Source of the DNA: Parapedobacter lycopersici
Lineage (GTDB): Bacteria > Bacteroidota > Bacteroidia > Sphingobacteriales > Sphingobacteriaceae
Direction: 5' to 3'
Length of the DNA stretch: 64,000 nucleotides
Assembly (NCBI RefSeq): GCF_024643285.1
Contig: NZ_JAMSLW010000003.1
Span: 62,001 to 126,000, forward strand
The notes under the pieces were generated by a model. That model was given only the letters and a program-made list of their open reading frames with translations, had not been told where the DNA came from and did not search any database. Numbering within the stretch: position 1 is the first letter of the stretch; each line of letters begins with the position of its first letter. This document shows, one piece after another, positions 1-64,000 of this stretch. The position numbers and the translations under genes were made by a program.

Positions 1-756
1 GGCTCTGGTGCGGCGGGGGGATTGACGGTTACCGCCCGGAGGACTGAAAGCGGCTGGGTACTTAACGGACAGAAAAAATGGATCGGTAATGCCACATTTG
101 CCGACGTGGTTGTCATTTGGGCGAAAGATCTGGGTGATGGGGAAGTAAAGGGCTTTTTGGTGCGTAAAGGATCCCCGGGGTTCGAGGTGGAAAAAATCAA
201 GGGCAAGATGGCGCTGCGCATCGTGCAAAACGGATTAATTACGTTAACGGACTGCGTGGTCGCTGAGGATGACCGGCTGCCACATGCCAATTCGTTTAAA
301 GATACGGCCAAAGTGCTGCAGTTAACCCGGGCAGGCGTGGCCTGGATGGCGGTCGGCTGTGCCCGGGGAGCCTATGAAAGCGCATTGGATTATACCCGCA
401 AACGTCAGCAATTCGGACGGCCAATCGCTTCTTTCCAATTAATTCAAAACCATTTGGTGGAAATGTTGTCGAACCTGACGGCCATGCAGACACTCGTATA
501 CCGGCTTTCTGAACTGCAGGACGGCGGCATGCTGCGGGATGAACATGCTTCGCTGGCTAAGGTGTTCTGCACCCTTCGTACGCGCGATATTGTAAGCCAG
601 GCCCGTGAGGTTATGGGTGGCAACGGCATCCTGCTGGAATATGATGTCGCCCGTTTTCTGGCAGATGCCGAAGCAATTTATTCGTACGAAGGAACAAAGG
701 AAATAAACTCCCTGATCGTAGGTCGTTCCATCACCGGCTTCAGCGCATTTGTCTGA
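1..756 (+). CDS. Acyl-CoA dehydrogenase, glutaryl-CoA dehydrogenase-like (3' part only)
   Basis: The gene begins before the window; the frame is open from base 1 to a TGA at 754-756. The visible part covers the middle beta domain and the C-terminal helical domain of a flavin-dependent acyl-CoA dehydrogenase. It shows the RKRQQFGRPI substrate/FAD signature and SYEGTKEI near the end, whose Glu sits where glutaryl-CoA dehydrogenases keep the catalytic base. The closing GRSITGFSAF also resembles glutaryl-CoA dehydrogenase (GRAITG-IQAF). The family oxidises acyl-CoA thioesters and passes electrons to ETF. Substrate specificity is inferred from these short similarities only. The gene ends 11 bases from the convergent yidC stop. 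Confidence 0.85.
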   Translation, partial: GSGAAGGLTVTARRTESGWVLNGQKKWIGNATFADVVVIWAKDLGDGEVKGFLVRKGSPGFEVEKIKGKMALRIVQNGLITLTDCVVAEDDRLPHANSFKDTAKVLQLTRAGVAWMAVGCARGAYESALDYTRKRQQFGRPIASFQLIQNHLVEMLSNLTAMQTLVYRLSELQDGGMLRDEHASLAKVFCTLRTRDIVSQAREVMGGNGILLEYDVARFLADAEAIYSYEGTKEINSLIVGRSITGFSAFV

Positions 757-766
757 AGCTGGTGGT

Positions 767-2587
767 TTATTTTTTGCCTTTTCCTTTAGCCTGACCCTGC
801 TGCTGGCGCATATAATCTTCCATCCGCTGTTGGAACTTGGATTTTTTCTGCGCCTGGGGTTTTTGCTTGTTTGCCTGGATAATGCCGTGTATTTTATCGT
901 CATTGATCATCTGGCGGATGACAACCTGCTGGCCGAAAGTAAATACCGTCGACAGGAAGTAATAGTAATTTAACCCCGCCGGATAACTGTTCAATACAAA
1001 GAGGAAAATCAGGGGCATAAAGTAACCGATGTACTTCATCTGACCGGTAGCACCGGATACGGAATTATTATACCAGGTGGAAATCAGCGTGGTTATGGTC
1101 ATCAGGATACACATCAAACTGATGTGGTCAACCCCGAAAATCGCGGGAAAGGTGATGGGCGCATCGTATGTCGAAAGGTCCTTCACCCAAAGAAAACTTT
1201 CACCCCGGAGCTCAAAGAGGTTAGGGAAAAAGAAGAAAAACGCGATGGTAAAGGGCATCTGCAGGAGCAGCGGAATACAGCCCCCGAGGGGATTTACCCC
1301 TGCCTGTTTATACAATTTAAGGTATTCCTGTTGCAGCAGGGCCGGGTTGTCCTGTCCTACCTTTTCCTTGATCTCATCCATTTCCGGCTTCAGCACCCGC
1401 ATTTTGGCCATGGATACGTACGAGCGGTAGGTGAGTGGAGAGAGCACCAGTTTGAGCATAATGGTCAGGATCAGGATCACAATACCATAACTCAGGTGAA
1501 ACCCATCGAGGAAAGAAAAGACCGGAATGGTAATAAACCGATTGATCCATTTCATTGGCCCCCAACCCATGTCAACCTGATCTTCCAGGCTATATCCATG
1601 GCGTTTCAGCACACTGTACTGGTTGGGCCCGAAATAAAAATGCAGGGGATACGTATTCACGTCTGACCGGGCGAAATCCAGGTAAAGATTGCCGGAAATC
1701 AGTTTCACCATCCGGTCCTCCGGTGTGGTATACACATTGATTTTTCCGCCGTTGAAGCCATTCTCAGAAACCAGTACACTGGAAAAGAAATGTTGCTTAA
1801 ATGATACCCACTCGAGCTTTTCGGTAATCTCTTCCTCATCGTCATTTGTTAAGCTGAGGTGATCTACATCCCCGCTGGCCAGCCGGTAGTAGGATGTGGA
1901 CCGTTGGCGCTCATTCTTAATGTCTTTTTCCTGTTGCAACAGCGGGCTTTCCATGTTCAATACGAGGCGGCTCTCTGTCGGTGCAACTACATCCTGCAAT
2001 CCACGTGTGACGATCGTCAGTCCCAGGTTATGGTCGTCGCCCCTAATGGAGTAAATATAGTCGATATATTGATTTTCGGCATAGGTCAGGCGAAACGTAA
2101 CGGACGCAGAGTCCTGGCCAGCTACCTGGATGTTGCCACCGCTGGGTGTAAAATAGAGGTCGTTCGTGGTGATGTTCTTGCCGGCGGACGAAAAAGACAG
2201 TCCAAATTTGGTGTGCTCGCCCCCAAGCAGGGTCAATGGCTGGCCATCGTAAGCCTGCTCGCCCTTCACTTCCACGGCTTTCACGCGCCCGCCTTTCGTA
2301 CTGATGTGGGCCTTGATGAATTCATTTTCTACGGTAACGATACGCTCTTCACCGACGGTGGCACCGCCGAATGGTCCGGCTAAAGCGGCCGAGTCGACTA
2401 CCGTGGTTAACTTAACGGTTGCGGTATCTGTAGTGCTTGCGGGTTGCTGCCCTTTCCGTACCAGGGCAAGCGAATCCTGTAATTGCTGTTCCCGTTTTAT
2501 TTCTTCGTCTGAAGGCTTCATCAAAAACACGGATGCTCCGATGATCACAAATATCAAAACAAGGCCTGTCAGTGTATTTCTGTCCAT
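767..2587 (-). CDS. yidC: Membrane protein insertase YidC
   Basis: A 606-residue YidC/Oxa1 insertase, which places proteins in the inner membrane with or without SecYEG. An N-terminal membrane anchor (about residues 7-24, GLVLIFVIIGASVFLM) is followed by a large periplasmic beta domain (about 60-330), then the conserved insertase core from about 365, beginning YGIVILILTIMLKLVLSPLT, and a basic C-terminal tail rich in Lys/Gln (QGQAKGKGKK) that may contact ribosomes. The length matches the Bacteroidota form. It lies 31 bases downstream of pyrG on the same strand, a common arrangement in this phylum, so co-transcription is likely. It is convergent with the acyl-CoA dehydrogenase gene. Confidence 0.97.
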   Translation of the reverse strand: MDRNTLTGLVLIFVIIGASVFLMKPSDEEIKREQQLQDSLALVRKGQQPASTTDTATVKLTTVVDSAALAGPFGGATVGEERIVTVENEFIKAHISTKGGRVKAVEVKGEQAYDGQPLTLLGGEHTKFGLSFSSAGKNITTNDLYFTPSGGNIQVAGQDSASVTFRLTYAENQYIDYIYSIRGDDHNLGLTIVTRGLQDVVAPTESRLVLNMESPLLQQEKDIKNERQRSTSYYRLASGDVDHLSLTNDDEEEITEKLEWVSFKQHFFSSVLVSENGFNGGKINVYTTPEDRMVKLISGNLYLDFARSDVNTYPLHFYFGPNQYSVLKRHGYSLEDQVDMGWGPMKWINRFITIPVFSFLDGFHLSYGIVILILTIMLKLVLSPLTYRSYVSMAKMRVLKPEMDEIKEKVGQDNPALLQQEYLKLYKQAGVNPLGGCIPLLLQMPFTIAFFFFFPNLFELRGESFLWVKDLSTYDAPITFPAIFGVDHISLMCILMTITTLISTWYNNSVSGATGQMKYIGYFMPLIFLFVLNSYPAGLNYYYFLSTVFTFGQQVVIRQMINDDKIHGIIQANKQKPQAQKKSKFQQRMEDYMRQQQGQAKGKGKK

Positions 2588-2618
2588 TTTTATGTCAGTG
2601 GGTTAACGCACTTTTTAG

Positions 2619-4238
2619 TTATTTCTGTTTCTTTTCCTTATGATAAGCCAAAGAAGCGGCTACAAAGCTAACAAAAAGTGGGTGAGGATTCGCAACTGTT
2701 GATTTTAATTCCGGGTGAAATTGTCCGGCCACGAAAAAAGGATGATCCTTGAGCTCGACAATCTCAACCAGGTTGTTTTCTGGGTTGATGCCTGATGCGA
2801 TCATTCCGGCTTTTTCATACTGGTCCAGGTATTTGTTATTGAATTCGTACCGGTGCCGGTGCCGTTCCGAAATTTTGGCCTTTCCGTAAATGGCGGCAGC
2901 CTTGGTGCCTTTTTTGACTTCACAGTCATAGGCCCCCAGACGCATGGTGCCGCCCATGTCCGTTACCTTTTTCTGCGCTTCCATCAGCGCAATTACCGGA
3001 TGCTTGGTTTGCTGGTCCATCTCATAACTGTTGGCATTTTTGAGACCCATCACGTTCCGTCCAAATTCGATAACGGCGCATTGCATGCCGAGGCAGATTC
3101 CGAAGAAGGGGATGTGATTTTCCCGGATGTAACGGATGGCTACCAGTTTCCCGTCCAGGCCCCGCTCACCGAAACCGGGTGCTACCAAAACGCCCGATAG
3201 TTTTTTTAGCTTCTCCGCGACATTGTCCGGATTAATGCTTTCCGCGGCAATCGATTTGACCCGGACCTTACATTCATTAACCGCACCTGCATGAATAAAG
3301 GCCTCGTTAATGGATTTATAGGCATCCGGCAGTTCAACATATTTCCCAACCAGACCGATGGTGATCTCCTCCGTCGGATTTTTTAGCTTACCCAGGAAAG
3401 CCTTCCAGCTTGCCAGATCCGGATCGTTCTTTGTCGATAGTTTCAGTTTCGTAAGCACGGTTTTATCCAGCTGTTCTTTCAGCATCAGCAGGGGCACATC
3501 ATAAATTGACGGCGCATCAATGGATTCCACCACCGCATTAATGTTCACGTTGCAGAAAAGCGCCAGTTTCTTTCGTATTTCGGAAGAGAGGTGATGCTCC
3601 GTGCGGCATACCAGTACGTCGGGCTGAACGCCATACTCCAGCAGCGTTTTAACCGAGTGCTGAGTGGGTTTTGTTTTAAGCTCACCTGCGGCGGCCAGGA
3701 AGGGCACCAGGGTCAGGTGGATAACCAGCGAATTATTGGTTCCCAGTTCCCAGCGCAGCTGACGTACGGCCTCAACAAAAGGCAACGATTCAATGTCGCC
3801 CACCGTACCGCCGAGTTCCGTAATAATAATATCGTATTGCCCATCGTTGGCCAGCAAACACATCCGGCGTTTTATTTCGTCGGTAATGTGGGGAACCACC
3901 TGTACGGTTTTACCCAGAAATGCACCCTGGCGTTCCTTTTCGATTACGTGCTGGTAAATACGTCCAGTGGTTACGTTATTGGCCTGCGAGGTCGGTGTGT
4001 TGAGGAACCGTTCGTAATGGCCCAGGTCCAGGTCGGTCTCCGCACCGTCTTCAGTTACATAACATTCGCCATGCTCGTATGGATTGAGCGTACCCGGGTC
4101 AATGTTAATATAAGGGTCGAATTTTTGTATGGTTACCCGGTAACCCCGTGCCTGTAGCAATTTTGCTAAGGAAGCAGAAATAATACCTTTTCCCAACGAC
4201 GAGGTAACGCCGCCCGTAACAAAAATATATTTAGTCAT
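2619..4238 (-). CDS. pyrG: CTP synthase
   Basis: A 539-residue CTP synthase that aminates UTP to CTP using ATP and glutamine. The N-terminal synthetase domain starts [17 protein letters not shown] with the nucleotide-binding loop, and includes [18 protein letters not shown]. The C-terminal class I glutamine amidotransferase domain (from about residue 290) carries the nucleophile in [11 protein letters not shown] and the catalytic His/Glu in [17 protein letters not shown] is also typical. Length and all key motifs are intact. It precedes yidC on the same strand and a TACCTTTG box lies about 70 bases upstream of its start. Confidence 0.98.
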
Positions 4239-4305
4239 AAATCTGGGTTGTTATACGCTTTTTAAGCTTAAAAAGCCTAAAAACATGACGTTAATGTACG
4301 GGATA

Positions 4306-4339
4306 CAAAGGTAGCGTTTTTTCTGGAAGTTCGGCTAAA
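4306..4339 (-). promoter_or_regulatory. Probable pyrG-yidC promoter
   Basis: On the minus strand TACCTTTG (reverse complement of 4306-4313) matches the Bacteroidota -7 consensus TAnnTTTG, and a TTTAG sequence lies about 21 bases upstream as a weak -33 box. The leader to the pyrG start would be about 60 bases. Confidence 0.5.
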
Positions 4340-4353
4340 GATTTTGCTTGTCG

Positions 4354-5490
4354 TTATTTGTCCGGCGTTGACGGCTGAATATCACCCTGCTGATTAATCG
4401 AAAAACATAAATTATCCTCCGTTGCGTGTACCTTGGCTACAAACCAGTCGCCACCGGCCGTAAGCTGGAGGGTATGCGCCCCGAACACTTCACTCCACTG
4501 GGGATATAACCGGCTTAGCGCCTCCGGGTCAGCGGTATAACTGCCATGCTGTTGCCGGTATGCCCGCTGCAGATAAAAAACCAGCCAGGCCTTTTGCTTT
4601 ACCGTTTCATGGTTGGGGATTTCAAATGTAGTCGGCAGGGACAAATCCGGTGTGCGGTCGTCAAACCGAATGTATCCCCAGCGCTCGGGATAATGCATGT
4701 CAATGACTCCCTGGGGCGACCATACCCAGTTATTTTCGGGTAACGGGCGGCCATTCGGTCCCTGTTTGCGTTGGTATTCGCCATTCACCAGTTCATGCTG
4801 CCATTGCACGCGTGAGAAATTGATGCGCCATACATCTTCACCCGATGGAACCTGCTGTTGGCCAAAATGGGAAATATCGGTGAAAGGGATAGCCATTTCC
4901 ACCGCCCAGAATTGATCGGTGTCCCCCGGATCATTCCGCGTACCCGAAACGTATACCGCCTTCTGCAATCCCTTCAGATCCCATGTCGTGAGCGCACTGC
5001 CGCCTACCCGGTAGGTAGTTGGCATAAACAGATCGAATACCGTTCCCAGGGCATTTATTTCTATTTCATAATACGGGTTTTTGTAAGCCGCATTTTTAAT
5101 GAACACCTCGAAATCATTATCGTGAAAAATAATGGCATCATGCTGGTCCAGTGTAGCCCATACGTGGGGCTCTTCCAGTTGGGCATAAATGTATAAAAAC
5201 TGCTCATCCCAAAGCATTTTTACCCGGGTGTTGTGTAATGGCCGGGGTTTTATATCCCCTTCAATATCGACAAAATGGGCTGTCCAGGCCACGTTCTCCC
5301 ATACCGGTTCATCCGGTTTCCCATCGATGACCATGGACGCTGCCGTTTGATAGATCACATAGGTGTTAGGCGGCTGGAGTAGCCGGCCAATACGGTCGTC
5401 GGCTGGTTGCGCCTGCAGCAGCCCTATTCCATACAGAAAACAAATCGAGGTAAGTTGTACTGTGTGCTTAAGGTTGGGTATCGATATCAT
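4354..5490 (-). CDS. Exported CBM9/DOMON-like protein
   Basis: I start this at the ATG at 5490 (MISIPNLKHTVQ), directly before a hydrophobic signal peptide ending in LLQAQ; upstream ATG/GTG codons at 5538 and 5544 would add a charged, non-signal-like N-terminus. The mature protein carries a carbohydrate-binding family 9-like beta-sandwich (about residues 45-270 of the 378), with MVIDGKPDEPVWENVAWT, LWDEQFLYIYAQLEEPHVWA, FHDNDFEVFIK and WGYIRF, all usual in this family. The last 100 residues are helical/unknown. No hydrolase is fused to it. In this phylum such proteins occur near glycan or redox loci; the ligand here is unknown. A related but shorter domain is encoded at 38108-38890. Confidence 0.8.
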   Translation of the reverse strand: MISIPNLKHTVQLTSICFLYGIGLLQAQPADDRIGRLLQPPNTYVIYQTAASMVIDGKPDEPVWENVAWTAHFVDIEGDIKPRPLHNTRVKMLWDEQFLYIYAQLEEPHVWATLDQHDAIIFHDNDFEVFIKNAAYKNPYYEIEINALGTVFDLFMPTTYRVGGSALTTWDLKGLQKAVYVSGTRNDPGDTDQFWAVEMAIPFTDISHFGQQQVPSGEDVWRINFSRVQWQHELVNGEYQRKQGPNGRPLPENNWVWSPQGVIDMHYPERWGYIRFDDRTPDLSLPTTFEIPNHETVKQKAWLVFYLQRAYRQQHGSYTADPEALSRLYPQWSEVFGAHTLQLTAGGDWFVAKVHATEDNLCFSINQQGDIQPSTPDK

Positions 5491-5597
5491 GGCGGCAAAA
5501 TAACTAAAATCTCCCTGGCTTTCCGGTCTGAGCCTCATTTTCACAAAACGCTTGTTTGGACTGAATATAAATAAAAGGTTTCTGTTATATTTGCCAC

Positions 5598-6110
5598 ATG
5601 AAAAACACCATGAGCATATTTACCGTTACTACGGGTCTTTTCCTGTTTTTTGCCCCCGCGACCCAGGCACAGGAAGTTAAAACAATCAGCGGCGTTGACG
5701 CGGCGACCAAGACCGCTTATTTTGATTTTGAAACGGGTAAAGAAACCCCGTCGACTTCGGAGGATTGGGATATTGCATTTGAACGCACGACCATCCTGGT
5801 AAACGGCGGCAGCAGCGGACCGGGCAAAACAACCGCCCAGTTACTGAAAGATGTCACCTTTGAGTCGGTGGACGCTTACCCGTCTTCCGGTTTCCGGACC
5901 GATACCCAGCAGGAAAAGGCAATTCCTACCGGCAGTGGAAACGGATGGTACGAATATAATATGGCCAATCACGGCATTAACCCGATTCCCGGGCGGGTAA
6001 TCCTTATTAAGACATCCGGTGGCAAGTATGTGAAACTGGAAATACTGGGTTATTACAATAAATCAACCCGCGATTCGGCTAATTACTCCTTTAGGTATAC
6101 CTTTTTATAG
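5598..6110 (+). CDS. HmuY-like exported protein
   Basis: A 170-residue protein with an N-terminal signal peptide (IFTVTTGLFLFFAPATQAQ) and an HmuY-type beta-rich domain: AYFDFETGKE, WDIAFERTTILVNGGSSGPGK, YEYNMANHGINPIPGRVILIKTSGGKYVKLEILGYY and a closing YSFRYTFL. HmuY proteins bind haem or act as accessory surface lipoproteins near TonB-dependent receptors; this one lacks a lipobox and stands alone, without a receptor gene next to it. TATATTTG at 5586-5593 resembles a -7 box and is so close that the message could be leaderless or start at the second ATG (5610). Haem binding is not shown by the sequence. Confidence 0.8.
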   Translation: MKNTMSIFTVTTGLFLFFAPATQAQEVKTISGVDAATKTAYFDFETGKETPSTSEDWDIAFERTTILVNGGSSGPGKTTAQLLKDVTFESVDAYPSSGFRTDTQQEKAIPTGSGNGWYEYNMANHGINPIPGRVILIKTSGGKYVKLEILGYYNKSTRDSANYSFRYTFL

Positions 6111-6150
6111 GAAAATTTTTTTCTAAGTTTGAAGGACCAAAAGGAAAAAT

Positions 6151-7140
6151 ATGGAATATCGTAGAATGGGCCGTTCAGGCCTGCAATTAAGTGTATTATC
6201 TTATGGCTCATGGGTTACCTTTTCCACCCAGTTGGACGACAGCCTCAGCGACCGGCTGATGGGAATCGCCTACGATGCCGGGATAAATTTTTTTGATAAT
6301 GCCGAAACGTATGCCGGCGGGGAATCAGAGTACATGATGGGCCGGGTATTGCAAGGCAAAAACTGGGACCGGTCGACATACATTGTGTCAAGCAAGGTCT
6401 TTTTCGGCCTGCACGGAAAAGCAAATAAGCCCAACCAGCGTGGCCTCGGACGGAAGCACGTGGTCGAAGCCTGCCACGGTGCGCTTAAGCGGCTGCAGGT
6501 AGAATACCTGGATCTCTACTATTGCCATCGCCCCGATAAACAGACCACCATTGAGGAAGTTGTCCGCACCATGAACACGCTGATTCAGCAGGGAAAGATC
6601 CTATACTGGGGCACTAGCGAGTGGAGTGCCCCCGAAATCGTTGAAGCGCATGCGGCGGCACAGCGGCTGGGACTGGAAGGACCGGTAGTGGAGCAGCCCG
6701 AGTACAACCTGTTTAACAGACAGAAGATGGAAGCCGATTACCTGACCATTTTCAATCATATCGGTATGGGCACCACCATATGGAGTCCACTGGCTTCCGG
6801 CCTGCTCACCGGTAAATATAACGATGGTATTCCCGACGGTTCACGGCTGGCCCTGGAAGGCTATGAGTGGCTGAAAGACCGGTCTTATACTGAGCAAAAG
6901 CTCGAGGCCGTACGTCAGCTTCAGATTATTGCAGGCAACCTGGGTGTATCGCTGGCTACATTCGCCATCGCATGGTGCATCCGGAACCCTAACGTGACCA
7001 GTGCCATTCTGGGGGCGACGAAAACGACCCAGTTGGAAGAAAATCTAAAAGCTTTGGAGGTTTTGCCGCTGCTCTCCGATGACGTAATGGAGCAGGTTGA
7101 TCAGCTGATGCAGACCAAACCGGCAGTCCCGGAACATTGA
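6151..7140 (+). CDS. Aldo/keto reductase, Kv-beta/YghZ-like
   Basis: A 329-residue NADP(H)-dependent (beta/alpha)8 oxidoreductase. The start EYRRMGRSGLQLSVLSYGSW is typical. The catalytic tetrad can be seen: Asp and Tyr in FFDNAETYAGG, Lys in VSSKVFFG and His in YYCHRPD. The cofactor-binding C-terminal part is present as NVTSAILGATKTTQLEEN. The closest group appears to be the potassium-channel beta subunit/YghZ type, known to reduce aldehydes such as methylglyoxal; the substrate here cannot be assigned. It is a single-gene unit closed by the hairpin at 7181-7213. Confidence 0.92.
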   Translation: MEYRRMGRSGLQLSVLSYGSWVTFSTQLDDSLSDRLMGIAYDAGINFFDNAETYAGGESEYMMGRVLQGKNWDRSTYIVSSKVFFGLHGKANKPNQRGLGRKHVVEACHGALKRLQVEYLDLYYCHRPDKQTTIEEVVRTMNTLIQQGKILYWGTSEWSAPEIVEAHAAAQRLGLEGPVVEQPEYNLFNRQKMEADYLTIFNHIGMGTTIWSPLASGLLTGKYNDGIPDGSRLALEGYEWLKDRSYTEQKLEAVRQLQIIAGNLGVSLATFAIAWCIRNPNVTSAILGATKTTQLEENLKALEVLPLLSDDVMEQVDQLMQTKPAVPEH

Positions 7141-7180
7141 TTGGGATTGATGGCGCAGTTTCCGCCAGTTTTCAGAACAT

Positions 7181-7213
7181 AAAAAAACCGGAATGTTGAA
7201 TTCCGGTTTTTTT
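7181..7213. terminator. Bidirectional terminator between aldo/keto reductase and rplS
   Basis: AAAAAACCGGAA and TTCCGGTTTTTT form a stem with an A run on one side and a T run on the other, so it can stop both convergent transcripts. Confidence 0.9.
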
Positions 7214-7232
7214 ATGTCTTTCAAACGAGGTA

Positions 7233-7580
7233 TTAAAACCGCTTGGATTTGATACGGGCAGCTTTACCGGTAAGTCCACGCAGATAAAAGAGTTTTGCAC
7301 GACGTACCTTGCCATAACTGTTTACCTCAATCTTCTCAATGTTAGGGGAGTTGATCGGAAAAATACGCTCAACACCTACGCCATTGGAAATCTTACGTAC
7401 GGTAAATGTCTGGTTGGTGCTCACGCTATTTATTTGGATCACAACACCTTGATAAACCTGAACGCGCTCTTTATTTCCTTCGCGAATTTTATAGTGTACG
7501 CTAACAGTATCCCCAGCCTTGAATGCGGGAACCTCATTTTTTGTTACCGCCTGTTCTTCTACAAATTTTACTAAATCCAT
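7233..7580 (-). CDS. rplS: 50S ribosomal protein L19
   Basis: A 115-residue L19, a component of the large ribosomal subunit near the 30S-50S interface. [51 protein letters not shown] and the basic tail [21 protein letters not shown] are characteristic, and the length is standard. It is transcribed alone here, convergent with the aldo/keto reductase gene. Confidence 0.98.
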
Positions 7581-7793
7581 GATTTTGAGTAATTAATGAC
7601 GATTATTATCCCGTAAAAATCGAGTTGCAATATTAGTGAATATTTTTTGAATACCGAAAGCGTTTTTCAAAAAAGAATAGTGAACTTGTTTTTGCAATTT
7701 GAATTTAATTTTTACCTTTGCAAACCTTTACGGGAAAGGCGGCCAGGATGCAAAGAGGGGAAAGGGCGTCGCCGAAACATAAAGGAGCCTGTT
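7581..7793. other. Intergenic region upstream of rplS and of the tRNA
   Basis: AT-rich. It must hold the rplS promoter (minus strand; TAATATTG near 7630-7637 is the best, imperfect, -7 candidate) and it contains the tRNA promoter at 7691-7720. No protein gene was seen. Confidence 0.5.
7691..7720 (+). promoter_or_regulatory. Promoter of tRNA-Pro
   Basis: TTTG at 7691-7694 and TACCTTTG at 7713-7720, 18 bases apart, match the Bacteroidota -33/-7 consensus (TTTG, TAnnTTTG). The predicted start lies about 65-70 bases upstream of the mature tRNA. Confidence 0.65.
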
Positions 7794-7867
7794 CGGGGTG
7801 TAGCGTAGCCCGGTATCGCGCCTGCTTTGGGAGCAGGAGGTCGTAGGTTCGAATCCTGCCACCCCGA
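7794..7867 (+). tRNA. tRNA-Pro(UGG)
   Basis: A 74-base cloverleaf. The acceptor stem CGGGGTG pairs with CACCCCG, with A as discriminator. The anticodon stem CCTGC/GCAGG encloses the loop TTTGGGA, giving the anticodon TGG at 7828-7830. The T arm is CAGG-TTCGAAT-CCTG-like with the invariant TTCGA. The D stem is short (GCG/CGC). CCA is not encoded. A terminator follows. Confidence 0.95.
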
Positions 7868-7871
7868 CGGA

Positions 7872-7905
7872 GAAAAGCTCGACTTAGGTCGGGCTTTTCT
7901 TGTTT
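7872..7905 (+). terminator. Terminator after tRNA-Pro
   Basis: GAAAAGCTCGAC and GTCGGGCTTTTC form a stem around TTAG and are followed by a T-rich stretch. Confidence 0.85.
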
Positions 7906-7987
7906 TGGTCCAGCATGAACCGAGGTCGCTTACGATCTGACTTATTGCATACCATCCAGCGGTTTGATTGATTAAATTTAGGGAATC

Positions 7988-8329
7988 ATGAAAATATACC
8001 ACAATCCACAATGTAGCAAAAGCAGCTGTGCATTGGCGTTGCTAACCGATCATGGAATTGAACCTCAGGTAATACATTACCTGCAAGATACCCCGAAAAA
8101 GGAAGAATTAATTAATATACTCGATATGCTAAAGATGTCTCCCTTTGAAATTGTACGGAAAAACGAATTAATATTCAAAGAAAAATATGAAGGACGGCAT
8201 TTTACTGATGAGCAATGGATCGCTATATTATTAGCGCACCCCATACTTATTGAAAGACCGATTGTTGTCCATAATGGCAACGCCATCATTGCGCGGCCCG
8301 CGGAAAAAGTACTTGACTTGCTAAAATAA
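7988..8329 (+). CDS. ArsC/YfgD-type thioredoxin-fold reductase
   Basis: A 113-residue member of the ArsC family. It begins MKIYHNPQCSKSSCALALL, with the active-site Cys after the first strand (C-S-K-S-S-C), and ends with RPIVVHNGNAIIARPAEKVLDLL, where the family has its conserved RP substrate-contact segment. True arsenate reductases use glutaredoxin to reduce arsenate; many chromosomal homologues (YfgD) have no proven arsenate role, and no ars gene is nearby. The gene is monocistronic. Codon use is more AT-rich than its neighbours. Confidence 0.88.
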   Translation: MKIYHNPQCSKSSCALALLTDHGIEPQVIHYLQDTPKKEELINILDMLKMSPFEIVRKNELIFKEKYEGRHFTDEQWIAILLAHPILIERPIVVHNGNAIIARPAEKVLDLLK

Positions 8330-8564
8330 TTTAACTGCGAGCGGGCAATTCTTTCCTTATTAATCCGAAAATCCAAGTTAGCCAAAACTTTTCCTATTCA
8401 TTGAAGCGTTTACTTTGAAAGTCCATTGCCCTTACAGAAGCAAAGTCCATGTTCTTGAATACCTACGCTGTCAACCGTGCCTGCCTTGGGTATGTTAATT
8501 GAAGAGGTATATAGAATAGACTGAAGAAAGGTGGTGTCAGCCATAGAAAAGCATCCCTATACGG

Positions 8565-9533
8565 TCATTCAATCCAGAATGTAGCGCCATCAACCGCTGG
8601 AAGGATCTCTTCCCCGTCGGGTTGTATGACGATAACCGCTTCGTCATTATCCATATTATACACCTGTCCATCGTTGGGGATGATGGCGAGGTTCCAGTAA
8701 AAGAACGTAGGTCCGATTTTTTTTGCTACCAGCAGGTGTTTCCCATCGGGGGAGAAGTCAGCGTGGATTTCCCCGTCATTGCTTTCCGTGACCTGCCGTA
8801 AATCATTTCCGTCCACATCCATCACGTATATATGGTTGCTCACCATCATGGCAAGCTGTGTGCCCTGCTTGTTTACCCGCAGGTTGCCCCATAGCGTGTA
8901 GGGCATCTCTTTTACCAACGTGAGGCTTGTATAGGGCGGGTCGGATCGGAATATATACCGGTCGCCTAACGTAAATACAACACGGTTGCCGGGAAGCCAG
9001 AGCACCTCGTCGTTAATTCCAAACGTCACAGGTCCCGCTTCGGTATCCACCGCTTCCAAGTGAATCAGTACATTCCCGTCTAAATCGGTTATGACGATAC
9101 CATTGTCCAACGTCGGGCTGTACAGTACTTTTTTATTATCGGGCGAGAGCAGTGCCTTTACGTCTGTATCCGTACCCTTCGGTGAAACGTAGTCGAATTC
9201 ATCGGCGACCGTTCCATCCGAATTGTGTATTAACGTGATTTTGGCGGCGTCAAATACACCGGCTTCTCGTTCGCTGGTCAGCCTGAACTGTTCGTCCCGG
9301 CTCATGTCCCAATAATTGAAGCCATATGTATTGAATGTGAAGTAAGTGCTCTGCCGGTTTGTCTGCAGATCCAGTTGATATACGTTTCCGGTAAAGGTGT
9401 ATATGAGTTTACCAGTCAGATTCCCATTTCTGCCATTTTCATTGCCGGGATCAGCACCATCGTTTTTACTGCACGACGAAACGCCGAGCAATGCTACCAG
9501 AATGAGTGTAATAGTTTGTATTTTCCGTTTCAT
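8565..9533 (-). CDS. Beta-propeller lipoprotein (TolB/WD40-like repeats)
   Basis: A 322-residue lipoprotein with a type II signal peptide ending LLGVSSC, a Gly/Asn-rich linker (DGADPGNENGRNGN) and repeated propeller blades marked by D-type motifs such as LLSPDNKKVLYSPTLDNGIVI, NKQGTQLAMMVSN, VMDVDGNDLRQV and DFSPDGKHLLVAKK. This resembles the PD40/TolB-type beta propeller, a protein-interaction scaffold at the periplasmic side. The function is unknown. A good promoter (9553-9583, minus strand) lies just upstream. It stands between unrelated genes and ends 235 bases from the convergent ArsC-like gene; that gap shows no further gene. Confidence 0.82.
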   Translation of the reverse strand: MKRKIQTITLILVALLGVSSCSKNDGADPGNENGRNGNLTGKLIYTFTGNVYQLDLQTNRQSTYFTFNTYGFNYWDMSRDEQFRLTSEREAGVFDAAKITLIHNSDGTVADEFDYVSPKGTDTDVKALLSPDNKKVLYSPTLDNGIVITDLDGNVLIHLEAVDTEAGPVTFGINDEVLWLPGNRVVFTLGDRYIFRSDPPYTSLTLVKEMPYTLWGNLRVNKQGTQLAMMVSNHIYVMDVDGNDLRQVTESNDGEIHADFSPDGKHLLVAKKIGPTFFYWNLAIIPNDGQVYNMDNDEAVIVIQPDGEEILPAVDGATFWIE

Positions 9534-9552
9534 ACCCCAACCGATGTATGAA

Positions 9553-9583
9553 CAAAGTTATCACGTACTTTTGTTCCAGGCAA
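9553..9583 (-). promoter_or_regulatory. Promoter of the propeller lipoprotein gene
   Basis: On the minus strand TTGC and TAACTTTG (reverse complement of 9553-9560) are 19 bases apart, close to the Bacteroidota consensus, with the gene start about 20 bases downstream. Confidence 0.6.
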
Positions 9584-9733
9584 TCCACGAAAACAAGGAA
9601 AAATGAAAATCAATCACATCAGCATCCCGTTATAAGGGCACAAAAATGCGGCTGGATACATACCGTTACCCATCGTTCCGAAAAAACCGTTTCGTTATGT
9701 GGCGTTACCTTAAAAAGTGTTGTCCGTTGCCGT

Positions 9734-10348
9734 TTAGCCGATCAGCTTTTGCTCGATGGCGATCCTGACGAGTACGGCTGTATTTTTTGCATCCAGTTTC
9801 AGCAGCAGGTTTTTCCGGTAGCTTTTAATGGTCTCCGGACTTAAAAAGATCCGGTCGGCAATTTCACCGTTGGTTAGTCCCTCGGCAATCAACTTCAGCA
9901 GTTCGCGTTCACGCTCCGTAAGCCAGATGTGCTTTTCCCGTGGCCGTTTCAATAGCAAATCCACTTCATGGCAAAGGAATGTGCCGCCAGCGGCAACAGC
10001 CTGTATCCCCGCCAGTACTTCTTCGGTCATTGCGTTCTTGATGAGGTAGCCCGAAGCGCCATTGTCCAGCATCTGTCGTACAATGCTGTATTCATCGTGT
10101 GTAGTCAGCGCTAACACGTTGATCGCCGGAAATTGTGTTTTCACTTCTTTACAGAAATCCAGGCCACTGATATCCGGCAACCCCACATCAAGCAGCAGCA
10201 CATCCGGTTTCCAAAAGCCTAAGGAAAGCCGGCATTCGGCAGCACTATGCGCCACACCGACCACGATAGCCGATCCGGATCCGTCGATCAGTCCCTTTAA
10301 CCCTTCGGTCAGGATCTTATGGTCGTCTACAATGACTACCCTAATCAT
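9734..10348 (-). CDS. NarL/FixJ-type response regulator
   Basis: A receiver domain (about residues 1-120) with VVIVDDHK, the phospho-acceptor Asp in DVLLLDVGLPD and the Lys in GYLIKNA, followed by a LuxR-type helix-turn-helix: LTERERELLKLIAEGLTNGEIADRIFLSPETIKSYRKNLLLKL. I start at the ATG at 10348 (MIRVVIV); an in-frame ATG at 10357 adds three residues. Its start overlaps the 3' end of the kinase gene, so the two are translated together and form a cognate pair. Targets are unknown. Confidence 0.93.
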   Translation of the reverse strand: MIRVVIVDDHKILTEGLKGLIDGSGSAIVVGVAHSAAECRLSLGFWKPDVLLLDVGLPDISGLDFCKEVKTQFPAINVLALTTHDEYSIVRQMLDNGASGYLIKNAMTEEVLAGIQAVAAGGTFLCHEVDLLLKRPREKHIWLTERERELLKLIAEGLTNGEIADRIFLSPETIKSYRKNLLLKLDAKNTAVLVRIAIEQKLIG

Positions 10349-12293
10349 GCTGTCCATTTTTTGTCAGTTCCAGTTCTACGTGTATTTCTGTTCCCTGTGC
10401 GGAGGAATAGCAGTCCATTTTACCCTGGAAAGCGGCCACCCGCTGGCGGATATTCTGTAATCCCATTCCTTCGGTTACCGTCTTTTGGTCAAACCCGCTA
10501 CCATTATCCTGTACCGTGAAGGAAAGCCGGTCGTTTTCCTGTACCAATTGCACGTTAATCTGCGTTGCCCCGGCATGTTTCAATGCATTATTGACCAGCT
10601 CATGAACACAGCGATAGACCATGATCTCCAGTTTTCCAGGCAGCCGGGCCTCATCCCCGAAATAATGGAAACTAGCTGTCGGGATGGCGGCGCAGAAATC
10701 CGACAGGGAAACCTTCAGCCCATAGCGCAGCAATGATTCGGGCATCATGTGGTGCGCGACGCGGCGAAGTTCCTGTATCGAGTCGTCGAGCATGCCCAAT
10801 GCCTTCTGGAAGCGGGAAACGTCCACCGCTTCCAGTACCGCGTCGCCATTCACCTGTGGCAGGTTGAATTTCACCAACGACAACATGCTGCCCAGCCCAT
10901 CGTGCAGGTCTTTTGCCAGGCGCGTACGCTCGGCCGCTTCGCCGTCAAGTGTGGCATGTACTGCCACCAGCTGTTTTTCCTGCTCCAGCCGCTGTGCCGC
11001 TTCTTCGGCTAACTTTCTCCTACTGACGGCCAGCCGATAACGCATGACAGCGAACGCCAGCGCGATCAGGAGAACGATGCCCCCGGCGACACCAAGCCAC
11101 AAATACAATCGCCGTTGCTTTTCGAGTGCACCGATCTGCAAGGATTTCTTTTCGGTCTCATATTTGACTTCCATTTCGGAAAATGCACGGTGAAATGTCT
11201 CGTTATGCTGCGTTTCAAGCGCCGTAACAAATTCGTTTACATAATGTTCCATGGAATCGATACGCCCCAATCGTCCATATGCAAGTGAAAGGTGGATATA
11301 TGCATGTTTGGTCATGTTTACATCTGTCGAATCCATTTGCAGTACCTTTAATCCGGTCGCGATGCATTCGCTGTAGTTGCCTGAATAATAATAGATGGCA
11401 GTTAATATCGTGGCGCTGCTGGTCGCCAGACCCCAGAGCCCGGCGGCTTCGGCCCGCTGCAGTGCCTGTTGTGCAATGGGCAAGGCCGCATCATAATCTC
11501 CATAATAGTTATAGGCACTCGCCAAAACGGCCAATGTTCTACTTTCACCGGACTTATTGCCAAGTTCCCGATAGATGTTGAGCGCCTGTTCAATCGGTCG
11601 AATCGATTCTTCTTTGGGCTTTTCCTGCCCGCGATATAGGGCACCCAGGTCGGTGTATATGGAAGCCAGTTCCTCCTTATTTCCACTTTCCATAGCCAGC
11701 TGCGCTGCCTGCTTGTAATAGGTCAGCGCTTGGTCGTTATTCTTCAACAGCCGATAAATACCACCTATGCGAGCATATATTTCGCAGAGCTCATAACCGT
11801 TATCCGTCTTTTCAAGTATAACGGCTGATTTTTTAAAGTAATCCATCGCCGCGTCATACCTGTTTTGGGAAACGTAAAGGCTGCCGTAGAGTCGATACAC
11901 GCCTGCTTCTTGTGTTGCTCCGTGCCTCAGCGCAATGGGCAACGCTTTTTCTAAATAAAATTCGGCTGAATCATCGGCGGACTTCATCATATAAGCCGCA
12001 CCCAGATTTTGATAAAATGCGCCTTCCATTTGCTCATCGCCGGTTTGAAGTGCTAAGTCCAATCCTGTTTTAGCAAAGTGCAGTGACTTGGATATATCTT
12101 CCCTGACATACCCTTTTGATAAATCCTGGTATAATCGGATCTTTTCACTATCCGTAAGCCTTTTCGTGGCCAGTGCCCGTTCCAGGGAATCCAGTGACTG
12201 ACCGAGACCGATGAACGGTGATCCTGCCAAAACCAGGTTTAGTGCGAAACGGAACACCTGCCGTATGCTTTGCTGTAGAAGTCCTTTTGTCAT
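10341..12293 (-). CDS. TPR-containing sensor histidine kinase (HisKA_3 type)
   Basis: The frame is open far upstream, but the ATG at 12293 (MTKGLLQQSIRQ) gives a signal peptide and avoids overlap with the lipoprotein gene at 12483, so the protein is about 650 residues. An exported tetratricopeptide array (about residues 40-410) is followed by one membrane helix (YLWLGVAGGIVLLIALAFAVM), a coiled coil, and the dimerisation/phospho-acceptor motif ERTRLAKDLHDGLGSM with its His, then an HATPase domain with NNALKH and DNGSGFD. TPR kinases of this kind usually pair with NarL-type regulators, as here. The signal sensed is unknown. Confidence 0.92.
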   Translation of the reverse strand: MTKGLLQQSIRQVFRFALNLVLAGSPFIGLGQSLDSLERALATKRLTDSEKIRLYQDLSKGYVREDISKSLHFAKTGLDLALQTGDEQMEGAFYQNLGAAYMMKSADDSAEFYLEKALPIALRHGATQEAGVYRLYGSLYVSQNRYDAAMDYFKKSAVILEKTDNGYELCEIYARIGGIYRLLKNNDQALTYYKQAAQLAMESGNKEELASIYTDLGALYRGQEKPKEESIRPIEQALNIYRELGNKSGESRTLAVLASAYNYYGDYDAALPIAQQALQRAEAAGLWGLATSSATILTAIYYYSGNYSECIATGLKVLQMDSTDVNMTKHAYIHLSLAYGRLGRIDSMEHYVNEFVTALETQHNETFHRAFSEMEVKYETEKKSLQIGALEKQRRLYLWLGVAGGIVLLIALAFAVMRYRLAVSRRKLAEEAAQRLEQEKQLVAVHATLDGEAAERTRLAKDLHDGLGSMLSLVKFNLPQVNGDAVLEAVDVSRFQKALGMLDDSIQELRRVAHHMMPESLLRYGLKVSLSDFCAAIPTASFHYFGDEARLPGKLEIMVYRCVHELVNNALKHAGATQINVQLVQENDRLSFTVQDNGSGFDQKTVTEGMGLQNIRQRVAAFQGKMDCYSSAQGTEIHVELELTKNGQHD

Positions 12294-12327
12294 GCGATCT
12301 ATATAACTGGTTTGGTTTATCGTATAG

Positions 12328-12372
12328 CAAAGGTAGCGATATCCATGCGGGATAAAAACCCCCTTTAGGGGG
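12328..12372 (-). promoter_or_regulatory. Probable kinase-regulator promoter and adjacent inverted repeat
   Basis: TACCTTTG on the minus strand (12328-12335) is a good -7 box for the two-component operon. The perfect inverted repeat CCCCC-TTTA-GGGGG at 12359-12372 lies where the -33 region would be, so it may be an operator rather than a terminator; no T run follows it. Confidence 0.45.
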
Positions 12373-12482
12373 TATCGTAGGGAACACGGTCGCGGTAACT
12401 TTGCTTCACAGAACGGATAACAGCGGGCAGCCATGCCGGTTGCCTTCAAATAGAAATAAATACATCCACTAAATGACAGATT

Positions 12483-13175
12483 ATGAACACAATCACAAAG
12501 ACATTCAAAACAATGGGACTTTGCCTCGTGGCGATCGTGCTGGTCTCGTGCTCCAAAGACGAAAATAACTGCGATCCCGAGGATAAGGAAAGCCCTTGCT
12601 ATGCCGGTGTTACGACCAGCCAGTACTTCAAGATGGAAATAGCCGGAGCTGAATGGAAAGCAACAAATACCCCCGGTCATCTGTTCTTTATTGAGTCGCC
12701 AGTTATGGAAATTGACGAGCATACGGGCGTACCGTTTTACTACGTTGAGTTGGTAGGGCTTACGGGATCGGACCCTAACGGCATTACCATCCAGCTACAC
12801 CTGCCGGCAGATAAGTTTTCGAATCCTAAAGGAACCTATCCGATCATCGCAGATGTAAGGAAACTCAATACAGCGGGAGTATCTTCCGCTTGGGTATACG
12901 CAGTTAATGGCACACCGGACCAATATGTTTCCGTTTTTCCGGAATCCATGGATGATGATACGCCTTTATTGCCCGACGCCGGTATGGTCACCATCACGGA
13001 TTTCGAAGTAGGAAACGACAACGATGACGGCAATCAGAAACGGTTATATCGTATCAAAGGCACGTTTTCTGCACCTACAATCTATGGGTTGGACGTGCCC
13101 AACGGATTCAACGGCAACACCGAATCGATATCCAGTGGGGAATTTAATCTCATCAACGCGTTATATCAACAGTAA
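12483..13175 (+). CDS. Hypothetical lipoprotein
   Basis: A 230-residue protein with a type II signal peptide (GLCLVAIVLVSC, lipobox Cys then SKDENNCD). The mature part is beta-rich (YFKMEIAGAEWKATNTPG, GITIQLHLPADKFSNPKGTYPI, GEFNLINALYQQ), similar in style to DUF6252-like lipoproteins that bear an immunoglobulin-like or calycin fold; I do not recognise a specific family. It is divergent from the two-component operon, whose start is 189 bases away, so it may be a target of that system, which is inference only. Confidence 0.75.
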   Translation: MNTITKTFKTMGLCLVAIVLVSCSKDENNCDPEDKESPCYAGVTTSQYFKMEIAGAEWKATNTPGHLFFIESPVMEIDEHTGVPFYYVELVGLTGSDPNGITIQLHLPADKFSNPKGTYPIIADVRKLNTAGVSSAWVYAVNGTPDQYVSVFPESMDDDTPLLPDAGMVTITDFEVGNDNDDGNQKRLYRIKGTFSAPTIYGLDVPNGFNGNTESISSGEFNLINALYQQ

Positions 13176-13221
13176 ATCTGTACTCATTCACACGGAATCG
13201 TTGGTCAACCCCGGCTGCTGC

Positions 13222-13341
13222 TCAGTTTTTAAAAACCGGGCATGCAGCGTCCAGGGTTTTGAGCACACCCGAACGGCCCTCGCAGGCACGTTTCCCATCC
13301 AGCAGTTCTTTCCGCACCGCCTCCAGTTCCGCAATTTTCCG
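13222..13341 (-). pseudogene. C-terminal remnant of a MerR-like metal regulator
   Basis: Read on the minus strand, this stretch gives 39 codons and a TGA. The peptide begins RKIAELEAVRKELLDGK and ends DAACPVFKN, with a second Cys in RACEG. That layout, a coiled-coil helix followed by a cysteine and a final CP(I/V) segment, is the C-terminal end of heavy-metal MerR proteins (compare the CPLI/CPII endings of MerR/CadR-type proteins). An in-frame stop lies just upstream (13342-13344) and there is no room for the DNA-binding domain before the AraC gene, so only the tail survives. It borders the copper ATPase locus. The family call rests on a short segment. Confidence 0.5.
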
Positions 13342-13428
13342 TCAGCGTAACGGGTTCCGTCCGGATTGAACTTTTAATCGTAAATTTGCTTAACGAAGTT
13401 AAGTACTGAATTTTGCCGCAACGAAAAC

Positions 13429-13992
13429 ATGGATACGCTATTCATAAAAAACATGGTCTGTGACCGGTGCATTTTAGTGGTGCAGAACGAGCTGGACAAA
13501 CTGGACATTGCCGTTAAAAATATAAAACTGGGCGAAGTGACGCTTGCCAGGGAGCTGACCACGGACGAAAGGGATGGCCTTGAAAAGACACTGGTGCCAC
13601 TGGGGTTTCAGGTGATTGACGATCGAAAGGGCCGGACCATTGAAAAGATAAAAAATGTCATTATTGACTTGGTGCATCATCAGGAAAGTGGGTTGAAATC
13701 CAACCTTTCCGATGTGCTGGCCGACAAGCTCAATCACGATTACAATTACCTGTCCAACCTGTTCTCGGAAGTGGAGGGCACCACCATCGAGAAATACTTC
13801 ATTGCCCAGAAGATAGAAAAGGTGAAAGAACTTTTGGTATACGATGAACTGTCCCTGAGCGAAATTGCCTTTCGCCTGAACTATTCCAGCGTCGCCTATT
13901 TAAGCAACCAATTCAAGAAAGTCACGGGGCTGACCCCAAGCCATTTCAAACAGATCAGGGAAGAAAAGCGGAAGCCGCTTGACAAGGTGTAA
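13429..13992 (+). CDS. AraC-type regulator with N-terminal heavy-metal-like CxxC domain
   Basis: A 187-residue protein in two parts. Residues 1-70 begin MDTLFIKNMVCDRCILVVQNEL, with a CxxC in the loop where HMA metal-binding domains keep theirs, and continue with an HMA-like beta-alpha-beta pattern. Residues 80-187 are an AraC DNA-binding domain with both helix-turn-helix units (LSEIAFRLNYSSVAYLSNQFKKVTGLTPSHFKQIREEK). It is immediately upstream of the copper ATPase gene and most likely senses copper or a similar ion and controls that gene. Metal binding is inferred from the CxxC. Confidence 0.85.
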   Translation: MDTLFIKNMVCDRCILVVQNELDKLDIAVKNIKLGEVTLARELTTDERDGLEKTLVPLGFQVIDDRKGRTIEKIKNVIIDLVHHQESGLKSNLSDVLADKLNHDYNYLSNLFSEVEGTTIEKYFIAQKIEKVKELLVYDELSLSEIAFRLNYSSVAYLSNQFKKVTGLTPSHFKQIREEKRKPLDKV

Positions 13993-14077
13993 ATCTTACA
14001 AATCCATCCCATAATTACATAACGGCCGGGAGTAGTTTTGTTGCGACCTTTGTATTGTAAAATCAAAGCAAACGAAA

Positions 14078-16492
14078 ATGGCAACAAACAATAGCGAACC
14101 GATTTATCTTCCGCTGGAAAACGTCGAGAGCGAACACTGTGCATTGATCGTCGAAAAGGGACTGGCACAGGTAAAAGGCATCGAAAGCCACAAGGTAGAG
14201 CTTAACAACCGCAGGGCAGCCATTACGGTCGATGACAATGAAGTGGTGTCTGAAGCGGTCAGGGCGGTAAAAGACCTGGGTTACGGTGTCACCACCGTTA
14301 AAGGCTCCTTCCCCGTTTTGGGAATGACGTGCGCTTCCTGTGCGGGCAGCGCGGAAAGCATTGTAAAGCACCAGCCAGGTGTAGTGAATGCCTCGGTAAA
14401 CTTTGCTACAGGAAACCTGACCGTGGAATACCTGCCGAATATGACGGATGCGCCAACGCTGCAGAAAGCCGTTCAGTCCGTAGGCTACGACCTGCTGGTG
14501 GAAGATGAATCCACACAACAGGAGACGTTGGAGACCATTCATGCAGAAAAATTCAAACAGCTAAAGCGCAAAACTACATGGGCGATCCTGCTGTCGATTC
14601 CCGTGGTGATTATCGGCATGTTCTTTATGGAAATGCCTTATGCAGACCCGATCATGTGGCTTTTCTCGACTCCGGTGGTCCTGTGGCTGGGCAAAGACTT
14701 CTTTATCAACGCGTGGAAACAGGCAAAGCACCGGTCGGCCAACATGGATACGCTCGTAGCCCTGAGTACCGGTATCGCCTACCTATTCAGCGTGTTCAAC
14801 ATGCTTTTTGCCGACTTTTGGCACCAAAGGGGATTACACGCCCACGTATATTTCGAGGCGGCGGCTGTCATTATCGCGTTCATCCTGCTGGGTAAACTGC
14901 TGGAAGAACGGGCTAAGGGCAATACTTCGTCTGCCATTAAGAAATTGATGGGACTTCAACCTAAAACGGTAGTTGTTGTCCAGGCGGATGGTACTGAAAA
15001 GCAAGTTGCTATTGACGAGGTGAACGCGGGGGACGTCATCCTGGTGAAACCGGGCGAAAAGATCGCGGTGGATGGCATGGTGGTTTCGGGTAATTCCTAC
15101 GTCGACGAAAGCATGCTGAGCGGCGAACCTGTTCCTGTTCTCAAAAAAGCGAATGAAAAAGTATTTGCCGGCACCATCAACCAGAAGGGAAGCTTCCAGT
15201 TTGAAGCCGTAAAAGTCGGCCGGGAAACCATGCTCGCCCAGATCATCAGAATGGTGCAGGATGCGCAGGGAAGTAAGGCCCCGGTACAGAAGCTGGTCGA
15301 CAGAATCGCGGGAATTTTCGTTCCCGTGGTTATTGCTATCGCGATCCTTACGTTTGTGCTATGGCTGATACTGGGCGGCGACAGCGGTTTGGTGCAGGGG
15401 CTATTGGCAGCCGTTACGGTATTGGTCATTGCCTGCCCCTGTGCGTTGGGACTGGCTACGCCTACGGCAATCATGGTCGGTGTGGGTAAGGGTGCCGAAC
15501 GGGGTATCTTAATCAAGGATGCCGAAAGTCTGGAACTGGCAAAAAAAGTAAATGCCATTGTGTTGGACAAAACAGGTACCATTACCGAGGGAAGACCGCA
15601 GGTTACGGGTATCCGGTGGCTGAACGGTGACGATGCGGCCAAGTCCATCTTACTGAGCCTGGAAAAGCAGTCCGAACACCCATTGGCGGAAGCCGTGGTA
15701 AAACACCTGGAGGGCGCGCCGGCTATTACATTGTCCATGTTTGACAGCATCACCGGTAAAGGGGCCAAAGCCAGCCACGACAATGAAACCTACGTTGTCG
15801 GCAATCGGAAATTGCTGTCGGAACACGATATTTCCATTGACAATGCATTGCAACAGCAGGCAAATGAATGGGGCGGGCAATCAAAAACAGTCATCTGGTT
15901 TGCCAACAGTAGCCAGGCACTTGCGGTGATCGCGATTTCGGACCAGATAAAGGAAACATCGGTTCAGGCGATCAAGGAAATGCAGGATATGGGCATTGAA
16001 CTGTACATGCTGACCGGTGACAATGAAGCAACGGCCAAAGCCATTGCGCAGCAGACCGGCATCGGGCATTACAAAGCCGAGGTACTGCCACAGCACAAAG
16101 CCGATTTCGTAAAGGAACTGCAGCGGCAGGGAAAAGTGGTGGCAATGGTGGGCGATGGCATCAATGACAGTACGGCGCTGGCTACAGCCGATGTCAGTAT
16201 TGCAATGGGCAAGGGGAGCGACATTGCCATGGATGTGGCCAAAATGACCATCATCTCATCGGACCTGACCAAAATACCGCAGGCGATCCGGCTGTCAAAG
16301 CAAACCGTGGCTACCATCAAGCAGAACCTGTTCTGGGCGTTTATCTATAATTTGATCGGTATTCCGATCGCGGCAGGTATCCTTTATCCGATCAACGGAT
16401 TCCTATTGAACCCGATGATTGCCGGGGCCGCCATGGCATTGAGCAGCGTGAGCGTGGTCAGCAATAGCCTGCGCCTGAAATGGAAAAAGTAA
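14078..16492 (+). CDS. copA: Copper-translocating P1B-type ATPase
   Basis: An 804-residue heavy-metal ATPase that exports Cu(I) across the inner membrane. Two N-terminal HMA-like domains are present: the first (about residues 8-70) keeps only one Cys (ESEHCALIV), the second has the full GMTCASC at about 82-90. Eight membrane helices follow, with the metal-binding CPC in VIACPCALG (about 453), the actuator SGEPVP (about 347), the phosphorylation site DKTGT (about 497), an HP motif in SEHPLAEA and GDGIND (about 691). GMTCASC and CPC point to copper. It follows the CxxC-AraC regulator and precedes a small HMA protein. Confidence 0.95.
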   Translation: MATNNSEPIYLPLENVESEHCALIVEKGLAQVKGIESHKVELNNRRAAITVDDNEVVSEAVRAVKDLGYGVTTVKGSFPVLGMTCASCAGSAESIVKHQPGVVNASVNFATGNLTVEYLPNMTDAPTLQKAVQSVGYDLLVEDESTQQETLETIHAEKFKQLKRKTTWAILLSIPVVIIGMFFMEMPYADPIMWLFSTPVVLWLGKDFFINAWKQAKHRSANMDTLVALSTGIAYLFSVFNMLFADFWHQRGLHAHVYFEAAAVIIAFILLGKLLEERAKGNTSSAIKKLMGLQPKTVVVVQADGTEKQVAIDEVNAGDVILVKPGEKIAVDGMVVSGNSYVDESMLSGEPVPVLKKANEKVFAGTINQKGSFQFEAVKVGRETMLAQIIRMVQDAQGSKAPVQKLVDRIAGIFVPVVIAIAILTFVLWLILGGDSGLVQGLLAAVTVLVIACPCALGLATPTAIMVGVGKGAERGILIKDAESLELAKKVNAIVLDKTGTITEGRPQVTGIRWLNGDDAAKSILLSLEKQSEHPLAEAVVKHLEGAPAITLSMFDSITGKGAKASHDNETYVVGNRKLLSEHDISIDNALQQQANEWGGQSKTVIWFANSSQALAVIAISDQIKETSVQAIKEMQDMGIELYMLTGDNEATAKAIAQQTGIGHYKAEVLPQHKADFVKELQRQGKVVAMVGDGINDSTALATADVSIAMGKGSDIAMDVAKMTIISSDLTKIPQAIRLSKQTVATIKQNLFWAFIYNLIGIPIAAGILYPINGFLLNPMIAGAAMALSSVSVVSNSLRLKWKK

Positions 16493-16631
16493 CCCGGAGG
16501 GCCGTGACCCGGTTAGCCCCTTGGCAGGCAATCAGTAAATGTTATAAAAGAAACCCAAAATAGCATAAGAGAAGAAGCTGCCAATTAACGGAAATTTGCA
16601 GTATCAAATAACAACTAAAAAACGTAATAAA

Positions 16632-16853
16632 ATGGAAAATAAGAATCTTCAATTCAAGACGAACCTGAACTGTGGCGGATGCGTATCGAAAGTACAAGCT
16701 GACCTGGATAATGCATCGGGTGTTTGCGAGTGGAATGTGGATATTAACAACAGCGATAAAGTCCTTACCGTAAAATCCGAAGGCATCTCAGCGGATGAGG
16801 TAATTGCCATCATCAAAAGCAAAGGGTTTACGGCTGAATCATTGAATGCATAA
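16632..16853 (+). CDS. CopZ-like heavy-metal-associated protein
   Basis: A 73-residue single HMA domain starting at the ATG at 16632 (MENKNLQF); the longer reading frame from 16596 has no support. The metal site is NCGGCVSKVQ, a CxxC in the usual first loop, and the rest follows the beta-alpha-beta-beta-alpha-beta pattern ending IIKSKGFTAESL. Such proteins carry Cu(I) to CopA in the cytoplasm. It sits 140 bases after copA and is closed by a strong terminator. Confidence 0.9.
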   Translation: MENKNLQFKTNLNCGGCVSKVQADLDNASGVCEWNVDINNSDKVLTVKSEGISADEVIAIIKSKGFTAESLNA

Positions 16854-16872
16854 CCCGGTCGTCACGTAAAAG

Positions 16873-16908
16873 GAAAGGTTGCAGCATTGTGCTGCGACCT
16901 TTTTTTAT
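16873..16908 (+). terminator. Terminator of the copper locus
   Basis: AAAGGTTGCAGCA and TGCTGCGACCTTT form a 13-bp stem (one mismatch) with loop TTG, followed by TTTTATTT. Confidence 0.92.
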
Positions 16909-16944
16909 TTAATGAACTACCTGCATTATTTAACATAGGCTAAA

Positions 16945-16973
16945 TTTAGTCTTCGCTATTCTCCCTAATTTTG
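16945..16973 (+). promoter_or_regulatory. Probable promoter of the ChaA-type antiporter gene
   Basis: TAATTTTG at 16966-16973 fits the -7 consensus, with TTTA at 16945-16948 as a weak -33 box. The start codon lies 20 bases downstream. Confidence 0.5.
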
Positions 16974-16993
16974 TGCTGTTTTAACTATTCACG

Positions 16994-18184
16994 ATGTCAA
17001 ATGAGCATAAGATGAGCAAACAGCTGACTATCAAAGAAATCGTACCTGCCAAGACACTGACCCGCCTGATTGCGGTATGGTTAGTCGTAATCGCGTTTAT
17101 GGTATGGGGAGGCTCTTTTTTGGGCAACGGAATGCCGGCCATGATCGCGGCTGGTGTGTTTCTGATCTTATTGTTAACGATTATCGGTGCCGCTTTTGGT
17201 GTGGTTAAGGAAGCGGATGAACTGGCCCATCAGTTAGGGGAACCCTATGGTACACTTATTCTGACGTTGTCCATTGTTTCGATTGAGGTGATCCTGATCT
17301 CCGCCGTGATGCTGGGTCCGGGCGAGAACCCAACGATCGGCAAAGATTCCATTTTTTCTGTCATGATGATCATCATGAACCTCATTATCGGCCTGTGTAT
17401 CGTGCTGGGCGGACTAAAATTCGGCGAGCAGGAATACAATGCGCAGGGTACGATGTCTTACCTTGGGATGATTATCATGCTGGGCGGAATCGGTTTGCTA
17501 TTGCCTAATTACATTACAGGTGCCGGCAGTGGCTCGTTTACAGACACACAGGCCCTTGTACTTTCCTCATTAATCATCGTGCTATACGCATTTTTCCTGG
17601 TTTTGCAAATGAAAGGATACCGGCACCTGTATGTACAGCCCAAAGCCGGTTTTCTGGAAATCCCGTATCGGGAAAGACGGGCGCAGGACCACGCGAAACG
17701 CATGGAAGATACAACCGCCCAAAGCAGTAGGCGCGAACTGTGGATCCGGTCTGCCGTGTTAATTGCCACAATTTTGCCGATTGTGTTGCTTTCTCACCAT
17801 ATGGCGGTTGTCGTGGATTACGGCATCCGGGCCGCCAATCTGCCACCGTTGCTAGGCGGTGTGTTAATTGCGGTTATCGTATTTACGCCCGAGTCAATGA
17901 CCGCGGTTAAGGCGGCATTAAACAATGAATTTCAACGCGCGGTGAATCTCTGCCACGGGGCCTTCGTTTCTACCGTGGGGCTGACGGTTCCGTCGGTACT
18001 GATCATTGGGTTAATTACGGGCAAAACGGTATTGTTTGGGCTGACGGCTACTGAGACCATCCTTTTTGTCATTACACTGCTGTTAAGCGTAATGACATTC
18101 CTGGGAAAACGCACAACGCCGATTGTAGGCATCATGCACCTGGTGCTGTTTGCCGTATTTATCCTGTTAATTTTTAACCCGTAA
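16994..18184 (+). CDS. Calcium/proton antiporter, ChaA type
   Basis: A 396-residue multi-pass membrane protein of the CaCA superfamily. It has two sodium/calcium exchanger halves of about five helices each; the conserved acidic patches are seen in VSIEVILISAVML (first half) and VFTPESMTAVKAALNNEFQRAVN (second half), like the alpha-repeats of ChaA/CAX proteins. A central charged loop (RERRAQDHAKRMEDTTAQSS) separates them. Such transporters exchange Ca2+, Na+ or K+ for protons. A later in-frame ATG (MSKQLT, residue 7) is possible. It is transcribed alone. Confidence 0.9.
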   Translation: MSNEHKMSKQLTIKEIVPAKTLTRLIAVWLVVIAFMVWGGSFLGNGMPAMIAAGVFLILLLTIIGAAFGVVKEADELAHQLGEPYGTLILTLSIVSIEVILISAVMLGPGENPTIGKDSIFSVMMIIMNLIIGLCIVLGGLKFGEQEYNAQGTMSYLGMIIMLGGIGLLLPNYITGAGSGSFTDTQALVLSSLIIVLYAFFLVLQMKGYRHLYVQPKAGFLEIPYRERRAQDHAKRMEDTTAQSSRRELWIRSAVLIATILPIVLLSHHMAVVVDYGIRAANLPPLLGGVLIAVIVFTPESMTAVKAALNNEFQRAVNLCHGAFVSTVGLTVPSVLIIGLITGKTVLFGLTATETILFVITLLLSVMTFLGKRTTPIVGIMHLVLFAVFILLIFNP

Positions 18185-18249
18185 ACCAAGCGAAAGGGTA
18201 CAGGGGAAAAAAGAAGCAGTTCAATGGCTGACCGGATCCCATAGCGCCG

Positions 18250-18257
18250 TATATTTG
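18250..18257 (+). promoter_or_regulatory. -7 box of the VOC protein gene
   Basis: TATATTTG matches TAnnTTTG and overlaps the upstream in-frame GTG at 18255, which argues that translation begins at the ATG at 18291. Confidence 0.5.
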
Positions 18258-18290
18258 TGTCATCCAGGTAGCAAACCAGAACGCAATCAT

Positions 18291-18647
18291 ATGCTGACAT
18301 CCGTACATCCGAAACTGCCCATGCGCAACAAGGTCGCGACGCGGGAATATTATGTAGACAAACTGGGATTCCGCCCCGTGGGCGATGCCGAGTATGATGA
18401 TTACTTATTGGTCGAAAAAGACCACGTCGAACTTCATTTCTTTCTCTTTAGGGAACTGGACCCGAAGGAGAATTACGGACAGGTATATATCCGGACGGAT
18501 GATATCGATGCGCTTTACCAATGGATGCTGGATCAGGGTGTCCCGATCCATCCCAATGGTTCCCTGCAAACAAGGCCATGGGGGCAGCGGGAGTTCCACT
18601 TACTCGATCCGGACCATAACCTGCTCACTTTCGGGCAGGCTGTTTAG
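18291..18647 (+). CDS. VOC-superfamily protein (bleomycin-resistance/glyoxalase-like)
   Basis: A 118-residue protein with the paired beta-alpha-beta-beta-beta pattern of the vicinal oxygen chelate fold: KVATREYYVDKLGFRP in the first half and REFHLLDPDHNLLTFGQ in the second. It is close to bleomycin-binding proteins in length and in the HVELHFFLFRELDP segment. These act as dimeric ligand binders or metal-dependent enzymes; which applies is not clear. I chose the ATG at 18291 because a -7 promoter box covers the upstream GTG. Confidence 0.85.
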   Translation: MLTSVHPKLPMRNKVATREYYVDKLGFRPVGDAEYDDYLLVEKDHVELHFFLFRELDPKENYGQVYIRTDDIDALYQWMLDQGVPIHPNGSLQTRPWGQREFHLLDPDHNLLTFGQAV

Positions 18648-18673
18648 GGTGGCTGTCGGCTCCTTTTCGCAGA

Positions 18674-19615
18674 TTAATCCTTGTTACCGCCGTCCATCTC
18701 ATTGCCGATACGGTTGGCCGCCACAAAGGAAGCCACCATGTTATTCAGCATTTCTCCCGCAGCCTGCGGTGAGTTGGGCATGAGAATCAGATTCGATTTA
18801 CCGAGCGTACCCATTGCCTGCAACGTGTCGTAATGCTGCGTGACCACAATCAACGCCGAAGCTTCCTGCGAATTGATCCCGACTTTATTCAACACATTGA
18901 CCGACTCTTCCAGGCCCTGTGCGATTTCCCGCCGTTGGTGGGCAATCCCCTGGCCCTGTAATCGCTTGCTCTCGGCTTCGGCCTTTGCTTTTTCCACAAT
19001 AAGTATCCGCTGGGCATCCCCTTCGTACTGGGCAGCCACTTTAGCCCGTTCGGCCGCGTTGATCCGGTTCATGGCCTGTTTGACCTGTTCGTCGGGGTCA
19101 ATGTCGGTAACCAGGGTTTTCACGATATCATAGCCGTAATCATTCATTGCTTCCTGCAATTCTTCCTTCACGGCAATGGCGATGTCGTCCTTTTTTTCAA
19201 ACACATCGTCTAATTTCAGCTTTGGGACTTCCGCCCGTACCACGTCGAATACGTAGGAGGTGATTTGATAATAGGGGTTGTCCAGCTTATAAAAGGCGTC
19301 ATACACTTTGTCTTTGATGACCACATACTGCACCGAAATTTTCAGTTTGACAAATACATCGTCCTGTGTTTTGGTCTCCACCACCACATCAAGCTGCTGG
19401 ATTTTAAGTGAAAGCCTGGCAGCAATCCGGTCGGCAATCGGAATCTTCAGCTGGAACCCTGCATCACGTATGCCCTGGAACTTTCCAAAGCGCTCTACGA
19501 TCACGGCGGTCTGTTGCTTCACGGTAAAAATCAGACCAATATAGCGGAGGATAAGTACCCCGGCGATCACATAAAATATAACGGAAAAAGTGTCTAATAA
19601 TTTGAGAATATCCAT
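18674..19615 (-). CDS. SPFH/Band 7 (stomatin-like) membrane protein
   Basis: About 313 residues from the ATG at 19615 (MDILKLLDTF), preferred over an upstream TTG. One N-terminal membrane helix (FSVIFYVIAGVLILRYIGLIF) is followed by the Band 7 domain (VKQQTAVIVERFGKFQGIRDAG, LDVVVETKTQDDVFVKLKISVQYVV, YDIVKTLVTDIDPDEQVKQAMNRINAAERAK) and an alanine/glutamate-rich coiled coil. Such proteins assemble into oligomeric rings or microdomains and often work with an NfeD partner or a protease; neither is next to it. The last residues are charged and flexible. The role in this organism is unknown. Confidence 0.9.
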   Translation of the reverse strand: MDILKLLDTFSVIFYVIAGVLILRYIGLIFTVKQQTAVIVERFGKFQGIRDAGFQLKIPIADRIAARLSLKIQQLDVVVETKTQDDVFVKLKISVQYVVIKDKVYDAFYKLDNPYYQITSYVFDVVRAEVPKLKLDDVFEKKDDIAIAVKEELQEAMNDYGYDIVKTLVTDIDPDEQVKQAMNRINAAERAKVAAQYEGDAQRILIVEKAKAEAESKRLQGQGIAHQRREIAQGLEESVNVLNKVGINSQEASALIVVTQHYDTLQAMGTLGKSNLILMPNSPQAAGEMLNNMVASFVAANRIGNEMDGGNKD

Positions 19616-19762
19616 AGGCTTTTTCCGCAAAATACCGAAAAAATCAGTTTTATCCAAGGAAAAAGCGTGTAAATGTCCTCCGGATACCTGCCGGACTACC
19701 CAAATATAACCGATTGCCGACCGTTTGTCCAGTGCTCATTTACCGCGTATCGTTGATCGTGT

Positions 19763-19986
19763 TTCGACTCCGCTTCGGACGTTGTCCGGCATTTCTTCGG
19801 CACTGCTTCGGGACTTGTTCGACTATGTTTCGAGGCCCTTCGAAGTGCAATGCATTGCACGTCGAGCAGCCCCGAAGCGGAGTCGAAGCCGACTCGAAGC
19901 GCACTCGAACAAGCCTCGAAGCCGACCCGAACAAGTCCCGAAGCGGAGTCGAAGCGACCCCGAAGCGCATTCGAACAGACCCCGAA
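19763..19986. repeat. 11-nt periodic CGAA/TTCG inverted-repeat block
   Basis: On the right side CGAA occurs eleven times with an exact 11-base step (19873, 19884, 19895, 19906, 19917, 19928, 19939, 19950, 19961, 19972, 19983). On the left TTCG occurs at 19763, 19774, 19796, 19807, 19818 and 19829, with TCCG at 19785, again at 11-base steps. Between them is a perfect 16-base palindrome GTGCAATGCATTGCAC (19845-19860). Longer arms pair, for example 19763-19777 with 19873-19887 or 19939-19953, and 19805-19821 with 19928-19944. Because 11 is not a multiple of 3 and the unit lacks stop triplets, several frames stay open, but none looks like a protein. The flanks, 19616-19762 and 19987-20033, hold no gene. 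Confidence 0.85.
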
Positions 19987-20033
19987 TGTTTCCCGGACGA
20001 TAGCCAGGCCAACCGCCCTGGCCGTCCGGAACG

Positions 20034-21290
20034 CTATTGAAATCCGAAAAGCAGCGGGAATAGGAAAGTCACGACTGCCGCCCACAGGGCATAAACAGGC
20101 AGATAAACGGCAACGATGTTTTCTACTCCGCTGATCGAGGACGTCCCTTTGAGTACCCGGAATAACTGAATAGTTACCAATAGCAGGTTAATCAGGATCA
20201 ATACATTCCCGCCCAATACGGCGACGCGGTTTGGTGTAATTCCCCAGGTCGAAATCCGGAACAGGACCGCGGACAGTGCAATGCCGTTGACCGCGATGGT
20301 CAACGCGGACAGCAGCAGGAGCAGCCACAGCTCGGCGCGGCTTTTTGCAGCGGTGGACGTTCCGGCGATGGCAAAAAATATCAGGGCCATGACACCGATC
20401 AGCAGGATATTGAATACCAATAAAAATTCACGGTCACGGTAGGGATCTTTTCCTGCATATAGGGTTGCTGCGAGGTAAGTCACGAGCATGACCAGCACCA
20501 GCGGGCAGAAGATCCGGGCGATCACCGGGGCTATTTTGCCTACCAGCTGCGGATTCGACCGGACCAGGTAGGTGCCCACAATGGGAGCGGCAGCAAGTCC
20601 GACCATACCGATATTCCGGAAATATAGGGTTTCGATAGCCAGGCCGATCAGCGAGAAGAGGCCGAGGGTAATGCCGGAGAGGGCAATGCCGGCGATGAGG
20701 AGCAGTCCGGTCATCACCAGCAGGTCGCCATTGTAGGTCAGGAAGCCGATCCGTTTGCCGTTGCTGCGATTATCGTTGCCTGTAAACGCGGCACCCAGGA
20801 TAGCCCACAGCCATAACGGCAGGTGAATACAGGACAATACCAGGGTGTCGCTCTTTTCGTTATTGGGAAGAAAGTTAATGAAAACCAAACCCAGTAACGT
20901 TGCGCCGGCAAGGACGGCAATTCTGCCGGACGGCAGTTTATGCTGCCAGGCAAAGTAGGCGGTCAGCAGTGGAAAAACCACAAAGCCGACATTGCGGGAA
21001 TAAAAAAACGTTTCGTCTATCCCAAACAGCGCAGGTAGTTTGGCGATGAGCCCGGCCAGCAGCGAAGCAATACCGATAAAGATCAACTCGTTGCGGTTAC
21101 CCGCCGGACGTTCTCCGGTGGTGAAATTCAGCCGCTCATTCCAGTAGGTGGCGAGGGTGCTGTCCTTGATTTCGGAATACAGTGTATTAAACGTGCGCGT
21201 AAATGCCGGTTTGTCTGCCCGGTACAGCTGTTCAAGCTGCCGGGGATTGTCCAGGTGGGACAGGATCTGTTGTCTCATGGGATTGTTCAT
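20034..21290 (-). CDS. DUF4153-type multi-pass membrane protein
   Basis: A 418-residue protein with a soluble N-terminus of about 65 residues (RQQILSHLDNPRQLEQLYRADKPAFTRTFNTL) and roughly eleven hydrophobic helices (for example GIASLLAGLIAKLPALFG, LVLSCIHLPLWLWAILGAAF). The layout and phrases such as NRVAVLGGNVLILINLLLV are typical of DUF4153, a family of unknown function. In many Bacteroidota it is encoded beside a small winged-helix regulator, as here, and it is probably part of that operon or controlled by it. A possible operator, ACTTT-N7-AAAGT, lies 63 bases upstream of the start. Confidence 0.8.
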   Translation of the reverse strand: MNNPMRQQILSHLDNPRQLEQLYRADKPAFTRTFNTLYSEIKDSTLATYWNERLNFTTGERPAGNRNELIFIGIASLLAGLIAKLPALFGIDETFFYSRNVGFVVFPLLTAYFAWQHKLPSGRIAVLAGATLLGLVFINFLPNNEKSDTLVLSCIHLPLWLWAILGAAFTGNDNRSNGKRIGFLTYNGDLLVMTGLLLIAGIALSGITLGLFSLIGLAIETLYFRNIGMVGLAAAPIVGTYLVRSNPQLVGKIAPVIARIFCPLVLVMLVTYLAATLYAGKDPYRDREFLLVFNILLIGVMALIFFAIAGTSTAAKSRAELWLLLLLSALTIAVNGIALSAVLFRISTWGITPNRVAVLGGNVLILINLLLVTIQLFRVLKGTSSISGVENIVAVYLPVYALWAAVVTFLFPLLFGFQ

Positions 21291-21352
21291 TGGGTGTGTA
21301 ATTCGTGTGAGGGGTTAGCCATGCATGGCGGAATTATTGCTGTATGAAAAGA

Positions 21353-21369
21353 ACTTTGTATTTCAAAGT
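21353..21369. promoter_or_regulatory. Inverted repeat ACTTT-N7-AAAGT upstream of the DUF4153 gene
   Basis: ACTTTGTATTTCAAAGT, with arms ACTTTG/CAAAGT, lies between the regulator gene and DUF4153. A second site of the same length and spacing is at 22330-22346, in front of the first gene of the group. Confidence 0.55.
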
Positions 21370-21393
21370 ATTGAAATAAAAAAATAAAACTTG

Positions 21394-21699
21394 CTATCCG
21401 TTTTTTTGTGATTTAATCAGCTGTTCCAACGTATTCAGGTGATCCTCAAATGCTTTTTTACCGGCTTTTGTTATGGAATACCGGGTGTTGGGTTTTTTAC
21501 CAACGAAGGACTTTTGCACTTCAATGAACGCTTCTTTTTCCAGCGCTTTGATGTGGCTTGCCAGGTTACCGTCGGTGACGTCCAGCATTTCCTTCAGCGA
21601 GTTGAAGTCCAGCGTATCGCTGACGGCCAAAGCAGACATCATACCAAGCCGGATCCTGCTTTCGAAGGCTTTATGTAAATTACCGATGGATATCTTCAC
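21394..21699 (-). CDS. Small winged-helix transcriptional regulator
   Basis: A 101-residue regulator starting at GTG (21699), where its start overlaps the TGA of the upstream gene as GTGA; the longer frame above it would lie within that gene. A single winged helix is seen: AFESRIRLGMMSALAVSDTL, the recognition region DVTDGNLASHIKALEKEAFIEV and the wing FVGKKPNTRYSITKAGKKAFEDHL. This matches the MarR/ArsR-like HTH_27 type often found with DUF4153 proteins. Tight coupling with the membrane protein gene upstream suggests one regulatory unit. Two similar inverted repeats in this region are candidate binding sites, suggesting autoregulation. Confidence 0.88.
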   Translation of the reverse strand: MKISIGNLHKAFESRIRLGMMSALAVSDTLDFNSLKEMLDVTDGNLASHIKALEKEAFIEVQKSFVGKKPNTRYSITKAGKKAFEDHLNTLEQLIKSQKNG

Positions 21700-22322
21700 T
21701 GCTCGTACCTGTAATGGATATAAATGCCATAAATGATGTGGAACAACCCGAAACCGACCGCCCAACAGTATAGCCCAAAGCCAACAAAATAAGCACTGAT
21801 CAGTCCGAGTCCTATTTCGATCAGTCCCAGTACGCGCACGGCACCGTAGGTGAACTGGCCGGCACTATACAAAGCCAGCCCGTAAAATATCAGGGTAAAA
21901 GGAACGATGAGTCCGGTTAATCCCTTTGCGATCAGGATGAGGATCAGCACGCCGCCGGTTACGAGTGGAACGGCCATGTTCAGCACGAGCCGCCTGGACG
22001 TGCCGTTCCATAATTTTTCGCTCCGCCTGCCTGCCTTTTTATAAGAGAGGTAAACCGCCGTACCGATGGCCAGCACCAGTACAGCCAGCGCCAGCGCGAT
22101 GAGCCGGGTTCCGGTAACGGACCAGGTTTCCGGTACCGTTGCCACATAAGTCAGCTGACCCGGGTGGACACCGAGGTACTGATAAGCGATATAGACCCCC
22201 ACCAATGCGTAAATTCCGGCCATAACGCCTGCCCATCCCGATAATGACAGGAACTTGGACGTGCGTTCCATCATGGAACGGATCTCCGTGAGGTCCCTGG
22301 TATAGTCCTTTTCTTGTGTCAT
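21696..22322 (-). CDS. Four-to-six helix membrane protein of a regulator operon
   Basis: About 208 residues from the ATG at 22322 (MTQEKDYTRDLTEIRSMMERT); an upstream ATG at 22343 would place the start inside the promoter box. A short charged N-terminus precedes about six helices (FLSLSGWAGVMAGIYALVGVYIAYQYLG, LIALALAVLVLAIGTAVYLSY, LVTGGVLILILIAKGLTGL and others). I do not recognise a named family. It is the first gene of the group and overlaps the regulator gene by 4 bases, so it probably works with that regulator at the membrane. Confidence 0.78.
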   Translation of the reverse strand: MTQEKDYTRDLTEIRSMMERTSKFLSLSGWAGVMAGIYALVGVYIAYQYLGVHPGQLTYVATVPETWSVTGTRLIALALAVLVLAIGTAVYLSYKKAGRRSEKLWNGTSRRLVLNMAVPLVTGGVLILILIAKGLTGLIVPFTLIFYGLALYSAGQFTYGAVRVLGLIEIGLGLISAYFVGFGLYCWAVGFGLFHIIYGIYIHYRYEQ

Positions 22323-22329
22323 TAAAAGT

Positions 22330-22348
22330 ACTTTTTTTTTCAAAGTTA
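22330..22348. promoter_or_regulatory. Putative operator overlapping the -7 box of the regulator operon
   Basis: ACTTT-N7-AAAGT at 22330-22346 has the same length and spacing as the site at 21353-21369. It overlaps TAACTTTG on the minus strand (22341-22348), the likely -7 box of the operon. TAATTTTG at 22360-22367 on the plus strand may serve the divergent gene. Confidence 0.55.
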
Positions 22349-22433
22349 AATAGAAATTTTAATTTTGCAAGCGGGGAGGCGATTTATTTTAAAATTCCCG
22401 GTAGGGGGTAACGCGGTTTATGGAAGGGTAGCT

Positions 22434-23201
22434 ATGGAAGATTTTGTGCACAGCGGTTCGATAGTCCGGCGCATCTGGGGAAAGAGCGACACGGTGCTGC
22501 TGATTTTTGCCGGGGCTTCTGCGGAGTTCGCATTGAACAAAGCGGTCGACTGGCTTTATTTCACCGGGCGCCTTCCGGCTGATCCATTGAAACGGCTATT
22601 CGCTACCGTTGCCTATGCCCGTCAGATCGTGTTTGCCCCGCATGATGGCGCGCTGCGTGCCATCGACAAGATTTCCGCCATCCACAGCGGGGTCGAACAC
22701 CAACGTGGCCGGCGGATCCCCGACTGGGCGTACCGCGATGTCCTGTCTATGCTGATCGATTACTCCATACGCGCTTATGAATTGCTGGAAAAGAAACTGG
22801 ACGCCACCGAGCGGGAGGAGGTATTTCAGGTTTTCCGCCGGGTGGGGCTGCGTATGCAGATTAATGGCCTGCCCGCAACGTATGGGCAGTGGGTGATGAT
22901 GCGGAAGGCAGGCCTGCATGAGCACCTGTTGAATGGCTCATTTACCAAAGACCTGTACAGGCAGTACCGGCGCCACCTCGGCCGGTTCAGGTTCCTGATT
23001 TTAAAACAGGTGCAGACGGCCCTGGTTCCCGAACGGATAAACCGGTTGCTGGGCCTCGGCCGCAGTCCCATTGCAGCCCTGCTGCTCGGCGCATATAAAC
23101 TATGCCGGATCCTGCGGCTGGATCCGCTGCTGAAAAATGCGCTATTGCCATCGGAGTATAAGGCCCAGGTCAGGGCCCTGGACCGCGATCCGGATAACTG
23201 A
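22434..23201 (+). CDS. MpaB/DUF2236-type oxygenase-like protein
   Basis: About 255 residues from the ATG at 22434, which has GGAAGGG upstream; the in-frame ATG at 22365 would fall in the promoter. The sequence fits the DUF2236/MpaB group, which includes latex clearing oxygenase: SGSIVRRIWGKSDTVLLIFAGASAEFALN, FATVAYARQIVFAPHDGALRAI, AIHSGVEHQRG and WAYRDVLSMLIDYSIRAYELL. Some members bind haem b and oxidise double bonds, but many have no known substrate. The protein has no signal peptide. It is divergent from the regulator operon and convergent with the PAS kinase. Confidence 0.78.
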   Translation: MEDFVHSGSIVRRIWGKSDTVLLIFAGASAEFALNKAVDWLYFTGRLPADPLKRLFATVAYARQIVFAPHDGALRAIDKISAIHSGVEHQRGRRIPDWAYRDVLSMLIDYSIRAYELLEKKLDATEREEVFQVFRRVGLRMQINGLPATYGQWVMMRKAGLHEHLLNGSFTKDLYRQYRRHLGRFRFLILKQVQTALVPERINRLLGLGRSPIAALLLGAYKLCRILRLDPLLKNALLPSEYKAQVRALDRDPDN

Positions 23202-23207
23202 CCCGGT

Positions 23208-24665
23208 TTACACCGGCAGTGTAAAATAGAAAACCGATCCGTTTCCCGGGATGCTGTTTACGCCGATTTCACCGTCATGTTTCTTAATGATCTCCGCTGC
23301 GATGTATAGTCCCAGGCCGAACCCCTGCGCCGGCGCGGCGGCGCCAACGCGGAAAAAACGGTCAAAGACCTTTTCCTGCATGTCTGCGGAGAGGCCGATG
23401 CCGTCGTCCCTGACGCTGACTTTTATCCGGTGTTCCCCATCTTCACAGTGAATGGAGACTTCGGAGCCTTCTGCCGAATATTTGACAGCGTTACCGATCA
23501 GGTTGGTCAGCACCTGGCCGATGCGCTCCCGGTCGGCGCTGATGGCCGGACGGCTGCAGGGCTGATGGGAAAAATGATGTGTCGGACCGGTAATCCGGGC
23601 CTCCTTCAGCTGCTCTTCCACCAGCATATTCAGGTCGAATGTTTCTTTCTGCAGTCCGAGTTCCCCACCGGAGATCATCGTCGTGTCCAGCAGTGCATAC
23701 ACAAGCTTTACCATGCGGTCGATCTGCCCGTTCAGTTTCATGATGAGGGCCGCGCTTTGCCGTTCATCAATGTGGCGGAATTCGCGGTTGAGCAGCTGTC
23801 CGTAGGCCTTGATCCCCGTTAAGGGGGTTTTGAGCTCGTGGCTGGCCATGCCGATGAATTCATCCTTTTGCTTTTCCACCGCTTTCTGCCGGGTAATATC
23901 GACTGAAATGATGACTGCGGAATGCGGCTTTCCCTGCGGGTCAAAAATCGGTGCTATCTGATTGTTGACCCAGATGACCGACCCGTCGCTGCACAGTAGT
24001 CGCTTTTCAATTTCGTACGCTTCTCCCTCGTTTACCAGGCGCTCGAATAACACCGCGTTGCGGTCGATATCGGCTTCGTAAATGATATCCGTGACGGTCA
24101 GTTCCAGCAGCTGGGGAACACGGTAGCCGAGCATTTTGCCGAACCGTTCGTTTGAAAAAATAATGCTGCCGGAAAAGTCGACTTTCAGAATCCCGGCGAT
24201 ACTCTGGTTAACAATGACCCGGTAATTTTCTTCTGACTGCTGGAGGGCTTCTTCCGCCATTTTCCGCTCAGTGATGTCCATCACCAGTCCAGAAAGTCCG
24301 ATGGCAAGGCCGTCGGCATCACGCCTGATGGTGCAGCGTGCGGAAATCCACCGGATATCACCGTTGGGGAGGCGGATACGGAATTCTTCCCGGTAGCCAA
24401 CGGCATTTTTGATTGCCGCGGTCAACGACCGCAGGACCCGCGTCCGGTCGCCTTCAAAAATGGCCGGCAGCACCTCCTTAATGGGTGTGCCTTCCGTGAT
24501 GGCGGCTTCGGGCAGCGAAAAGTAATGCGTAATGTTTTCATCGGCAATAATCAGGTCCCGGGGAATATCCCAGTAAAAGGTACCCGCGAGCCCGGTTTCA
24601 AGCGAAGCCTTCAATCGTGCCTTTGTACGGCGGAGGATTTTCCTCATCCGCGTTTTCCCTGCCAT
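23208..24665 (-). CDS. PAS-domain sensor histidine kinase
   Basis: A 485-residue cytoplasmic kinase without membrane helices. Two PAS/PAC units (about residues 20-135, ending GLSGLVMDITERKMAEEALQQ, and 140-260, ending SAVIISVDITRQKAVEKQ) are followed by the HisKA phospho-acceptor motif KDEFIGMASHELKTPLTGIKAYGQ and an HATPase_c domain with the N box LIGNAVKYS, the G1 box VRDDGIGLS and the G2 box GFGLGLYIAAEI. No response regulator is adjacent, so it is an orphan in this window. The PAS ligands are unknown. Confidence 0.94.
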   Translation of the reverse strand: MAGKTRMRKILRRTKARLKASLETGLAGTFYWDIPRDLIIADENITHYFSLPEAAITEGTPIKEVLPAIFEGDRTRVLRSLTAAIKNAVGYREEFRIRLPNGDIRWISARCTIRRDADGLAIGLSGLVMDITERKMAEEALQQSEENYRVIVNQSIAGILKVDFSGSIIFSNERFGKMLGYRVPQLLELTVTDIIYEADIDRNAVLFERLVNEGEAYEIEKRLLCSDGSVIWVNNQIAPIFDPQGKPHSAVIISVDITRQKAVEKQKDEFIGMASHELKTPLTGIKAYGQLLNREFRHIDERQSAALIMKLNGQIDRMVKLVYALLDTTMISGGELGLQKETFDLNMLVEEQLKEARITGPTHHFSHQPCSRPAISADRERIGQVLTNLIGNAVKYSAEGSEVSIHCEDGEHRIKVSVRDDGIGLSADMQEKVFDRFFRVGAAAPAQGFGLGLYIAAEIIKKHDGEIGVNSIPGNGSVFYFTLPV

Positions 24666-24865
24666 ATTACCCGGTGTTCCTGCTTACCGTAGCCGCTAAA
24701 GGTGATGAAAAGAACATGTTCCTTTTTTGGGTAGTCAGCTAAATCTTCAATAAATGACTTAACATTCCGCCGCACGAATTGTTCGGGGAACGGGAACATT
24801 TTAAGCGGATAGCGCCTTTTATTACAATTGGGATAAAGGGAGATGTAAAGACGCTGTGCAACTGT

Positions 24866-25606
24866 TTAATGCCCGTTAAACGCACCGAAGAGAATCGAAA
24901 TGCCGATGCACAGCAACCCGAGGTAAACGTAGCGGAAAAAGGATTCGTTGTTCAGGCGGTGATTCAGGTACCGCCCCAGGAATATCGCCGGGATGGCGGC
25001 TGGGAGTGCAACCATAAAATAACGGAAAATATCGGTATTGAGGAGGTCCTTCATCCAGTAGCCAATAACGCCTGCAAAGCTGACCGGTAAGAAATAAGCC
25101 TGCAGCGTAGCCCGGAATTGTTTGGCATCCCATTGCCGCATATTACCGTATACAATGAGCGGTGGACCGTTTAACCCGTATGCGCCCCCTAAGACGCCGG
25201 AGAGAAAACCGCAGGCAAACAGCCAGCCTTTGTGGTCCGTTTTTAGTTGGAGACCGTCTTTTTTCCATAGTGCGTATAGTGCATAACCGGTGATGGCAGC
25301 ACCCAGTCCGAATTTCACTTGGTTTTCACTGCCGTAAACCAGTAACAGTAATCCCAGCGGAATACCCAGCAGCGCAAAGATGATCAGCCACTTCGCGCTG
25401 TAAAGATGGATTTTCCGATGGTCCTGGATCACCACCACGAGTGCGATCACGATGGATAGCAGTACGGATAGGGGTACGGCCACGGTTACGGGCAAAATAA
25501 CGATCAGGAGCGGTACGGCAATCAGCGATTCGCCGAAACCTAATGTCGACCGGACCAACGTGGCAATAAAGCTGACGGCGGCTACATAAAAGAAAGTAAA
25601 ATCCAT
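24866..25606 (-). CDS. TauE/SafE (TSUP) family permease
   Basis: A 246-residue membrane protein with about seven to eight helices. The signature FIATLVRSTLGFGESLIAVPLL in the first repeat and GFLSGVLGGAYGLNGPPLIVYG in the second are typical of the TSUP family, which moves sulfite, sulfonates or other small anions, usually outward. The substrate cannot be read from sequence and there is no sulfur gene alongside. It is divergent from the sigma factor gene, with 269 bases between them. Confidence 0.9.
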   Translation of the reverse strand: MDFTFFYVAAVSFIATLVRSTLGFGESLIAVPLLIVILPVTVAVPLSVLLSIVIALVVVIQDHRKIHLYSAKWLIIFALLGIPLGLLLLVYGSENQVKFGLGAAITGYALYALWKKDGLQLKTDHKGWLFACGFLSGVLGGAYGLNGPPLIVYGNMRQWDAKQFRATLQAYFLPVSFAGVIGYWMKDLLNTDIFRYFMVALPAAIPAIFLGRYLNHRLNNESFFRYVYLGLLCIGISILFGAFNGH

Positions 25607-25737
25607 GTATTTCGACGCTTGTTTTGGTGATAATGGTGCGCTGACGAATATCGGATTTCATATGCAATATCTAAAATTTAAGTGACCGCTATCTTGGAGT
25701 GCAGGTGCTTGATACGGCGGGAATATTCGAGGAAAAG

Positions 25738-25768
25738 TTGTTGGATTAGTGTTTCGTTATTATATTTG
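25738..25768 (+). promoter_or_regulatory. Possible promoter of the ECF sigma factor gene
   Basis: TATATTTG at 25761-25768 fits the -7 box, with TTGT at 25738-25741 as a weak -33 box 19 bases upstream. It is a housekeeping-type promoter, unlike the repeated motif in front of the susC genes. The rest of 25607-25875 shows no gene. Confidence 0.4.
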
Positions 25769-25875
25769 CTGTTGAAGGCCAAGTAAACTTAATACAAATT
25801 AAGGCAGGAATTGTAAGTTCTTTACGGAAAATCTGTGAAGAATAAATAAATATTCCCTAACCAAGGATTGCGATT

Positions 25876-26466
25876 ATGGCATTACGGAGAAAACCGAATG
25901 AAGCGGAATTGCTTGAACGGATCGCTGGTGGTGATGAGCTGGCCTTTTCGGAATTGTTTTATGCCTACTATAATCAGATTGGCGAATTTGTTCAATTGCT
26001 AACTCACTCTGCAGCGGTCACCGAAGAAATTGTACAGGATGTATTTACGAAAATATGGGTGGATCGCGCATCACTTTCCGGCATCCGGCGTTTCGAGGCC
26101 TATCTTTTTGTGCTTAGCCGGAACCATACGTTAAATCACATCCGAAGATTGGCCACGGAACGCAGGCGAAAGGATGAATATGCACGCCAGGTAGAAGCCG
26201 ATCTGCATACCCAGGAGCCGGAACGGGAAGAATACTTCCAATTGGTTGATCGCGCGGTTCAATTGTTACCCCCCCAACAACAGAAAGTATTTGCATTGCG
26301 CCGGAACGGTGTTAAAAATCCCGAGATTGCGCAACAGATGCATCTCTCTATCGAATCGGTGAAAAAATACCAGCATTTAGCGATGAAGTTCATTGTTGAA
26401 TTCGTGAAAGGTCACGTGTTGCTTATGATCATCCAGTCACATTCCCATTCCAACTGGTTTAGTTGA
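25876..26466 (+). CDS. ECF RNA polymerase sigma factor (FecI-like)
   Basis: A 196-residue group IV sigma-70 factor of the Bacteroidota FecI-like type. Region 2 covers ELAFSELFYAYYNQIGEFVQ and TEEIVQDVFTKIWVDRASL; region 4 covers LPPQQQKVFALRRNGVKNPEIAQQMHLSIESVKKYQHLAM. It starts the accessory locus and is followed by susC1/susD1 and then by a FecR-type anti-sigma factor, which is likely its partner although the two genes are separated by 5 kb. The STN-bearing SusC proteins are expected to signal through FecR to this factor. The repeated motif TATCCAC-N14-TGTGTCTTTA is the candidate target promoter. Confidence 0.94.
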   Translation: MALRRKPNEAELLERIAGGDELAFSELFYAYYNQIGEFVQLLTHSAAVTEEIVQDVFTKIWVDRASLSGIRRFEAYLFVLSRNHTLNHIRRLATERRRKDEYARQVEADLHTQEPEREEYFQLVDRAVQLLPPQQQKVFALRRNGVKNPEIAQQMHLSIESVKKYQHLAMKFIVEFVKGHVLLMIIQSHSHSNWFS

Positions 26467-26500
26467 TTTTCGCTAAAAATAACACTTTCCTCAGCCCTTC

Positions 26501-26531
26501 TATCCACCTTTTTTTACTTCTTGTGTCTTTA
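26501..26531 (+). promoter_or_regulatory. ECF-type promoter copy 1 (susC1D1)
   Basis: TATCCAC at 26501-26507 and TGTGTCTTTA at 26522-26531, the second beginning 21 bases after the first. The same two boxes at the same spacing stand before fecR and susC3. It lies just after the sigma factor gene. Confidence 0.75.
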
Positions 26532-26651
26532 AGGAACAGGTGCCCGAATTGTTGTTGGGCACTGAAACCAATTAGGTAACCGATTTACCTTTAACAGAAA
26601 GGAGATTAAGGATGCGTTCATAAACCCTACATCCGCTAACGTACGTATACG

Positions 26652-26693
26652 AAGGCGTTGCTCCGCCTTACGTGTTTTACCTGCCAGGCAGGT
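26652..26693 (+). promoter_or_regulatory. Two-hairpin leader of susC1
   Basis: Hairpin 1: AAGGCG (26652-26657), loop TTGCTC, CGCCTT (26664-26669). Hairpin 2: ACCTGCC (26679-26685), a single A, GGCAGGT (26687-26693). Equivalent pairs of hairpins with different stem bases precede susC2 and susC3. In this leader AAAGGAGATTAA (about 26597-26608) is also shared with the susC3 leader. Confidence 0.6.
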
Positions 26694-26742
26694 CGTACAT
26701 CATCCGATAGAAATCAAGTTTATTAATTTTACTCAATTCCTC

Positions 26743-29700
26743 ATGATGATTAAGAGAAGACTCTATTCGTCTCGCCCATTTAATCAAAAGCCATTATTCC
26801 GTTTTACGGACTTCAATGTAAAGCTGATTTTCCTGGTTTTATTCTTATTTACCCATGTGCTGAGCACAGCAAATCCTGCACAGGAAATTAGTATCCAGGT
26901 AAAAAACATGCCAATCACACAGGTGCTGTATCGGCTCTCCCAACAGAGTGGCTATGATTTTGTTTATGATGCTGCACTGCTTAGCGATGTTCCGGCCATT
27001 ACGTTGGATGCAACCAATGAACCCCTTAATTCGGTATTGGTGCGATGCCTTGGGAAGCACATGCTTGATTTTACATTTACCGTAGATAAAACGGTAGTGA
27101 TAAAAAGAAGATTAAAACATGCCAGCATAGCGGAGAACCTAATGCAACAGGTTGTGCGGGGTAAGGTGACAGATTCACTGGGGAACAGCCTACCCGGTGT
27201 GTCTGTATTTGTCAAGGGAACACAACGGGGTGCTTCCACCAATAGGGACGGTGAATTTCAAATACAGGTCAACCCGGGTGAGGTACTGCTGTTTACTAAC
27301 GTAGGTTATCAGTCACAGGAAGTGGCCATCGCCGGGCAGCAAACCATTAATTTAGTACTGTTGCCAGCCGCTTCAAATTTAGAGGAAGTAGTTGTTACGG
27401 CGTTGGGTATCAAGAGAGAGGCCCGGAGTCTGGGTTACAGTGCGACAAACGTGGACCTCGAAAACCTGGAAGAGAACCGGACGGTAAATTTTGCAAATGG
27501 CCTGCAGGGAAAGATCGCAGGGGTAAATATATCGCCCCCGGCAAGTGGGCCGGGCGGTTCATCAAAAATACGGATCCGCGGCCAATCGTCCTTTGGCGGA
27601 GACAATTCCCCACTCATTGTGGTAAACGGGATCCCTATTAACAACAGCACCAATACCGGGCAGGCCCGGTCGGACGACGGTGGCGGGCTCCAAAGTATCA
27701 ACCCCGATGATATTGCATCCATGACCGTGCTAAAGGGGGCAGCTGCAGCCGCGCTCTATGGTTTCCGGGCAAAGGATGGTGTGATAATCATCACCACGAA
27801 GTCCGGGGAGGGATCGGCCGGGTTCGGGGTAGAGTTTAATTCGTCCGTACAGGCTGCTACCGTATTGGACTATACTGATTTTCAGTATGAATATGGGCAG
27901 GGAGAAAACGGGAAGCGGCCAGGTACAGCCGATGAAGCCAAAGGCTCGGGTACCTGGAATTTCGGGGAAAAATTTGATGGCCAGCCAAGCCCGCAGTTTG
28001 ATGGGTCCCTCAGACCCTACCTGCCGCACCCCAACAAGGTAAGCAAGTTCTACGAAATGGGAACCACGGTTGCCAATACGATCGCCTTTTCGGGAGGGGG
28101 AGATAATGGAAATTTCAGGGTCTCATATGCCAATACACGAGCCGATGCGGTGATGCCCAATTCCAGTTTCAACAAGGATATTCTAAATGCCGGAATCACA
28201 CACAACATCACTCCGAAACTCACTTTTCAACTGAACGCAAACTACGCGAAAGAAAAGAACATGAACCCGCCGCAATTCAGTGTGGAGTCGTTCAGCCCCA
28301 ACACGACACTTTATCTGCTCAGCAATAGCATTGATGTCGATTGGGTAAGAAACTATTACCAGGACGAAAACGGGATCGAAGCACAGGTATCCCGTTTCCC
28401 GGAATGGAGCAATCCGTACTGGGTGGTAAACAAGCGATTCGAAAACATCAAAAGAGACCGGATTATCGGCAATATGTCGCTGCGCTACCAGATTACCGAT
28501 TGGTTATACCTGCAGGGCCGGTATGGGCAGGACTTTTTTAGCCGGTATTACGATTATAACCGGCCGACTTTCTCGGGTACGCTTTCTAAACCGGTAACGG
28601 GGTATAATGGCAGCTTTTACCAGGACAATACCCGGTTCCGTGAACAGAATACGGATCTGATCCTTGGACTAGCCAAGTCTTTTGGACAATTCGGTATCGA
28701 CATTACGGCCGGCGCAAACCGGATGGACCAGGTTAATGAAGTACTCGGGACGGGGGTGACTAATTTTTATACTATGCCGCTGTATACCATCGCTAACGGG
28801 CAAATCAAGAACCCGACCTATGCATACATGCGGAAACGGGTGAATTCCGTCTTTGGTTCTGCTTCCTTTTCCTATCGCAATTTCCTGTACTTGAATGTCA
28901 CCGCACGGAACGACTGGTTCTCGACACTGAATCCGGCGTCGAACAGTTACCTCTACCCGTCGGTAAGCACCAGTTTCGTATTTACCGATCTGATTTCGCA
29001 ACTCCCCGCATGGCTCGATTATGGCAAACTCAGGGCTTCCTACGCAGAAGTGGGCAGCGATACACAACCGTATTCCCAGAGTCTGTATTACACCATATCG
29101 CCCAATACGCTTAATGGAATAGGACTCGGCACTTCGGGAGCACTGAATCCAAACCCCAATTTGCGGCCGTTGAAGATTAAGGAAACCGAATTCGGCTTAA
29201 CCCTTCAGCTTTTCGATGCGGCGTTAAATTTGGATGTGGCGCTTTACCGGAAAAACACATTCGATGAGATTCTGAATGTTGATATTTCCCAGTCGTCGGG
29301 TTACGGCCAAACGGTGGTCAACGTAGGAAAACTACGGAATCAGGGTGTCGAAACGCTGCTGTCATTCCGCAAAAAAGGCAATGTCAGCTGGGAAACCAGC
29401 TTAAATGGATCATACAACATGAGTAAAGTGCTCCAACTGGCTAACAATCAAACGGTGTTTAATGTGGGGAGCGGTCCCTGGTACGGCTGGTTGTCACATG
29501 AAGTGGGGACGCCGTTGGCGTCCCTGCGCGGCTACGATTACAAGCGCGATGAACAGGGAAGGATACTCACTACCAATGGCAAGTTTATGCAGGGCGAGAT
29601 CACCAACTGGGGGAGCGCGATCTATAAATGGGTTGGTGGATGGACCAACACCTTCAGCTATAAGCGGTTCCGGTTTACCACGCAGATTGATTTTAAAGCG

Positions 29701-30141
29701 GGTGCAAAACTGTTGTCAAATTCGAACATGAACTTCATGCGGACCGGCCAACATAAGCAATCGCTCGTGGGCCGTGAGGGCGGCGTTGTATTTCCGGGCT
29801 TTAACGAAGACGGAACGCCCAATACCACCGCAGTTCCCGCGCAGGAATTTTATACAACTTATCGAAGCACATTAATAGCTACTCCTTTTATTTACGATGC
29901 CAGTTTTGTCCGTTGGCGGTCGGTATTTCTGGGGTATGACCTTTCAAACTTGTTCAGCAAGTCTGTTATTAAATCGGCATCGATTTCATTTAATGTACAT
30001 AACCTGCTTATGATTAAAAAGTTTGTGGATAACCTTGATCCGGAAGCGCAGGGTTCTGTTTCGGATAATTTAACCGGGATTGAAGTACACACGTTGCCCA
30101 CTACACGGACTTATGGGTTAAACCTCAATGTTAAATTCTAA
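26743..30141 (+). CDS. SusC/RagA-type TonB-dependent receptor 1, with STN domain
   Basis: A 1132-residue outer-membrane importer. The signal segment (LIFLVLFLFTHVLSTA) is followed by an STN signalling domain (about residues 50-125, ISIQVKNMPITQVLYRLSQQ), a carboxypeptidase-regulatory-like domain (about 137-213, RGKVTDSLGNSLPGVSVFVKG), a TonB-box/plug region (EEVVVTALGIKREARS, then GASAA-type VLKGAAAAALYGFRAKDGVIIITTK) and a 22-strand barrel ending in LNLNVKF. SusC works with SusD to bring oligomers across the outer membrane with TonB energy; STN allows signalling to FecR. It is the most divergent of the three receptors here. It is followed by its SusD 15 bases later. Confidence 0.95.
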   Translation: MMIKRRLYSSRPFNQKPLFRFTDFNVKLIFLVLFLFTHVLSTANPAQEISIQVKNMPITQVLYRLSQQSGYDFVYDAALLSDVPAITLDATNEPLNSVLVRCLGKHMLDFTFTVDKTVVIKRRLKHASIAENLMQQVVRGKVTDSLGNSLPGVSVFVKGTQRGASTNRDGEFQIQVNPGEVLLFTNVGYQSQEVAIAGQQTINLVLLPAASNLEEVVVTALGIKREARSLGYSATNVDLENLEENRTVNFANGLQGKIAGVNISPPASGPGGSSKIRIRGQSSFGGDNSPLIVVNGIPINNSTNTGQARSDDGGGLQSINPDDIASMTVLKGAAAAALYGFRAKDGVIIITTKSGEGSAGFGVEFNSSVQAATVLDYTDFQYEYGQGENGKRPGTADEAKGSGTWNFGEKFDGQPSPQFDGSLRPYLPHPNKVSKFYEMGTTVANTIAFSGGGDNGNFRVSYANTRADAVMPNSSFNKDILNAGITHNITPKLTFQLNANYAKEKNMNPPQFSVESFSPNTTLYLLSNSIDVDWVRNYYQDENGIEAQVSRFPEWSNPYWVVNKRFENIKRDRIIGNMSLRYQITDWLYLQGRYGQDFFSRYYDYNRPTFSGTLSKPVTGYNGSFYQDNTRFREQNTDLILGLAKSFGQFGIDITAGANRMDQVNEVLGTGVTNFYTMPLYTIANGQIKNPTYAYMRKRVNSVFGSASFSYRNFLYLNVTARNDWFSTLNPASNSYLYPSVSTSFVFTDLISQLPAWLDYGKLRASYAEVGSDTQPYSQSLYYTISPNTLNGIGLGTSGALNPNPNLRPLKIKETEFGLTLQLFDAALNLDVALYRKNTFDEILNVDISQSSGYGQTVVNVGKLRNQGVETLLSFRKKGNVSWETSLNGSYNMSKVLQLANNQTVFNVGSGPWYGWLSHEVGTPLASLRGYDYKRDEQGRILTTNGKFMQGEITNWGSAIYKWVGGWTNTFSYKRFRFTTQIDFKAGAKLLSNSNMNFMRTGQHKQSLVGREGGVVFPGFNEDGTPNTTAVPAQEFYTTYRSTLIATPFIYDASFVRWRSVFLGYDLSNLFSKSVIKSASISFNVHNLLMIKKFVDNLDPEAQGSVSDNLTGIEVHTLPTTRTYGLNLNVKF

Positions 30142-30156
30142 CCACGCTTTGCTATT

Positions 30157-31671
30157 ATGAAAAAACTAACATTTCTAACAGTATGCACGGCAATGCTGGT
30201 TTGTATTGCCTGCGATAAAGACTTTGAGCGGATAAATACGGATCCGGTGCGCCAGACAAACATTGACCCGGTATTCCTTTTTGCACAGGCCCAGTACGGT
30301 ACCGCAAGGAATAATGAGTTTTACCAACTTCCCATCGTTCAGCAGGTCATCCATCCGTACACGGGCACCCCTTCGGGAGGTAATCACAACGTGGAAAATG
30401 ATGCTGCTGAAGGAGCCGCCTTTGCCGCGCTTTATAGTGGCCCGGTAAAATACCTAATGGACGTGATCGAGCTGACGCGCGATGATCCAAACCAGGTTAA
30501 TCTGTACCAAATGGCCCGTATATGGAAGGCTTATGTGTTTCAGGTACTGGTAGATACCTATGGAGATGTGCCTTATTCAGAGGCAGGACTGGCCCATTAT
30601 GCTGGCGTAAACCTGCCCACATACGACCCGGATGAAGCCATATATGAAAACCTGTTGATGGAATTGGAAGAAGCTACCGCTGCACTGGATGCAACGAAGC
30701 CGATTGTGACCAATGACCTGTTTTATCAGGGAGATGTCTTAAAATGGAAAAAGCTCGGGTATGCACTGTTACTGCGCGTGGCGATGCGCTACTCCAAAGT
30801 AAATCCGGAAAAGGCTAAATCCGGTGTGCAAAAGGCATACAACGGTGGTTTGATGACATCTAACGACGACAATGCCGGTATTGCATTCAGTAGTGCATAT
30901 ACGAATCCGGTGGTGAGTTTTGTTTACAGTGAAATTGCAAATATTTATTTGGCGGCCCCTTTTGTTGATCACCTGAAAGTTACTCAGGATCCACGCCTCG
31001 AGGTCATCGCCGTAAAGTACGAGTTTCCCTCGAACCGACAGGATCCGGGTGCTGCGGATACAGATCCCGACCACCAGCAGGGCTTCCCTTTCGGATACGA
31101 CGACGCAACTGTTAGCACCGCGCCCGGGTATCCGGGTAAAATAGGGACGGCGTGGAAATACTCGCAGATTAACCGATCGACCATGGGACGGATTGATGCG
31201 CCGTATTTCTTTGTCACGTATGCGCAGACCGCGTTGCTGCTTGCCGAAGCCGCATACCGGGGGTGGATACCCGGAGATGCAGCCAACTATTATACCCAGG
31301 GCGTTAAGGCGAATATGGACCAAATGGAACTGTATAGTGCGGATGCGCACATCCCTGTAGCGCGTCAGGAAGCGTATTTGGCTGCAAACCCATTTGATCT
31401 GGCAAACGCACTGGAACACATCAATACGCAATACTGGATAGCGACCTACTTGGATGGCCCGGAGTGTTGGGCCAATTTCAGGCGAAGCGGCTATCCGGAT
31501 TTAACGCCCAATCCCTACCCGGCCGCAGACCCCGCAGTAAAGGGAGGGTTTATCAGGCGATTAACTTACCCTTCCAGGGAAGCAGCGGTGAACCCCGAAA
31601 ACCTGAACGCCGCCGTTACGCGTATGGGCGGGGATAATCTCGCTGTCCGCATTTTCTGGGATAAAGAGTAA
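30157..31671 (+). CDS. SusD/RagB-type outer-membrane lipoprotein 1
   Basis: A 504-residue lid protein for SusC1. The lipobox is in TAMLVCIACDKDFERINTDPV, and the SusD-like helical repeat fold is shown by YQMARIWKAYVFQVLVDTYGDVPYSEAG, WKKLGYALLLRVAMRYSKVNPEKA and YAQTALLLAEAAYRGWIPGDAANYYTQGV; the end ECWANFRRSGYPDLTPNPY is typical of the SusD-like_2 type. This subgroup often binds substrates other than starch. It is co-transcribed with susC1 and closed by a terminator. Confidence 0.94.
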   Translation: MKKLTFLTVCTAMLVCIACDKDFERINTDPVRQTNIDPVFLFAQAQYGTARNNEFYQLPIVQQVIHPYTGTPSGGNHNVENDAAEGAAFAALYSGPVKYLMDVIELTRDDPNQVNLYQMARIWKAYVFQVLVDTYGDVPYSEAGLAHYAGVNLPTYDPDEAIYENLLMELEEATAALDATKPIVTNDLFYQGDVLKWKKLGYALLLRVAMRYSKVNPEKAKSGVQKAYNGGLMTSNDDNAGIAFSSAYTNPVVSFVYSEIANIYLAAPFVDHLKVTQDPRLEVIAVKYEFPSNRQDPGAADTDPDHQQGFPFGYDDATVSTAPGYPGKIGTAWKYSQINRSTMGRIDAPYFFVTYAQTALLLAEAAYRGWIPGDAANYYTQGVKANMDQMELYSADAHIPVARQEAYLAANPFDLANALEHINTQYWIATYLDGPECWANFRRSGYPDLTPNPYPAADPAVKGGFIRRLTYPSREAAVNPENLNAAVTRMGGDNLAVRIFWDKE

Positions 31672-31694
31672 GGAATCCGTGTCTGCTGTTATCA

Positions 31695-31730
31695 TAAAAA
31701 TGGCGGGATATTTTATCCCGCCGTTTTCAT
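31695..31730 (+). terminator. Terminator after susD1
   Basis: GGCGGGATA and TATCCCGCC form a perfect 9-bp stem around TTT, flanked by an A run and GTTTTC. It separates susC1D1 from the fecR transcript. Confidence 0.88.
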
Positions 31731-31751
31731 CAAAAATAAAATAAAATTTAT

Positions 31752-31782
31752 TATCCACCTTTTACTGCTCGCTGTGTCTTTA
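31752..31782 (+). promoter_or_regulatory. ECF-type promoter copy 2 (fecR-susC2D2)
   Basis: TATCCAC at 31752-31758 and TGTGTCTTTA at 31773-31782, with the 21-base offset seen in copies 1 and 3. It follows the susD1 terminator and is 34 bases from the fecR start, so the anti-sigma gene appears to be under its own sigma factor. Confidence 0.75.
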
Positions 31783-31815
31783 TAAAAGTTGATAGATAAT
31801 AACTAACCGGTATAC

Positions 31816-33018
31816 GTGCGCATGCAACACCAAAGGCTGATTTTCTTGTTCAGGCGGGCAATGGATAAAACAATGCTGCCAGATGAACATCGGGAATTAC
31901 ATAACTTAATGGCTGAAGAAGAGAACAGGGAACTCGTGGAGCAGCTTTTTGAGGAATATTGGCAGCAATTCGAAACAAACAACCACATGTTTGACCGCTC
32001 CCGCGGTTCCGCCATACTGGATCGCATTTTGTCAGTGCCGGGGCTGCCTTCCGGGAAAAAACAGGTGTATCGTTATTTACAGCATCCGTGGGTACGCGTC
32101 GCTGCTGTGCTGATGCTCGTTGCGGCCAGCGCACTGTATTTTTTGCCGTCAATGGACCAACAGCCCCACGACCGGCTGTCGCTGACCGAGGCGGCACAGG
32201 CTTACGGGATAGAACCGGGCAGTGATAAAGCCATACTGACGCTTGGAGACGGGCGCGTGGTTGTATTGGATGACATTAATAATGGGTTGGTAGCTAATGA
32301 TTTGGGAACAAGTATCCTGAAATCTGAAGGTGGTCAACTGCGCTACGACCAGACCGATACACCTCCCGAGGCCGTTGCATATAACTCCATTAGGATACCA
32401 AAAGGTGGCCAGTACCGGCTGGTTCTTCCCGATGGGTCTAGGGTGCATTTGAATTCGGAATCATTTATCAAGTTTCCTACTCGGTTTTCCGGCGATCGCA
32501 GGGAAGTGGAATTAACCGGCGAAGCCTATTTCGAGATTGCGCATGATAAGGAACACCCCTTTTACGTAAAAACTCCAAAACAAACAACCAAGGTACTGGG
32601 AACGGTATTCAACGTAAGTGCATATGCCGACGACGCAACCACAAAAACGACGTTGGTGGAGGGAAGCGTAGAAGTTTTCGGATATACAGGGAAACCGATT
32701 ATCCTGAAGCCGGGACAGGCTGCGGTAAACGGGGATAAACTACCCGAACTGTCGGTCGTCCGAGCGAATTTAGACACGGAGTTAGCCTGGCAGAATGGCT
32801 ACTTTGTGTTTAACAATGAGGATATTAAAAGTATCATGAAACGGATTTCACGCTGGTATGATGTCGATGTTGAATATCAGGGGGACTTGGAGCATAAACG
32901 TTTCGGAGGGATATTTCAGCGCTCGAAAAGTATTGCACAATTGCTGGACAATTTCAAAGAAACAGGGATTATAGATTTCAAAATTGTGGAAAGGAGGATT
33001 ATCGTTATCGGAAAATAG
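31816..33018 (+). CDS. FecR-type anti-sigma factor
   Basis: A 400-residue inner-membrane regulator. The cytoplasmic N-terminus (about 1-90) binds the ECF sigma factor, a single membrane helix (WVRVAAVLMLVAASALYFLPS) follows, then the periplasmic FecR domain (IRIPKGGQYRLVLPDGSRVHLNSES, REVELTGEAYFEIAHDKEHPFYV, TTLVEGSVEV, LKPGQAA) and a C-terminal DUF4974 region (YFVFNNEDIKSIMKRISRWYDVDVEYQ). It is expected to receive the signal from the STN domains. Unusually it is separated from its sigma gene by susC1D1. A repeat of the ECF-type promoter lies in front of it, giving negative feedback. Confidence 0.95.
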   Translation: MRMQHQRLIFLFRRAMDKTMLPDEHRELHNLMAEEENRELVEQLFEEYWQQFETNNHMFDRSRGSAILDRILSVPGLPSGKKQVYRYLQHPWVRVAAVLMLVAASALYFLPSMDQQPHDRLSLTEAAQAYGIEPGSDKAILTLGDGRVVVLDDINNGLVANDLGTSILKSEGGQLRYDQTDTPPEAVAYNSIRIPKGGQYRLVLPDGSRVHLNSESFIKFPTRFSGDRREVELTGEAYFEIAHDKEHPFYVKTPKQTTKVLGTVFNVSAYADDATTKTTLVEGSVEVFGYTGKPIILKPGQAAVNGDKLPELSVVRANLDTELAWQNGYFVFNNEDIKSIMKRISRWYDVDVEYQGDLEHKRFGGIFQRSKSIAQLLDNFKETGIIDFKIVERRIIVIGK

Positions 33019-33050
33019 TACTTGATTATGTGATTATAGTTTAGTTAAAA

Positions 33051-33097
33051 GCCGGGGACGTTGCCGCGTCACCCGGCAGTGGTCCACAGGGTGGGCC
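33051..33097 (+). promoter_or_regulatory. Two-hairpin leader of susC2
   Basis: Hairpin 1: GCCGGG(G)ACG (33051-33060), loop TTGCCG, CGT(CA)CCCGGC ending 33077. Hairpin 2: GGTCCAC (33081-33087), loop AGG, GTGGGCC (33091-33097). Downstream, GGGTAACTAAC and AAGTTATTAATTAAACCCAAT are nearly the same as before susC3. Here the structure is intergenic, between fecR and susC2, so it is not tied to the promoter. Confidence 0.6.
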
Positions 33098-33156
33098 ATG
33101 ATGGGTAACTAACCAACTGAAAAGAAACCAAGTTATTAATTAAACCCAATCTTCAA

Positions 33157-36100
33157 ATGTATAAAAACTTTACTGCAAAATATTGCAGGAAACCAATTTT
33201 CTATTCATTCAAATTTTTGTTGATGATGAAGGCAATGGTATTGCTCACCTTCGTGTTTGTACAAGTAGCGATGGCCAGCCGGGGACAAGAAGTGAGTATT
33301 CGGGTGACGCGAGAGCCGATAACCAAGGTACTGTATGAACTTTCTCAACAGAGTGGTTATGATTTTATTTATGACGCTAAGTTGATGGAGAAAATGACGT
33401 TAATCACACTGAATGTGAATAACGAGTCCTTAGAGTCGGTGCTCCAGCGTTGCTTTGCCTCACAGCCTTTTGAATTTGTGTTTAACGAAGATAAGACAAT
33501 CGTCATTAGAAAACGCCGAACGCCGCCTTTTATAGCACCCATTTTGCAGCAACCGGTTACGGGATCGGTTGTTGATTCCACAGGACGTCCACTCACAGGG
33601 GTGTCGATTTTGGTGAAAGGTAGCCAGCGTGGCACGGCGACGAATGCGGAAGGTCAATTCCAGATCGACGCAAAGCCGGGCGAGGTGCTCGTATTCAGTA
33701 ATATTGGATATGAAAATCAAGAGGTAACCGTCGGCAATCAACAGCGCCTTGCTATTACATTAGCGCCAACGTATTCGGATCTGGAAGAAGTGGTAGTTAC
33801 TGCATTGGGTATAACCCGGGAAAAGAAATCGCTTTCCTACTCGGCCCAGAACATAGGCGGCGACCAGCTCAGCCAAGCGAAGGAATCCAACATGATCAAC
33901 TCGCTGCAGGGTAAGGTGGCCGGTGTTAACATTACCAAAAACCCGGAAGGACCCGGTGGAGAATCACGCGTGGTGTTGCGCGGAAACCGGTCGATTACAG
34001 GGAACAACCAGCCGTTATACGTCATTGATGGGGTACCGCTCGATGGCGGCATCAGTATGATCAACTCCGATGATATTGCGAGCATGACTGTGCTGAAAGG
34101 CGCTTCGGCGGCGGCGCTGTATGGCAGTGCCGGACAGAACGGTGCCATTATCATTACCACGAAACGTCCGGAGGCTGGGCCGCTGGCGGTGGATTTTTCG
34201 ACGGGATTTACCTGGGATCGCCCCACAGCGCTCCCCGAATTCCAATATGAATATGGCCAGGGATCGGCTGGCGTGTTTTCGCCCAACTCAGAACACAGCT
34301 GGGGCCCTAAAGCCGACGGCCAGGAGGTAACACTCTGGAACGGCAGCACCGTCCCCCTGGTGGGACAACCCGACCGTTTTGATGAATTTTTCCGGACGGG
34401 AAAGACATTCAGCAATTCGCTGATGCTGACCGGCGGTACGGAAACCATCAAAACCTATTTTTCGTATGCCAACATGCTGGCGGGCGGCATTATGCAGAAT
34501 AATGACCTGACCCGGCATAACTTCGATTTCAAGATCAGCAACCAGCTGTCGTCGAAACTTTCGTTCGACTCCAAAATCAGTTACATCTACGACGATGTAT
34601 TTAACCGGCCCTCGCTTGGGGAAACCGGGTTTTCATTAACCTCGATTTACCGTGCGCCAACTTCCATCCCCATTAGCGAAATGGAAAAGTTTGAATACGT
34701 GAATGACGAAGGGGATGTCATGCAAAGCTATTGGAAACCCAATTCCTCGGTATTGGGCAATCCCTTTTTCTACATGAACCGCAATATTTATCACCAGCGG
34801 AAAGACCGTGTTTTGGGATTGCTGTCGGCTACGTATAAACTGGCCAGCTGGGTAGATATCCTCGTGCGTGGCAGTATTGACAAAACCATTACGAAATGGG
34901 ACCGGCGGGTCTATGCCGATTCGTATTATAGCCTGGTTGGTGCGAACTATTTCCTTCGGAATACCAACCGTTATGCAACGAACATGGATGCATTGGCCTC
35001 TTTCCGACATGATTTTACCCCCGATCTGAAATTTACGGGAAATATAGGGGGATCGATCCAGGAAAGCCGGTACGAGGAGGTCTATACAGATGCGAATGGC
35101 CTGAATAAAGCGAATTTCTTCGAAATGTCGAATGCCAAGGCACCGATTGTCACCACCGATCACGGCAGGAGCCCGCAGATCCAGGCCCTGTATGCGACCG
35201 CTACGCTGGCCTACCGCGATTACCTGTTTCTGGACGTGACCGCACGGAATGACTGGTCATCGGCATTGCCCGAGGGAAACCAGTCTTATTTTTATCCTTC
35301 TGTCGGTCTGATCGGTATCCTATCGGATATGTTTACCATGCCTTCATGGATTTCATACGGAAAAGCACGGGTGTCTTATGCCAATGCCGGTTCAGGCGGA
35401 AACCAGTACCTGAACCAGAATTATTATACCGTGGGTGCAGGCGGCCTGATTCTTACGCCAACTATCCAGTCGTTCAATACATATAAGCCTGAAATCACCA
35501 GCTCAACAGAAGTGGGACTCGAATGGCGGTTCTTCAACAGCCGGTTTGGCTTTGATGTGACTTACTATGATAGCCGCACCAAAAACCAACTGCTGTTGAT
35601 CGGTGCCCCATCGGCATCGTTGTACGATCAGCGTTACATCAACGCAGGGTTAATCCAGAATTATGGCGTGGAAGCGCTAATTACGGCTACCCCGGTTAGG
35701 TCGACCAATTTCTCCTGGGACGTTTCCGTTAACTACGCAAAAAATAACAATAAGATCATCCGCCTGACCGACGATATCAGCTCGGTAATTATACGCGACG
35801 ATCGCCTGGCAACCATCCGGGTGACCGAAGGCGACCGTTATGGCGATATGTATTCGAAAGCATGGCGCCGGGATGAGCAGGGACGGCGGTTGGTGGATAA
35901 TAACGGATCGCCGTTACTCACAGCCGGAAAGGACCTGTTGGTGGGTAACTTTAACCCTAATTACATGCTTGGGTTTTCCAATAATTTCCGGTACCGCGAC
36001 TTTTCCCTCAGTTTCCTGCTGGATTACCGGAACGGCGGTGTAGTGCTTTCCGGTACACAGGCCTTGATCGATGCAGATGGCCACTCCCGGAACTCACTTG

Positions 36101-36477
36101 AAGGTCGGGAAAACGGGTTGATACTAGATGCGTATACGGTAGATGGCGAACGTAATGACAAGACGATTTCCGCACAGACGTATTGGAGCGCCATTGGCGA
36201 CCGTTATCCAACAGGCGAACTTTATACCTACTCGGCCACCAATCTTCGCCTGCGCGAAGTGGTACTGGGTTATAGCCTTCCGAGCGAATTGCTGAGCGGC
36301 AGTAAGTTTATCAGAGCCGCCCGTTTATCCCTGGTGGGAAGAAACCTGTTCTTCCTGCAGCGTGACGCACCGTTTGATCCCGAATTGACGTTGGGCACGG
36401 GTAACGGCGGCGGTTTGGAATACGGTTCCCTCCCGTCTACCCGAAGCTTCGGATTTAACCTGCGATTGTCGTTTTAG
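33157..36477 (+). CDS. SusC/RagA-type TonB-dependent receptor 2, with STN domain
   Basis: A 1106-residue receptor with a signal segment (FLLMMKAMVLLTFVFVQVAMA), STN domain (VSIRVTREPITKVLYELSQQ), carboxypeptidase-regulatory-like domain (TGSVVDSTGRPLTGVSILVKG), TonB-box region (EEVVVTALGITREKKSLS), plug (SMTVLKGASAAALYGSAGQNG) and beta-barrel ending FGFNLRLSF. It is clearly a close paralogue of receptor 3 (shared long identical stretches such as NDWSSALP and RLRE-VVLGY), and less close to receptor 1. It follows fecR by 138 bases that hold the leader hairpins, and precedes its SusD partner. Confidence 0.95.
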   Translation: MYKNFTAKYCRKPIFYSFKFLLMMKAMVLLTFVFVQVAMASRGQEVSIRVTREPITKVLYELSQQSGYDFIYDAKLMEKMTLITLNVNNESLESVLQRCFASQPFEFVFNEDKTIVIRKRRTPPFIAPILQQPVTGSVVDSTGRPLTGVSILVKGSQRGTATNAEGQFQIDAKPGEVLVFSNIGYENQEVTVGNQQRLAITLAPTYSDLEEVVVTALGITREKKSLSYSAQNIGGDQLSQAKESNMINSLQGKVAGVNITKNPEGPGGESRVVLRGNRSITGNNQPLYVIDGVPLDGGISMINSDDIASMTVLKGASAAALYGSAGQNGAIIITTKRPEAGPLAVDFSTGFTWDRPTALPEFQYEYGQGSAGVFSPNSEHSWGPKADGQEVTLWNGSTVPLVGQPDRFDEFFRTGKTFSNSLMLTGGTETIKTYFSYANMLAGGIMQNNDLTRHNFDFKISNQLSSKLSFDSKISYIYDDVFNRPSLGETGFSLTSIYRAPTSIPISEMEKFEYVNDEGDVMQSYWKPNSSVLGNPFFYMNRNIYHQRKDRVLGLLSATYKLASWVDILVRGSIDKTITKWDRRVYADSYYSLVGANYFLRNTNRYATNMDALASFRHDFTPDLKFTGNIGGSIQESRYEEVYTDANGLNKANFFEMSNAKAPIVTTDHGRSPQIQALYATATLAYRDYLFLDVTARNDWSSALPEGNQSYFYPSVGLIGILSDMFTMPSWISYGKARVSYANAGSGGNQYLNQNYYTVGAGGLILTPTIQSFNTYKPEITSSTEVGLEWRFFNSRFGFDVTYYDSRTKNQLLLIGAPSASLYDQRYINAGLIQNYGVEALITATPVRSTNFSWDVSVNYAKNNNKIIRLTDDISSVIIRDDRLATIRVTEGDRYGDMYSKAWRRDEQGRRLVDNNGSPLLTAGKDLLVGNFNPNYMLGFSNNFRYRDFSLSFLLDYRNGGVVLSGTQALIDADGHSRNSLEGRENGLILDAYTVDGERNDKTISAQTYWSAIGDRYPTGELYTYSATNLRLREVVLGYSLPSELLSGSKFIRAARLSLVGRNLFFLQRDAPFDPELTLGTGNGGGLEYGSLPSTRSFGFNLRLSF

Positions 36478-36512
36478 TTTTTGAATCAAGAGAACCCTTA
36501 TAGTTTTTTATA

Positions 36513-38099
36513 ATGAGAAAGAAATTAGTACCGTCAAAAGGAAAAAGCATATTTATACTTTGCCTATTGGCTATGGTGGTCGGTTGTACCAAGAACTTTG
36601 AAGACATCAATACCGATCCGACCCGGTTGGTCTCCCTTGAGCCGGAAGACATCCGGAGACTGTTTTCGAATGCACTTTATAATGGTGTTGCCGCTCCGGA
36701 CGGGGCACCTCGTTTTCAGACCGGACAGAACTTATTTGCCGATCAATATGCGCAATATTACGCCGGTACGCAGACAGCCTTTGCCTCCCACCGTTATTCG
36801 ATTGTGCAGAACTGGGTACAGGATCATTGGATTAACACGTATATCGCAACCATGCCTTCCCTGTATTTTATCGTCAATGAAACGGCTGGCGGTGATTTCC
36901 CCACGTTAAATGCCATTGCCCGGATCTGGAAAGTGTTTGTACTCCACCGCACAACGGATTATTTTGGCCCGATTCCCTATTCGCAAATCGGCTCGACGGA
37001 AAAAACCATCGCCTATGACGACCAGCGGGACATTTACTTCGATTTTTTTAAGGAGCTGGATGAAGCAACAGCGACATTGAGCAGCAACCTCGACCGGCCT
37101 TCCTATGGCGAGCAGGATTTGATCTATGGCGGGGATAATGCGCTATGGCTGAAATTTGCCAATACACTGCGGCTGCGGCTGGCGCTGCGTATTTCACAGG
37201 CGGAACCGGAAAAAGCGAAACAGGAAGCCGAAACGGCTGTGGCAAATGGTGTATTGACGGATTTTTCGGAAGATGCTTACCTGGCTGTTTCGACCAATAA
37301 CGTGAATCAATTGGCGTATATCTCCGGATGGAACGAATTCCGGATGAGCGCAGCCATGGAAAGCCTGTTGACGGGATACAACGATCCGCGGCTTAGCCGG
37401 TATTTCCAGCCGGCGGTGTTGACCGGAGAATACAAAGGGGTGCGCAATGGAATGGTGCCGGCAGAGCAGATGCTGCCCCAAAACGACTATGACCACAGTT
37501 CAAATGTGGCCAGGCGGTTGATGCCTGAATCTATGGCAATTACGCCAATGTCGGTGATGTACTCCGCAGAAGCTTATTTCCTACGGGCGGAAGGTGCATT
37601 GAACGGCTGGAACATGGGTGGAACGGCTAAGGAATTGTATGAGCAGGGGATTATGATGTCTATGCGTACCAACGAAATTAACAACGCGGATGTGATTAAC
37701 GATTACATCAATGGAACAAGCCTGCCCGGGGCACCCGGCGGCTATTTCAATACGCCGGCGCTAACGGATATTCCGGTACAGTTTGCAACGAACCCTGAAA
37801 AACAGCGCGAACAGGTGCTGACGCAGAAATGGCTCGCGCTGTTTCCGGATGGGTATGAAGCCTGGGCCGAAGTACGGCGGTCGGGATACCCGAAATTGTA
37901 TGCGCTGGTCCACTCGGACAATCCGGATGTGCCGGCAAATACGATGATCCGCCGGATCCCGTTTGTTAATTATGACCGCGACCGTAACGGGCCGGCCGTA
38001 ACGGCGGCTGAGTCGTTGCTAAGCGGCCCGGACAATGCGGCTACCCCGCTGTGGTGGGATACAAATGGAACAATCACATTAGTGGGCGAAGTTAACTAA
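36513..38099 (+). CDS. SusD/RagB-type outer-membrane lipoprotein 2
   Basis: A 528-residue lipoprotein, the SusD-like lid of receptor 2. The signal peptide ends LAMVVGC and is followed by TKNFEDINTDPTRL. Features include LNAIARIWKVFVLHRTTDYFGPIPYSQIG, LWLKFANTLRLRLALRISQ, MYSAEAYFLRAEGALNGWNMGG and KWLALFPDGYEAWAEVRRSGYPKL, all SusD-like. It is 35 bases downstream of susC2, and the CBM9-like gene starts 8 bases after its stop. It is a close paralogue of SusD 3. Confidence 0.94.
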   Translation: MRKKLVPSKGKSIFILCLLAMVVGCTKNFEDINTDPTRLVSLEPEDIRRLFSNALYNGVAAPDGAPRFQTGQNLFADQYAQYYAGTQTAFASHRYSIVQNWVQDHWINTYIATMPSLYFIVNETAGGDFPTLNAIARIWKVFVLHRTTDYFGPIPYSQIGSTEKTIAYDDQRDIYFDFFKELDEATATLSSNLDRPSYGEQDLIYGGDNALWLKFANTLRLRLALRISQAEPEKAKQEAETAVANGVLTDFSEDAYLAVSTNNVNQLAYISGWNEFRMSAAMESLLTGYNDPRLSRYFQPAVLTGEYKGVRNGMVPAEQMLPQNDYDHSSNVARRLMPESMAITPMSVMYSAEAYFLRAEGALNGWNMGGTAKELYEQGIMMSMRTNEINNADVINDYINGTSLPGAPGGYFNTPALTDIPVQFATNPEKQREQVLTQKWLALFPDGYEAWAEVRRSGYPKLYALVHSDNPDVPANTMIRRIPFVNYDRDRNGPAVTAAESLLSGPDNAATPLWWDTNGTITLVGEVN

Positions 38100-38107
38100 C
38101 CAACGCG

Positions 38108-38890
38108 ATGCCTGGTGTAAGCCTGTATTTAAACCGATTTGTTCAGCTGGTATTCGTTATATTGTCCATCGGGCCGGTGAACGCCATCCCCGCCACGGGT
38201 GTGTCTGATGACGTACCACTGTCCGTACCGAAAGTCGAGGATTTCGAACTAACCGGAACGGGCAGCCACCCGGTATGGGAAGCGGTTTCCTGGCAGTCCA
38301 TGACAAAACTGGATGACGGTGGGACAGCCTATGCGAGTAAATTTAAAATCTGCTATTCCAACACGGGAATTTACGTGCTGTTTGAAGGGGAGGACCGCCG
38401 CATCACAACGGTTTACGACGAAGACTTCGGTGAACTGTGGAACGGTGATGTTTTTGAAGTTTTCTTTCACCCGGATACCGATATAAACCTGTCTGGTAGT
38501 AAGAACGGTATGGCAGTTTCGTATGTTGAATATGAAATTAATCCGTTGAACAGGGAGCTGGTACTTTTTATCAGCCGGAAGGATGGGCAAACCCGTTCGG
38601 GTTTTCCCGAACGATATGAAGGGGCCCGCCGGGTAAGGAAAGCCGTAAACGTGGCTTTACCATCAAGCGGAGCGGAAGGTGAAATTGTAGGCTGGTCGGC
38701 GGAAATGTATTTTCCGTTTACCTTATTGGCAGATGGCGGCCATACGGTACCCGTGAGCGGTACCGTATGGCATGCCAATTTCTGCCGGATAGACTACGAT
38801 TCAGGTACACAGGTGAAATGGTCATGGACACCGGGGATTAAACATTCCTTTCACGAGCTGGCTGCATTTTTAACGATAACTTTTGAATGA
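38108..38890 (+). CDS. Exported CBM9-like protein of the SusC2D2 operon
   Basis: A 260-residue protein with a signal peptide (FVQLVFVILSIGPVNA) and one carbohydrate-binding family 9-like/DOMON-like sandwich: VPKVEDFELTGTGSHPVWEAVSW, FKICYSNTGIYVLFEGEDRRIT, WNGDVFEVFFHPD, YVEYEINPLNRELVLFI and GWSAEMYFPFTLL. It starts 8 bases after susD2, so it is certainly in the same operon. The family binds saccharides or small ligands; with no glycan enzyme nearby the ligand remains open. It may be an accessory surface or periplasmic binder for the substrate imported by receptor 2. Confidence 0.85.
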   Translation: MPGVSLYLNRFVQLVFVILSIGPVNAIPATGVSDDVPLSVPKVEDFELTGTGSHPVWEAVSWQSMTKLDDGGTAYASKFKICYSNTGIYVLFEGEDRRITTVYDEDFGELWNGDVFEVFFHPDTDINLSGSKNGMAVSYVEYEINPLNRELVLFISRKDGQTRSGFPERYEGARRVRKAVNVALPSSGAEGEIVGWSAEMYFPFTLLADGGHTVPVSGTVWHANFCRIDYDSGTQVKWSWTPGIKHSFHELAAFLTITFE

Positions 38891-38931
38891 CACGTACTCC
38901 ATACACGACGGATAACGACAATAACTGGAGC

Positions 38932-38962
38932 TATCCACTTTTTTCCTAGTCATGTGTCTTTA
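38932..38962 (+). promoter_or_regulatory. ECF-type promoter copy 3 (susC3D3)
   Basis: TATCCAC at 38932-38938 and TGTGTCTTTA at 38953-38962, again 21 bases between starts. It follows the CBM9-like gene and precedes a 230-base leader. Confidence 0.75.
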
Positions 38963-39095
38963 GAAGTGTAATCCGGATAGACCTAAATGCCTTATAGGCA
39001 AGTATCGGATTGGCAATTAAAACTTCAATTTGGAAAGGAGACTAAATTATAGGGAAAGAATACAAAACCAATTTTTGCTTGGGTTGCCAAAAAAA

Positions 39096-39141
39096 CCGGG
39101 TGGCGTTGCTCCGCCTCCCGGTCCGTGTTCATCAGATGAAC
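39096..39141 (+). promoter_or_regulatory. Two-hairpin leader of susC3
   Basis: Hairpin 1: CCGGG(T)GGCG (39096-39105), loop TTGCTC, CGCC(T)CCCGG ending 39121. Hairpin 2: GTTCATC (39127-39133), a single A, GATGAAC (39135-39141). Stem bases differ from copies 1 and 2 while the pairing is kept, and the loop TTGCTC is the same as in copy 1. Confidence 0.6.
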
Positions 39142-39197
39142 ATATGGGGTAACTAACGAACCAATAGAAATCAAGTTATTAATTAAACCCAATTCAA

Positions 39198-42100
39198 ATG
39201 TATAAACTTTTTACTGCAAAACATTGCAGAAAGACAATTTTCTATTCATCTAAATTTCTGCTGACCATGAAGGCCACCGTGTTATTTACTCTTGTCTTTA
39301 TGCAAGTGGCGATAGCAAGCCGGGGTCAGCATATTAGTATTGAAGTGACGCGTGCACCTATTGAAAAAGTGTTGTACCGTCTTTCTCAGCAGTGCGGGTA
39401 TGATTTTATCTATGATGCAAAGCTAATGGAAGCAGTAGGTCCGGTAACCTTATCGGTGGAGAACGAACCGCTTGAATCGGTGTTGCAACAGTGTTTCGCG
39501 GGGCAAGGCTTTACGTTCGTTTTTAATGACGATAAGACGGTTGTGATCAAGAAGCCGGAAGTGCGTGTGCCTGGCATGATGCAGCAAACGGTGATTACGG
39601 GCCGTGTTACTGATTCGCTTGGACAGCCTTTACAAGGCGTTACTATTTCGATAAAGGGAACGTCAAGGGGAACGGCAACCAATGCCAGTGGAGCCTTTGA
39701 AATCAATGCAGCATCGGGCCAGACACTCGTTTTTAGTAATATTGGCTATGAACAAAAAGAAGTATCGTTGGGCAGTCAACAAACGATAACAGTTGTATTG
39801 ATACCGACGTATTCAGATCTTGAGGAGGTGGTTGTAACTGCGCTTGGTATTACACGAGAGAAAAAATCGCTATCCTATTCCGCACAGAATATCTCGTCCG
39901 ATGATGTCAGCCAAGCGAAGGAAACCAATGTGATCAACTCCTTACAGGGGAAGGTTGCCGGTCTTACGGTAACCCGGAATGCAACGGGCCCGGGCGGCGA
40001 ATCCAAGGTTCTGTTACGGGGTAACCGATCGATTACCAATAGCAATCAGCCATTATACATTGTGGATGGTGTGCCGTTGAATGGTGGTGTGGAGATGCTT
40101 AATGCTGACAATGTCGAAAGTATGACGGTGTTGAAGGGGGCATCTGCCGCTGCGTTGTACGGTAGTCAGGGGCAGAACGGTGCGATTATTATTACCACAA
40201 AGAAAGGGGTAGCCGGACAGACATTTGTAAACTATGTGGGTGGTGTTAACTTGGATCAGGCTGCCGTAATGCCCGAACTGCAATATGAATATGGACAGGG
40301 TGACGAAGGGATTTATAACGCCAGTTCCGAGAATAGCTGGGGACCGAAAACAGATGGTCAGCCGGTGACATTATGGAATGGTCATTCGGTGCCCTTTACC
40401 GGACAACCCGACCGCCTGCAGGATTTCTTCCGAACGGCCACAACGGTCAATAACTCCATCAGCATAAACGGGGGAGGAGAAGATATGCAGGCATTTTTTG
40501 CCTATGGCAATATGGCGGCACAGGGAATTATCCGCAACAATGACCTAATAAGGCATAATGTAGATCTTAAGATAGATAAGACGGTATTCTCCAAATTGAC
40601 CTTTTCAACGAAATTGACTTACATATACGAAGACGTAGACAACCGGGTATCACCAGGAGATGCCGGTACTTATGTGCTGCCGTCGATATACAGTGCCCCT
40701 GTGTCTATACCGCTGTCGGAGATGCAGGAATTCAACTACCTGGAAAACGGTATAGAAAAACAGAGTTACTGGAAACCGGGTTCTTCGGTGCTGCTAAACC
40801 CATACTGGGCGCTGAACCGGGTACTGAATTTCCAGAAGCGGGACCGGGTACTGGGCTTATTTTCGGTAAAGTATGATGTGAAGGATTGGTTAAACATCCA
40901 GCTTCGGGGAAGCATGGACAAGATCATTCAAAAATCCGATCGAAAAACATACGCTGACAGTTATTTTAGCCAGGTTGGTTCGAATTATCAATACGGTGAG
41001 AACAGAAGCCAAGCCATCAATATCGATGCGTTGCTCTCATTTAACCGGCCAATCGGGCCCCTATTCAATCTTTCGGGTAACGTAGGAGCTTCGCTGCAGG
41101 AAAGAAAGTATGAATCGATTTCAGGTGACGCTACGGGATTAAATAAGCCGAATTATTTCTTTATGGGCAATGCAAAAGCACCGATTGTTACTAATGCTTT
41201 TGGCAGGAGTCCCCGTGTGCAATCGTTATATGGGGTGGTTACATTAGCGTATCGTGATTTTCTTTTCTTGGATGTCACTGCCCGGAATGACTGGTCGTCG
41301 GCACTTCCGGCCGACCAGCAGTCTTATTTCTACCCGTCGCTGGGTTTGTCTGCCGTGGTTTCGGACATGATGACGATGCCGGCATGGATTTCCTACGGAA
41401 AGATACGGTTAACCTATGCTAATTCCGGATACGGCGGAACGGAATATTTGGATCGGAATTACTATTCGGTTGGACCGGGAGGTGCCATCATTACGCCAAC
41501 GGTACAGTCATTAGGTACGTATAAACCTGAATTGACAACGTCTTATGAAATCGGGCTCGATTGGCGTTTCTTTAATAACCGGCTTAATATTGACGCGACG
41601 TATTATAATACGGATACAAAAAATCAGCTGCTGCTAATCGGATTGCCCCCGGCAACATTATTTGATGAAAAATACATCAACGCCGGGCTGATCAGGAATA
41701 GTGGGGTGGAAGTTGCGGCCAATGTGGATATCGTGAGAAACAATGCGTTCCGCTGGAATGCCGCCGTGAATTATGCGAAGAATGTAAATAGGGTAGAGGA
41801 GTTGACTGAAAAAATGAAATCAGTGGTGCTTGCCGATGGCGATAACGTGTATTTAGTGATGGTTGAAGAGGGCAGGAGCTATGGAGATATGTACGTGCGC
41901 GGCTGGCAGACGGATGATCAGGGCCGCAAACTGGTAGAAGACGACGGTACACCGATTTTAACAGATGGACTGGACGTTTATATTGGGAATTACAATCCGG
42001 ATTATACACTGGGTTTAAGCAATTCATTTAACTATGGCGACTTTTCGCTGAGCTTCTTGATCGACCATCGCCAGGGCGGTGCCCTCATATCCGGTACACA

Positions 42101-42512
42101 GGCGTTAATCGATGCGTACGGTCATTCGAAGGAATCGTTAAACGGACGGGAAAATGGAATGGTGTTGGACGCCTACACGCGTGACGGCCAGCCGAACCAA
42201 CAGGCCATATCTGCACAAAAGTACTATAGCCTGATTGGTGGCCGCTATCCATCTGCTGGATTTTACAGCTATTCCGGTACCAACACGAGGCTCCGTGAGG
42301 TGGTGCTTGGTTACCAATTGCCGCAACGGTTGTTCAGCAACACGGTGGTAAAAAATATACGGTTGTCACTGGTCGGAAGGAACCTGTTCTTTTTCAGTCG
42401 GGAAGCCCCTGTCGATCCGGAAATCACCAGGGGGCTCAACGGCGAAGGAAGGGAATATGCATCGCTTCCGTCGACCAGGACCTTCGGGTTTAACCTCAAT
42501 GTGACATTCTAA
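39198..42512 (+). CDS. SusC/RagA-type TonB-dependent receptor 3, with STN domain
   Basis: A 1104-residue receptor with signal segment (FLLTMKATVLFTLVFMQVAIA), STN domain (ISIEVTRAPIEKVLYRLSQQ), carboxypeptidase-regulatory-like domain (TGRVTDSLGQPLQGVTISIKG), TonB-box region (EEVVVTALGITREKKSLS), plug (SMTVLKGASAAALYGSQGQNG) and a barrel ending FGFNLNVTF. It is the close paralogue of receptor 2, arising by duplication, and shares its leader structure. It is followed by its SusD partner 29 bases later. Confidence 0.95.
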   Translation: MYKLFTAKHCRKTIFYSSKFLLTMKATVLFTLVFMQVAIASRGQHISIEVTRAPIEKVLYRLSQQCGYDFIYDAKLMEAVGPVTLSVENEPLESVLQQCFAGQGFTFVFNDDKTVVIKKPEVRVPGMMQQTVITGRVTDSLGQPLQGVTISIKGTSRGTATNASGAFEINAASGQTLVFSNIGYEQKEVSLGSQQTITVVLIPTYSDLEEVVVTALGITREKKSLSYSAQNISSDDVSQAKETNVINSLQGKVAGLTVTRNATGPGGESKVLLRGNRSITNSNQPLYIVDGVPLNGGVEMLNADNVESMTVLKGASAAALYGSQGQNGAIIITTKKGVAGQTFVNYVGGVNLDQAAVMPELQYEYGQGDEGIYNASSENSWGPKTDGQPVTLWNGHSVPFTGQPDRLQDFFRTATTVNNSISINGGGEDMQAFFAYGNMAAQGIIRNNDLIRHNVDLKIDKTVFSKLTFSTKLTYIYEDVDNRVSPGDAGTYVLPSIYSAPVSIPLSEMQEFNYLENGIEKQSYWKPGSSVLLNPYWALNRVLNFQKRDRVLGLFSVKYDVKDWLNIQLRGSMDKIIQKSDRKTYADSYFSQVGSNYQYGENRSQAINIDALLSFNRPIGPLFNLSGNVGASLQERKYESISGDATGLNKPNYFFMGNAKAPIVTNAFGRSPRVQSLYGVVTLAYRDFLFLDVTARNDWSSALPADQQSYFYPSLGLSAVVSDMMTMPAWISYGKIRLTYANSGYGGTEYLDRNYYSVGPGGAIITPTVQSLGTYKPELTTSYEIGLDWRFFNNRLNIDATYYNTDTKNQLLLIGLPPATLFDEKYINAGLIRNSGVEVAANVDIVRNNAFRWNAAVNYAKNVNRVEELTEKMKSVVLADGDNVYLVMVEEGRSYGDMYVRGWQTDDQGRKLVEDDGTPILTDGLDVYIGNYNPDYTLGLSNSFNYGDFSLSFLIDHRQGGALISGTQALIDAYGHSKESLNGRENGMVLDAYTRDGQPNQQAISAQKYYSLIGGRYPSAGFYSYSGTNTRLREVVLGYQLPQRLFSNTVVKNIRLSLVGRNLFFFSREAPVDPEITRGLNGEGREYASLPSTRTFGFNLNVTF

Positions 42513-42541
42513 ATTACTCATCAATAATCTGACGAATTGTA

Positions 42542-44098
42542 ATGAAAACGATATCAATAAAAATTTTTAACACTTGTTTGATTGCGCTTGTGTTGGCGTT
42601 GTCAGCAGGTTGTACTAAAAATTATGAAGAATTAAATACTGATCCAAACCGGCTCGAATCACTCAATGCAGAGGATGTTAAAGGGTTGTTTACCAATGCA
42701 CTGTATTCGGGCATGTATTGCGGCAGGGGAGTTGACTATCAATATGCACAGGGTTTCTTTGCGGACCTGTTTGCACAGTATTCTGCCATTACGGCTACTT
42801 TTGACCCAACTGACCGGTATAATATTGCCCAGGAGTGGGTACAATACCAATGGGTAGCTACCTACACCCGGGCACTCCCCCCTTTGATGGCAATCATCAG
42901 GGAAACCGATGCACCGGAACCTGAAAGCCAGATTTTGAATGCTATAGCAAGGGTTTGGAAAGTATTTGTGATTCATCGGGCTACCGATTACTATGGCCCG
43001 ATCCCCTATTCCAAAATTGGGCAGGACACGTTGGTGGTGCATTATGACTCCCAAAAAGACATCTATTACGACCTGTTTAAGGAGTTAAAGGAAGCAACGG
43101 CGATTATTAAGGAGAACATCAGCATCCCTTCGTACGGGGATAAGGATATGATTTTTGGGGGCGATAACTCGAAATGGCTGAAGTTTGCTAATACGCTCCG
43201 CCTGCGCTTGGCGCTCCGGGTTGCTGATGTAGAGCCCGCGATGGCGCAGCAGGAAGCTGAAACGGCTGTGGCGGAAGGCGTGATGGCCGATCTTAGTGAC
43301 GATGCTTACCTAACTGTATCGCCAGTGAATTATAACGGGTTCAACCGTCAGTCCGGCTGGAATGAATTCCGGATGAGCGCTACCATGGAGAGCCTGTTGG
43401 TGGGCTATAATGATCCACGGCTGAGCAAGTACTGGCAACCGGCTATAAATACCGGCAAATATGCCAGTGTACGCAACGGAATGAATGTCGCGGAGATCGT
43501 AGCTGATGAAAACTCCCCGGATAATACTTCGGGCCCGAGCGACTATTTACTCCCGCAAAATCGTGGAACCACTCCGGCTACCGTCATGTATACCGCAGAG
43601 GCCTATTTCCTGAGAGCCGAAGGGACATTGCTGGGCTGGAATATGGCGGGTGACGCGAAGAGTCTGTATGAAAAAGGTATTGAACTATCCCTGCGTACCT
43701 GGAAAATCGAAGATGGCAACGTTATCCAGGCGTATATTAATGGGACGTCGTTACCGGCTGCTCCGGGGGGCTATTTCGATACGCCTGCGCTCACCGATAT
43801 CCCAGTACGTTTTTCCTCAGATCCGGAAGAACAAATGGAGCAAGTACAGACTCAAAAATGGCTGGCACTTTTTCCTGAAGGACATGAAGCCTGGGCCTCA
43901 ATAAGGCGGTCGGGCTATCCGAAGACCTATCCACTGATCCATTCCGATAATCCGAATGTTCCTGCTGATGAAGTCATCAGGCGCATTCCATTTTTGAATT
44001 ACGACCGGGACCGGAACGCGGAGGCTGTGGAAGCTGCGGTGGCGCTGCTGGACGGTCCGGATCATGCGGGAACGCGGTTATGGTGGGACATAAAATAA
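42542..44098 (+). CDS. SusD/RagB-type outer-membrane lipoprotein 3
   Basis: A 518-residue SusD-like lipoprotein. The signal peptide ends ALVLALSAGC and is followed by TKNYEELNTDPNRLES. It shares with SusD 2 the segments WKVFVIHRATDYYGPIPYSKIG, WLKFANTLRLRLALRVAD, MYTAEAYFLRAEGTLLGWNM and WLALFPEGHEAWASIRRSGYPK. It is the last transporter gene before the enzyme cluster, and the amidohydrolase gene starts about 160 bases downstream, so the enzymes may be read from the same transcript or from a nearby promoter. Confidence 0.94.
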   Translation: MKTISIKIFNTCLIALVLALSAGCTKNYEELNTDPNRLESLNAEDVKGLFTNALYSGMYCGRGVDYQYAQGFFADLFAQYSAITATFDPTDRYNIAQEWVQYQWVATYTRALPPLMAIIRETDAPEPESQILNAIARVWKVFVIHRATDYYGPIPYSKIGQDTLVVHYDSQKDIYYDLFKELKEATAIIKENISIPSYGDKDMIFGGDNSKWLKFANTLRLRLALRVADVEPAMAQQEAETAVAEGVMADLSDDAYLTVSPVNYNGFNRQSGWNEFRMSATMESLLVGYNDPRLSKYWQPAINTGKYASVRNGMNVAEIVADENSPDNTSGPSDYLLPQNRGTTPATVMYTAEAYFLRAEGTLLGWNMAGDAKSLYEKGIELSLRTWKIEDGNVIQAYINGTSLPAAPGGYFDTPALTDIPVRFSSDPEEQMEQVQTQKWLALFPEGHEAWASIRRSGYPKTYPLIHSDNPNVPADEVIRRIPFLNYDRDRNAEAVEAAVALLDGPDHAGTRLWWDIK

Positions 44099-44260
44099 TA
44101 AAGGAAATTAGGGTATGGCTACCGGTAGCAATAGCGCTATCTCCACCAATGTTCGTTGCAAGAATTAACCAGATTTTTAATATATAATTTGAACAACTAA
44201 ATGTGTAATTACAATTTAACCAACAAGCTTAGGTGGAAAAACGGAAACGTTAACAGATTG

Positions 44261-45520
44261 ATGTATAAATGGATATTATTCCCGTTGATCTGTTTATTTT
44301 CGATGTCCCTGGTAAAGGCCCAGGATATTGATCTGCTGTTGAAGGGCGGGCATGTCATCGATCCGAAGAACGGCATCAATGAGGTGATGGATGTTGCCGT
44401 AGCCGATGGGAAAATTTTCCAGGTTGCCAAAAACATCCCTGAATCATCGGCCAGGAAGACCATCGACGTAACGGGACTGTATGTAACCCCGGGACTGATC
44501 GATATGCATGCCCACGTGTTCAATGGAACCAACCCCATGTCCTACATCGCCGATGGGCACACGAGCGTGGCCCCGGATGGATTTTCCTTTCGGACGGGCG
44601 TAACAACCCTGGTCGATGCCGGATCATCCGGCTGGCGGAATTTCCGGGACTTTAAAGAACAGACCATCGACCGTTCGAGCACCCGGGTGCTGGCGTTCCT
44701 GAATATCGTAGGGATCGGGATGCTGGGCCGGTTTGAAGAGCAGGATGTCTCGGATATGAATCCGGTGATGACGGCCCATATGATCAAGGAACTTTTTCCG
44801 GATATTATCGTGGGTATTAAAGCCGCGCATTACTGGGGTGATTATACCCAGGTGGAGCGCGCTGTGGAAGCTGGAAACCTCGCCGGTGTGCCGGTAATGG
44901 TGGATTTTGGCGAGCACCAGCCCCCGCTTTCCATTGAAAAGCTCTTTATGGACATTCTCCGTCCGGGTGATGCGTTTACGCATACGTATTCTTATGGACC
45001 GAAAAACAGGGAAACGATCGTGGACGAAAAGGGTCATGTGAAGCCCTTCGTGTTTGAGGCCCAGAAGCGGGGAATTATTTTTGACGTTGGCCACGGCGGT
45101 GGGGCGTTTTCCTGGCGCCAGGCTATCCCTGCCACGCGCGATGGTTTTTGGGCTGATGTCATCAGCACCGACCTGCATACCCAAAGTATGAACGCGGCAA
45201 TGAAAGGACTGGATAACGTCATGTCCAAATTCCTGACGCTTGGTATGCCGCTTGAACAGGTTATCCTGAAAACGACGTGGCGCCCGGCGCAGGTAATCAG
45301 CCGGCCGGACCTCGGCCATTTAAGTGTGGGAAGCGAGGCTGACATCACGGTACTTAATCTGCGGGAAGGTAAGTTCGGGTTTTTGGACGTACGCGGTGTC
45401 ACCCTGGAAGGGGATAAGAAGCTGGAAGCTGAAATTACCATCCGTGCGGGCAGGGTTATGTGGGACCTGAATGGCCGTGCCGGCAGGAAATGGGACGATG
45501 CGATGATTCTCGAACAATAA
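44261..45520 (+). CDS. Exported amidohydrolase/deacetylase-type metallohydrolase 1
   Basis: About 419 residues from the ATG at 44261 (MYKWILFPLICLFSMSLVKAQ, a clear signal peptide); an upstream in-frame ATG at 44201 is less likely. This is an amidohydrolase-superfamily protein close to the EF_0837/AHA_3915-type amidohydrolase/deacetylase group: LLLKGGHVIDPKNGINE, the metal pair in PGLIDMHAHVFNG, the likely carbamylated Lys in IIVGIKAAHYWGD, His in FTHTYSYGPK and the acid in ISTDLHTQSM. Members cleave N-acyl or cyclic amides; the exact substrate is unknown. The export signal puts it in the periplasm. It is the first of a paralogous pair (16 bases before the second). Confidence 0.88.
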   Translation: MYKWILFPLICLFSMSLVKAQDIDLLLKGGHVIDPKNGINEVMDVAVADGKIFQVAKNIPESSARKTIDVTGLYVTPGLIDMHAHVFNGTNPMSYIADGHTSVAPDGFSFRTGVTTLVDAGSSGWRNFRDFKEQTIDRSSTRVLAFLNIVGIGMLGRFEEQDVSDMNPVMTAHMIKELFPDIIVGIKAAHYWGDYTQVERAVEAGNLAGVPVMVDFGEHQPPLSIEKLFMDILRPGDAFTHTYSYGPKNRETIVDEKGHVKPFVFEAQKRGIIFDVGHGGGAFSWRQAIPATRDGFWADVISTDLHTQSMNAAMKGLDNVMSKFLTLGMPLEQVILKTTWRPAQVISRPDLGHLSVGSEADITVLNLREGKFGFLDVRGVTLEGDKKLEAEITIRAGRVMWDLNGRAGRKWDDAMILEQ

Positions 45521-45535
45521 GTAAGCAGAATAACC

Positions 45536-46807
45536 ATGAATAATACCGATTTTAAACCCCGTGTGCTGCGATTCCTGATTGCGCTCAATTGCTGGTTGGT
45601 GACGTTAAGCTGCCCGATGCTGTTATTTGGCCAGTCTTACGATTTGTTAATCAAAGGCGGGCACGTCATTGATCCCAAAAACGGACGCGATGGCGTCATG
45701 GATGTGGCTGTGGCGGGCGATACCATCGCGCTGGTGGCCGCGGACATTCCGGCCGGCGATGCGAAAAAGGTGATTGATGCCAATGGCTTGCTGGTTACTC
45801 CCGGACTGATTAACATTCACACCCATGTGTTTGTGGGCAGTGAGGCGGGTCAGTTTGCAAATGGCATCTCCAGTGTTTCACCGGATGATTTCACTTTCCG
45901 GTCGGGCATTACCACGGTGGTGGACGCCGGTACGTCCGGCTGGCGGAGTTTCCCGTTGTTTAAGAAGCAGGTCATTGACCAGGTGCAGACCCGTGTACTG
46001 GCATTTTTGAATATCGCCGGGGCCGGGATGGTGGGCTCCCCGGGTGAACAGGACCTGCAGGATATGAATGCCTGGCTCACATCGACGCGAATCAAAGATT
46101 ATTCCGATGTCATCGTAGGTGTAAAAATCGGGCATTACCTGGGTACGGACTGGACACCCTTTGACCGGGCGCTGGAAGCGGCGTCACTGGCCGGGGTACC
46201 GCTGTTTGTGGAGTGTCACCTGCCGGAATACACGCTGGAGGATCAGTTGAAAAAAATGCGCCCGGGCGATATCATCACCCATACCTATGAACAGGTAAGC
46301 GAACGCATGCCCATTACCGATGAACAGGGTAAGGTGCGTCCGTTTGTGCTGGAAGCGCGCAAACGGGGGGTATTATTCGACGTGGGTCATGGCGGCGCCG
46401 GTTTCTGGTTCAACCAGGCAATCCCTGCCGTCCGGCAGGGTTTTTATCCCGATGCTTTTGGCATGGATCTCCACCGCTTTAGTATGAACTCCGGTATGAA
46501 AGACATGCTGAATATCATGTCTAAGTTTCTGGCCATGGGTATGCCGTTGGACGAAATTATCCCCGCAGCTACATGGGGTGCTGCCACGGCCATCAAACGT
46601 GACGATCTGGGCAATCTTGATGTGGGGGCACCGGCGGATATCGCGGTGCTGCGGATCCGGGAAGGAGATTTCGGCTTTATGGATTCGGCAAGGGAAACCC
46701 TGAGGGGAACCCGGAAATTTGAGGCGGAAATAACCGTCCGGGCGGGACGGATCGTGTGGGATCTTAACGGGATCTCCGGTAAATGGATTGACGCCCCGGC
46801 CAATTAA
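45536..46807 (+). CDS. Exported amidohydrolase/deacetylase-type metallohydrolase 2
   Basis: A 423-residue paralogue of the preceding enzyme, with a signal peptide (FLIALNCWLVTLSCPMLLFGQ). Metal-site elements: PGLINIHTHVFVG, VIVGVKIGHYLG with the candidate carbamyl Lys, ITHTYEQVSERMP and FGMDLHRFSM. Where enzyme 1 has MVDFGEH, this one has FVECHLPEY, so the residues near the second metal site differ and substrate preferences may too. It is 16 bases after enzyme 1 and 34 bases before the quinoprotein gene, so the three are one operon. Confidence 0.88.
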   Translation: MNNTDFKPRVLRFLIALNCWLVTLSCPMLLFGQSYDLLIKGGHVIDPKNGRDGVMDVAVAGDTIALVAADIPAGDAKKVIDANGLLVTPGLINIHTHVFVGSEAGQFANGISSVSPDDFTFRSGITTVVDAGTSGWRSFPLFKKQVIDQVQTRVLAFLNIAGAGMVGSPGEQDLQDMNAWLTSTRIKDYSDVIVGVKIGHYLGTDWTPFDRALEAASLAGVPLFVECHLPEYTLEDQLKKMRPGDIITHTYEQVSERMPITDEQGKVRPFVLEARKRGVLFDVGHGGAGFWFNQAIPAVRQGFYPDAFGMDLHRFSMNSGMKDMLNIMSKFLAMGMPLDEIIPAATWGAATAIKRDDLGNLDVGAPADIAVLRIREGDFGFMDSARETLRGTRKFEAEITVRAGRIVWDLNGISGKWIDAPAN

Positions 46808-46841
46808 ACTTGATTGAAATAACGACTTTTTAATTTAACAA

Positions 46842-48635
46842 ATGAACGAAATAACAAAAATGACTGACCGCATGCGAGCTGCCTCCTGGTTTTTTGGTGG
46901 CTGTCTGATGGCCTGCATGGCGGTTGCCTGTAACGGCAATAACACAAATGGCACAGCGCTGCCTGCAAGCGATTCCGATAACGGCGGACTGATCCTGCCG
47001 GGGGGCTTTGAGGCGCTGACGGTAATTGACAGTGTAGGCCCCACGCGGCATATTGCCGTGAACGAAAATGGGGATATTTATGCCAAATTCCGCATGTCCA
47101 AAAAGGACGAAGGCGGCTCGGTGGCGATGCGTGACCTGGATGGTGACGGCAAGATCGATTCCATCGTGCGCTTCGGCGATTATGAAGACCTCGGTGGACT
47201 GGCGGTGGGCATGACCATTCACGATGGATATCTTTATACCAGTTCGGTAAAACAGGTACTCCGCAATAAACTTCAGCCGGGGGAACTGGTTCCGACAAGC
47301 CGGACCGAAGTCATTTTGACGGATAACGACCCTAATGTGGGCAGGAACTGGCACACGACCAAACCACCTGCATTCGACCGGCATGGCAATATGTACATTC
47401 CGTTCGGCGCGCCTTCCGACGCAGGTCAGGACAAGGCGCTGTATGGTCCGACAGGCACTCCCGGGGGAAAAGGACTGGATCCTTCCCCGGAACGGGAAAA
47501 ACACGCGGGCATCTGGCGTTTTGATGCCGCTAAGGAGGGGCAGACCCAGGAAGATGGCGTGCAGGTGGCTACCGGCCTGCGCAGTGTGGTTGGGATGACG
47601 TGGAGCCCGCTGGACGATCACCTGTACGCGGTTGTAAATGGTATCGACAATTTTCATACGATCTACCCGGATAAATTTACGGCATGGCAAGGGGCGGTGC
47701 TGCCCTCTGAAGTAATGGTGAGGGTGACGGAGGGTGCCGATTATGGCTGGCCGTACGGCTATTATGATCAGCTACAGGGGAAGAACGTGCTGGCACCCGC
47801 ATACGGCGGTGACGGAAAAACGCAGGGGCGTGCCGCGGATTTTGACCTCCCCGTAGTGGGTTTTCCGGGGCACTGGGCGCCAATGGATATCCTGTTCTAT
47901 CAGGGTAACCAATTCCCCGAACGGTATAAACAGGGGGTATTTGTTGCGTTCCACGGCTCAACCGACCGCTCTCCTTACCCGCAAGCCGGATACATCGTGT
48001 GTTTTGTGCCGCTCGTAGACGGAAAAGCGGGAGAATGGGAAGTGTTTGCAGATGGATTTACGGGTGTGGATACCGTAGAGAATACAAGTGATGCGGTGTA
48101 CCGCCCGATGGGATTGGCCGAGGGCCCTGACGGGTCGCTCTATATATCGGAGTCAAATGACGGCAGAATCTGGCGCATCATGTTTAAGGGCGACAGGCAG
48201 GCCTTCGGAGCCAACGAACTGGCGGTGACGGAGAAACAGCGTTCCCGGTCGTATATTAAGACGCCGGAGGAAGGTGTTGACGAACTGGATAAGGGAAGTA
48301 TGCTGGAAGGCGGTATCCTCTATGATACCTATTGCGCTTCGTGCCACCAGCGTAACGGGATGGGCGATAATAACCTGTATCCGCCGCTCGCCGGATCAGA
48401 CCGGGTAACCGGTCCGGTTGAGCCACTGGTGGATATCATACTGAACGGGTTACAGGGCGAAATAACCGTCAAAGGGAAAACATATAACGGAATTATGCCC
48501 CCGCACGCCAACATTCTGGATGACCATGCAGCGGCATCCATTATTACCTACATCCGGAGCCGGTGGGATAACGATGCCAGTCCGATAACGCCGAGTGAGG
48601 TCAGGAAAATCCGGGAAAAGGTGGTGAAAAAATAA
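46842..48635 (+). CDS. Quinoprotein-type beta-propeller dehydrogenase fused to cytochrome c
   Basis: A 597-residue lipoprotein-like protein (lipobox region CLMACMAVAC). The main part is a six-bladed propeller of the PQQ-dependent sugar/sorbosone dehydrogenase group (VATGLRSVVGMTWSPLDDHLYAVVNG, GADYGWPYGYYD, RPMGLAEGPDGSLYISESNDGRIWRI). The last 100 residues are a class I cytochrome c with CASCH and a candidate axial Met in GIMPPHANILDD. Electrons from substrate oxidation could thus pass within one chain to the respiratory chain. The substrate is probably a sugar or alcohol/aldehyde but is not given by the sequence; PQQ binding is inferred. It is in the amidohydrolase operon. Confidence 0.85.
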   Translation: MNEITKMTDRMRAASWFFGGCLMACMAVACNGNNTNGTALPASDSDNGGLILPGGFEALTVIDSVGPTRHIAVNENGDIYAKFRMSKKDEGGSVAMRDLDGDGKIDSIVRFGDYEDLGGLAVGMTIHDGYLYTSSVKQVLRNKLQPGELVPTSRTEVILTDNDPNVGRNWHTTKPPAFDRHGNMYIPFGAPSDAGQDKALYGPTGTPGGKGLDPSPEREKHAGIWRFDAAKEGQTQEDGVQVATGLRSVVGMTWSPLDDHLYAVVNGIDNFHTIYPDKFTAWQGAVLPSEVMVRVTEGADYGWPYGYYDQLQGKNVLAPAYGGDGKTQGRAADFDLPVVGFPGHWAPMDILFYQGNQFPERYKQGVFVAFHGSTDRSPYPQAGYIVCFVPLVDGKAGEWEVFADGFTGVDTVENTSDAVYRPMGLAEGPDGSLYISESNDGRIWRIMFKGDRQAFGANELAVTEKQRSRSYIKTPEEGVDELDKGSMLEGGILYDTYCASCHQRNGMGDNNLYPPLAGSDRVTGPVEPLVDIILNGLQGEITVKGKTYNGIMPPHANILDDHAAASIITYIRSRWDNDASPITPSEVRKIREKVVKK

Positions 48636-48708
48636 GAAATCAATAAGAACTAAATGATGATGTAATCCAGTGTTTCCGGATTGCATACACTTAAAAACCA
48701 AAAAAATA

Positions 48709-50367
48709 ATGAAAAGAAGAGATGTAATAAAAACACTGGGCGTACTTCCCATCGCCGGCCTTTCGGGGGTGTCTTTAGCGAAAAATGCGACTGTACAGGA
48801 TTCAAGGACCCGTTTGCTGAATGTGCTGGCCAATCAGACTGCCGGCAACGCTGCCGGCCCGGAAATTTATACGGCTATCGGTGTGGAACCGGTGATCAAC
48901 TGCCGGGGTACGTTTACCATCATCGGGGGGTCGGCGGAATTACCGGAGGTGAAGGACGCCATTCACGCCGCAGCCAATTATTTTGTGCAATATGATGAAC
49001 TTGCCGCAGGTGTCGGGCAGCACCTTGCTGACCTGACCGGCGCCGAATGGGGCATGGTTTCATCTGGATGTGCGGCAGGAATGAAACACGTTACGGTAGC
49101 CTGTGTTACCGGCGGAAACCCCGAAAAGCTGATTCAGTTGCCTGATATTAGGGGATTCGATAAAACGGAGGTCATCATTCCCCGGCACTCCCGTAATAAT
49201 TACGACCATTCGATACGCAACGTCGGCGTGCGTGTCGTTACCGTGGAAACGCTTGACGAGCTTAAGGCAGCAATCGGCCCGCAAACGGCGATGATCTACC
49301 TGCTGGCACATAATGCAAGTGATTCCGGACCGCTATCTACCGAGTCGATCGTCGCTGTTGCGAAACCCTGGAATGTGCCGGTATTGGTTGACGCCGCGGC
49401 CGAGGACCTCACCATTCCCAATGTTCACCTGGCACGCGGTGCCGATGTAGTGACTTACAGTGGCGGAAAGGTGATGTGCGGTCCGCAGGGTGCAGGCTTG
49501 GTACTGGGTAAGAAAAGCATTCTTCAGGCTGCGTGGCAGGCGAGTGCGCCGCACCATGGCATCGGCCGTAACGATAAGGTGGGTCGCGAAGAAACGCTGG
49601 GGATGGTTGCTGCCGTTGAAGCATGGATTAAGCGCGATCACCAGAAGGAATGGCAAAAATGGCTTTCCTGGCTGGATACGATTGAAAAACGGGTTTCTGC
49701 TGTGCCCGGCATAACCACCGAGGTTCAGGAGCCCACGGCTTTGTCCAATCACAGTCCTACGCTTACCATCAGCTGGGATGCTAATGCGCTGCATGTAACC
49801 GGTGAGGAGTTTGCGGATGAATTGGCCCATACGAAACCACGTATTGCGCTGCAGGCAGGTGAACTGAAAGAAAACGGTGCCACCAGTATTACCATTACCG
49901 CTTTTCAGATGCAGGATGGAAACGACCGGATTGTCGCCGACCGGATTCACGAGCTGCTTTCCAAGAAACGTACACCGAAACCGAAGACGATGGCTGCTGC
50001 CGCACATCAGCTGGACGGCCGCTGGGATGTGACCATCCACTTTTTCCATGGGGAAAGTACGCATGTTTTTCTGCTGGAACAGAAAGGGAACTGGATAAAT
50101 GGTATTCACCAGGGTGATTTTCACAGCCGGGGACTGGTTGGCTCCATTGAAGGCGACTCGATAAAATTCCGCAGCGTATTCCGCAGGCCGGGAGACTCGC
50201 TGGTGTATTCGTTTTCGGGTACGGTAACCGGCGATTCCGGCAATACCATCTCCGGAAACCTGCACATGGGGGAATACCTGGAGTGTACGTTCACCGCGCG
50301 GAAACATGAATATACGGAGGAGATAAAGCCGATTAAAATACCGGTAGGACCTCCGCTTGCCACTTAG
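48709..50367 (+). CDS. Exported SelA-like PLP-dependent enzyme with C-terminal beta domain
   Basis: About 552 residues from the ATG at 48709 (MKRRDVIKTLGVLPIAGLSG), a Tat-like signal with twin Arg. Residues 50-430 are a fold type I PLP enzyme of the SelA-like group: EPVINCRGTFTIIGGS, SGCAAGMKHVTVACVTGGNP, VLVDAAAEDLTIPNVHLARG, and the Schiff-base Lys in VVTYSGGKVMCGPQGAGLVLG. Members include SelA, D-glucosaminate-6-P ammonia lyase and similar lyases. A further domain (about 445-552) is beta-rich (GRWDVTIHFFHGESTHVFLLEQ, SGNLHMGEYLECTFTARKHE) and of unknown function. There is no selB or selD nearby, so it is not a selenocysteine synthase. An ammonia-lyase-like role is likely. Confidence 0.82.
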   Translation: MKRRDVIKTLGVLPIAGLSGVSLAKNATVQDSRTRLLNVLANQTAGNAAGPEIYTAIGVEPVINCRGTFTIIGGSAELPEVKDAIHAAANYFVQYDELAAGVGQHLADLTGAEWGMVSSGCAAGMKHVTVACVTGGNPEKLIQLPDIRGFDKTEVIIPRHSRNNYDHSIRNVGVRVVTVETLDELKAAIGPQTAMIYLLAHNASDSGPLSTESIVAVAKPWNVPVLVDAAAEDLTIPNVHLARGADVVTYSGGKVMCGPQGAGLVLGKKSILQAAWQASAPHHGIGRNDKVGREETLGMVAAVEAWIKRDHQKEWQKWLSWLDTIEKRVSAVPGITTEVQEPTALSNHSPTLTISWDANALHVTGEEFADELAHTKPRIALQAGELKENGATSITITAFQMQDGNDRIVADRIHELLSKKRTPKPKTMAAAAHQLDGRWDVTIHFFHGESTHVFLLEQKGNWINGIHQGDFHSRGLVGSIEGDSIKFRSVFRRPGDSLVYSFSGTVTGDSGNTISGNLHMGEYLECTFTARKHEYTEEIKPIKIPVGPPLAT

Positions 50368-50398
50368 TCCATTTTTTCATCATGTTTATATAGTTGGT

Positions 50399-50439
50399 GT
50401 CAGCGACGCTGCAAGTCTGCAGGTCGCTGACTTTTTTTT
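50399..50439 (+). terminator. Terminator after the SelA-like gene
   Basis: GTCAGCGAC and GTCGCTGAC form a stem with a smaller internal CTGCA-A-GTCTGCAG element, followed by eight T. It closes the amidohydrolase-quinoprotein-PLP operon. Confidence 0.9.
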
Positions 50440-50535
50440 GTGTTTGCGGTAAATGGGGTATCTTCATTTTTGGGCCAGTTGCCGGCAAAACTGGGCTGAC
50501 TTTTGTATCTTTAGCGCTAAATAAACCCTAAAAAT

Positions 50536-51843
50536 ATGAAAAGGACCATATCGGCTTGCCTTTTGGGCGTTCTTTTTGCGACTGCATTGCATGCCCAGGA
50601 GCCGGCATACCGGGCACGTGTGGATGAACTGGCCAGTGGCATGGAAGACCGGGTGATCGCCTGGCGGCGGGATTTTCATGAACATCCCGAACTTGGCAAC
50701 CGCGAGACCCGTACAGCCACCATCATTGCGGAACACTTGCGCTCGCTGGGCATGGAGGTGCAGACCGACGTTGCCAAAACGGGCGTTGTCGGTATTTTAA
50801 AAGGCGGAGCACCCGGGCCGGTGGTTGCACTACGCGCAGACATGGATGGCCTCCCGGTTACGGAAACCACGGACCTGCCATTTGCATCCCGGGTCAGAAC
50901 GGAGTATAACGGTGAAGAGGTGGGTGTTATGCACGCCTGCGGACACGATGCCCATATGGCCATGCTTATGGGTGCCGCCGAGGTTTTATCGACCATGAAA
51001 GCCGATATCCGGGGGACGGTGAAGTTTATTTTTCAACCAGCAGAAGAGGGGGCGCCAGTTGGCGAAGAGGGAGGAGCCAAGCTGATGGTGGCGGAAGGTG
51101 TGCTGAAGCATCCTGATGCTGATGTCATTTTCGGACTTCACATCAACTCACAGATTGAAGTGGGGAAAATCGGCTACCGGCCGGGCGGTACAATGGCCAG
51201 CGTCAACGATATGAAAATCACAATTAACGGCAAATCTGCCCATGGTGCGGATCCCTGGTCATCTGTTGATCCGATCGTCGTAGCTGCCCAGGTAATCAAT
51301 AACCTCCAGCCCATCATCAGCCGCAACCTGAATGTGACCCGAAATCCCGGTGTGGTTACCATCGGTGCTATTCATGGGGGCAACCGCTCCAATATTATTC
51401 CGTCAACTGTTGAAATGCTGGGAACCATCCGGGCGTTGAGTGCGGCAGACGAACAGTTGATTGTCAACCGGGTGAAACAGGTGGTTACTAAAACAGCCGA
51501 AAGTGCAGGAGCGGAGGCCGAAGTGCTTATTCCGTTCAGTATGCGCTATCCGGTGACGTACAATGATCCGGAACTGACTGAAAAAATGCTCCCTTCATTG
51601 AAGCAAACCGCCGGAGAAGCGAATGTGTTTCTTCGTGAAGCGGTAACGGGTGCTGAGGATTTTTCCTTTTTTCAGGAGGAGATACCGGGATTGTATTTCT
51701 TTTTGGGCGGAATGCCGAAGGGACAGGACCCTGAAGCAGCACCCTCGCACCATACACCCGGGTTTTATCTTGATGAAAGTGGTTTTTTATTGGGTGTCAG
51801 GGCATTATCAAACATAACGCTGGACTATCTTGCTCAGGAATAA
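50536..51843 (+). CDS. Exported M20-family amidohydrolase (N-acyl amino acid or auxin-amide type)
   Basis: A 435-residue metallopeptidase-like enzyme with a signal peptide (RTISACLLGVLFATALHAQ). The M20D-type motifs are WRRDFHEHPELGNRE at the start, the metal ligands in MHACGHDAHMAML, the catalytic PAEEGAPVG, the dimerisation domain (SAHGADPWSSVDP) and the last ligand in SHHTPGFYLDE. Enzymes of this group hydrolyse N-acyl amino acids, hippurate or IAA-conjugates. It has its own start region after the terminator at 50399-50439 but follows the amidohydrolase operon and fits the same theme of amide cleavage. Confidence 0.92.
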   Translation: MKRTISACLLGVLFATALHAQEPAYRARVDELASGMEDRVIAWRRDFHEHPELGNRETRTATIIAEHLRSLGMEVQTDVAKTGVVGILKGGAPGPVVALRADMDGLPVTETTDLPFASRVRTEYNGEEVGVMHACGHDAHMAMLMGAAEVLSTMKADIRGTVKFIFQPAEEGAPVGEEGGAKLMVAEGVLKHPDADVIFGLHINSQIEVGKIGYRPGGTMASVNDMKITINGKSAHGADPWSSVDPIVVAAQVINNLQPIISRNLNVTRNPGVVTIGAIHGGNRSNIIPSTVEMLGTIRALSAADEQLIVNRVKQVVTKTAESAGAEAEVLIPFSMRYPVTYNDPELTEKMLPSLKQTAGEANVFLREAVTGAEDFSFFQEEIPGLYFFLGGMPKGQDPEAAPSHHTPGFYLDESGFLLGVRALSNITLDYLAQE

Positions 51844-52062
51844 CTGCGGCAGTAAGCCATCGTGTTGTGCGGAAACCGGACCCTCGAGTTACCTTGATAA
51901 CAGCAACAAATATGTTAAAGTTTGCCGTTAATACAATAAAATTGTTTTCTTTGTGTTTCTAAAAATAAAGTGGGGCAGTGACATGTGTGTGAATGAACTT
52001 GCCAATTACTTACAGTAAATACCGAATCAGCTTTTGGAGATGCTGACTACCTACAAGAAAAA

Positions 52063-53427
52063 ATGACTTTAAAAAAGAATGTACTGGCACTTTTAGTGCT
52101 CGTTGTCCTTGTATTGGGCGCCGGTTTCATTGTTTTTTCCTCGTTTGATACTACTCCCGAAACCTTGTCGGAGACCGCTGGGCAGCAGGATGCCGCTGCA
52201 GAGCAGCAATTGGTTTTCGGACTGTCCGCCGACACTTATCAGCTGGAACAGCATCAGGTGAGGCGGAATGAGTTTCTTTCCGATATTTTACAGCGATATC
52301 ATGTCGATCTGCCGACGATCTCGGCCATCGCCGCAAAATCTAAACCGGTCTACGATGTCCGGAGGATCGGGGCGGGGAATCAATACACGGTTTTTAAAGA
52401 CAATGCCGGAAAAGCGGCTTATTTCGTATACCAGCCGAATGCGGTTGATTATATCGTATATGATCTGCGGGATACCATTGCGGTTCATGCCGGCCAGAAA
52501 GAGGTAGTTACCCAGATAGAAACGGTGGCGGGCATAATCAACAGCTCGCTTTATGAAACGTTGCAGAAAGAAAACGTGAACCCGGACTTAGCTGTTCAGC
52601 TGGCCGAGATTTATGGATGGGCGGTTAATTTTTACCAGATTAATAAAGGCGACTGGTTTAAACTCGTGTATGAGCGCAAATATGTGGAAGGCAATCCCAT
52701 AGGCGCCGGGAAAATCATATCGTCGGTATTTGCACACGATGGGGAGGAATTCCAGGCTTATTATTTCCAGCCGGATGACGGTACCGACGGCTCCTATTAT
52801 GATCAAAACGGCAAAAGTCTCCGCCGGACATTTCTGAAAGCACCGCTGAAATATACCCGCATTTCATCGCGCTATACCATGCGGCGGTTCCACCCGGTGC
52901 AACGCCGCTGGAAAGCACACCTGGGAACGGATTTTGCCGCCCCGCACGGTACGCCAATTGTAGCGACGGCTAATGGCGTGGTTGTCGAGGCTACTTACAG
53001 CGGCGGCAACGGCAACTATGTGAAGGTACAGCACGATAACGTGTATACCACCCAGTACCTGCACATGAGCCGGAGGGCGGTGAAGCGTGGTCAACGGGTG
53101 AGTCAGGGACAGGTTATTGGCTATGTGGGCAGTACCGGACTGGCTACCGGCCCGCATGTGTGCTACCGGTTCTGGAAACACGGCCGACAGGTGGATGCGC
53201 TGGCACAGAAATTTCCGCCGTCTGTCCCCATCGCGGATAAATACCGTACGGCTTTCACACGGTTGCTCAACACACAGCAGTATGAACTGGCCCGCCTGAA
53301 TTTTGAAGCGGAACCCAGTAACCTGGAGTTGTATGGCAGCTTCAGTTTCAAGATGGAGGATCTCTTCGCTCAATCGGAATCAGCAGAACCGGCTGCCGAT
53401 GAACACCTTGATATCACAATGCTGTAA
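52063..53427 (+). CDS. M23-family cell-wall endopeptidase
   Basis: A 454-residue protein anchored by an N-terminal membrane helix (VLALLVLVVLVLGAGFIVF), with a LysM-like/OapA-type N-terminal region (about 70-120), a middle domain, and a C-terminal lysostaphin-type peptidase (about 285-385): RWKAHLGTDFAAPHGTPIVA contains the first His/Asp zinc ligands, and YLHMSRRAV and ATGPHVCYRFW the rest. It probably cleaves peptide cross-bridges in peptidoglycan, as MepM-type proteins do. It is a single-gene unit. No promoter match was found in the 219-base gap upstream. Confidence 0.93.
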   Translation: MTLKKNVLALLVLVVLVLGAGFIVFSSFDTTPETLSETAGQQDAAAEQQLVFGLSADTYQLEQHQVRRNEFLSDILQRYHVDLPTISAIAAKSKPVYDVRRIGAGNQYTVFKDNAGKAAYFVYQPNAVDYIVYDLRDTIAVHAGQKEVVTQIETVAGIINSSLYETLQKENVNPDLAVQLAEIYGWAVNFYQINKGDWFKLVYERKYVEGNPIGAGKIISSVFAHDGEEFQAYYFQPDDGTDGSYYDQNGKSLRRTFLKAPLKYTRISSRYTMRRFHPVQRRWKAHLGTDFAAPHGTPIVATANGVVVEATYSGGNGNYVKVQHDNVYTTQYLHMSRRAVKRGQRVSQGQVIGYVGSTGLATGPHVCYRFWKHGRQVDALAQKFPPSVPIADKYRTAFTRLLNTQQYELARLNFEAEPSNLELYGSFSFKMEDLFAQSESAEPAADEHLDITML

Positions 53428-53537
53428 TAGCCATGTAACCCCAGCTGATTCCGCTGCGGTCACCGAAACGTGACCTGCCAATTGATGCGTTCGTTGTTGC
53501 ATAAACATTCCGATTTTTTTTATAAATTTCACAATCG

Positions 53538-53554
53538 TAAACGCTGGGCGTTTA
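53538..53554. promoter_or_regulatory. Perfect inverted repeat upstream of the AraC gene
   Basis: TAAACGC-TGG-GCGTTTA, a 7-bp stem with a 3-base loop, about 57 bases before the regulator start. There is no T run, so it is more likely an operator or leader element than a terminator. Confidence 0.45.
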
Positions 53555-53610
53555 GGGTCGCTGTTTCTCAATAGGGAAAGCGATCCGGCTGGCTGTATTG
53601 CTAATGGCAA

Positions 53611-54480
53611 ATGGTTGATATGGAGCATATACATGAAACAGGTGGTACTGCCCCTAATATCGGTATAGCGGGCTTCCGGAAAGACCAGGCCGCCGGGCGC
53701 GAAGAGATCCTGTTTAATGAGCTCCACGGCGAACGGCACATCGAAAAAGCACATAAGCATGATTTTTTTATCATCATACTCTTTGACCGGGCCTCGGGTG
53801 TACATACCATAGATTCCGTAGCGTATCCATTGGGTAACCATGAGGTGCATGTGTTGTTTCCGGGGCAGATCCACAAATGGGATATTGAGCCTGGAACAAT
53901 CGGATATCAGCTAATGGTAGAACGTCCGTTTTTTGAACAGTTTGCTCCGTATTTCCGATTTTCTTTTACCAATTACCAGAACCATCCGGTAATCCGGCTG
54001 ACCGACAGCGCGTTTGAGCTTTTGCTTTATGAATTCAATGCCATTAGGAATGAATTGAAGGCGGCTAATTCATTGGTGCATTTGATCAACGCGCGTGCGG
54101 CCGTCATCGCGGCCATTGTAAGCCGCGAGGCGGAGGATACTTTCGCGGAATTTAAAGTTTATCAGTCGAATCCCAGACTGGCGAAGTTTAATATGTTGAT
54201 CGATGACTGCTTCAAGGAACAGAAATTTGTCGCCTTTTATGCAGATAAGCTGCATATTTCGGCCAATTACCTGAATATACTTTGTAAAAAACAATTGAAA
54301 ATATCGGCTACACAGCTCATTCACCAGCGGGTCTGCATAGAAGCTAAACGATTGCTTCAGGGTACGGATTTTTCGATCAAGGAGATTGCTTTTGAATTAG
54401 GTTTTGCAGACCATGCCTATTTTTCAAATTTCTTTAAAAGCCAGACGGGGATGACACCGACCGCATTCCGGACAAAGTGA
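53611..54480 (+). CDS. AraC-family transcriptional regulator
   Basis: A 289-residue regulator with an N-terminal cupin-like ligand domain (HIEKAHKHDFFIIILFDRASGVHTID, HEVHVLFPGQIHKWDIEPGTIGYQLMVER) and a C-terminal AraC DNA-binding domain (KFVAFYADKLHISANYLNILCKKQ, IKEIAFELGFADHAYFSNFFKSQTGMTPTAFR). An alternative start is the ATG at 53620. It is upstream of, and on the same strand as, the two cytosine-deaminase-like genes and is the likely regulator of them; the effector could be their substrate. Neither the target sites nor the effector is shown. Confidence 0.92.
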   Translation: MVDMEHIHETGGTAPNIGIAGFRKDQAAGREEILFNELHGERHIEKAHKHDFFIIILFDRASGVHTIDSVAYPLGNHEVHVLFPGQIHKWDIEPGTIGYQLMVERPFFEQFAPYFRFSFTNYQNHPVIRLTDSAFELLLYEFNAIRNELKAANSLVHLINARAAVIAAIVSREAEDTFAEFKVYQSNPRLAKFNMLIDDCFKEQKFVAFYADKLHISANYLNILCKKQLKISATQLIHQRVCIEAKRLLQGTDFSIKEIAFELGFADHAYFSNFFKSQTGMTPTAFRTK

Positions 54481-54519
54481 TAAATTTTACAAGGAATGGC
54501 AGAAATTACCCATCGGTTT

Positions 54520-54543
54520 AAGGTACGGAACCATGTACCTTTG
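54520..54543 (+). promoter_or_regulatory. Promoter of the deaminase operon overlapped by an inverted repeat
   Basis: TACCTTTG at 54536-54543 fits the -7 box. The perfect inverted repeat AAGGTAC-N8-GTACCTT at 54520-54541 covers it. A protein bound there would cover the -7 region; the AraC regulator next door is one candidate. Confidence 0.5.
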
Positions 54544-54610
54544 TCAATATCCCGTCCGCTGTTTTGGTAATTTACCTAACGATGAAGCATAGGTACCATT
54601 GCTGATGGAG

Positions 54611-54654
54611 TTAACCGTGTTTTTTCCGGTTAATACCGGAGCTCCGGCGGTTAA
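54611..54654 (+). promoter_or_regulatory. Leader with alternative pairings before the deaminase gene
   Basis: TTAACCG (54611-54617) can pair with CGGTTAA at 54627-54633 or at 54648-54654. Alternatively TCCGGT-TAAT-ACCGGA (54625-54640) and the palindrome CCGGAGCTCCGG (54636-54647) can form. These structures exclude each other, within a leader of about 140 bases. Confidence 0.4.
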
Positions 54655-54691
54655 TCGTTGTAAGTAAGTATTAACAAAAACAGGAATAAAA

Positions 54692-56047
54692 ATGGAAAAG
54701 CCAGCAATATCACGCAAAGATTTTCTCAAAAGCTCAACACTGGCTCTGGCCGGACTGGCTGTTGTACCCGGAACATTAAAGGTAAGCCAGGGAAAGACGG
54801 TTGAAAACACAAAGGGGGGAATCGTGCAACCTGCCGGCCGCTATATGTTAAAAAACGTTCGCTTGGAAACCGGTTTTGTATATGACGGTGATGCGGTTAT
54901 TGCTACGGAAACGGCACTTTTTTCGGTGACGATAGCAGACGGCAAGATTGAAGCGATAAGCCCCAATCAGCCTGATGTTGATGCAGTGGATGCGAAGGGC
55001 CTGCTGATGCTTCCGTCGTTCAGCGATATGCACATCCACCTGGACAAGACGTTTTATGGCGACCGCTGGCAGGCCGTGAGAAGCGGAGCTGGGGGCGTCA
55101 AGGGGATGATCGCGCTGGAGCAGCGGATATTGCCGGAACTGCTTGGAAATTCGACTTATAAGGCCGAAAAACTCATTGAATTACTGCAATCGAAAGGTAC
55201 GTCATTTGCCCGCAGCCATGTTAACATTGAACCGACCTCGAAATTGGATTCGCTCAAGAACCTTCATGTAGCCTTAGAAAATAAGCGTAAGGTGTTCGGG
55301 GCCGAATTGGTGGCTTTTCCACAGCACGGTGTATTTTATACGGATACGGCACCTTACCTGAAAGAAGCGGCCAAAATGGATATTGATTTTATCGGCGGGG
55401 TCGATCCGTATTCAATTGACGGCGCTATTGAGAAAGCCATGGACTTTACCGTACAATTGGCTTTAGATCATAACAAGGGCATTGATATTCACCTGCATGA
55501 ATCGGGCGAATCGGGATTGAAGACGGTGGAATACCTGATTGATAAGGTAAATGAAAACCCGGTACTGAAAGGAAAAACCTACGTGAGCCATTGCTTCGTA
55601 TTAGGAAAACTGGATGAGGTAAAGCAGGAGGAAATGGCCGAAAAACTGAGTGCTGCGCAAATTGGCATTGTATCCACCATTCCTTTCGGATGGTTGACGA
55701 TGCCGATTCCCACGTTATTGAAGCACCATGTGAAGGTAATGACCGGAAATGACAGCATTGTTGACCACTGGAATACGTTTGGAACGGGGAGTGTACTGCA
55801 AAAGGCTAATCTTGCTGCACAGCTGTATGGCCATTCAACAGAATTTGGCCTATCCAGGATGTTAAGGCTGGCAACAACCGGTCCGTTGCCGCTGGATGAT
55901 AACGGGGTACAGCAATGGCCAAAAGCGGGGGATGACGCCAATGTGGTGCTGGTGGATGCGAGCTGTTCCGCAGAAGCCGTTTCACGGATTTCACCCGTCA
56001 GGTCACTGATCTATCAAGGTAATCTTGTTTTCACTGATATTGCCTAA
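54692..56047 (+). CDS. Exported cytosine-deaminase-like amidohydrolase 1
   Basis: A 451-residue amidohydrolase with a Tat-like signal (ISRKDFLKSSTLALAGLAVVPG). Metal-site motifs resemble those of cytosine deaminase: MLPSFSDMHIHLDKTFYG (HxH), GIDIHLHESGESG, TYVSHCFVLG and the acid in VMTGNDSIVDHW. An amide or imine of a cyclic compound is the expected substrate group, but family members act on many. It follows the AraC regulator and precedes the ankyrin gene, whose ATG overlaps its stop codon. It is a close paralogue of the enzyme at 56775-58037, which has no signal peptide. Confidence 0.88.
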   Translation: MEKPAISRKDFLKSSTLALAGLAVVPGTLKVSQGKTVENTKGGIVQPAGRYMLKNVRLETGFVYDGDAVIATETALFSVTIADGKIEAISPNQPDVDAVDAKGLLMLPSFSDMHIHLDKTFYGDRWQAVRSGAGGVKGMIALEQRILPELLGNSTYKAEKLIELLQSKGTSFARSHVNIEPTSKLDSLKNLHVALENKRKVFGAELVAFPQHGVFYTDTAPYLKEAAKMDIDFIGGVDPYSIDGAIEKAMDFTVQLALDHNKGIDIHLHESGESGLKTVEYLIDKVNENPVLKGKTYVSHCFVLGKLDEVKQEEMAEKLSAAQIGIVSTIPFGWLTMPIPTLLKHHVKVMTGNDSIVDHWNTFGTGSVLQKANLAAQLYGHSTEFGLSRMLRLATTGPLPLDDNGVQQWPKAGDDANVVLVDASCSAEAVSRISPVRSLIYQGNLVFTDIA

Positions 56048-56712
56048 TGATGAAAGCGCTCTCTTTTTTACTGGCCCTCCTGATAACGGGGGGCTCGTGT
56101 CACTCAACAACTGGAAATTTGAACGCAGAAGGAATGCAGAATATGTTAAGCTTAGTGAGGAAAAACGATGTTCCGGGGGTGAAGGCGGCACTGGAGCAAG
56201 GTGCTGCCGTCAACACCGTAGATGAAAACAAACGTTCCCTGTTATTGATTGCAACCAATAACCGGCACACTGAAATGGCGGAGCTTTTGGTTAAGTATGG
56301 AGCGGATGTGAATCAGCAGGCCGATAATTTGGATAGTCCGTTCCTGTATGCGGGTGCAAGCGGTCAAACGGAGCTTGTTCGCTTGTTCTTGGGCCACGGC
56401 GCCCGTTTCGACGTTTTTAATCGGTATTACGGCACTGCGTTAATACCGGCCTGTGAACGCGGTCACGTAGAAACCGTCCGGTTGCTGGTGGAGACGACCG
56501 GCTATCCCATTGATCATGTTAACCGGTTGGGCTGGACAGCATTAATGGAAGCTATTGTACTGGGCGATGGAAGTGAAAGTTACCAGCAGATCGTACGGCT
56601 TCTGAAAACGGCGGGAGCAGACCTTAATATTCCTGATCACGATGGGGTAACGCCACTGCAGCATGCCCGGTCAAGAGGTTTTAGCGCAATTGTGGATATC
56701 CTGAAACCGTAG
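56047..56712 (+). CDS. Ankyrin-repeat lipoprotein
   Basis: A 221-residue protein whose ATG overlaps the TAA of the deaminase gene (TAATG). The signal peptide ends LLITGGSC, indicating a lipoprotein. About five ankyrin repeats follow: NKRSLLLIATNNRHTEMAELLVKYGADVNQQ, DSPFLYAGASGQTELVRLFLGHGARFDV, GTALIPACERGHVETVRLLVE, GWTALMEAIVLGDGSE and HDGVTPLQHARSRGFSAIVDIL. Ankyrin proteins bind partner proteins. Located between two deaminases in one operon, it probably acts in the same process, possibly as a scaffold; the partner is not known. Confidence 0.92.
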   Translation: MMKALSFLLALLITGGSCHSTTGNLNAEGMQNMLSLVRKNDVPGVKAALEQGAAVNTVDENKRSLLLIATNNRHTEMAELLVKYGADVNQQADNLDSPFLYAGASGQTELVRLFLGHGARFDVFNRYYGTALIPACERGHVETVRLLVETTGYPIDHVNRLGWTALMEAIVLGDGSESYQQIVRLLKTAGADLNIPDHDGVTPLQHARSRGFSAIVDILKP

Positions 56713-56774
56713 ACTCCGGATACCCCACTTATTGGAAGTGAGTGGGTAATAATTGACAACGAAATCGTAATCGT

Positions 56775-58037
56775 ATGGAAACAACATATGCCGCGCTCGC
56801 GGCGAATAAGTATACAATAAAGAATGTCCGCTTGGAAACGGCGTTTATCACGGATGAAAATGGAGTCACGGGTACGCAAACCGATTTGTTCTGCATGGAG
56901 ATCAATGACGGAAAAATAACCGGGATAGCCCCAAATAATGAACACTCCGCGGATGCGGTTGACGCGAAAGGATTGCTGATGCTGCCGGCATTCAGGGATA
57001 TGCACGTACACCTTGATAAAACCTTGTACGGTTTGCCCTGGCAGGCACGCTCACCAAAGCGACGTACCGTTCAGGATATGATTGCATATGAACAGGAAAT
57101 CATCCCGGAGTTGCTTAAAACGTCTACCCGCCGGGCAGAATTGCTGATTGACCTCCTGCAACATTACGGTACCACGTTTGCCCGGACGCACTTCAATGTG
57201 GATACCACATCCGGGCTCCGTTCACTTGAACACCTGTTAGAAGCGCTGGATCACAAAAAGGAACGTTTTAAAGCTGAACTGGTTGCTTTTCCGCAACATG
57301 GACTTTACTACACAGATTCGGCCCCCTTGTTGAAGGAAGCTGCGCAGCTGGAACACGTAGGTTTCATTGGTGGACTGGATCCTTTCAGCATCGACGCTGC
57401 CATTGAAAAGGCAATTGATTTTACGGTTCAGCTGGCAATGGATCACCATAAGGGAATTGATATTCACCTGCACGATGCCGGAAAAGAGGGTATACGGACG
57501 ATGGAATACCTAGCAGAACAGGTGCTGCAGAACCCGCAGCTACAAGGGAAGACGTTCGTGAGCCATGCGTTTGCACTGGCTTACCTCCAGCCGGATGAAA
57601 TTGCACGAATTGCAGAAAAATTGGTCGAGGCCAATGTTGGAATCGTTTCTTCCATTCCATTCCACGGTGCGGTGATGCCAATCCCTGCGCTGATGAAATA
57701 TGGTGTCGAGGTGCTTGTCGGCAATGATAATGTTCAGGATTACTGGAGTACATTTGGCACGGGAAATATGCTGCAGAAAGCTAACCTGATGGCTGAGTTG
57801 TATGGCTGGGTGACCGAATTTGACCTTTCCAGAACATTGGGTTTTGCTACGCGAAACGTACTTCCTTTAACCGATGACGGAACGATGCAATGGCCAAAAG
57901 TGGGTGATGATGCCGAGCTGGTATTGGTAGATGCAAGCTGTTCCGCAGAGGCGGTTTCCCGGATTTCCCAAACGGTTGCCCTGATGCATGAGGGCCGTCT
58001 TTATTGGAAGGATACCGGATACATGCGGCACGTTTGA
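56775..58037 (+). CDS. Cytosine-deaminase-like amidohydrolase 2 (no signal peptide)
   Basis: A 420-residue paralogue of the enzyme at 54692, with the same site motifs: MLPAFRDMHVHLDKTLYG, GIDIHLHDAGKEG, TFVSHAFALAYL and VLVGNDNVQDYW. SHC of enzyme 1 is SHA here. The N-terminus has no signal sequence, so it may be cytoplasmic while its partner is exported. It ends the operon, followed by a terminator. The pair suggests two steps on related substrates or one in each compartment. Confidence 0.88.
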   Translation: METTYAALAANKYTIKNVRLETAFITDENGVTGTQTDLFCMEINDGKITGIAPNNEHSADAVDAKGLLMLPAFRDMHVHLDKTLYGLPWQARSPKRRTVQDMIAYEQEIIPELLKTSTRRAELLIDLLQHYGTTFARTHFNVDTTSGLRSLEHLLEALDHKKERFKAELVAFPQHGLYYTDSAPLLKEAAQLEHVGFIGGLDPFSIDAAIEKAIDFTVQLAMDHHKGIDIHLHDAGKEGIRTMEYLAEQVLQNPQLQGKTFVSHAFALAYLQPDEIARIAEKLVEANVGIVSSIPFHGAVMPIPALMKYGVEVLVGNDNVQDYWSTFGTGNMLQKANLMAELYGWVTEFDLSRTLGFATRNVLPLTDDGTMQWPKVGDDAELVLVDASCSAEAVSRISQTVALMHEGRLYWKDTGYMRHV

Positions 58038-58067
58038 CAATGGAAGCGTTTGTGTCGGGGTAAAAAA

Positions 58068-58099
58068 TAAACCCCGGTGATTCACATCAGCGGGGTTTC
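58068..58099 (+). terminator. Terminator of the deaminase operon
   Basis: AACCCCGGTGA and TCAGCGGGGTT form a stem with one mismatch and loop TTCACA, followed by TCACTAAC rather than a clean T run. The AT-rich remainder to 58298 shows no gene. Confidence 0.7.
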
Positions 58100-58298
58100 A
58101 CTAACTAAACTAAACAACTATATAAAACAAACTATATATAGATTTTTATTCACGTTCATTATCAGGTAGTTCACCGCTGCCTGATGCCTGCGTCCTGGCA
58201 GACTGGTTCAAAGATATAAATTATTTAGACAGATTATAAATAAAATAAAAAAAACTTATCCTCGGCGAAAAATGGGATTTATTCAGTTATGATGCATA

Positions 58299-58332
58299 AA
58301 AAAAGGTGACCGTATGGACACCTTTTTCTTTT
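58299..58332. terminator. Bidirectional terminator after the haem operon
   Basis: AAAAGGTGACC and GGACACCTTTTT form a stem-loop with A runs and T runs on both sides, just outside the hmuS stop codon on the minus strand. Confidence 0.85.
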
Positions 58333-58333
58333 G

Positions 58334-59359
58334 TTAAATAGCCACGGCATAGTCGGCCACAACCTGCCGCCAGTCTTCGCGCTCCGGAATACGCGGTTTA
58401 CGCTTTCCAAAAAACTGTACAATGATGTTACCGTCTTTGTCGAAGACTTCCAGGCTGGTCACGATGCCGTCTTCCGTCGGTTTTTTGACGAGCCATACGC
58501 TGGTAATGGCATCTTCACGAAGGTGCATGTTGAACTCGGGATCAAGTACGTTAAACCAGGGCCCTGTCTGCAGTAATTTTTTGGTTTTCCCGGTATGGAT
58601 CTGGATACACCCGCGACTGCCAATAAACACCATGATATCCAGATCGCGTTCGGATGCGCCCTCAAGAATCCGTTTTAAGGAAGGTACGGAAATTTCCATG
58701 GCATGGCCCTCTGGAGCCAGCCGCATGGCCTGGTGACGTGCAACGCCAAACTTGCGTAACATACCGAAGAATTCGTGGGTGTCTTTCAGGTCGAGCCAGG
58801 CTTGTTGAAAACTGGCTACGTCAATTTCGCTATCAGGGGCTTCTTCCACGGTTTTATCAACCGCATTGGTTGCCAAGGGAGCACCTTGTACATCGGCTGT
58901 GTATTTTGTTACCAATGCTTCGTACGCCGGAACATCGCTTTGCTCGGTCAGGTAAATCTTGTGTACGGCTTCGCCATCCTGATCGAAAAACTGAAGACTC
59001 TGACGCTCCCCTTCGTGTACAGCAAAACCGAAATGCCATGCATTCATAAACAGCCGCAGATCGATATCAGGGTTTACAACGAGACCAACGTGTCCGTTGA
59101 ATGTTGCTTTGGTATATATTCCCTTGCGCTCGTGCACAGCATGGTCGTTGCGCGTAAGTGCCATCACATAACCCAATGTGCTGATCTCTTTCAGGATATT
59201 TTCAAATTCAGGCTTCAGTGCCACGTTCCGTTCGCCGGCGGCAACCAGGTCCGCTTCAGAAACACCCAGCTGCTTGGCTGCATCACGGATGCGCACCTTG
59301 GGGTTTTCGGTTTTGAAAGCTTCGTATTGTTCCCGGAGTGATAATGTTGTATGTTCCAT
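58334..59359 (-). CDS. hmuS: Haem-degrading/haem-binding factor HmuS (HemS/ChuS type)
   Basis: A 341-residue cytoplasmic protein of the HemS/ChuX family with the usual two tandem beta-rich repeats: KNPKVRIRDAAKQLGVSEADLVAAG at the start of the first, and SEIDVASFQQAWLDLKDTHEFFGMLRKFGVARHQAMRLAPEG at the second. IVFIGSRGCIQIHTG-type VFIGSRGCIQIHTGKT and WFNVLDPEFNMHLRED are characteristic. It accepts haem after import and may degrade it or hand it on. It is the last gene of the hmu operon on the minus strand. Confidence 0.95.
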   Translation of the reverse strand: MEHTTLSLREQYEAFKTENPKVRIRDAAKQLGVSEADLVAAGERNVALKPEFENILKEISTLGYVMALTRNDHAVHERKGIYTKATFNGHVGLVVNPDIDLRLFMNAWHFGFAVHEGERQSLQFFDQDGEAVHKIYLTEQSDVPAYEALVTKYTADVQGAPLATNAVDKTVEEAPDSEIDVASFQQAWLDLKDTHEFFGMLRKFGVARHQAMRLAPEGHAMEISVPSLKRILEGASERDLDIMVFIGSRGCIQIHTGKTKKLLQTGPWFNVLDPEFNMHLREDAITSVWLVKKPTEDGIVTSLEVFDKDGNIIVQFFGKRKPRIPEREDWRQVVADYAVAI

Positions 59360-59383
59360 AATGATTTGTATGCTAATTAGTGT

Positions 59384-60175
59384 TTATGATTGTTCGGTCA
59401 ATACCATGGAGGGAATAACCAGTGGGCACTTAAACTCTTCGTCGTCAAGTAAACGCACGCGTATATTGAATGCGTCATGGATGTTTTCGCAGCTGATCAC
59501 CTGCTTTGGACTGCCAAAGCCAACACGTCTGCCTTTTTTAAGGATCAATACCTTATCGGCAAAGCGCGAAGCAAAATTGATGTCATGCAGGATGCTGACT
59601 ACGCAGTAACCCCGGTCGGCCAGGCTGCGTGCCAGACTGAGAATCTGCTGTTGATAGAGCAGATCCAGGCCATTGGTCGGCTCATCCAGAAAAAGTATGC
59701 CTTCCGGTTGATCGTAGATCTGGGCGATGACACGTGCCAGCTGTACCCGCTGCTGCTCTCCGCCCGAAAGGGTATTGTAATCGCGGTTGGCAAACTCGGT
59801 AATACCGGTCTCCGTCATAACGGCCTTTACGATCTCCTTATCGTTTTCGGTAGGGGTATTGTCGAAATGCGGATACCGTCCCATCATCACCAACTCCTGT
59901 ACTTTAAACGAAATAGAGATGGTGTTCTGCTGTGCCAATACTGAGCGGAACCGCGCCAGTTGATCCAGTTTGTATGTGCCGATCGGTTGCCGGCGGATGT
60001 GGATTTCGCCGCTGCTTGTTTGCAACTCCTTGCAGAGGAGTTTAAGCAGCGTGCTTTTGCCGGCACCATTGGCACCGATAACCGCCAGGAGTTCACCGGG
60101 CTGCACATCGAAACTAATGTCATCGACCAGTTTTTTTGTGCCGACCGAGTAGTGGATATGGCTAACTTCGATCAT
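59384..60175 (-). CDS. hmuV: Haem ABC transporter ATP-binding protein
   Basis: A 263-residue ATPase with Walker A (GANGAGKSTLLKLL), the signature NTLSGGEQQRVQLARV, Walker B (GILFLDEPTNGLDLLYQ) and the H-loop (SILHDINFASRFADKV). It powers the HmuTU importer that carries haem across the inner membrane. It is between hmuU and hmuS, with 124 bases to hmuU and 24 to hmuS. Confidence 0.95.
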   Translation of the reverse strand: MIEVSHIHYSVGTKKLVDDISFDVQPGELLAVIGANGAGKSTLLKLLCKELQTSSGEIHIRRQPIGTYKLDQLARFRSVLAQQNTISISFKVQELVMMGRYPHFDNTPTENDKEIVKAVMTETGITEFANRDYNTLSGGEQQRVQLARVIAQIYDQPEGILFLDEPTNGLDLLYQQQILSLARSLADRGYCVVSILHDINFASRFADKVLILKKGRRVGFGSPKQVISCENIHDAFNIRVRLLDDEEFKCPLVIPSMVLTEQS

Positions 60176-60299
60176 GGTTTTGTAATTCCGTTGTTTTTAT
60201 TTAAAATCAGTTAAAATTATGCAATATTATTGGGATACCTTCCACACGTTGCCAAAAAAATGAAATTCCTTACTGTGATAATGTCCCATTGGCAGCTGA

Positions 60300-61349
60300 T
60301 TAGTTGACCACACGCCGTTTCCGCTCAGCCATAATGATATAAATGAATACCGGGGTGCCAATGAGTGCTGTCAGGATGCCAATGGGCAGTTCTGCCGGCG
60401 CAACGATCGTCCGGGCAATCAGATCCGCCAAAACCAATACCGAGGCACCTAACAGGGCCGACCCGGGTATGACCAGACGGTGATCGGCAGAAAACGCCAT
60501 GCGCAGAATGTGCGGGGTTACTAACCCCACGAAACTAATCATGCCCGACACCGCTACCGAGGCGCCTACACCCAGGGTAGCCAACACAATAACCAGCTTT
60601 TTCAACAGGTTCACCTGGATACCCATGTGTCCCGCCTGTGATTCACCCAGTGCCAGTGCATTCAGGGCTTTGCTGAAAAACGGCAGGGTGCATAATGAAA
60701 TCAACGTGAAAGGCAGGATGCCGGTGACCGTTTTCCAGCTTGCTCCGCCGAGGCTGCCCAAATTCCAGAACGTAATATCACGCAATTCCTGATCGGTAGA
60801 AATAAAGGTCAGCATGCCCGTGAAGGAGCCGGCCAGCGCATTAATGGCAATACCGGCCAGCAGCAGGGTCGTAATGTCTGCCTTACCCTTGCCCACGGCG
60901 AGACGGTACACGATGAACGTTGTGATACAGGCCCCTACGAAAGCTGCAACAGACAGGGCGTAGTAGCCGAATAAAGCAGTCAGAACATGGTTGAAAATCC
61001 GGTTCTCCAATACGATCATCATCACCGCAAACAAGGAGGCACCGGATGAGATCCCGATTAATCCGGGTTCCGCCAGCGGGTTTCTGAACAGCCCTTGCAT
61101 TACAGCCCCTGCAATGGCGAGGGTACCGCCAACCAATGCGCCCAATAATACACGTGGCAACCGTATGTTGATTAATACGGCTTCCTGTTGCGGACTAAAC
61201 TGAATGTCACCGCTGAGGCCTGTGCGATACAGCATGATTGACCAAAGTTCCGACGCACTGATCTCTACCGCACCTACGCAAACTGATAAGGCGCTTGCCG
61301 CGATTAGAATCAGTGTTAGTACAACTAATATAAATCCGTAGTTTTTCAC
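60300..61349 (-). CDS. hmuU: FecCD-type haem ABC permease
   Basis: A 349-residue permease with about ten membrane helices and the family motifs IRLPRVLLGALVGGTLAIAGAVMQGLFRNPLAEPGLIGISSGA and FVGLVTPHILRMAFSADHRLVIPGSALLGA. The start is GTG, which overlaps the TGA of hmuT as GTGA, so translation is coupled. It forms the channel through which haem enters, with HmuV as the ATPase. Confidence 0.95.
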   Translation of the reverse strand: MKNYGFILVVLTLILIAASALSVCVGAVEISASELWSIMLYRTGLSGDIQFSPQQEAVLINIRLPRVLLGALVGGTLAIAGAVMQGLFRNPLAEPGLIGISSGASLFAVMMIVLENRIFNHVLTALFGYYALSVAAFVGACITTFIVYRLAVGKGKADITTLLLAGIAINALAGSFTGMLTFISTDQELRDITFWNLGSLGGASWKTVTGILPFTLISLCTLPFFSKALNALALGESQAGHMGIQVNLLKKLVIVLATLGVGASVAVSGMISFVGLVTPHILRMAFSADHRLVIPGSALLGASVLVLADLIARTIVAPAELPIGILTALIGTPVFIYIIMAERKRRVVN

Positions 61350-62212
61350 CTGATCTTCTCCGCCAGTTCCACTACGGCTTTCCCGAGGCGAGGGCCAAAG
61401 CCGGTGAGGAATTGGCCGTCCATTTCAACCACTTTTCTATTTTTCCCGGCATTGGTTTGGCTGATACCCTGCACTTCCAGCAGGCCATCAATTCCGCCCA
61501 GGCTGGATAGGCCGGAATCAAACAACAGAATGACATCAGGATTAGCCGCTACCAGGGCTTCAGCCGTAAGGGGCTTGAAATCCGTAAACCCCTGGACTGC
61601 ATTTACCCCGCCGGCCAGATTAATCATCTCATCGAGCTGGGTGCGCTGTCCGGCTACCATCATGGTACCCGTACCGCGTGCATAGATAAACAACACCCGG
61701 GGTTTGCTTTGCGATTGGGCAACGATGGAATCGGCCCTGGCCAGATCTGCCGCTAATTCCCGCAGAAGAGAATCTCCTTTTGCAGGCTGACCCAGCGAAT
61801 CAGCGACAGCCCGGATGAGTTGCTTTGCACCATCGGCTGAATACTCGTGGTTAAACAGGGACAGTTTTACGCCTGAAGCCCGGATTTGATCGGCTACCTC
61901 CGGACGGATCACTTCATTGATGCCGAGTACCAGATTTGGCCCCAACGCGAGGACGCCTTCTGCGGATATATCCCGGTTATGACCTATTTTCGGTTTTTCC
62001 TGCAAACTAGCAGGATAGGTGCTGGCTACGTCTACGCCGACAATATGGCTTTCCATTCCCAGTGCGACCAGTATTTCCGAAAGGGTTCCATTGGTAGAAA
62101 CAATCTTTGCTGAATCAAGCCCTTGGCTTTCTCCCGTCGTTGGTGCATTGCAGGAACTGAATGCCATGCTGATGACCAGGGCAAAGCATCCGAATAGTAC
62201 GTTGGTGTTCAT
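61346..62212 (-). CDS. hmuT: Haem ABC transporter substrate-binding lipoprotein
   Basis: About 288 residues from the ATG at 62212 (MNTNVLFGCFALVISMAFSSC); an upstream in-frame start would put charges before the signal. The lipobox Cys is in AFSSCNAP. A periplasmic binding protein of the type III fold follows, with VSTNGTLSEILVALGMESHIVGVDVASTYP and GFTDFKPLTAEALVAANPDVILLFDSGL. It captures haem in the periplasm and gives it to HmuU, whose gene overlaps it by 4 bases. Confidence 0.93.
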   Translation of the reverse strand: MNTNVLFGCFALVISMAFSSCNAPTTGESQGLDSAKIVSTNGTLSEILVALGMESHIVGVDVASTYPASLQEKPKIGHNRDISAEGVLALGPNLVLGINEVIRPEVADQIRASGVKLSLFNHEYSADGAKQLIRAVADSLGQPAKGDSLLRELAADLARADSIVAQSQSKPRVLFIYARGTGTMMVAGQRTQLDEMINLAGGVNAVQGFTDFKPLTAEALVAANPDVILLFDSGLSSLGGIDGLLEVQGISQTNAGKNRKVVEMDGQFLTGFGPRLGKAVVELAEKIR

Positions 62213-62321
62213 GGATGGTAAGGTATGTGTTGTCAAGTTTGTAGTGAGGAGGCAGGGTAACCCGATTACCGGGCTACCCGACTGCGCTCCTGTGTGTTAT
62301 CCGTTGCGGAAACGCTATGGT

Positions 62322-63413
62322 TTAGCCGCGTTTTACCAGGGTATATTCCAGTTCCGGGTAACCCCGTGTACCACCGTCTTCGGTAGTAAAGCTCGTAAAG
62401 CGAAGCTTGTACACGTTTCCTGCCGGATCCTTAATCAGGTAAAAGCGATCTTTTTTCGTGCCCACAACAATGTTCGGAGAGGGTGAGGGGGTTACCCGCC
62501 AATTCGATGCAATTACATTCCGCGAGTTGCTGAATGTGACACCACTTAAATCAGCCTCGGCGAAATCGGCATAAGTCGGTTTACCCGTACTTTCTCCATT
62601 TTCATCTTCGAAAATGACTTCGGCTGCTGACACACCACCTAAATGATTAATGAAGATCAGGTCTGAAAATGCGTAGGGGATGTATACAGATGGTCCCATA
62701 GCGGTATAATAGATGTTGTATCCCCAGATGAAATCCCAGTCGGCTTTCTTTGGCTCACCGTCTACCTGGCCCCCAGTAAATGAAACATGTTTAAAATGAT
62801 AATCGCCGTCTTTTGCAATGCGCAGTGTTTCATAGTCAGTCGCATTCAGTTGTGCGTATTGCAGGGTATAGCCATTATCACCATCGCGCAGCACCCGTAT
62901 TTTCCATACGTTATTTGCGTCTACTTCGCTCCCAAAAACCGTGTTTACCACATATACATTATTGTCCGCTTCGTTGGCAGCTATTTCTGCAATCACGGTA
63001 TGCTCAACACGGCCAGCGGTATCATCATAAAGTGCCATCTTGGAAGGCTCATAACCTGATGCCAGTTGTGAAATATCGAAAGTTGTTGCGTTTACTTCAG
63101 CAAGATCAGTAGTTCCTGCGTCCATGGCCGATGTACCGGTCGTCCCGTTCAGGATGACCCGAAATCCGGCTCCGGAGTAGAACCCCAGATTCCAGCCAGC
63201 ACGTTCCACGGAAGTTTGCTGTTCCGCACTGAGATCCACATATACAGAATTGACCGCCGAGCCGCCGCCTTCTCCGCCTTGTAGCGTAAGGGTGGTGCCG
63301 TCCGACGGTGGTGTTTCAGGGATCGGATCATTTCCGCGGGAGCACGCCGCTACCGCTATCGCAGCCATTGCACACAGGCCGACTGATTTAAGTGTGTTCA
63401 TTGTTGTTTTCAT
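62322..63413 (-). CDS. hmuY: HmuY-like haem-associated lipoprotein
   Basis: A 363-residue lipoprotein with signal peptide AMAAIAVAACSRGNDP. The mature part is the HmuY fold: STNVYVDLSAEQQTSV-like AVNSVYVDLSAEQQTSVER, GWNLGFYSGAGFRVILNGT, YNIYYTAMGPSVYIPYAFSD and FYLIKDPAGNVYKLRFTSFT. HmuY proteins sit on the outer surface, take haem from host proteins and deliver it to a TonB-dependent receptor, here the gene just upstream on the same strand. It lies between receptor and ABC importer genes, as is usual. Confidence 0.9.
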   Translation of the reverse strand: MKTTMNTLKSVGLCAMAAIAVAACSRGNDPIPETPPSDGTTLTLQGGEGGGSAVNSVYVDLSAEQQTSVERAGWNLGFYSGAGFRVILNGTTGTSAMDAGTTDLAEVNATTFDISQLASGYEPSKMALYDDTAGRVEHTVIAEIAANEADNNVYVVNTVFGSEVDANNVWKIRVLRDGDNGYTLQYAQLNATDYETLRIAKDGDYHFKHVSFTGGQVDGEPKKADWDFIWGYNIYYTAMGPSVYIPYAFSDLIFINHLGGVSAAEVIFEDENGESTGKPTYADFAEADLSGVTFSNSRNVIASNWRVTPSPSPNIVVGTKKDRFYLIKDPAGNVYKLRFTSFTTEDGGTRGYPELEYTLVKRG

Positions 63414-63453
63414 GCTTTTGTCTCGTTTTTAATCATGTATGAATGGATAGCTG

Positions 63454-64000
63454 TTAATTCGTGTTTTTTGACCACTGGAAATTGAGGCCGAGGAAAAACG
63501 ACCGGCCGTAACCCACGGGCAATGAACTGGTAGCGCCGCTGTGGGCACTGCCGTCACCCAGGGAAGAACTTTCTATCCGGGTAACATTAAAAAGGTTACG
63601 CACACCGCCAACCAGCGTCAGATAGTGGGTGATATTTTTGTTAATACTCACATCGGCATTGTGATAAGCAGCAACGGACGTACGATTAACGGTAACTTCG
63701 CCGTTGGACTGTGTCAAGGCTTCATAGCCGGGGCGATCGCCATTGTACTTGTAAAACAGGTTGATACCGGTTCCCCATTTGCGGATATAATACATGATGT
63801 TGCTATTCACTTCGGGCGACCACACCATCCCCGGAATGTTGGTTTCCGTGTCCGAAAGGCGGTTGTGGCGACCAATATAGGAAAAACCAATGCTGGCTTC
63901 CAGATTTTTCCAGTAAACGGAATTCTCAAACGTGGTGCCGACCGTGCGGAACCTGTCAATATTCACATACGTGTTCACCGCCGGATTGTCAGGAGCGACC
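63454..64000 (-). CDS. TonB-dependent haem receptor, C-terminal part only
   Basis: The gene runs off the right edge; about 182 codons are visible on the minus strand. They encode the last barrel strands of a TonB-dependent receptor: VGTTFENSVYWKNLEASIGFSYIG, YYIRKWGTGINLFYKYNGDRPGYEAL, LTLVGGVRNLFNVTRIESSS and a terminal LPVGYGRSFFLGLNFQW, ending in an aromatic residue near the stop as outer-membrane barrels do. Its place just upstream of hmuY makes it the haem receptor (HmuR type). Confidence 0.88.
   Translation of the reverse strand, partial: VAPDNPAVNTYVNIDRFRTVGTTFENSVYWKNLEASIGFSYIGRHNRLSDTETNIPGMVWSPEVNSNIMYYIRKWGTGINLFYKYNGDRPGYEALTQSNGEVTVNRTSVAAYHNADVSINKNITHYLTLVGGVRNLFNVTRIESSSLGDGSAHSGATSSLPVGYGRSFFLGLNFQWSKNTN

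Follow-up and report, generated by a model that had tools for sequence, protein, structure and literature searches.

The GC-rich hairpin that precedes many STN-type susC genes in Parapedobacter lycopersici and its relatives is, at a probability that we put at roughly 0.8, the Rho-independent terminator that ends a cis-antisense RNA some 105 nt long; this RNA would be transcribed opposite the susC 5' UTR from a minus-strand sigma-A-type promoter. This reading draws on features legible in the DNA itself: a terminator, a promoter box, a steady spacing between them, selection on the stem in its minus-strand form, and a link to the susC genes whose products carry an STN signalling domain.

The Three susC Leaders of the Window

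Bacteroidota can have dozens of susC genes. The window, a stretch of 64,000 nt of the P. lycopersici genome, contains three, all on the plus strand and all encoding a SusC protein in which Pfam detects the N-terminal STN domain (susC1, 26743..30141; susC2, 33157..36477; susC3, 39198..42512). Each is paired with a susD gene, and the set also comprises an ECF sigma factor gene ahead of susC1 (25876..26466, plus strand; Pfam Sigma70_r4_2, Sigma70_ECF, and Sigma70_r2), a FecR-type anti-sigma gene ahead of susC2 (31816..33018, plus strand; Pfam FecR and FecR_C), and, between susC2/susD2 and susC3/susD3, a CBM9-like gene known from a weak match slightly below the Pfam cut-off. Candidate ECF-sigma promoters, with a putative role only, lie on the plus strand 5' of susC1 (26502..26531), of fecR-susC2 (31753..31782), and of susC3 (38933..38962), and a search of nine genomes of the genus matched at these three sites only.

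Two hairpins were found ahead of each susC gene, just where the preliminary description had placed them. In copy 1, hairpin 1 (26652..26669) and hairpin 2 (26679..26693) have no assigned strand, and hairpin 1 has neither a minus-strand U-tract nor a TAnnTTTG box. In copies 2 and 3, hairpin 1 (33051..33077 and 39095..39122, minus strand) is an intrinsic terminator, that is, a stable hairpin with a U-tract directly after it; the tract is weak in copy 2 (TTTTAACT, 33050-33043) and corresponds in copy 3 to a plus-strand A-run (39089-39095). The second hairpins of these copies, likewise without assigned strand, lie at about 33080..33098, with a single plus-strand U.G pair, and at 39126..39142. Both copies also have a minus-strand -7 box, TACATTTG, over the start codon (33154..33161 for susC2 and 39195..39202 for susC3). 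The -7 box of Bacteroidota sigma-A promoters has the consensus TAnnTTTG and is placed at -12 to -5 in the part of PMC9723704 available to us, and by this rule we set the antisense 5' end 5 nt past the box. With ends thus deduced from box and terminator, the predicted minus-strand RNAs extend over 33043..33149, opposite the fecR-susC2 intergenic region, and over 39086..39190, each about 105 nt long, with fold z-scores of -2.8 and -3.9, respectively. Their predicted 5' ends fall 8 nt ahead of the susC start codon, so that they would span the leader without reaching the coding region. Copies 2 and 3 therefore have both terminator and box whereas copy 1 has the hairpins only, and it is best seen as decayed, despite the persistence of its hairpins.

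Single short hairpins are not rare, as the window contains 173 perfect stems of at least 6 bp, versus 168, 144, and 144 in three shuffles; the evidence is the recurring place, loop, and order. Compared with dinucleotide shuffles, all three leaders fold better (z of -2.2, -3.1, and -3.2 for copies 1, 2, and 3). The fold energy is -36.5 kcal/mol on the minus strand versus -29.6 on the plus strand in copy 3, and -37.4 versus -39.8 kcal/mol in copy 2, where the plus strand is slightly better; the strand of the RNA does not follow from the window copies by themselves. The only Rfam match reaching the gathering score in the window was one tRNA, and a search of seven loci with E-values up to 1 gave five weak matches, none of which reached that score. 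A dispersed repeat or MITE was ruled out, since the pattern GGCGTTGCTCCGCC, which represents the core of copies 1 and 3, is matched only twice genome-wide, both times inside the window.

Association with STN-Type susC across Genomes

Many STN-type susC genes of the P. lycopersici genome are preceded by a GC-rich hairpin, mostly 65-110 nt upstream of the ATG, with a plus-strand A-run on its 5' side; read on the minus strand, the same elements are a hairpin followed by a U-tract. In this genome, for which 51 of 60 matches were retained and nine weak ones left out, a terminator precedes 21 of the 24 STN genes with upstream DNA, 18 of which (18/24) also have a box at the expected spacing, and 1 of the 22 genes without STN, none of which has both (0/22). 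STN was called from domain position, which agrees in this genome with PF07660, several of whose hits are under the Pfam cut-off, except for L068, counted as non-STN in these figures yet kept among the 108 genes below.

L072, L074, and L078 yielded no match. L015, L020, L080, and L152 were left out because they have too little upstream DNA and L082, L083, and L213 as duplicates, and 200 of 207 loci remain; the terminator call at L026 is doubtful. In family f1, to which P. lycopersici itself belongs, 92 of 108 STN genes have a minus-strand terminator and 16 have none, figures to be read for relatives taken mostly from the tops of match lists and not at random. The corresponding frequency is 4.4% in shuffles and 1/23 in f1 susC genes without STN. 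Only 8/108 STN loci have a plus-strand terminator, and a terminator or attenuator on that strand was rejected. On the minus strand, 81 of the 108 genes have a TAnnTTTG box that overlaps the start codon or abuts it, and 27 have none there, the start codon being taken as the first ATG, which is wrong in some loci (L008, L056, L110, and L124). Terminator and box at 85-130 nt occur together in 77/108 f1 STN genes and in none of the 49 non-STN genes of all families, with the reservation that seventeen short loci of the genus were counted as STN because they had been obtained as N-terminal matches.

The other families are patchier. The terminator, and the terminator together with the box, were found in 6/10 and 4/10 genes of f36, 7/9 and 3/9 of f50, 5/15 and 3/15 of f33 (a single genome), and 2/2 and 0/2 of f15, and neither was found in f22 (0/1), f49 (0/2), or f64 (0/4). 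A susC gene of Agaribacillus aureus, the one locus that the SusC3 N-terminus retrieved from named genomes and outside these counts, has an upstream minus-strand hairpin and U-tract and no exact box.

Spacing, Loop Pattern, and Hairpin 2

The distance between box and hairpin end has a median of 102 nt and a 5-95% range of 89-129 nt (n = 81, with the search confined to boxes at 60-150 nt from the end of the hairpin). The loops of hairpin 1 show a further regularity. Among 76 A-flanked stems, UU opens the plus-strand loop in 25 and the minus-strand loop in 23, never both, and these 48/76 stand against 6.9 expected and at most 15 in 500 shuffles. YUNR motifs, the subject of the U-turn rule for loops, occur in either loop in 38/76 stems (20.9 expected, at most 33). 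To us this pattern suggests that the loops of the mRNA and the antisense RNA make contact, with the U-turn allowed on either partner; loop flipping through palindrome inversion is another possible source.

Length and loops also bear on an unlikely alternative, according to which the minus-strand terminator only shields fecR and the upstream region from stray antisense transcription and no regulatory RNA is involved, or transcriptional interference alone is at work. A terminator and a promoter would look identical in either case, and for DonS, an antisense RNA at susC in Bacteroides, the mechanism is stated as unknown in the accessible part of PMC11697453. Nevertheless, a length that is short and steady, together with the pattern of the loops, suggests that the RNA itself matters.

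The preliminary description had proposed a covarying pair of hairpins in front of every susC. Hairpin 1 does precede many related susC genes, with stems that vary yet still pair, but hairpin 2 is clear in a minority only. It was detected in 25 of 92 loci, versus 13 expected from mononucleotide shuffles, and within the 40 nt adjoining hairpin 1 in 14/76, and its five mismatches show no strand preference. Where the whole unit is shifted, in L045 and L085, hairpin 2 is still the next element after hairpin 1, which indicates that it goes with the unit.

The Stem Is Selected on the Minus Strand

The strand of hairpin 1 was addressed with a strand-neutral stem search rule, which gave 91 hairpins out of 151 STN loci of all families (copy 3 is the only window copy included, and some chance hairpins are retained). 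These stems have 69 non-Watson-Crick positions, of which 62 are plus-strand A.C and thus minus-strand G.U, three are plus-strand G.U, and four are of other kinds. At least five A are found in the 8 nt ahead of the stem on the plus strand in 70/91 cases, and at least five T in the 8 nt past it in 1/91. This mismatch polarity and the one-sided A-rich flank imply that selection acts on a minus-strand RNA; pairing on the mRNA strand, expected of a sense leader element, is not what the 62 A.C versus three G.U positions preserve. In the 76 A-flanked stems, most positions span the four Watson-Crick pair types with pairing kept, pairing that is partly built in because the stems were selected for it (it is 0.58 when their arms are re-dealt at random).

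The preliminary description had assigned hairpin 1 to the mRNA, which is the wrong strand: it is the minus strand that reads as an intrinsic terminator, a GC-rich stem and then a U-tract. It was right in proposing a selected RNA structure tied to susC, but the idea that the structure belongs first and foremost to the leader of the susC mRNA, where it would set translation or bind a trans-acting small RNA, now appears improbable. Stems can of course form on both strands, the sense leader folds well, copy 1 retains hairpins without the antisense signals, and the U.G pair in hairpin 2 of copy 2 exists only on the plus strand. These points are outweighed by the 62 versus three mismatches in favour of the minus strand, by the A-rich flank on one side only, and by the minus-strand box at a set spacing.

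The Minus-Strand Box and the Start Codon

For the box at the start codon, 0.023 occurrences per gene are expected, and it is present in 1/23 f1 susC genes without STN. Elsewhere in the window, none of 33 further gene starts has it, and five of them have a minus-strand terminator within 260 nt. Eleven terminators lie at least 130 nt from the ATG, and in eight of these loci (L045 and L085 being close relatives) a box keeps the usual spacing from the terminator and sits 48-90 nt ahead of the ATG, where the shuffle rate predicts about 0.5 of 11 by chance; of the remaining three (L096, L107, and L119), two have a box at the ATG only and one has none. One of the loci with a moved box, L098, has a second box close to the ATG. 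That the box is just a by-product of an A-rich start-codon context and no promoter is thus very improbable: most boxes do overlap the start codon, and start regions in Bacteroidota are A-rich, but the control starts and the eight boxes that have moved upstream alongside their terminators disfavour such an artefact.

Sigma-A promoters of Bacteroidota also have a -33 TTG element. In the 81 aligned boxes no position stood out for it, TTG reaching at most 10/81 at any place.

The fusion of box and start codon extends to the protein. When the box is at offset -5, a TAY second codon is forced, and 44/108 f1 STN SusC proteins begin with Met-Tyr, 42 of the 44 genes having CAA before the ATG, versus 0/49 non-STN proteins.

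Proposed Role of the Antisense RNA

We infer from these sequence features that the antisense RNA is made and that it lowers SusC expression. Transcription would start at the minus-strand sigma-A-type promoter whose -7 box lies over the susC start codon, run back over the susC 5' UTR and stop at hairpin 1; in loci that have a hairpin 2, this would be an internal hairpin of the RNA. The product may then pair, perhaps by loop-loop contact first, with the stretch of susC mRNA immediately ahead of the start codon, which would lower SusC expression, so that the predicted RNA probably holds susC in check.

In the FecA/FecR/FecI system, the signal passes via FecR to the ECF sigma factor. By analogy, an STN-type SusC would signal via FecR to an ECF sigma factor that switches on its own operon. 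By titrating basal susC mRNA, the antisense RNA could keep this positive feedback off until a strong signal arrives, and would thus set a threshold that guards the loop from firing by accident. A further consequence in copy 2 would be the uncoupling of susC2 and fecR.

More tentatively, one-to-one antisense RNAs might be a built-in part of the STN-SusC/FecR/ECF-sigma autoinduction circuit in much of the class Bacteroidia, setting its threshold via a kissing loop with UU on either RNA, while the promoter fused to the start codon forces a second-residue Tyr in many SusC proteins; this broader scheme is possible, and we regard it as doubtful.

Relation to Known Antisense RNAs

Antisense RNAs at susC genes are already known in Bacteroides. 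PUL-associated cis-antisense RNAs of this genus were reportedly described as the DonS family by Cao et al. in 2016. According to the portions of these sources available to us, DonS-family RNAs are 78-128 nt long (PMC7366714), with 15 loci in B. fragilis and 32 in B. thetaiotaomicron (PMC7366714, PMC10994844, PMC11697453, PMC9723704), and DonS represses its operon by a mechanism stated as unknown (PMC7366714, PMC11697453). The levels of B. thetaiotaomicron PUL antisense RNAs and of their susC show both negative and positive correlations, and functional characterization of these RNAs is called for (PMC10994844, in the part available). Our predicted units resemble DonS, as far as its descriptions were available, in being short RNAs opposite the susC start region of nutrient-uptake operons that lower, or here are predicted to lower, expression; as predictions, they have the divergent overlap with the susC 5' region and, at about 105 nt, a length within the DonS range. 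They differ in belonging to other Bacteroidota families and in being tied to STN-type susC, and neither the start-codon -7 box nor a UU loop on either strand was found in the available descriptions of DonS. By analogy, the unit, whose sequence signature is uncommonly clear and widespread, may work like a DonS-type antisense RNA.

U-turn kissing loops are also known from the plasmid copy-number antisense systems CopA/CopT and RNAI/RNAII, and from toxin antisense systems. These systems share with our units fully complementary sense and antisense hairpin loops with a U-turn (YUNR) in one partner, but the units described here are chromosomal, lie opposite uptake genes, and may kiss, to judge by their loop pattern. 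RbpB/FopS and GibS of B. thetaiotaomicron also concern small RNAs in the control of polysaccharide uptake, and FopS ends in a terminator hairpin; in the accounts available to us, however, FopS and GibS are multicopy, seed-sharing, and mostly intergenic, whereas each RNA predicted here has full complementarity to the susC leader of its own locus. In open-licence papers, we found no report of the trait outside Bacteroides, of its tie to STN, or of a strand-flipping UU loop.

The signature, a minus-strand terminator with TAnnTTTG about 100 nt before it and over the start codon, makes the sequence by itself enough to predict such antisense RNAs, tells STN-type susC genes from the others, and can correct start codons. 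The role of PUL-associated antisense RNAs thereby becomes testable in many species, and the finding bears on how each self-inducing susC avoids leaky firing.

Candidate promoters and inverted repeats

Candidate ECF promoters precede susC1 (26502-26531), fecR (31753-31782) and susC3 (38933-38962), and share the motif ATCCACYTTTT-N-TGTGTCTTTA, of which these three are the only exact matches in a search of nine genomes of the genus. A GC-rich hairpin of 9 bp in the susD1-fecR gap (31702-31722) is possibly the terminator of susC1-susD1, and a hairpin at 7177-7217, with a stem of 18 bp between runs of A and T, is probably a two-way terminator. An inverted repeat of 13 bp with a 7-nt loop (38739-38771) lies within the CBM9-like reading frame.

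Hairpin 1 loop and SusC N-terminus

Among the 76 loci whose hairpin 1 stem, the putative minus-strand terminator of an antisense RNA, has an A-rich flank, UU opens the loop on one strand in 25 and on the other in 23, and on both strands at once in none (0/76).

At four loci of the comparison set (L008, L056, L110, and L124), the first ATG looks wrong as the start codon, and the position of the box or hairpin points to a start farther downstream. Where it covers the start codon (33157, 39198, and family loci), the predicted antisense -7 box (TAnnTTTG, minus strand) dictates a tyrosine as the second SusC residue; Met-Tyr begins 44 of the 108 family STN SusC proteins versus 0 of the 49 without STN from all families.
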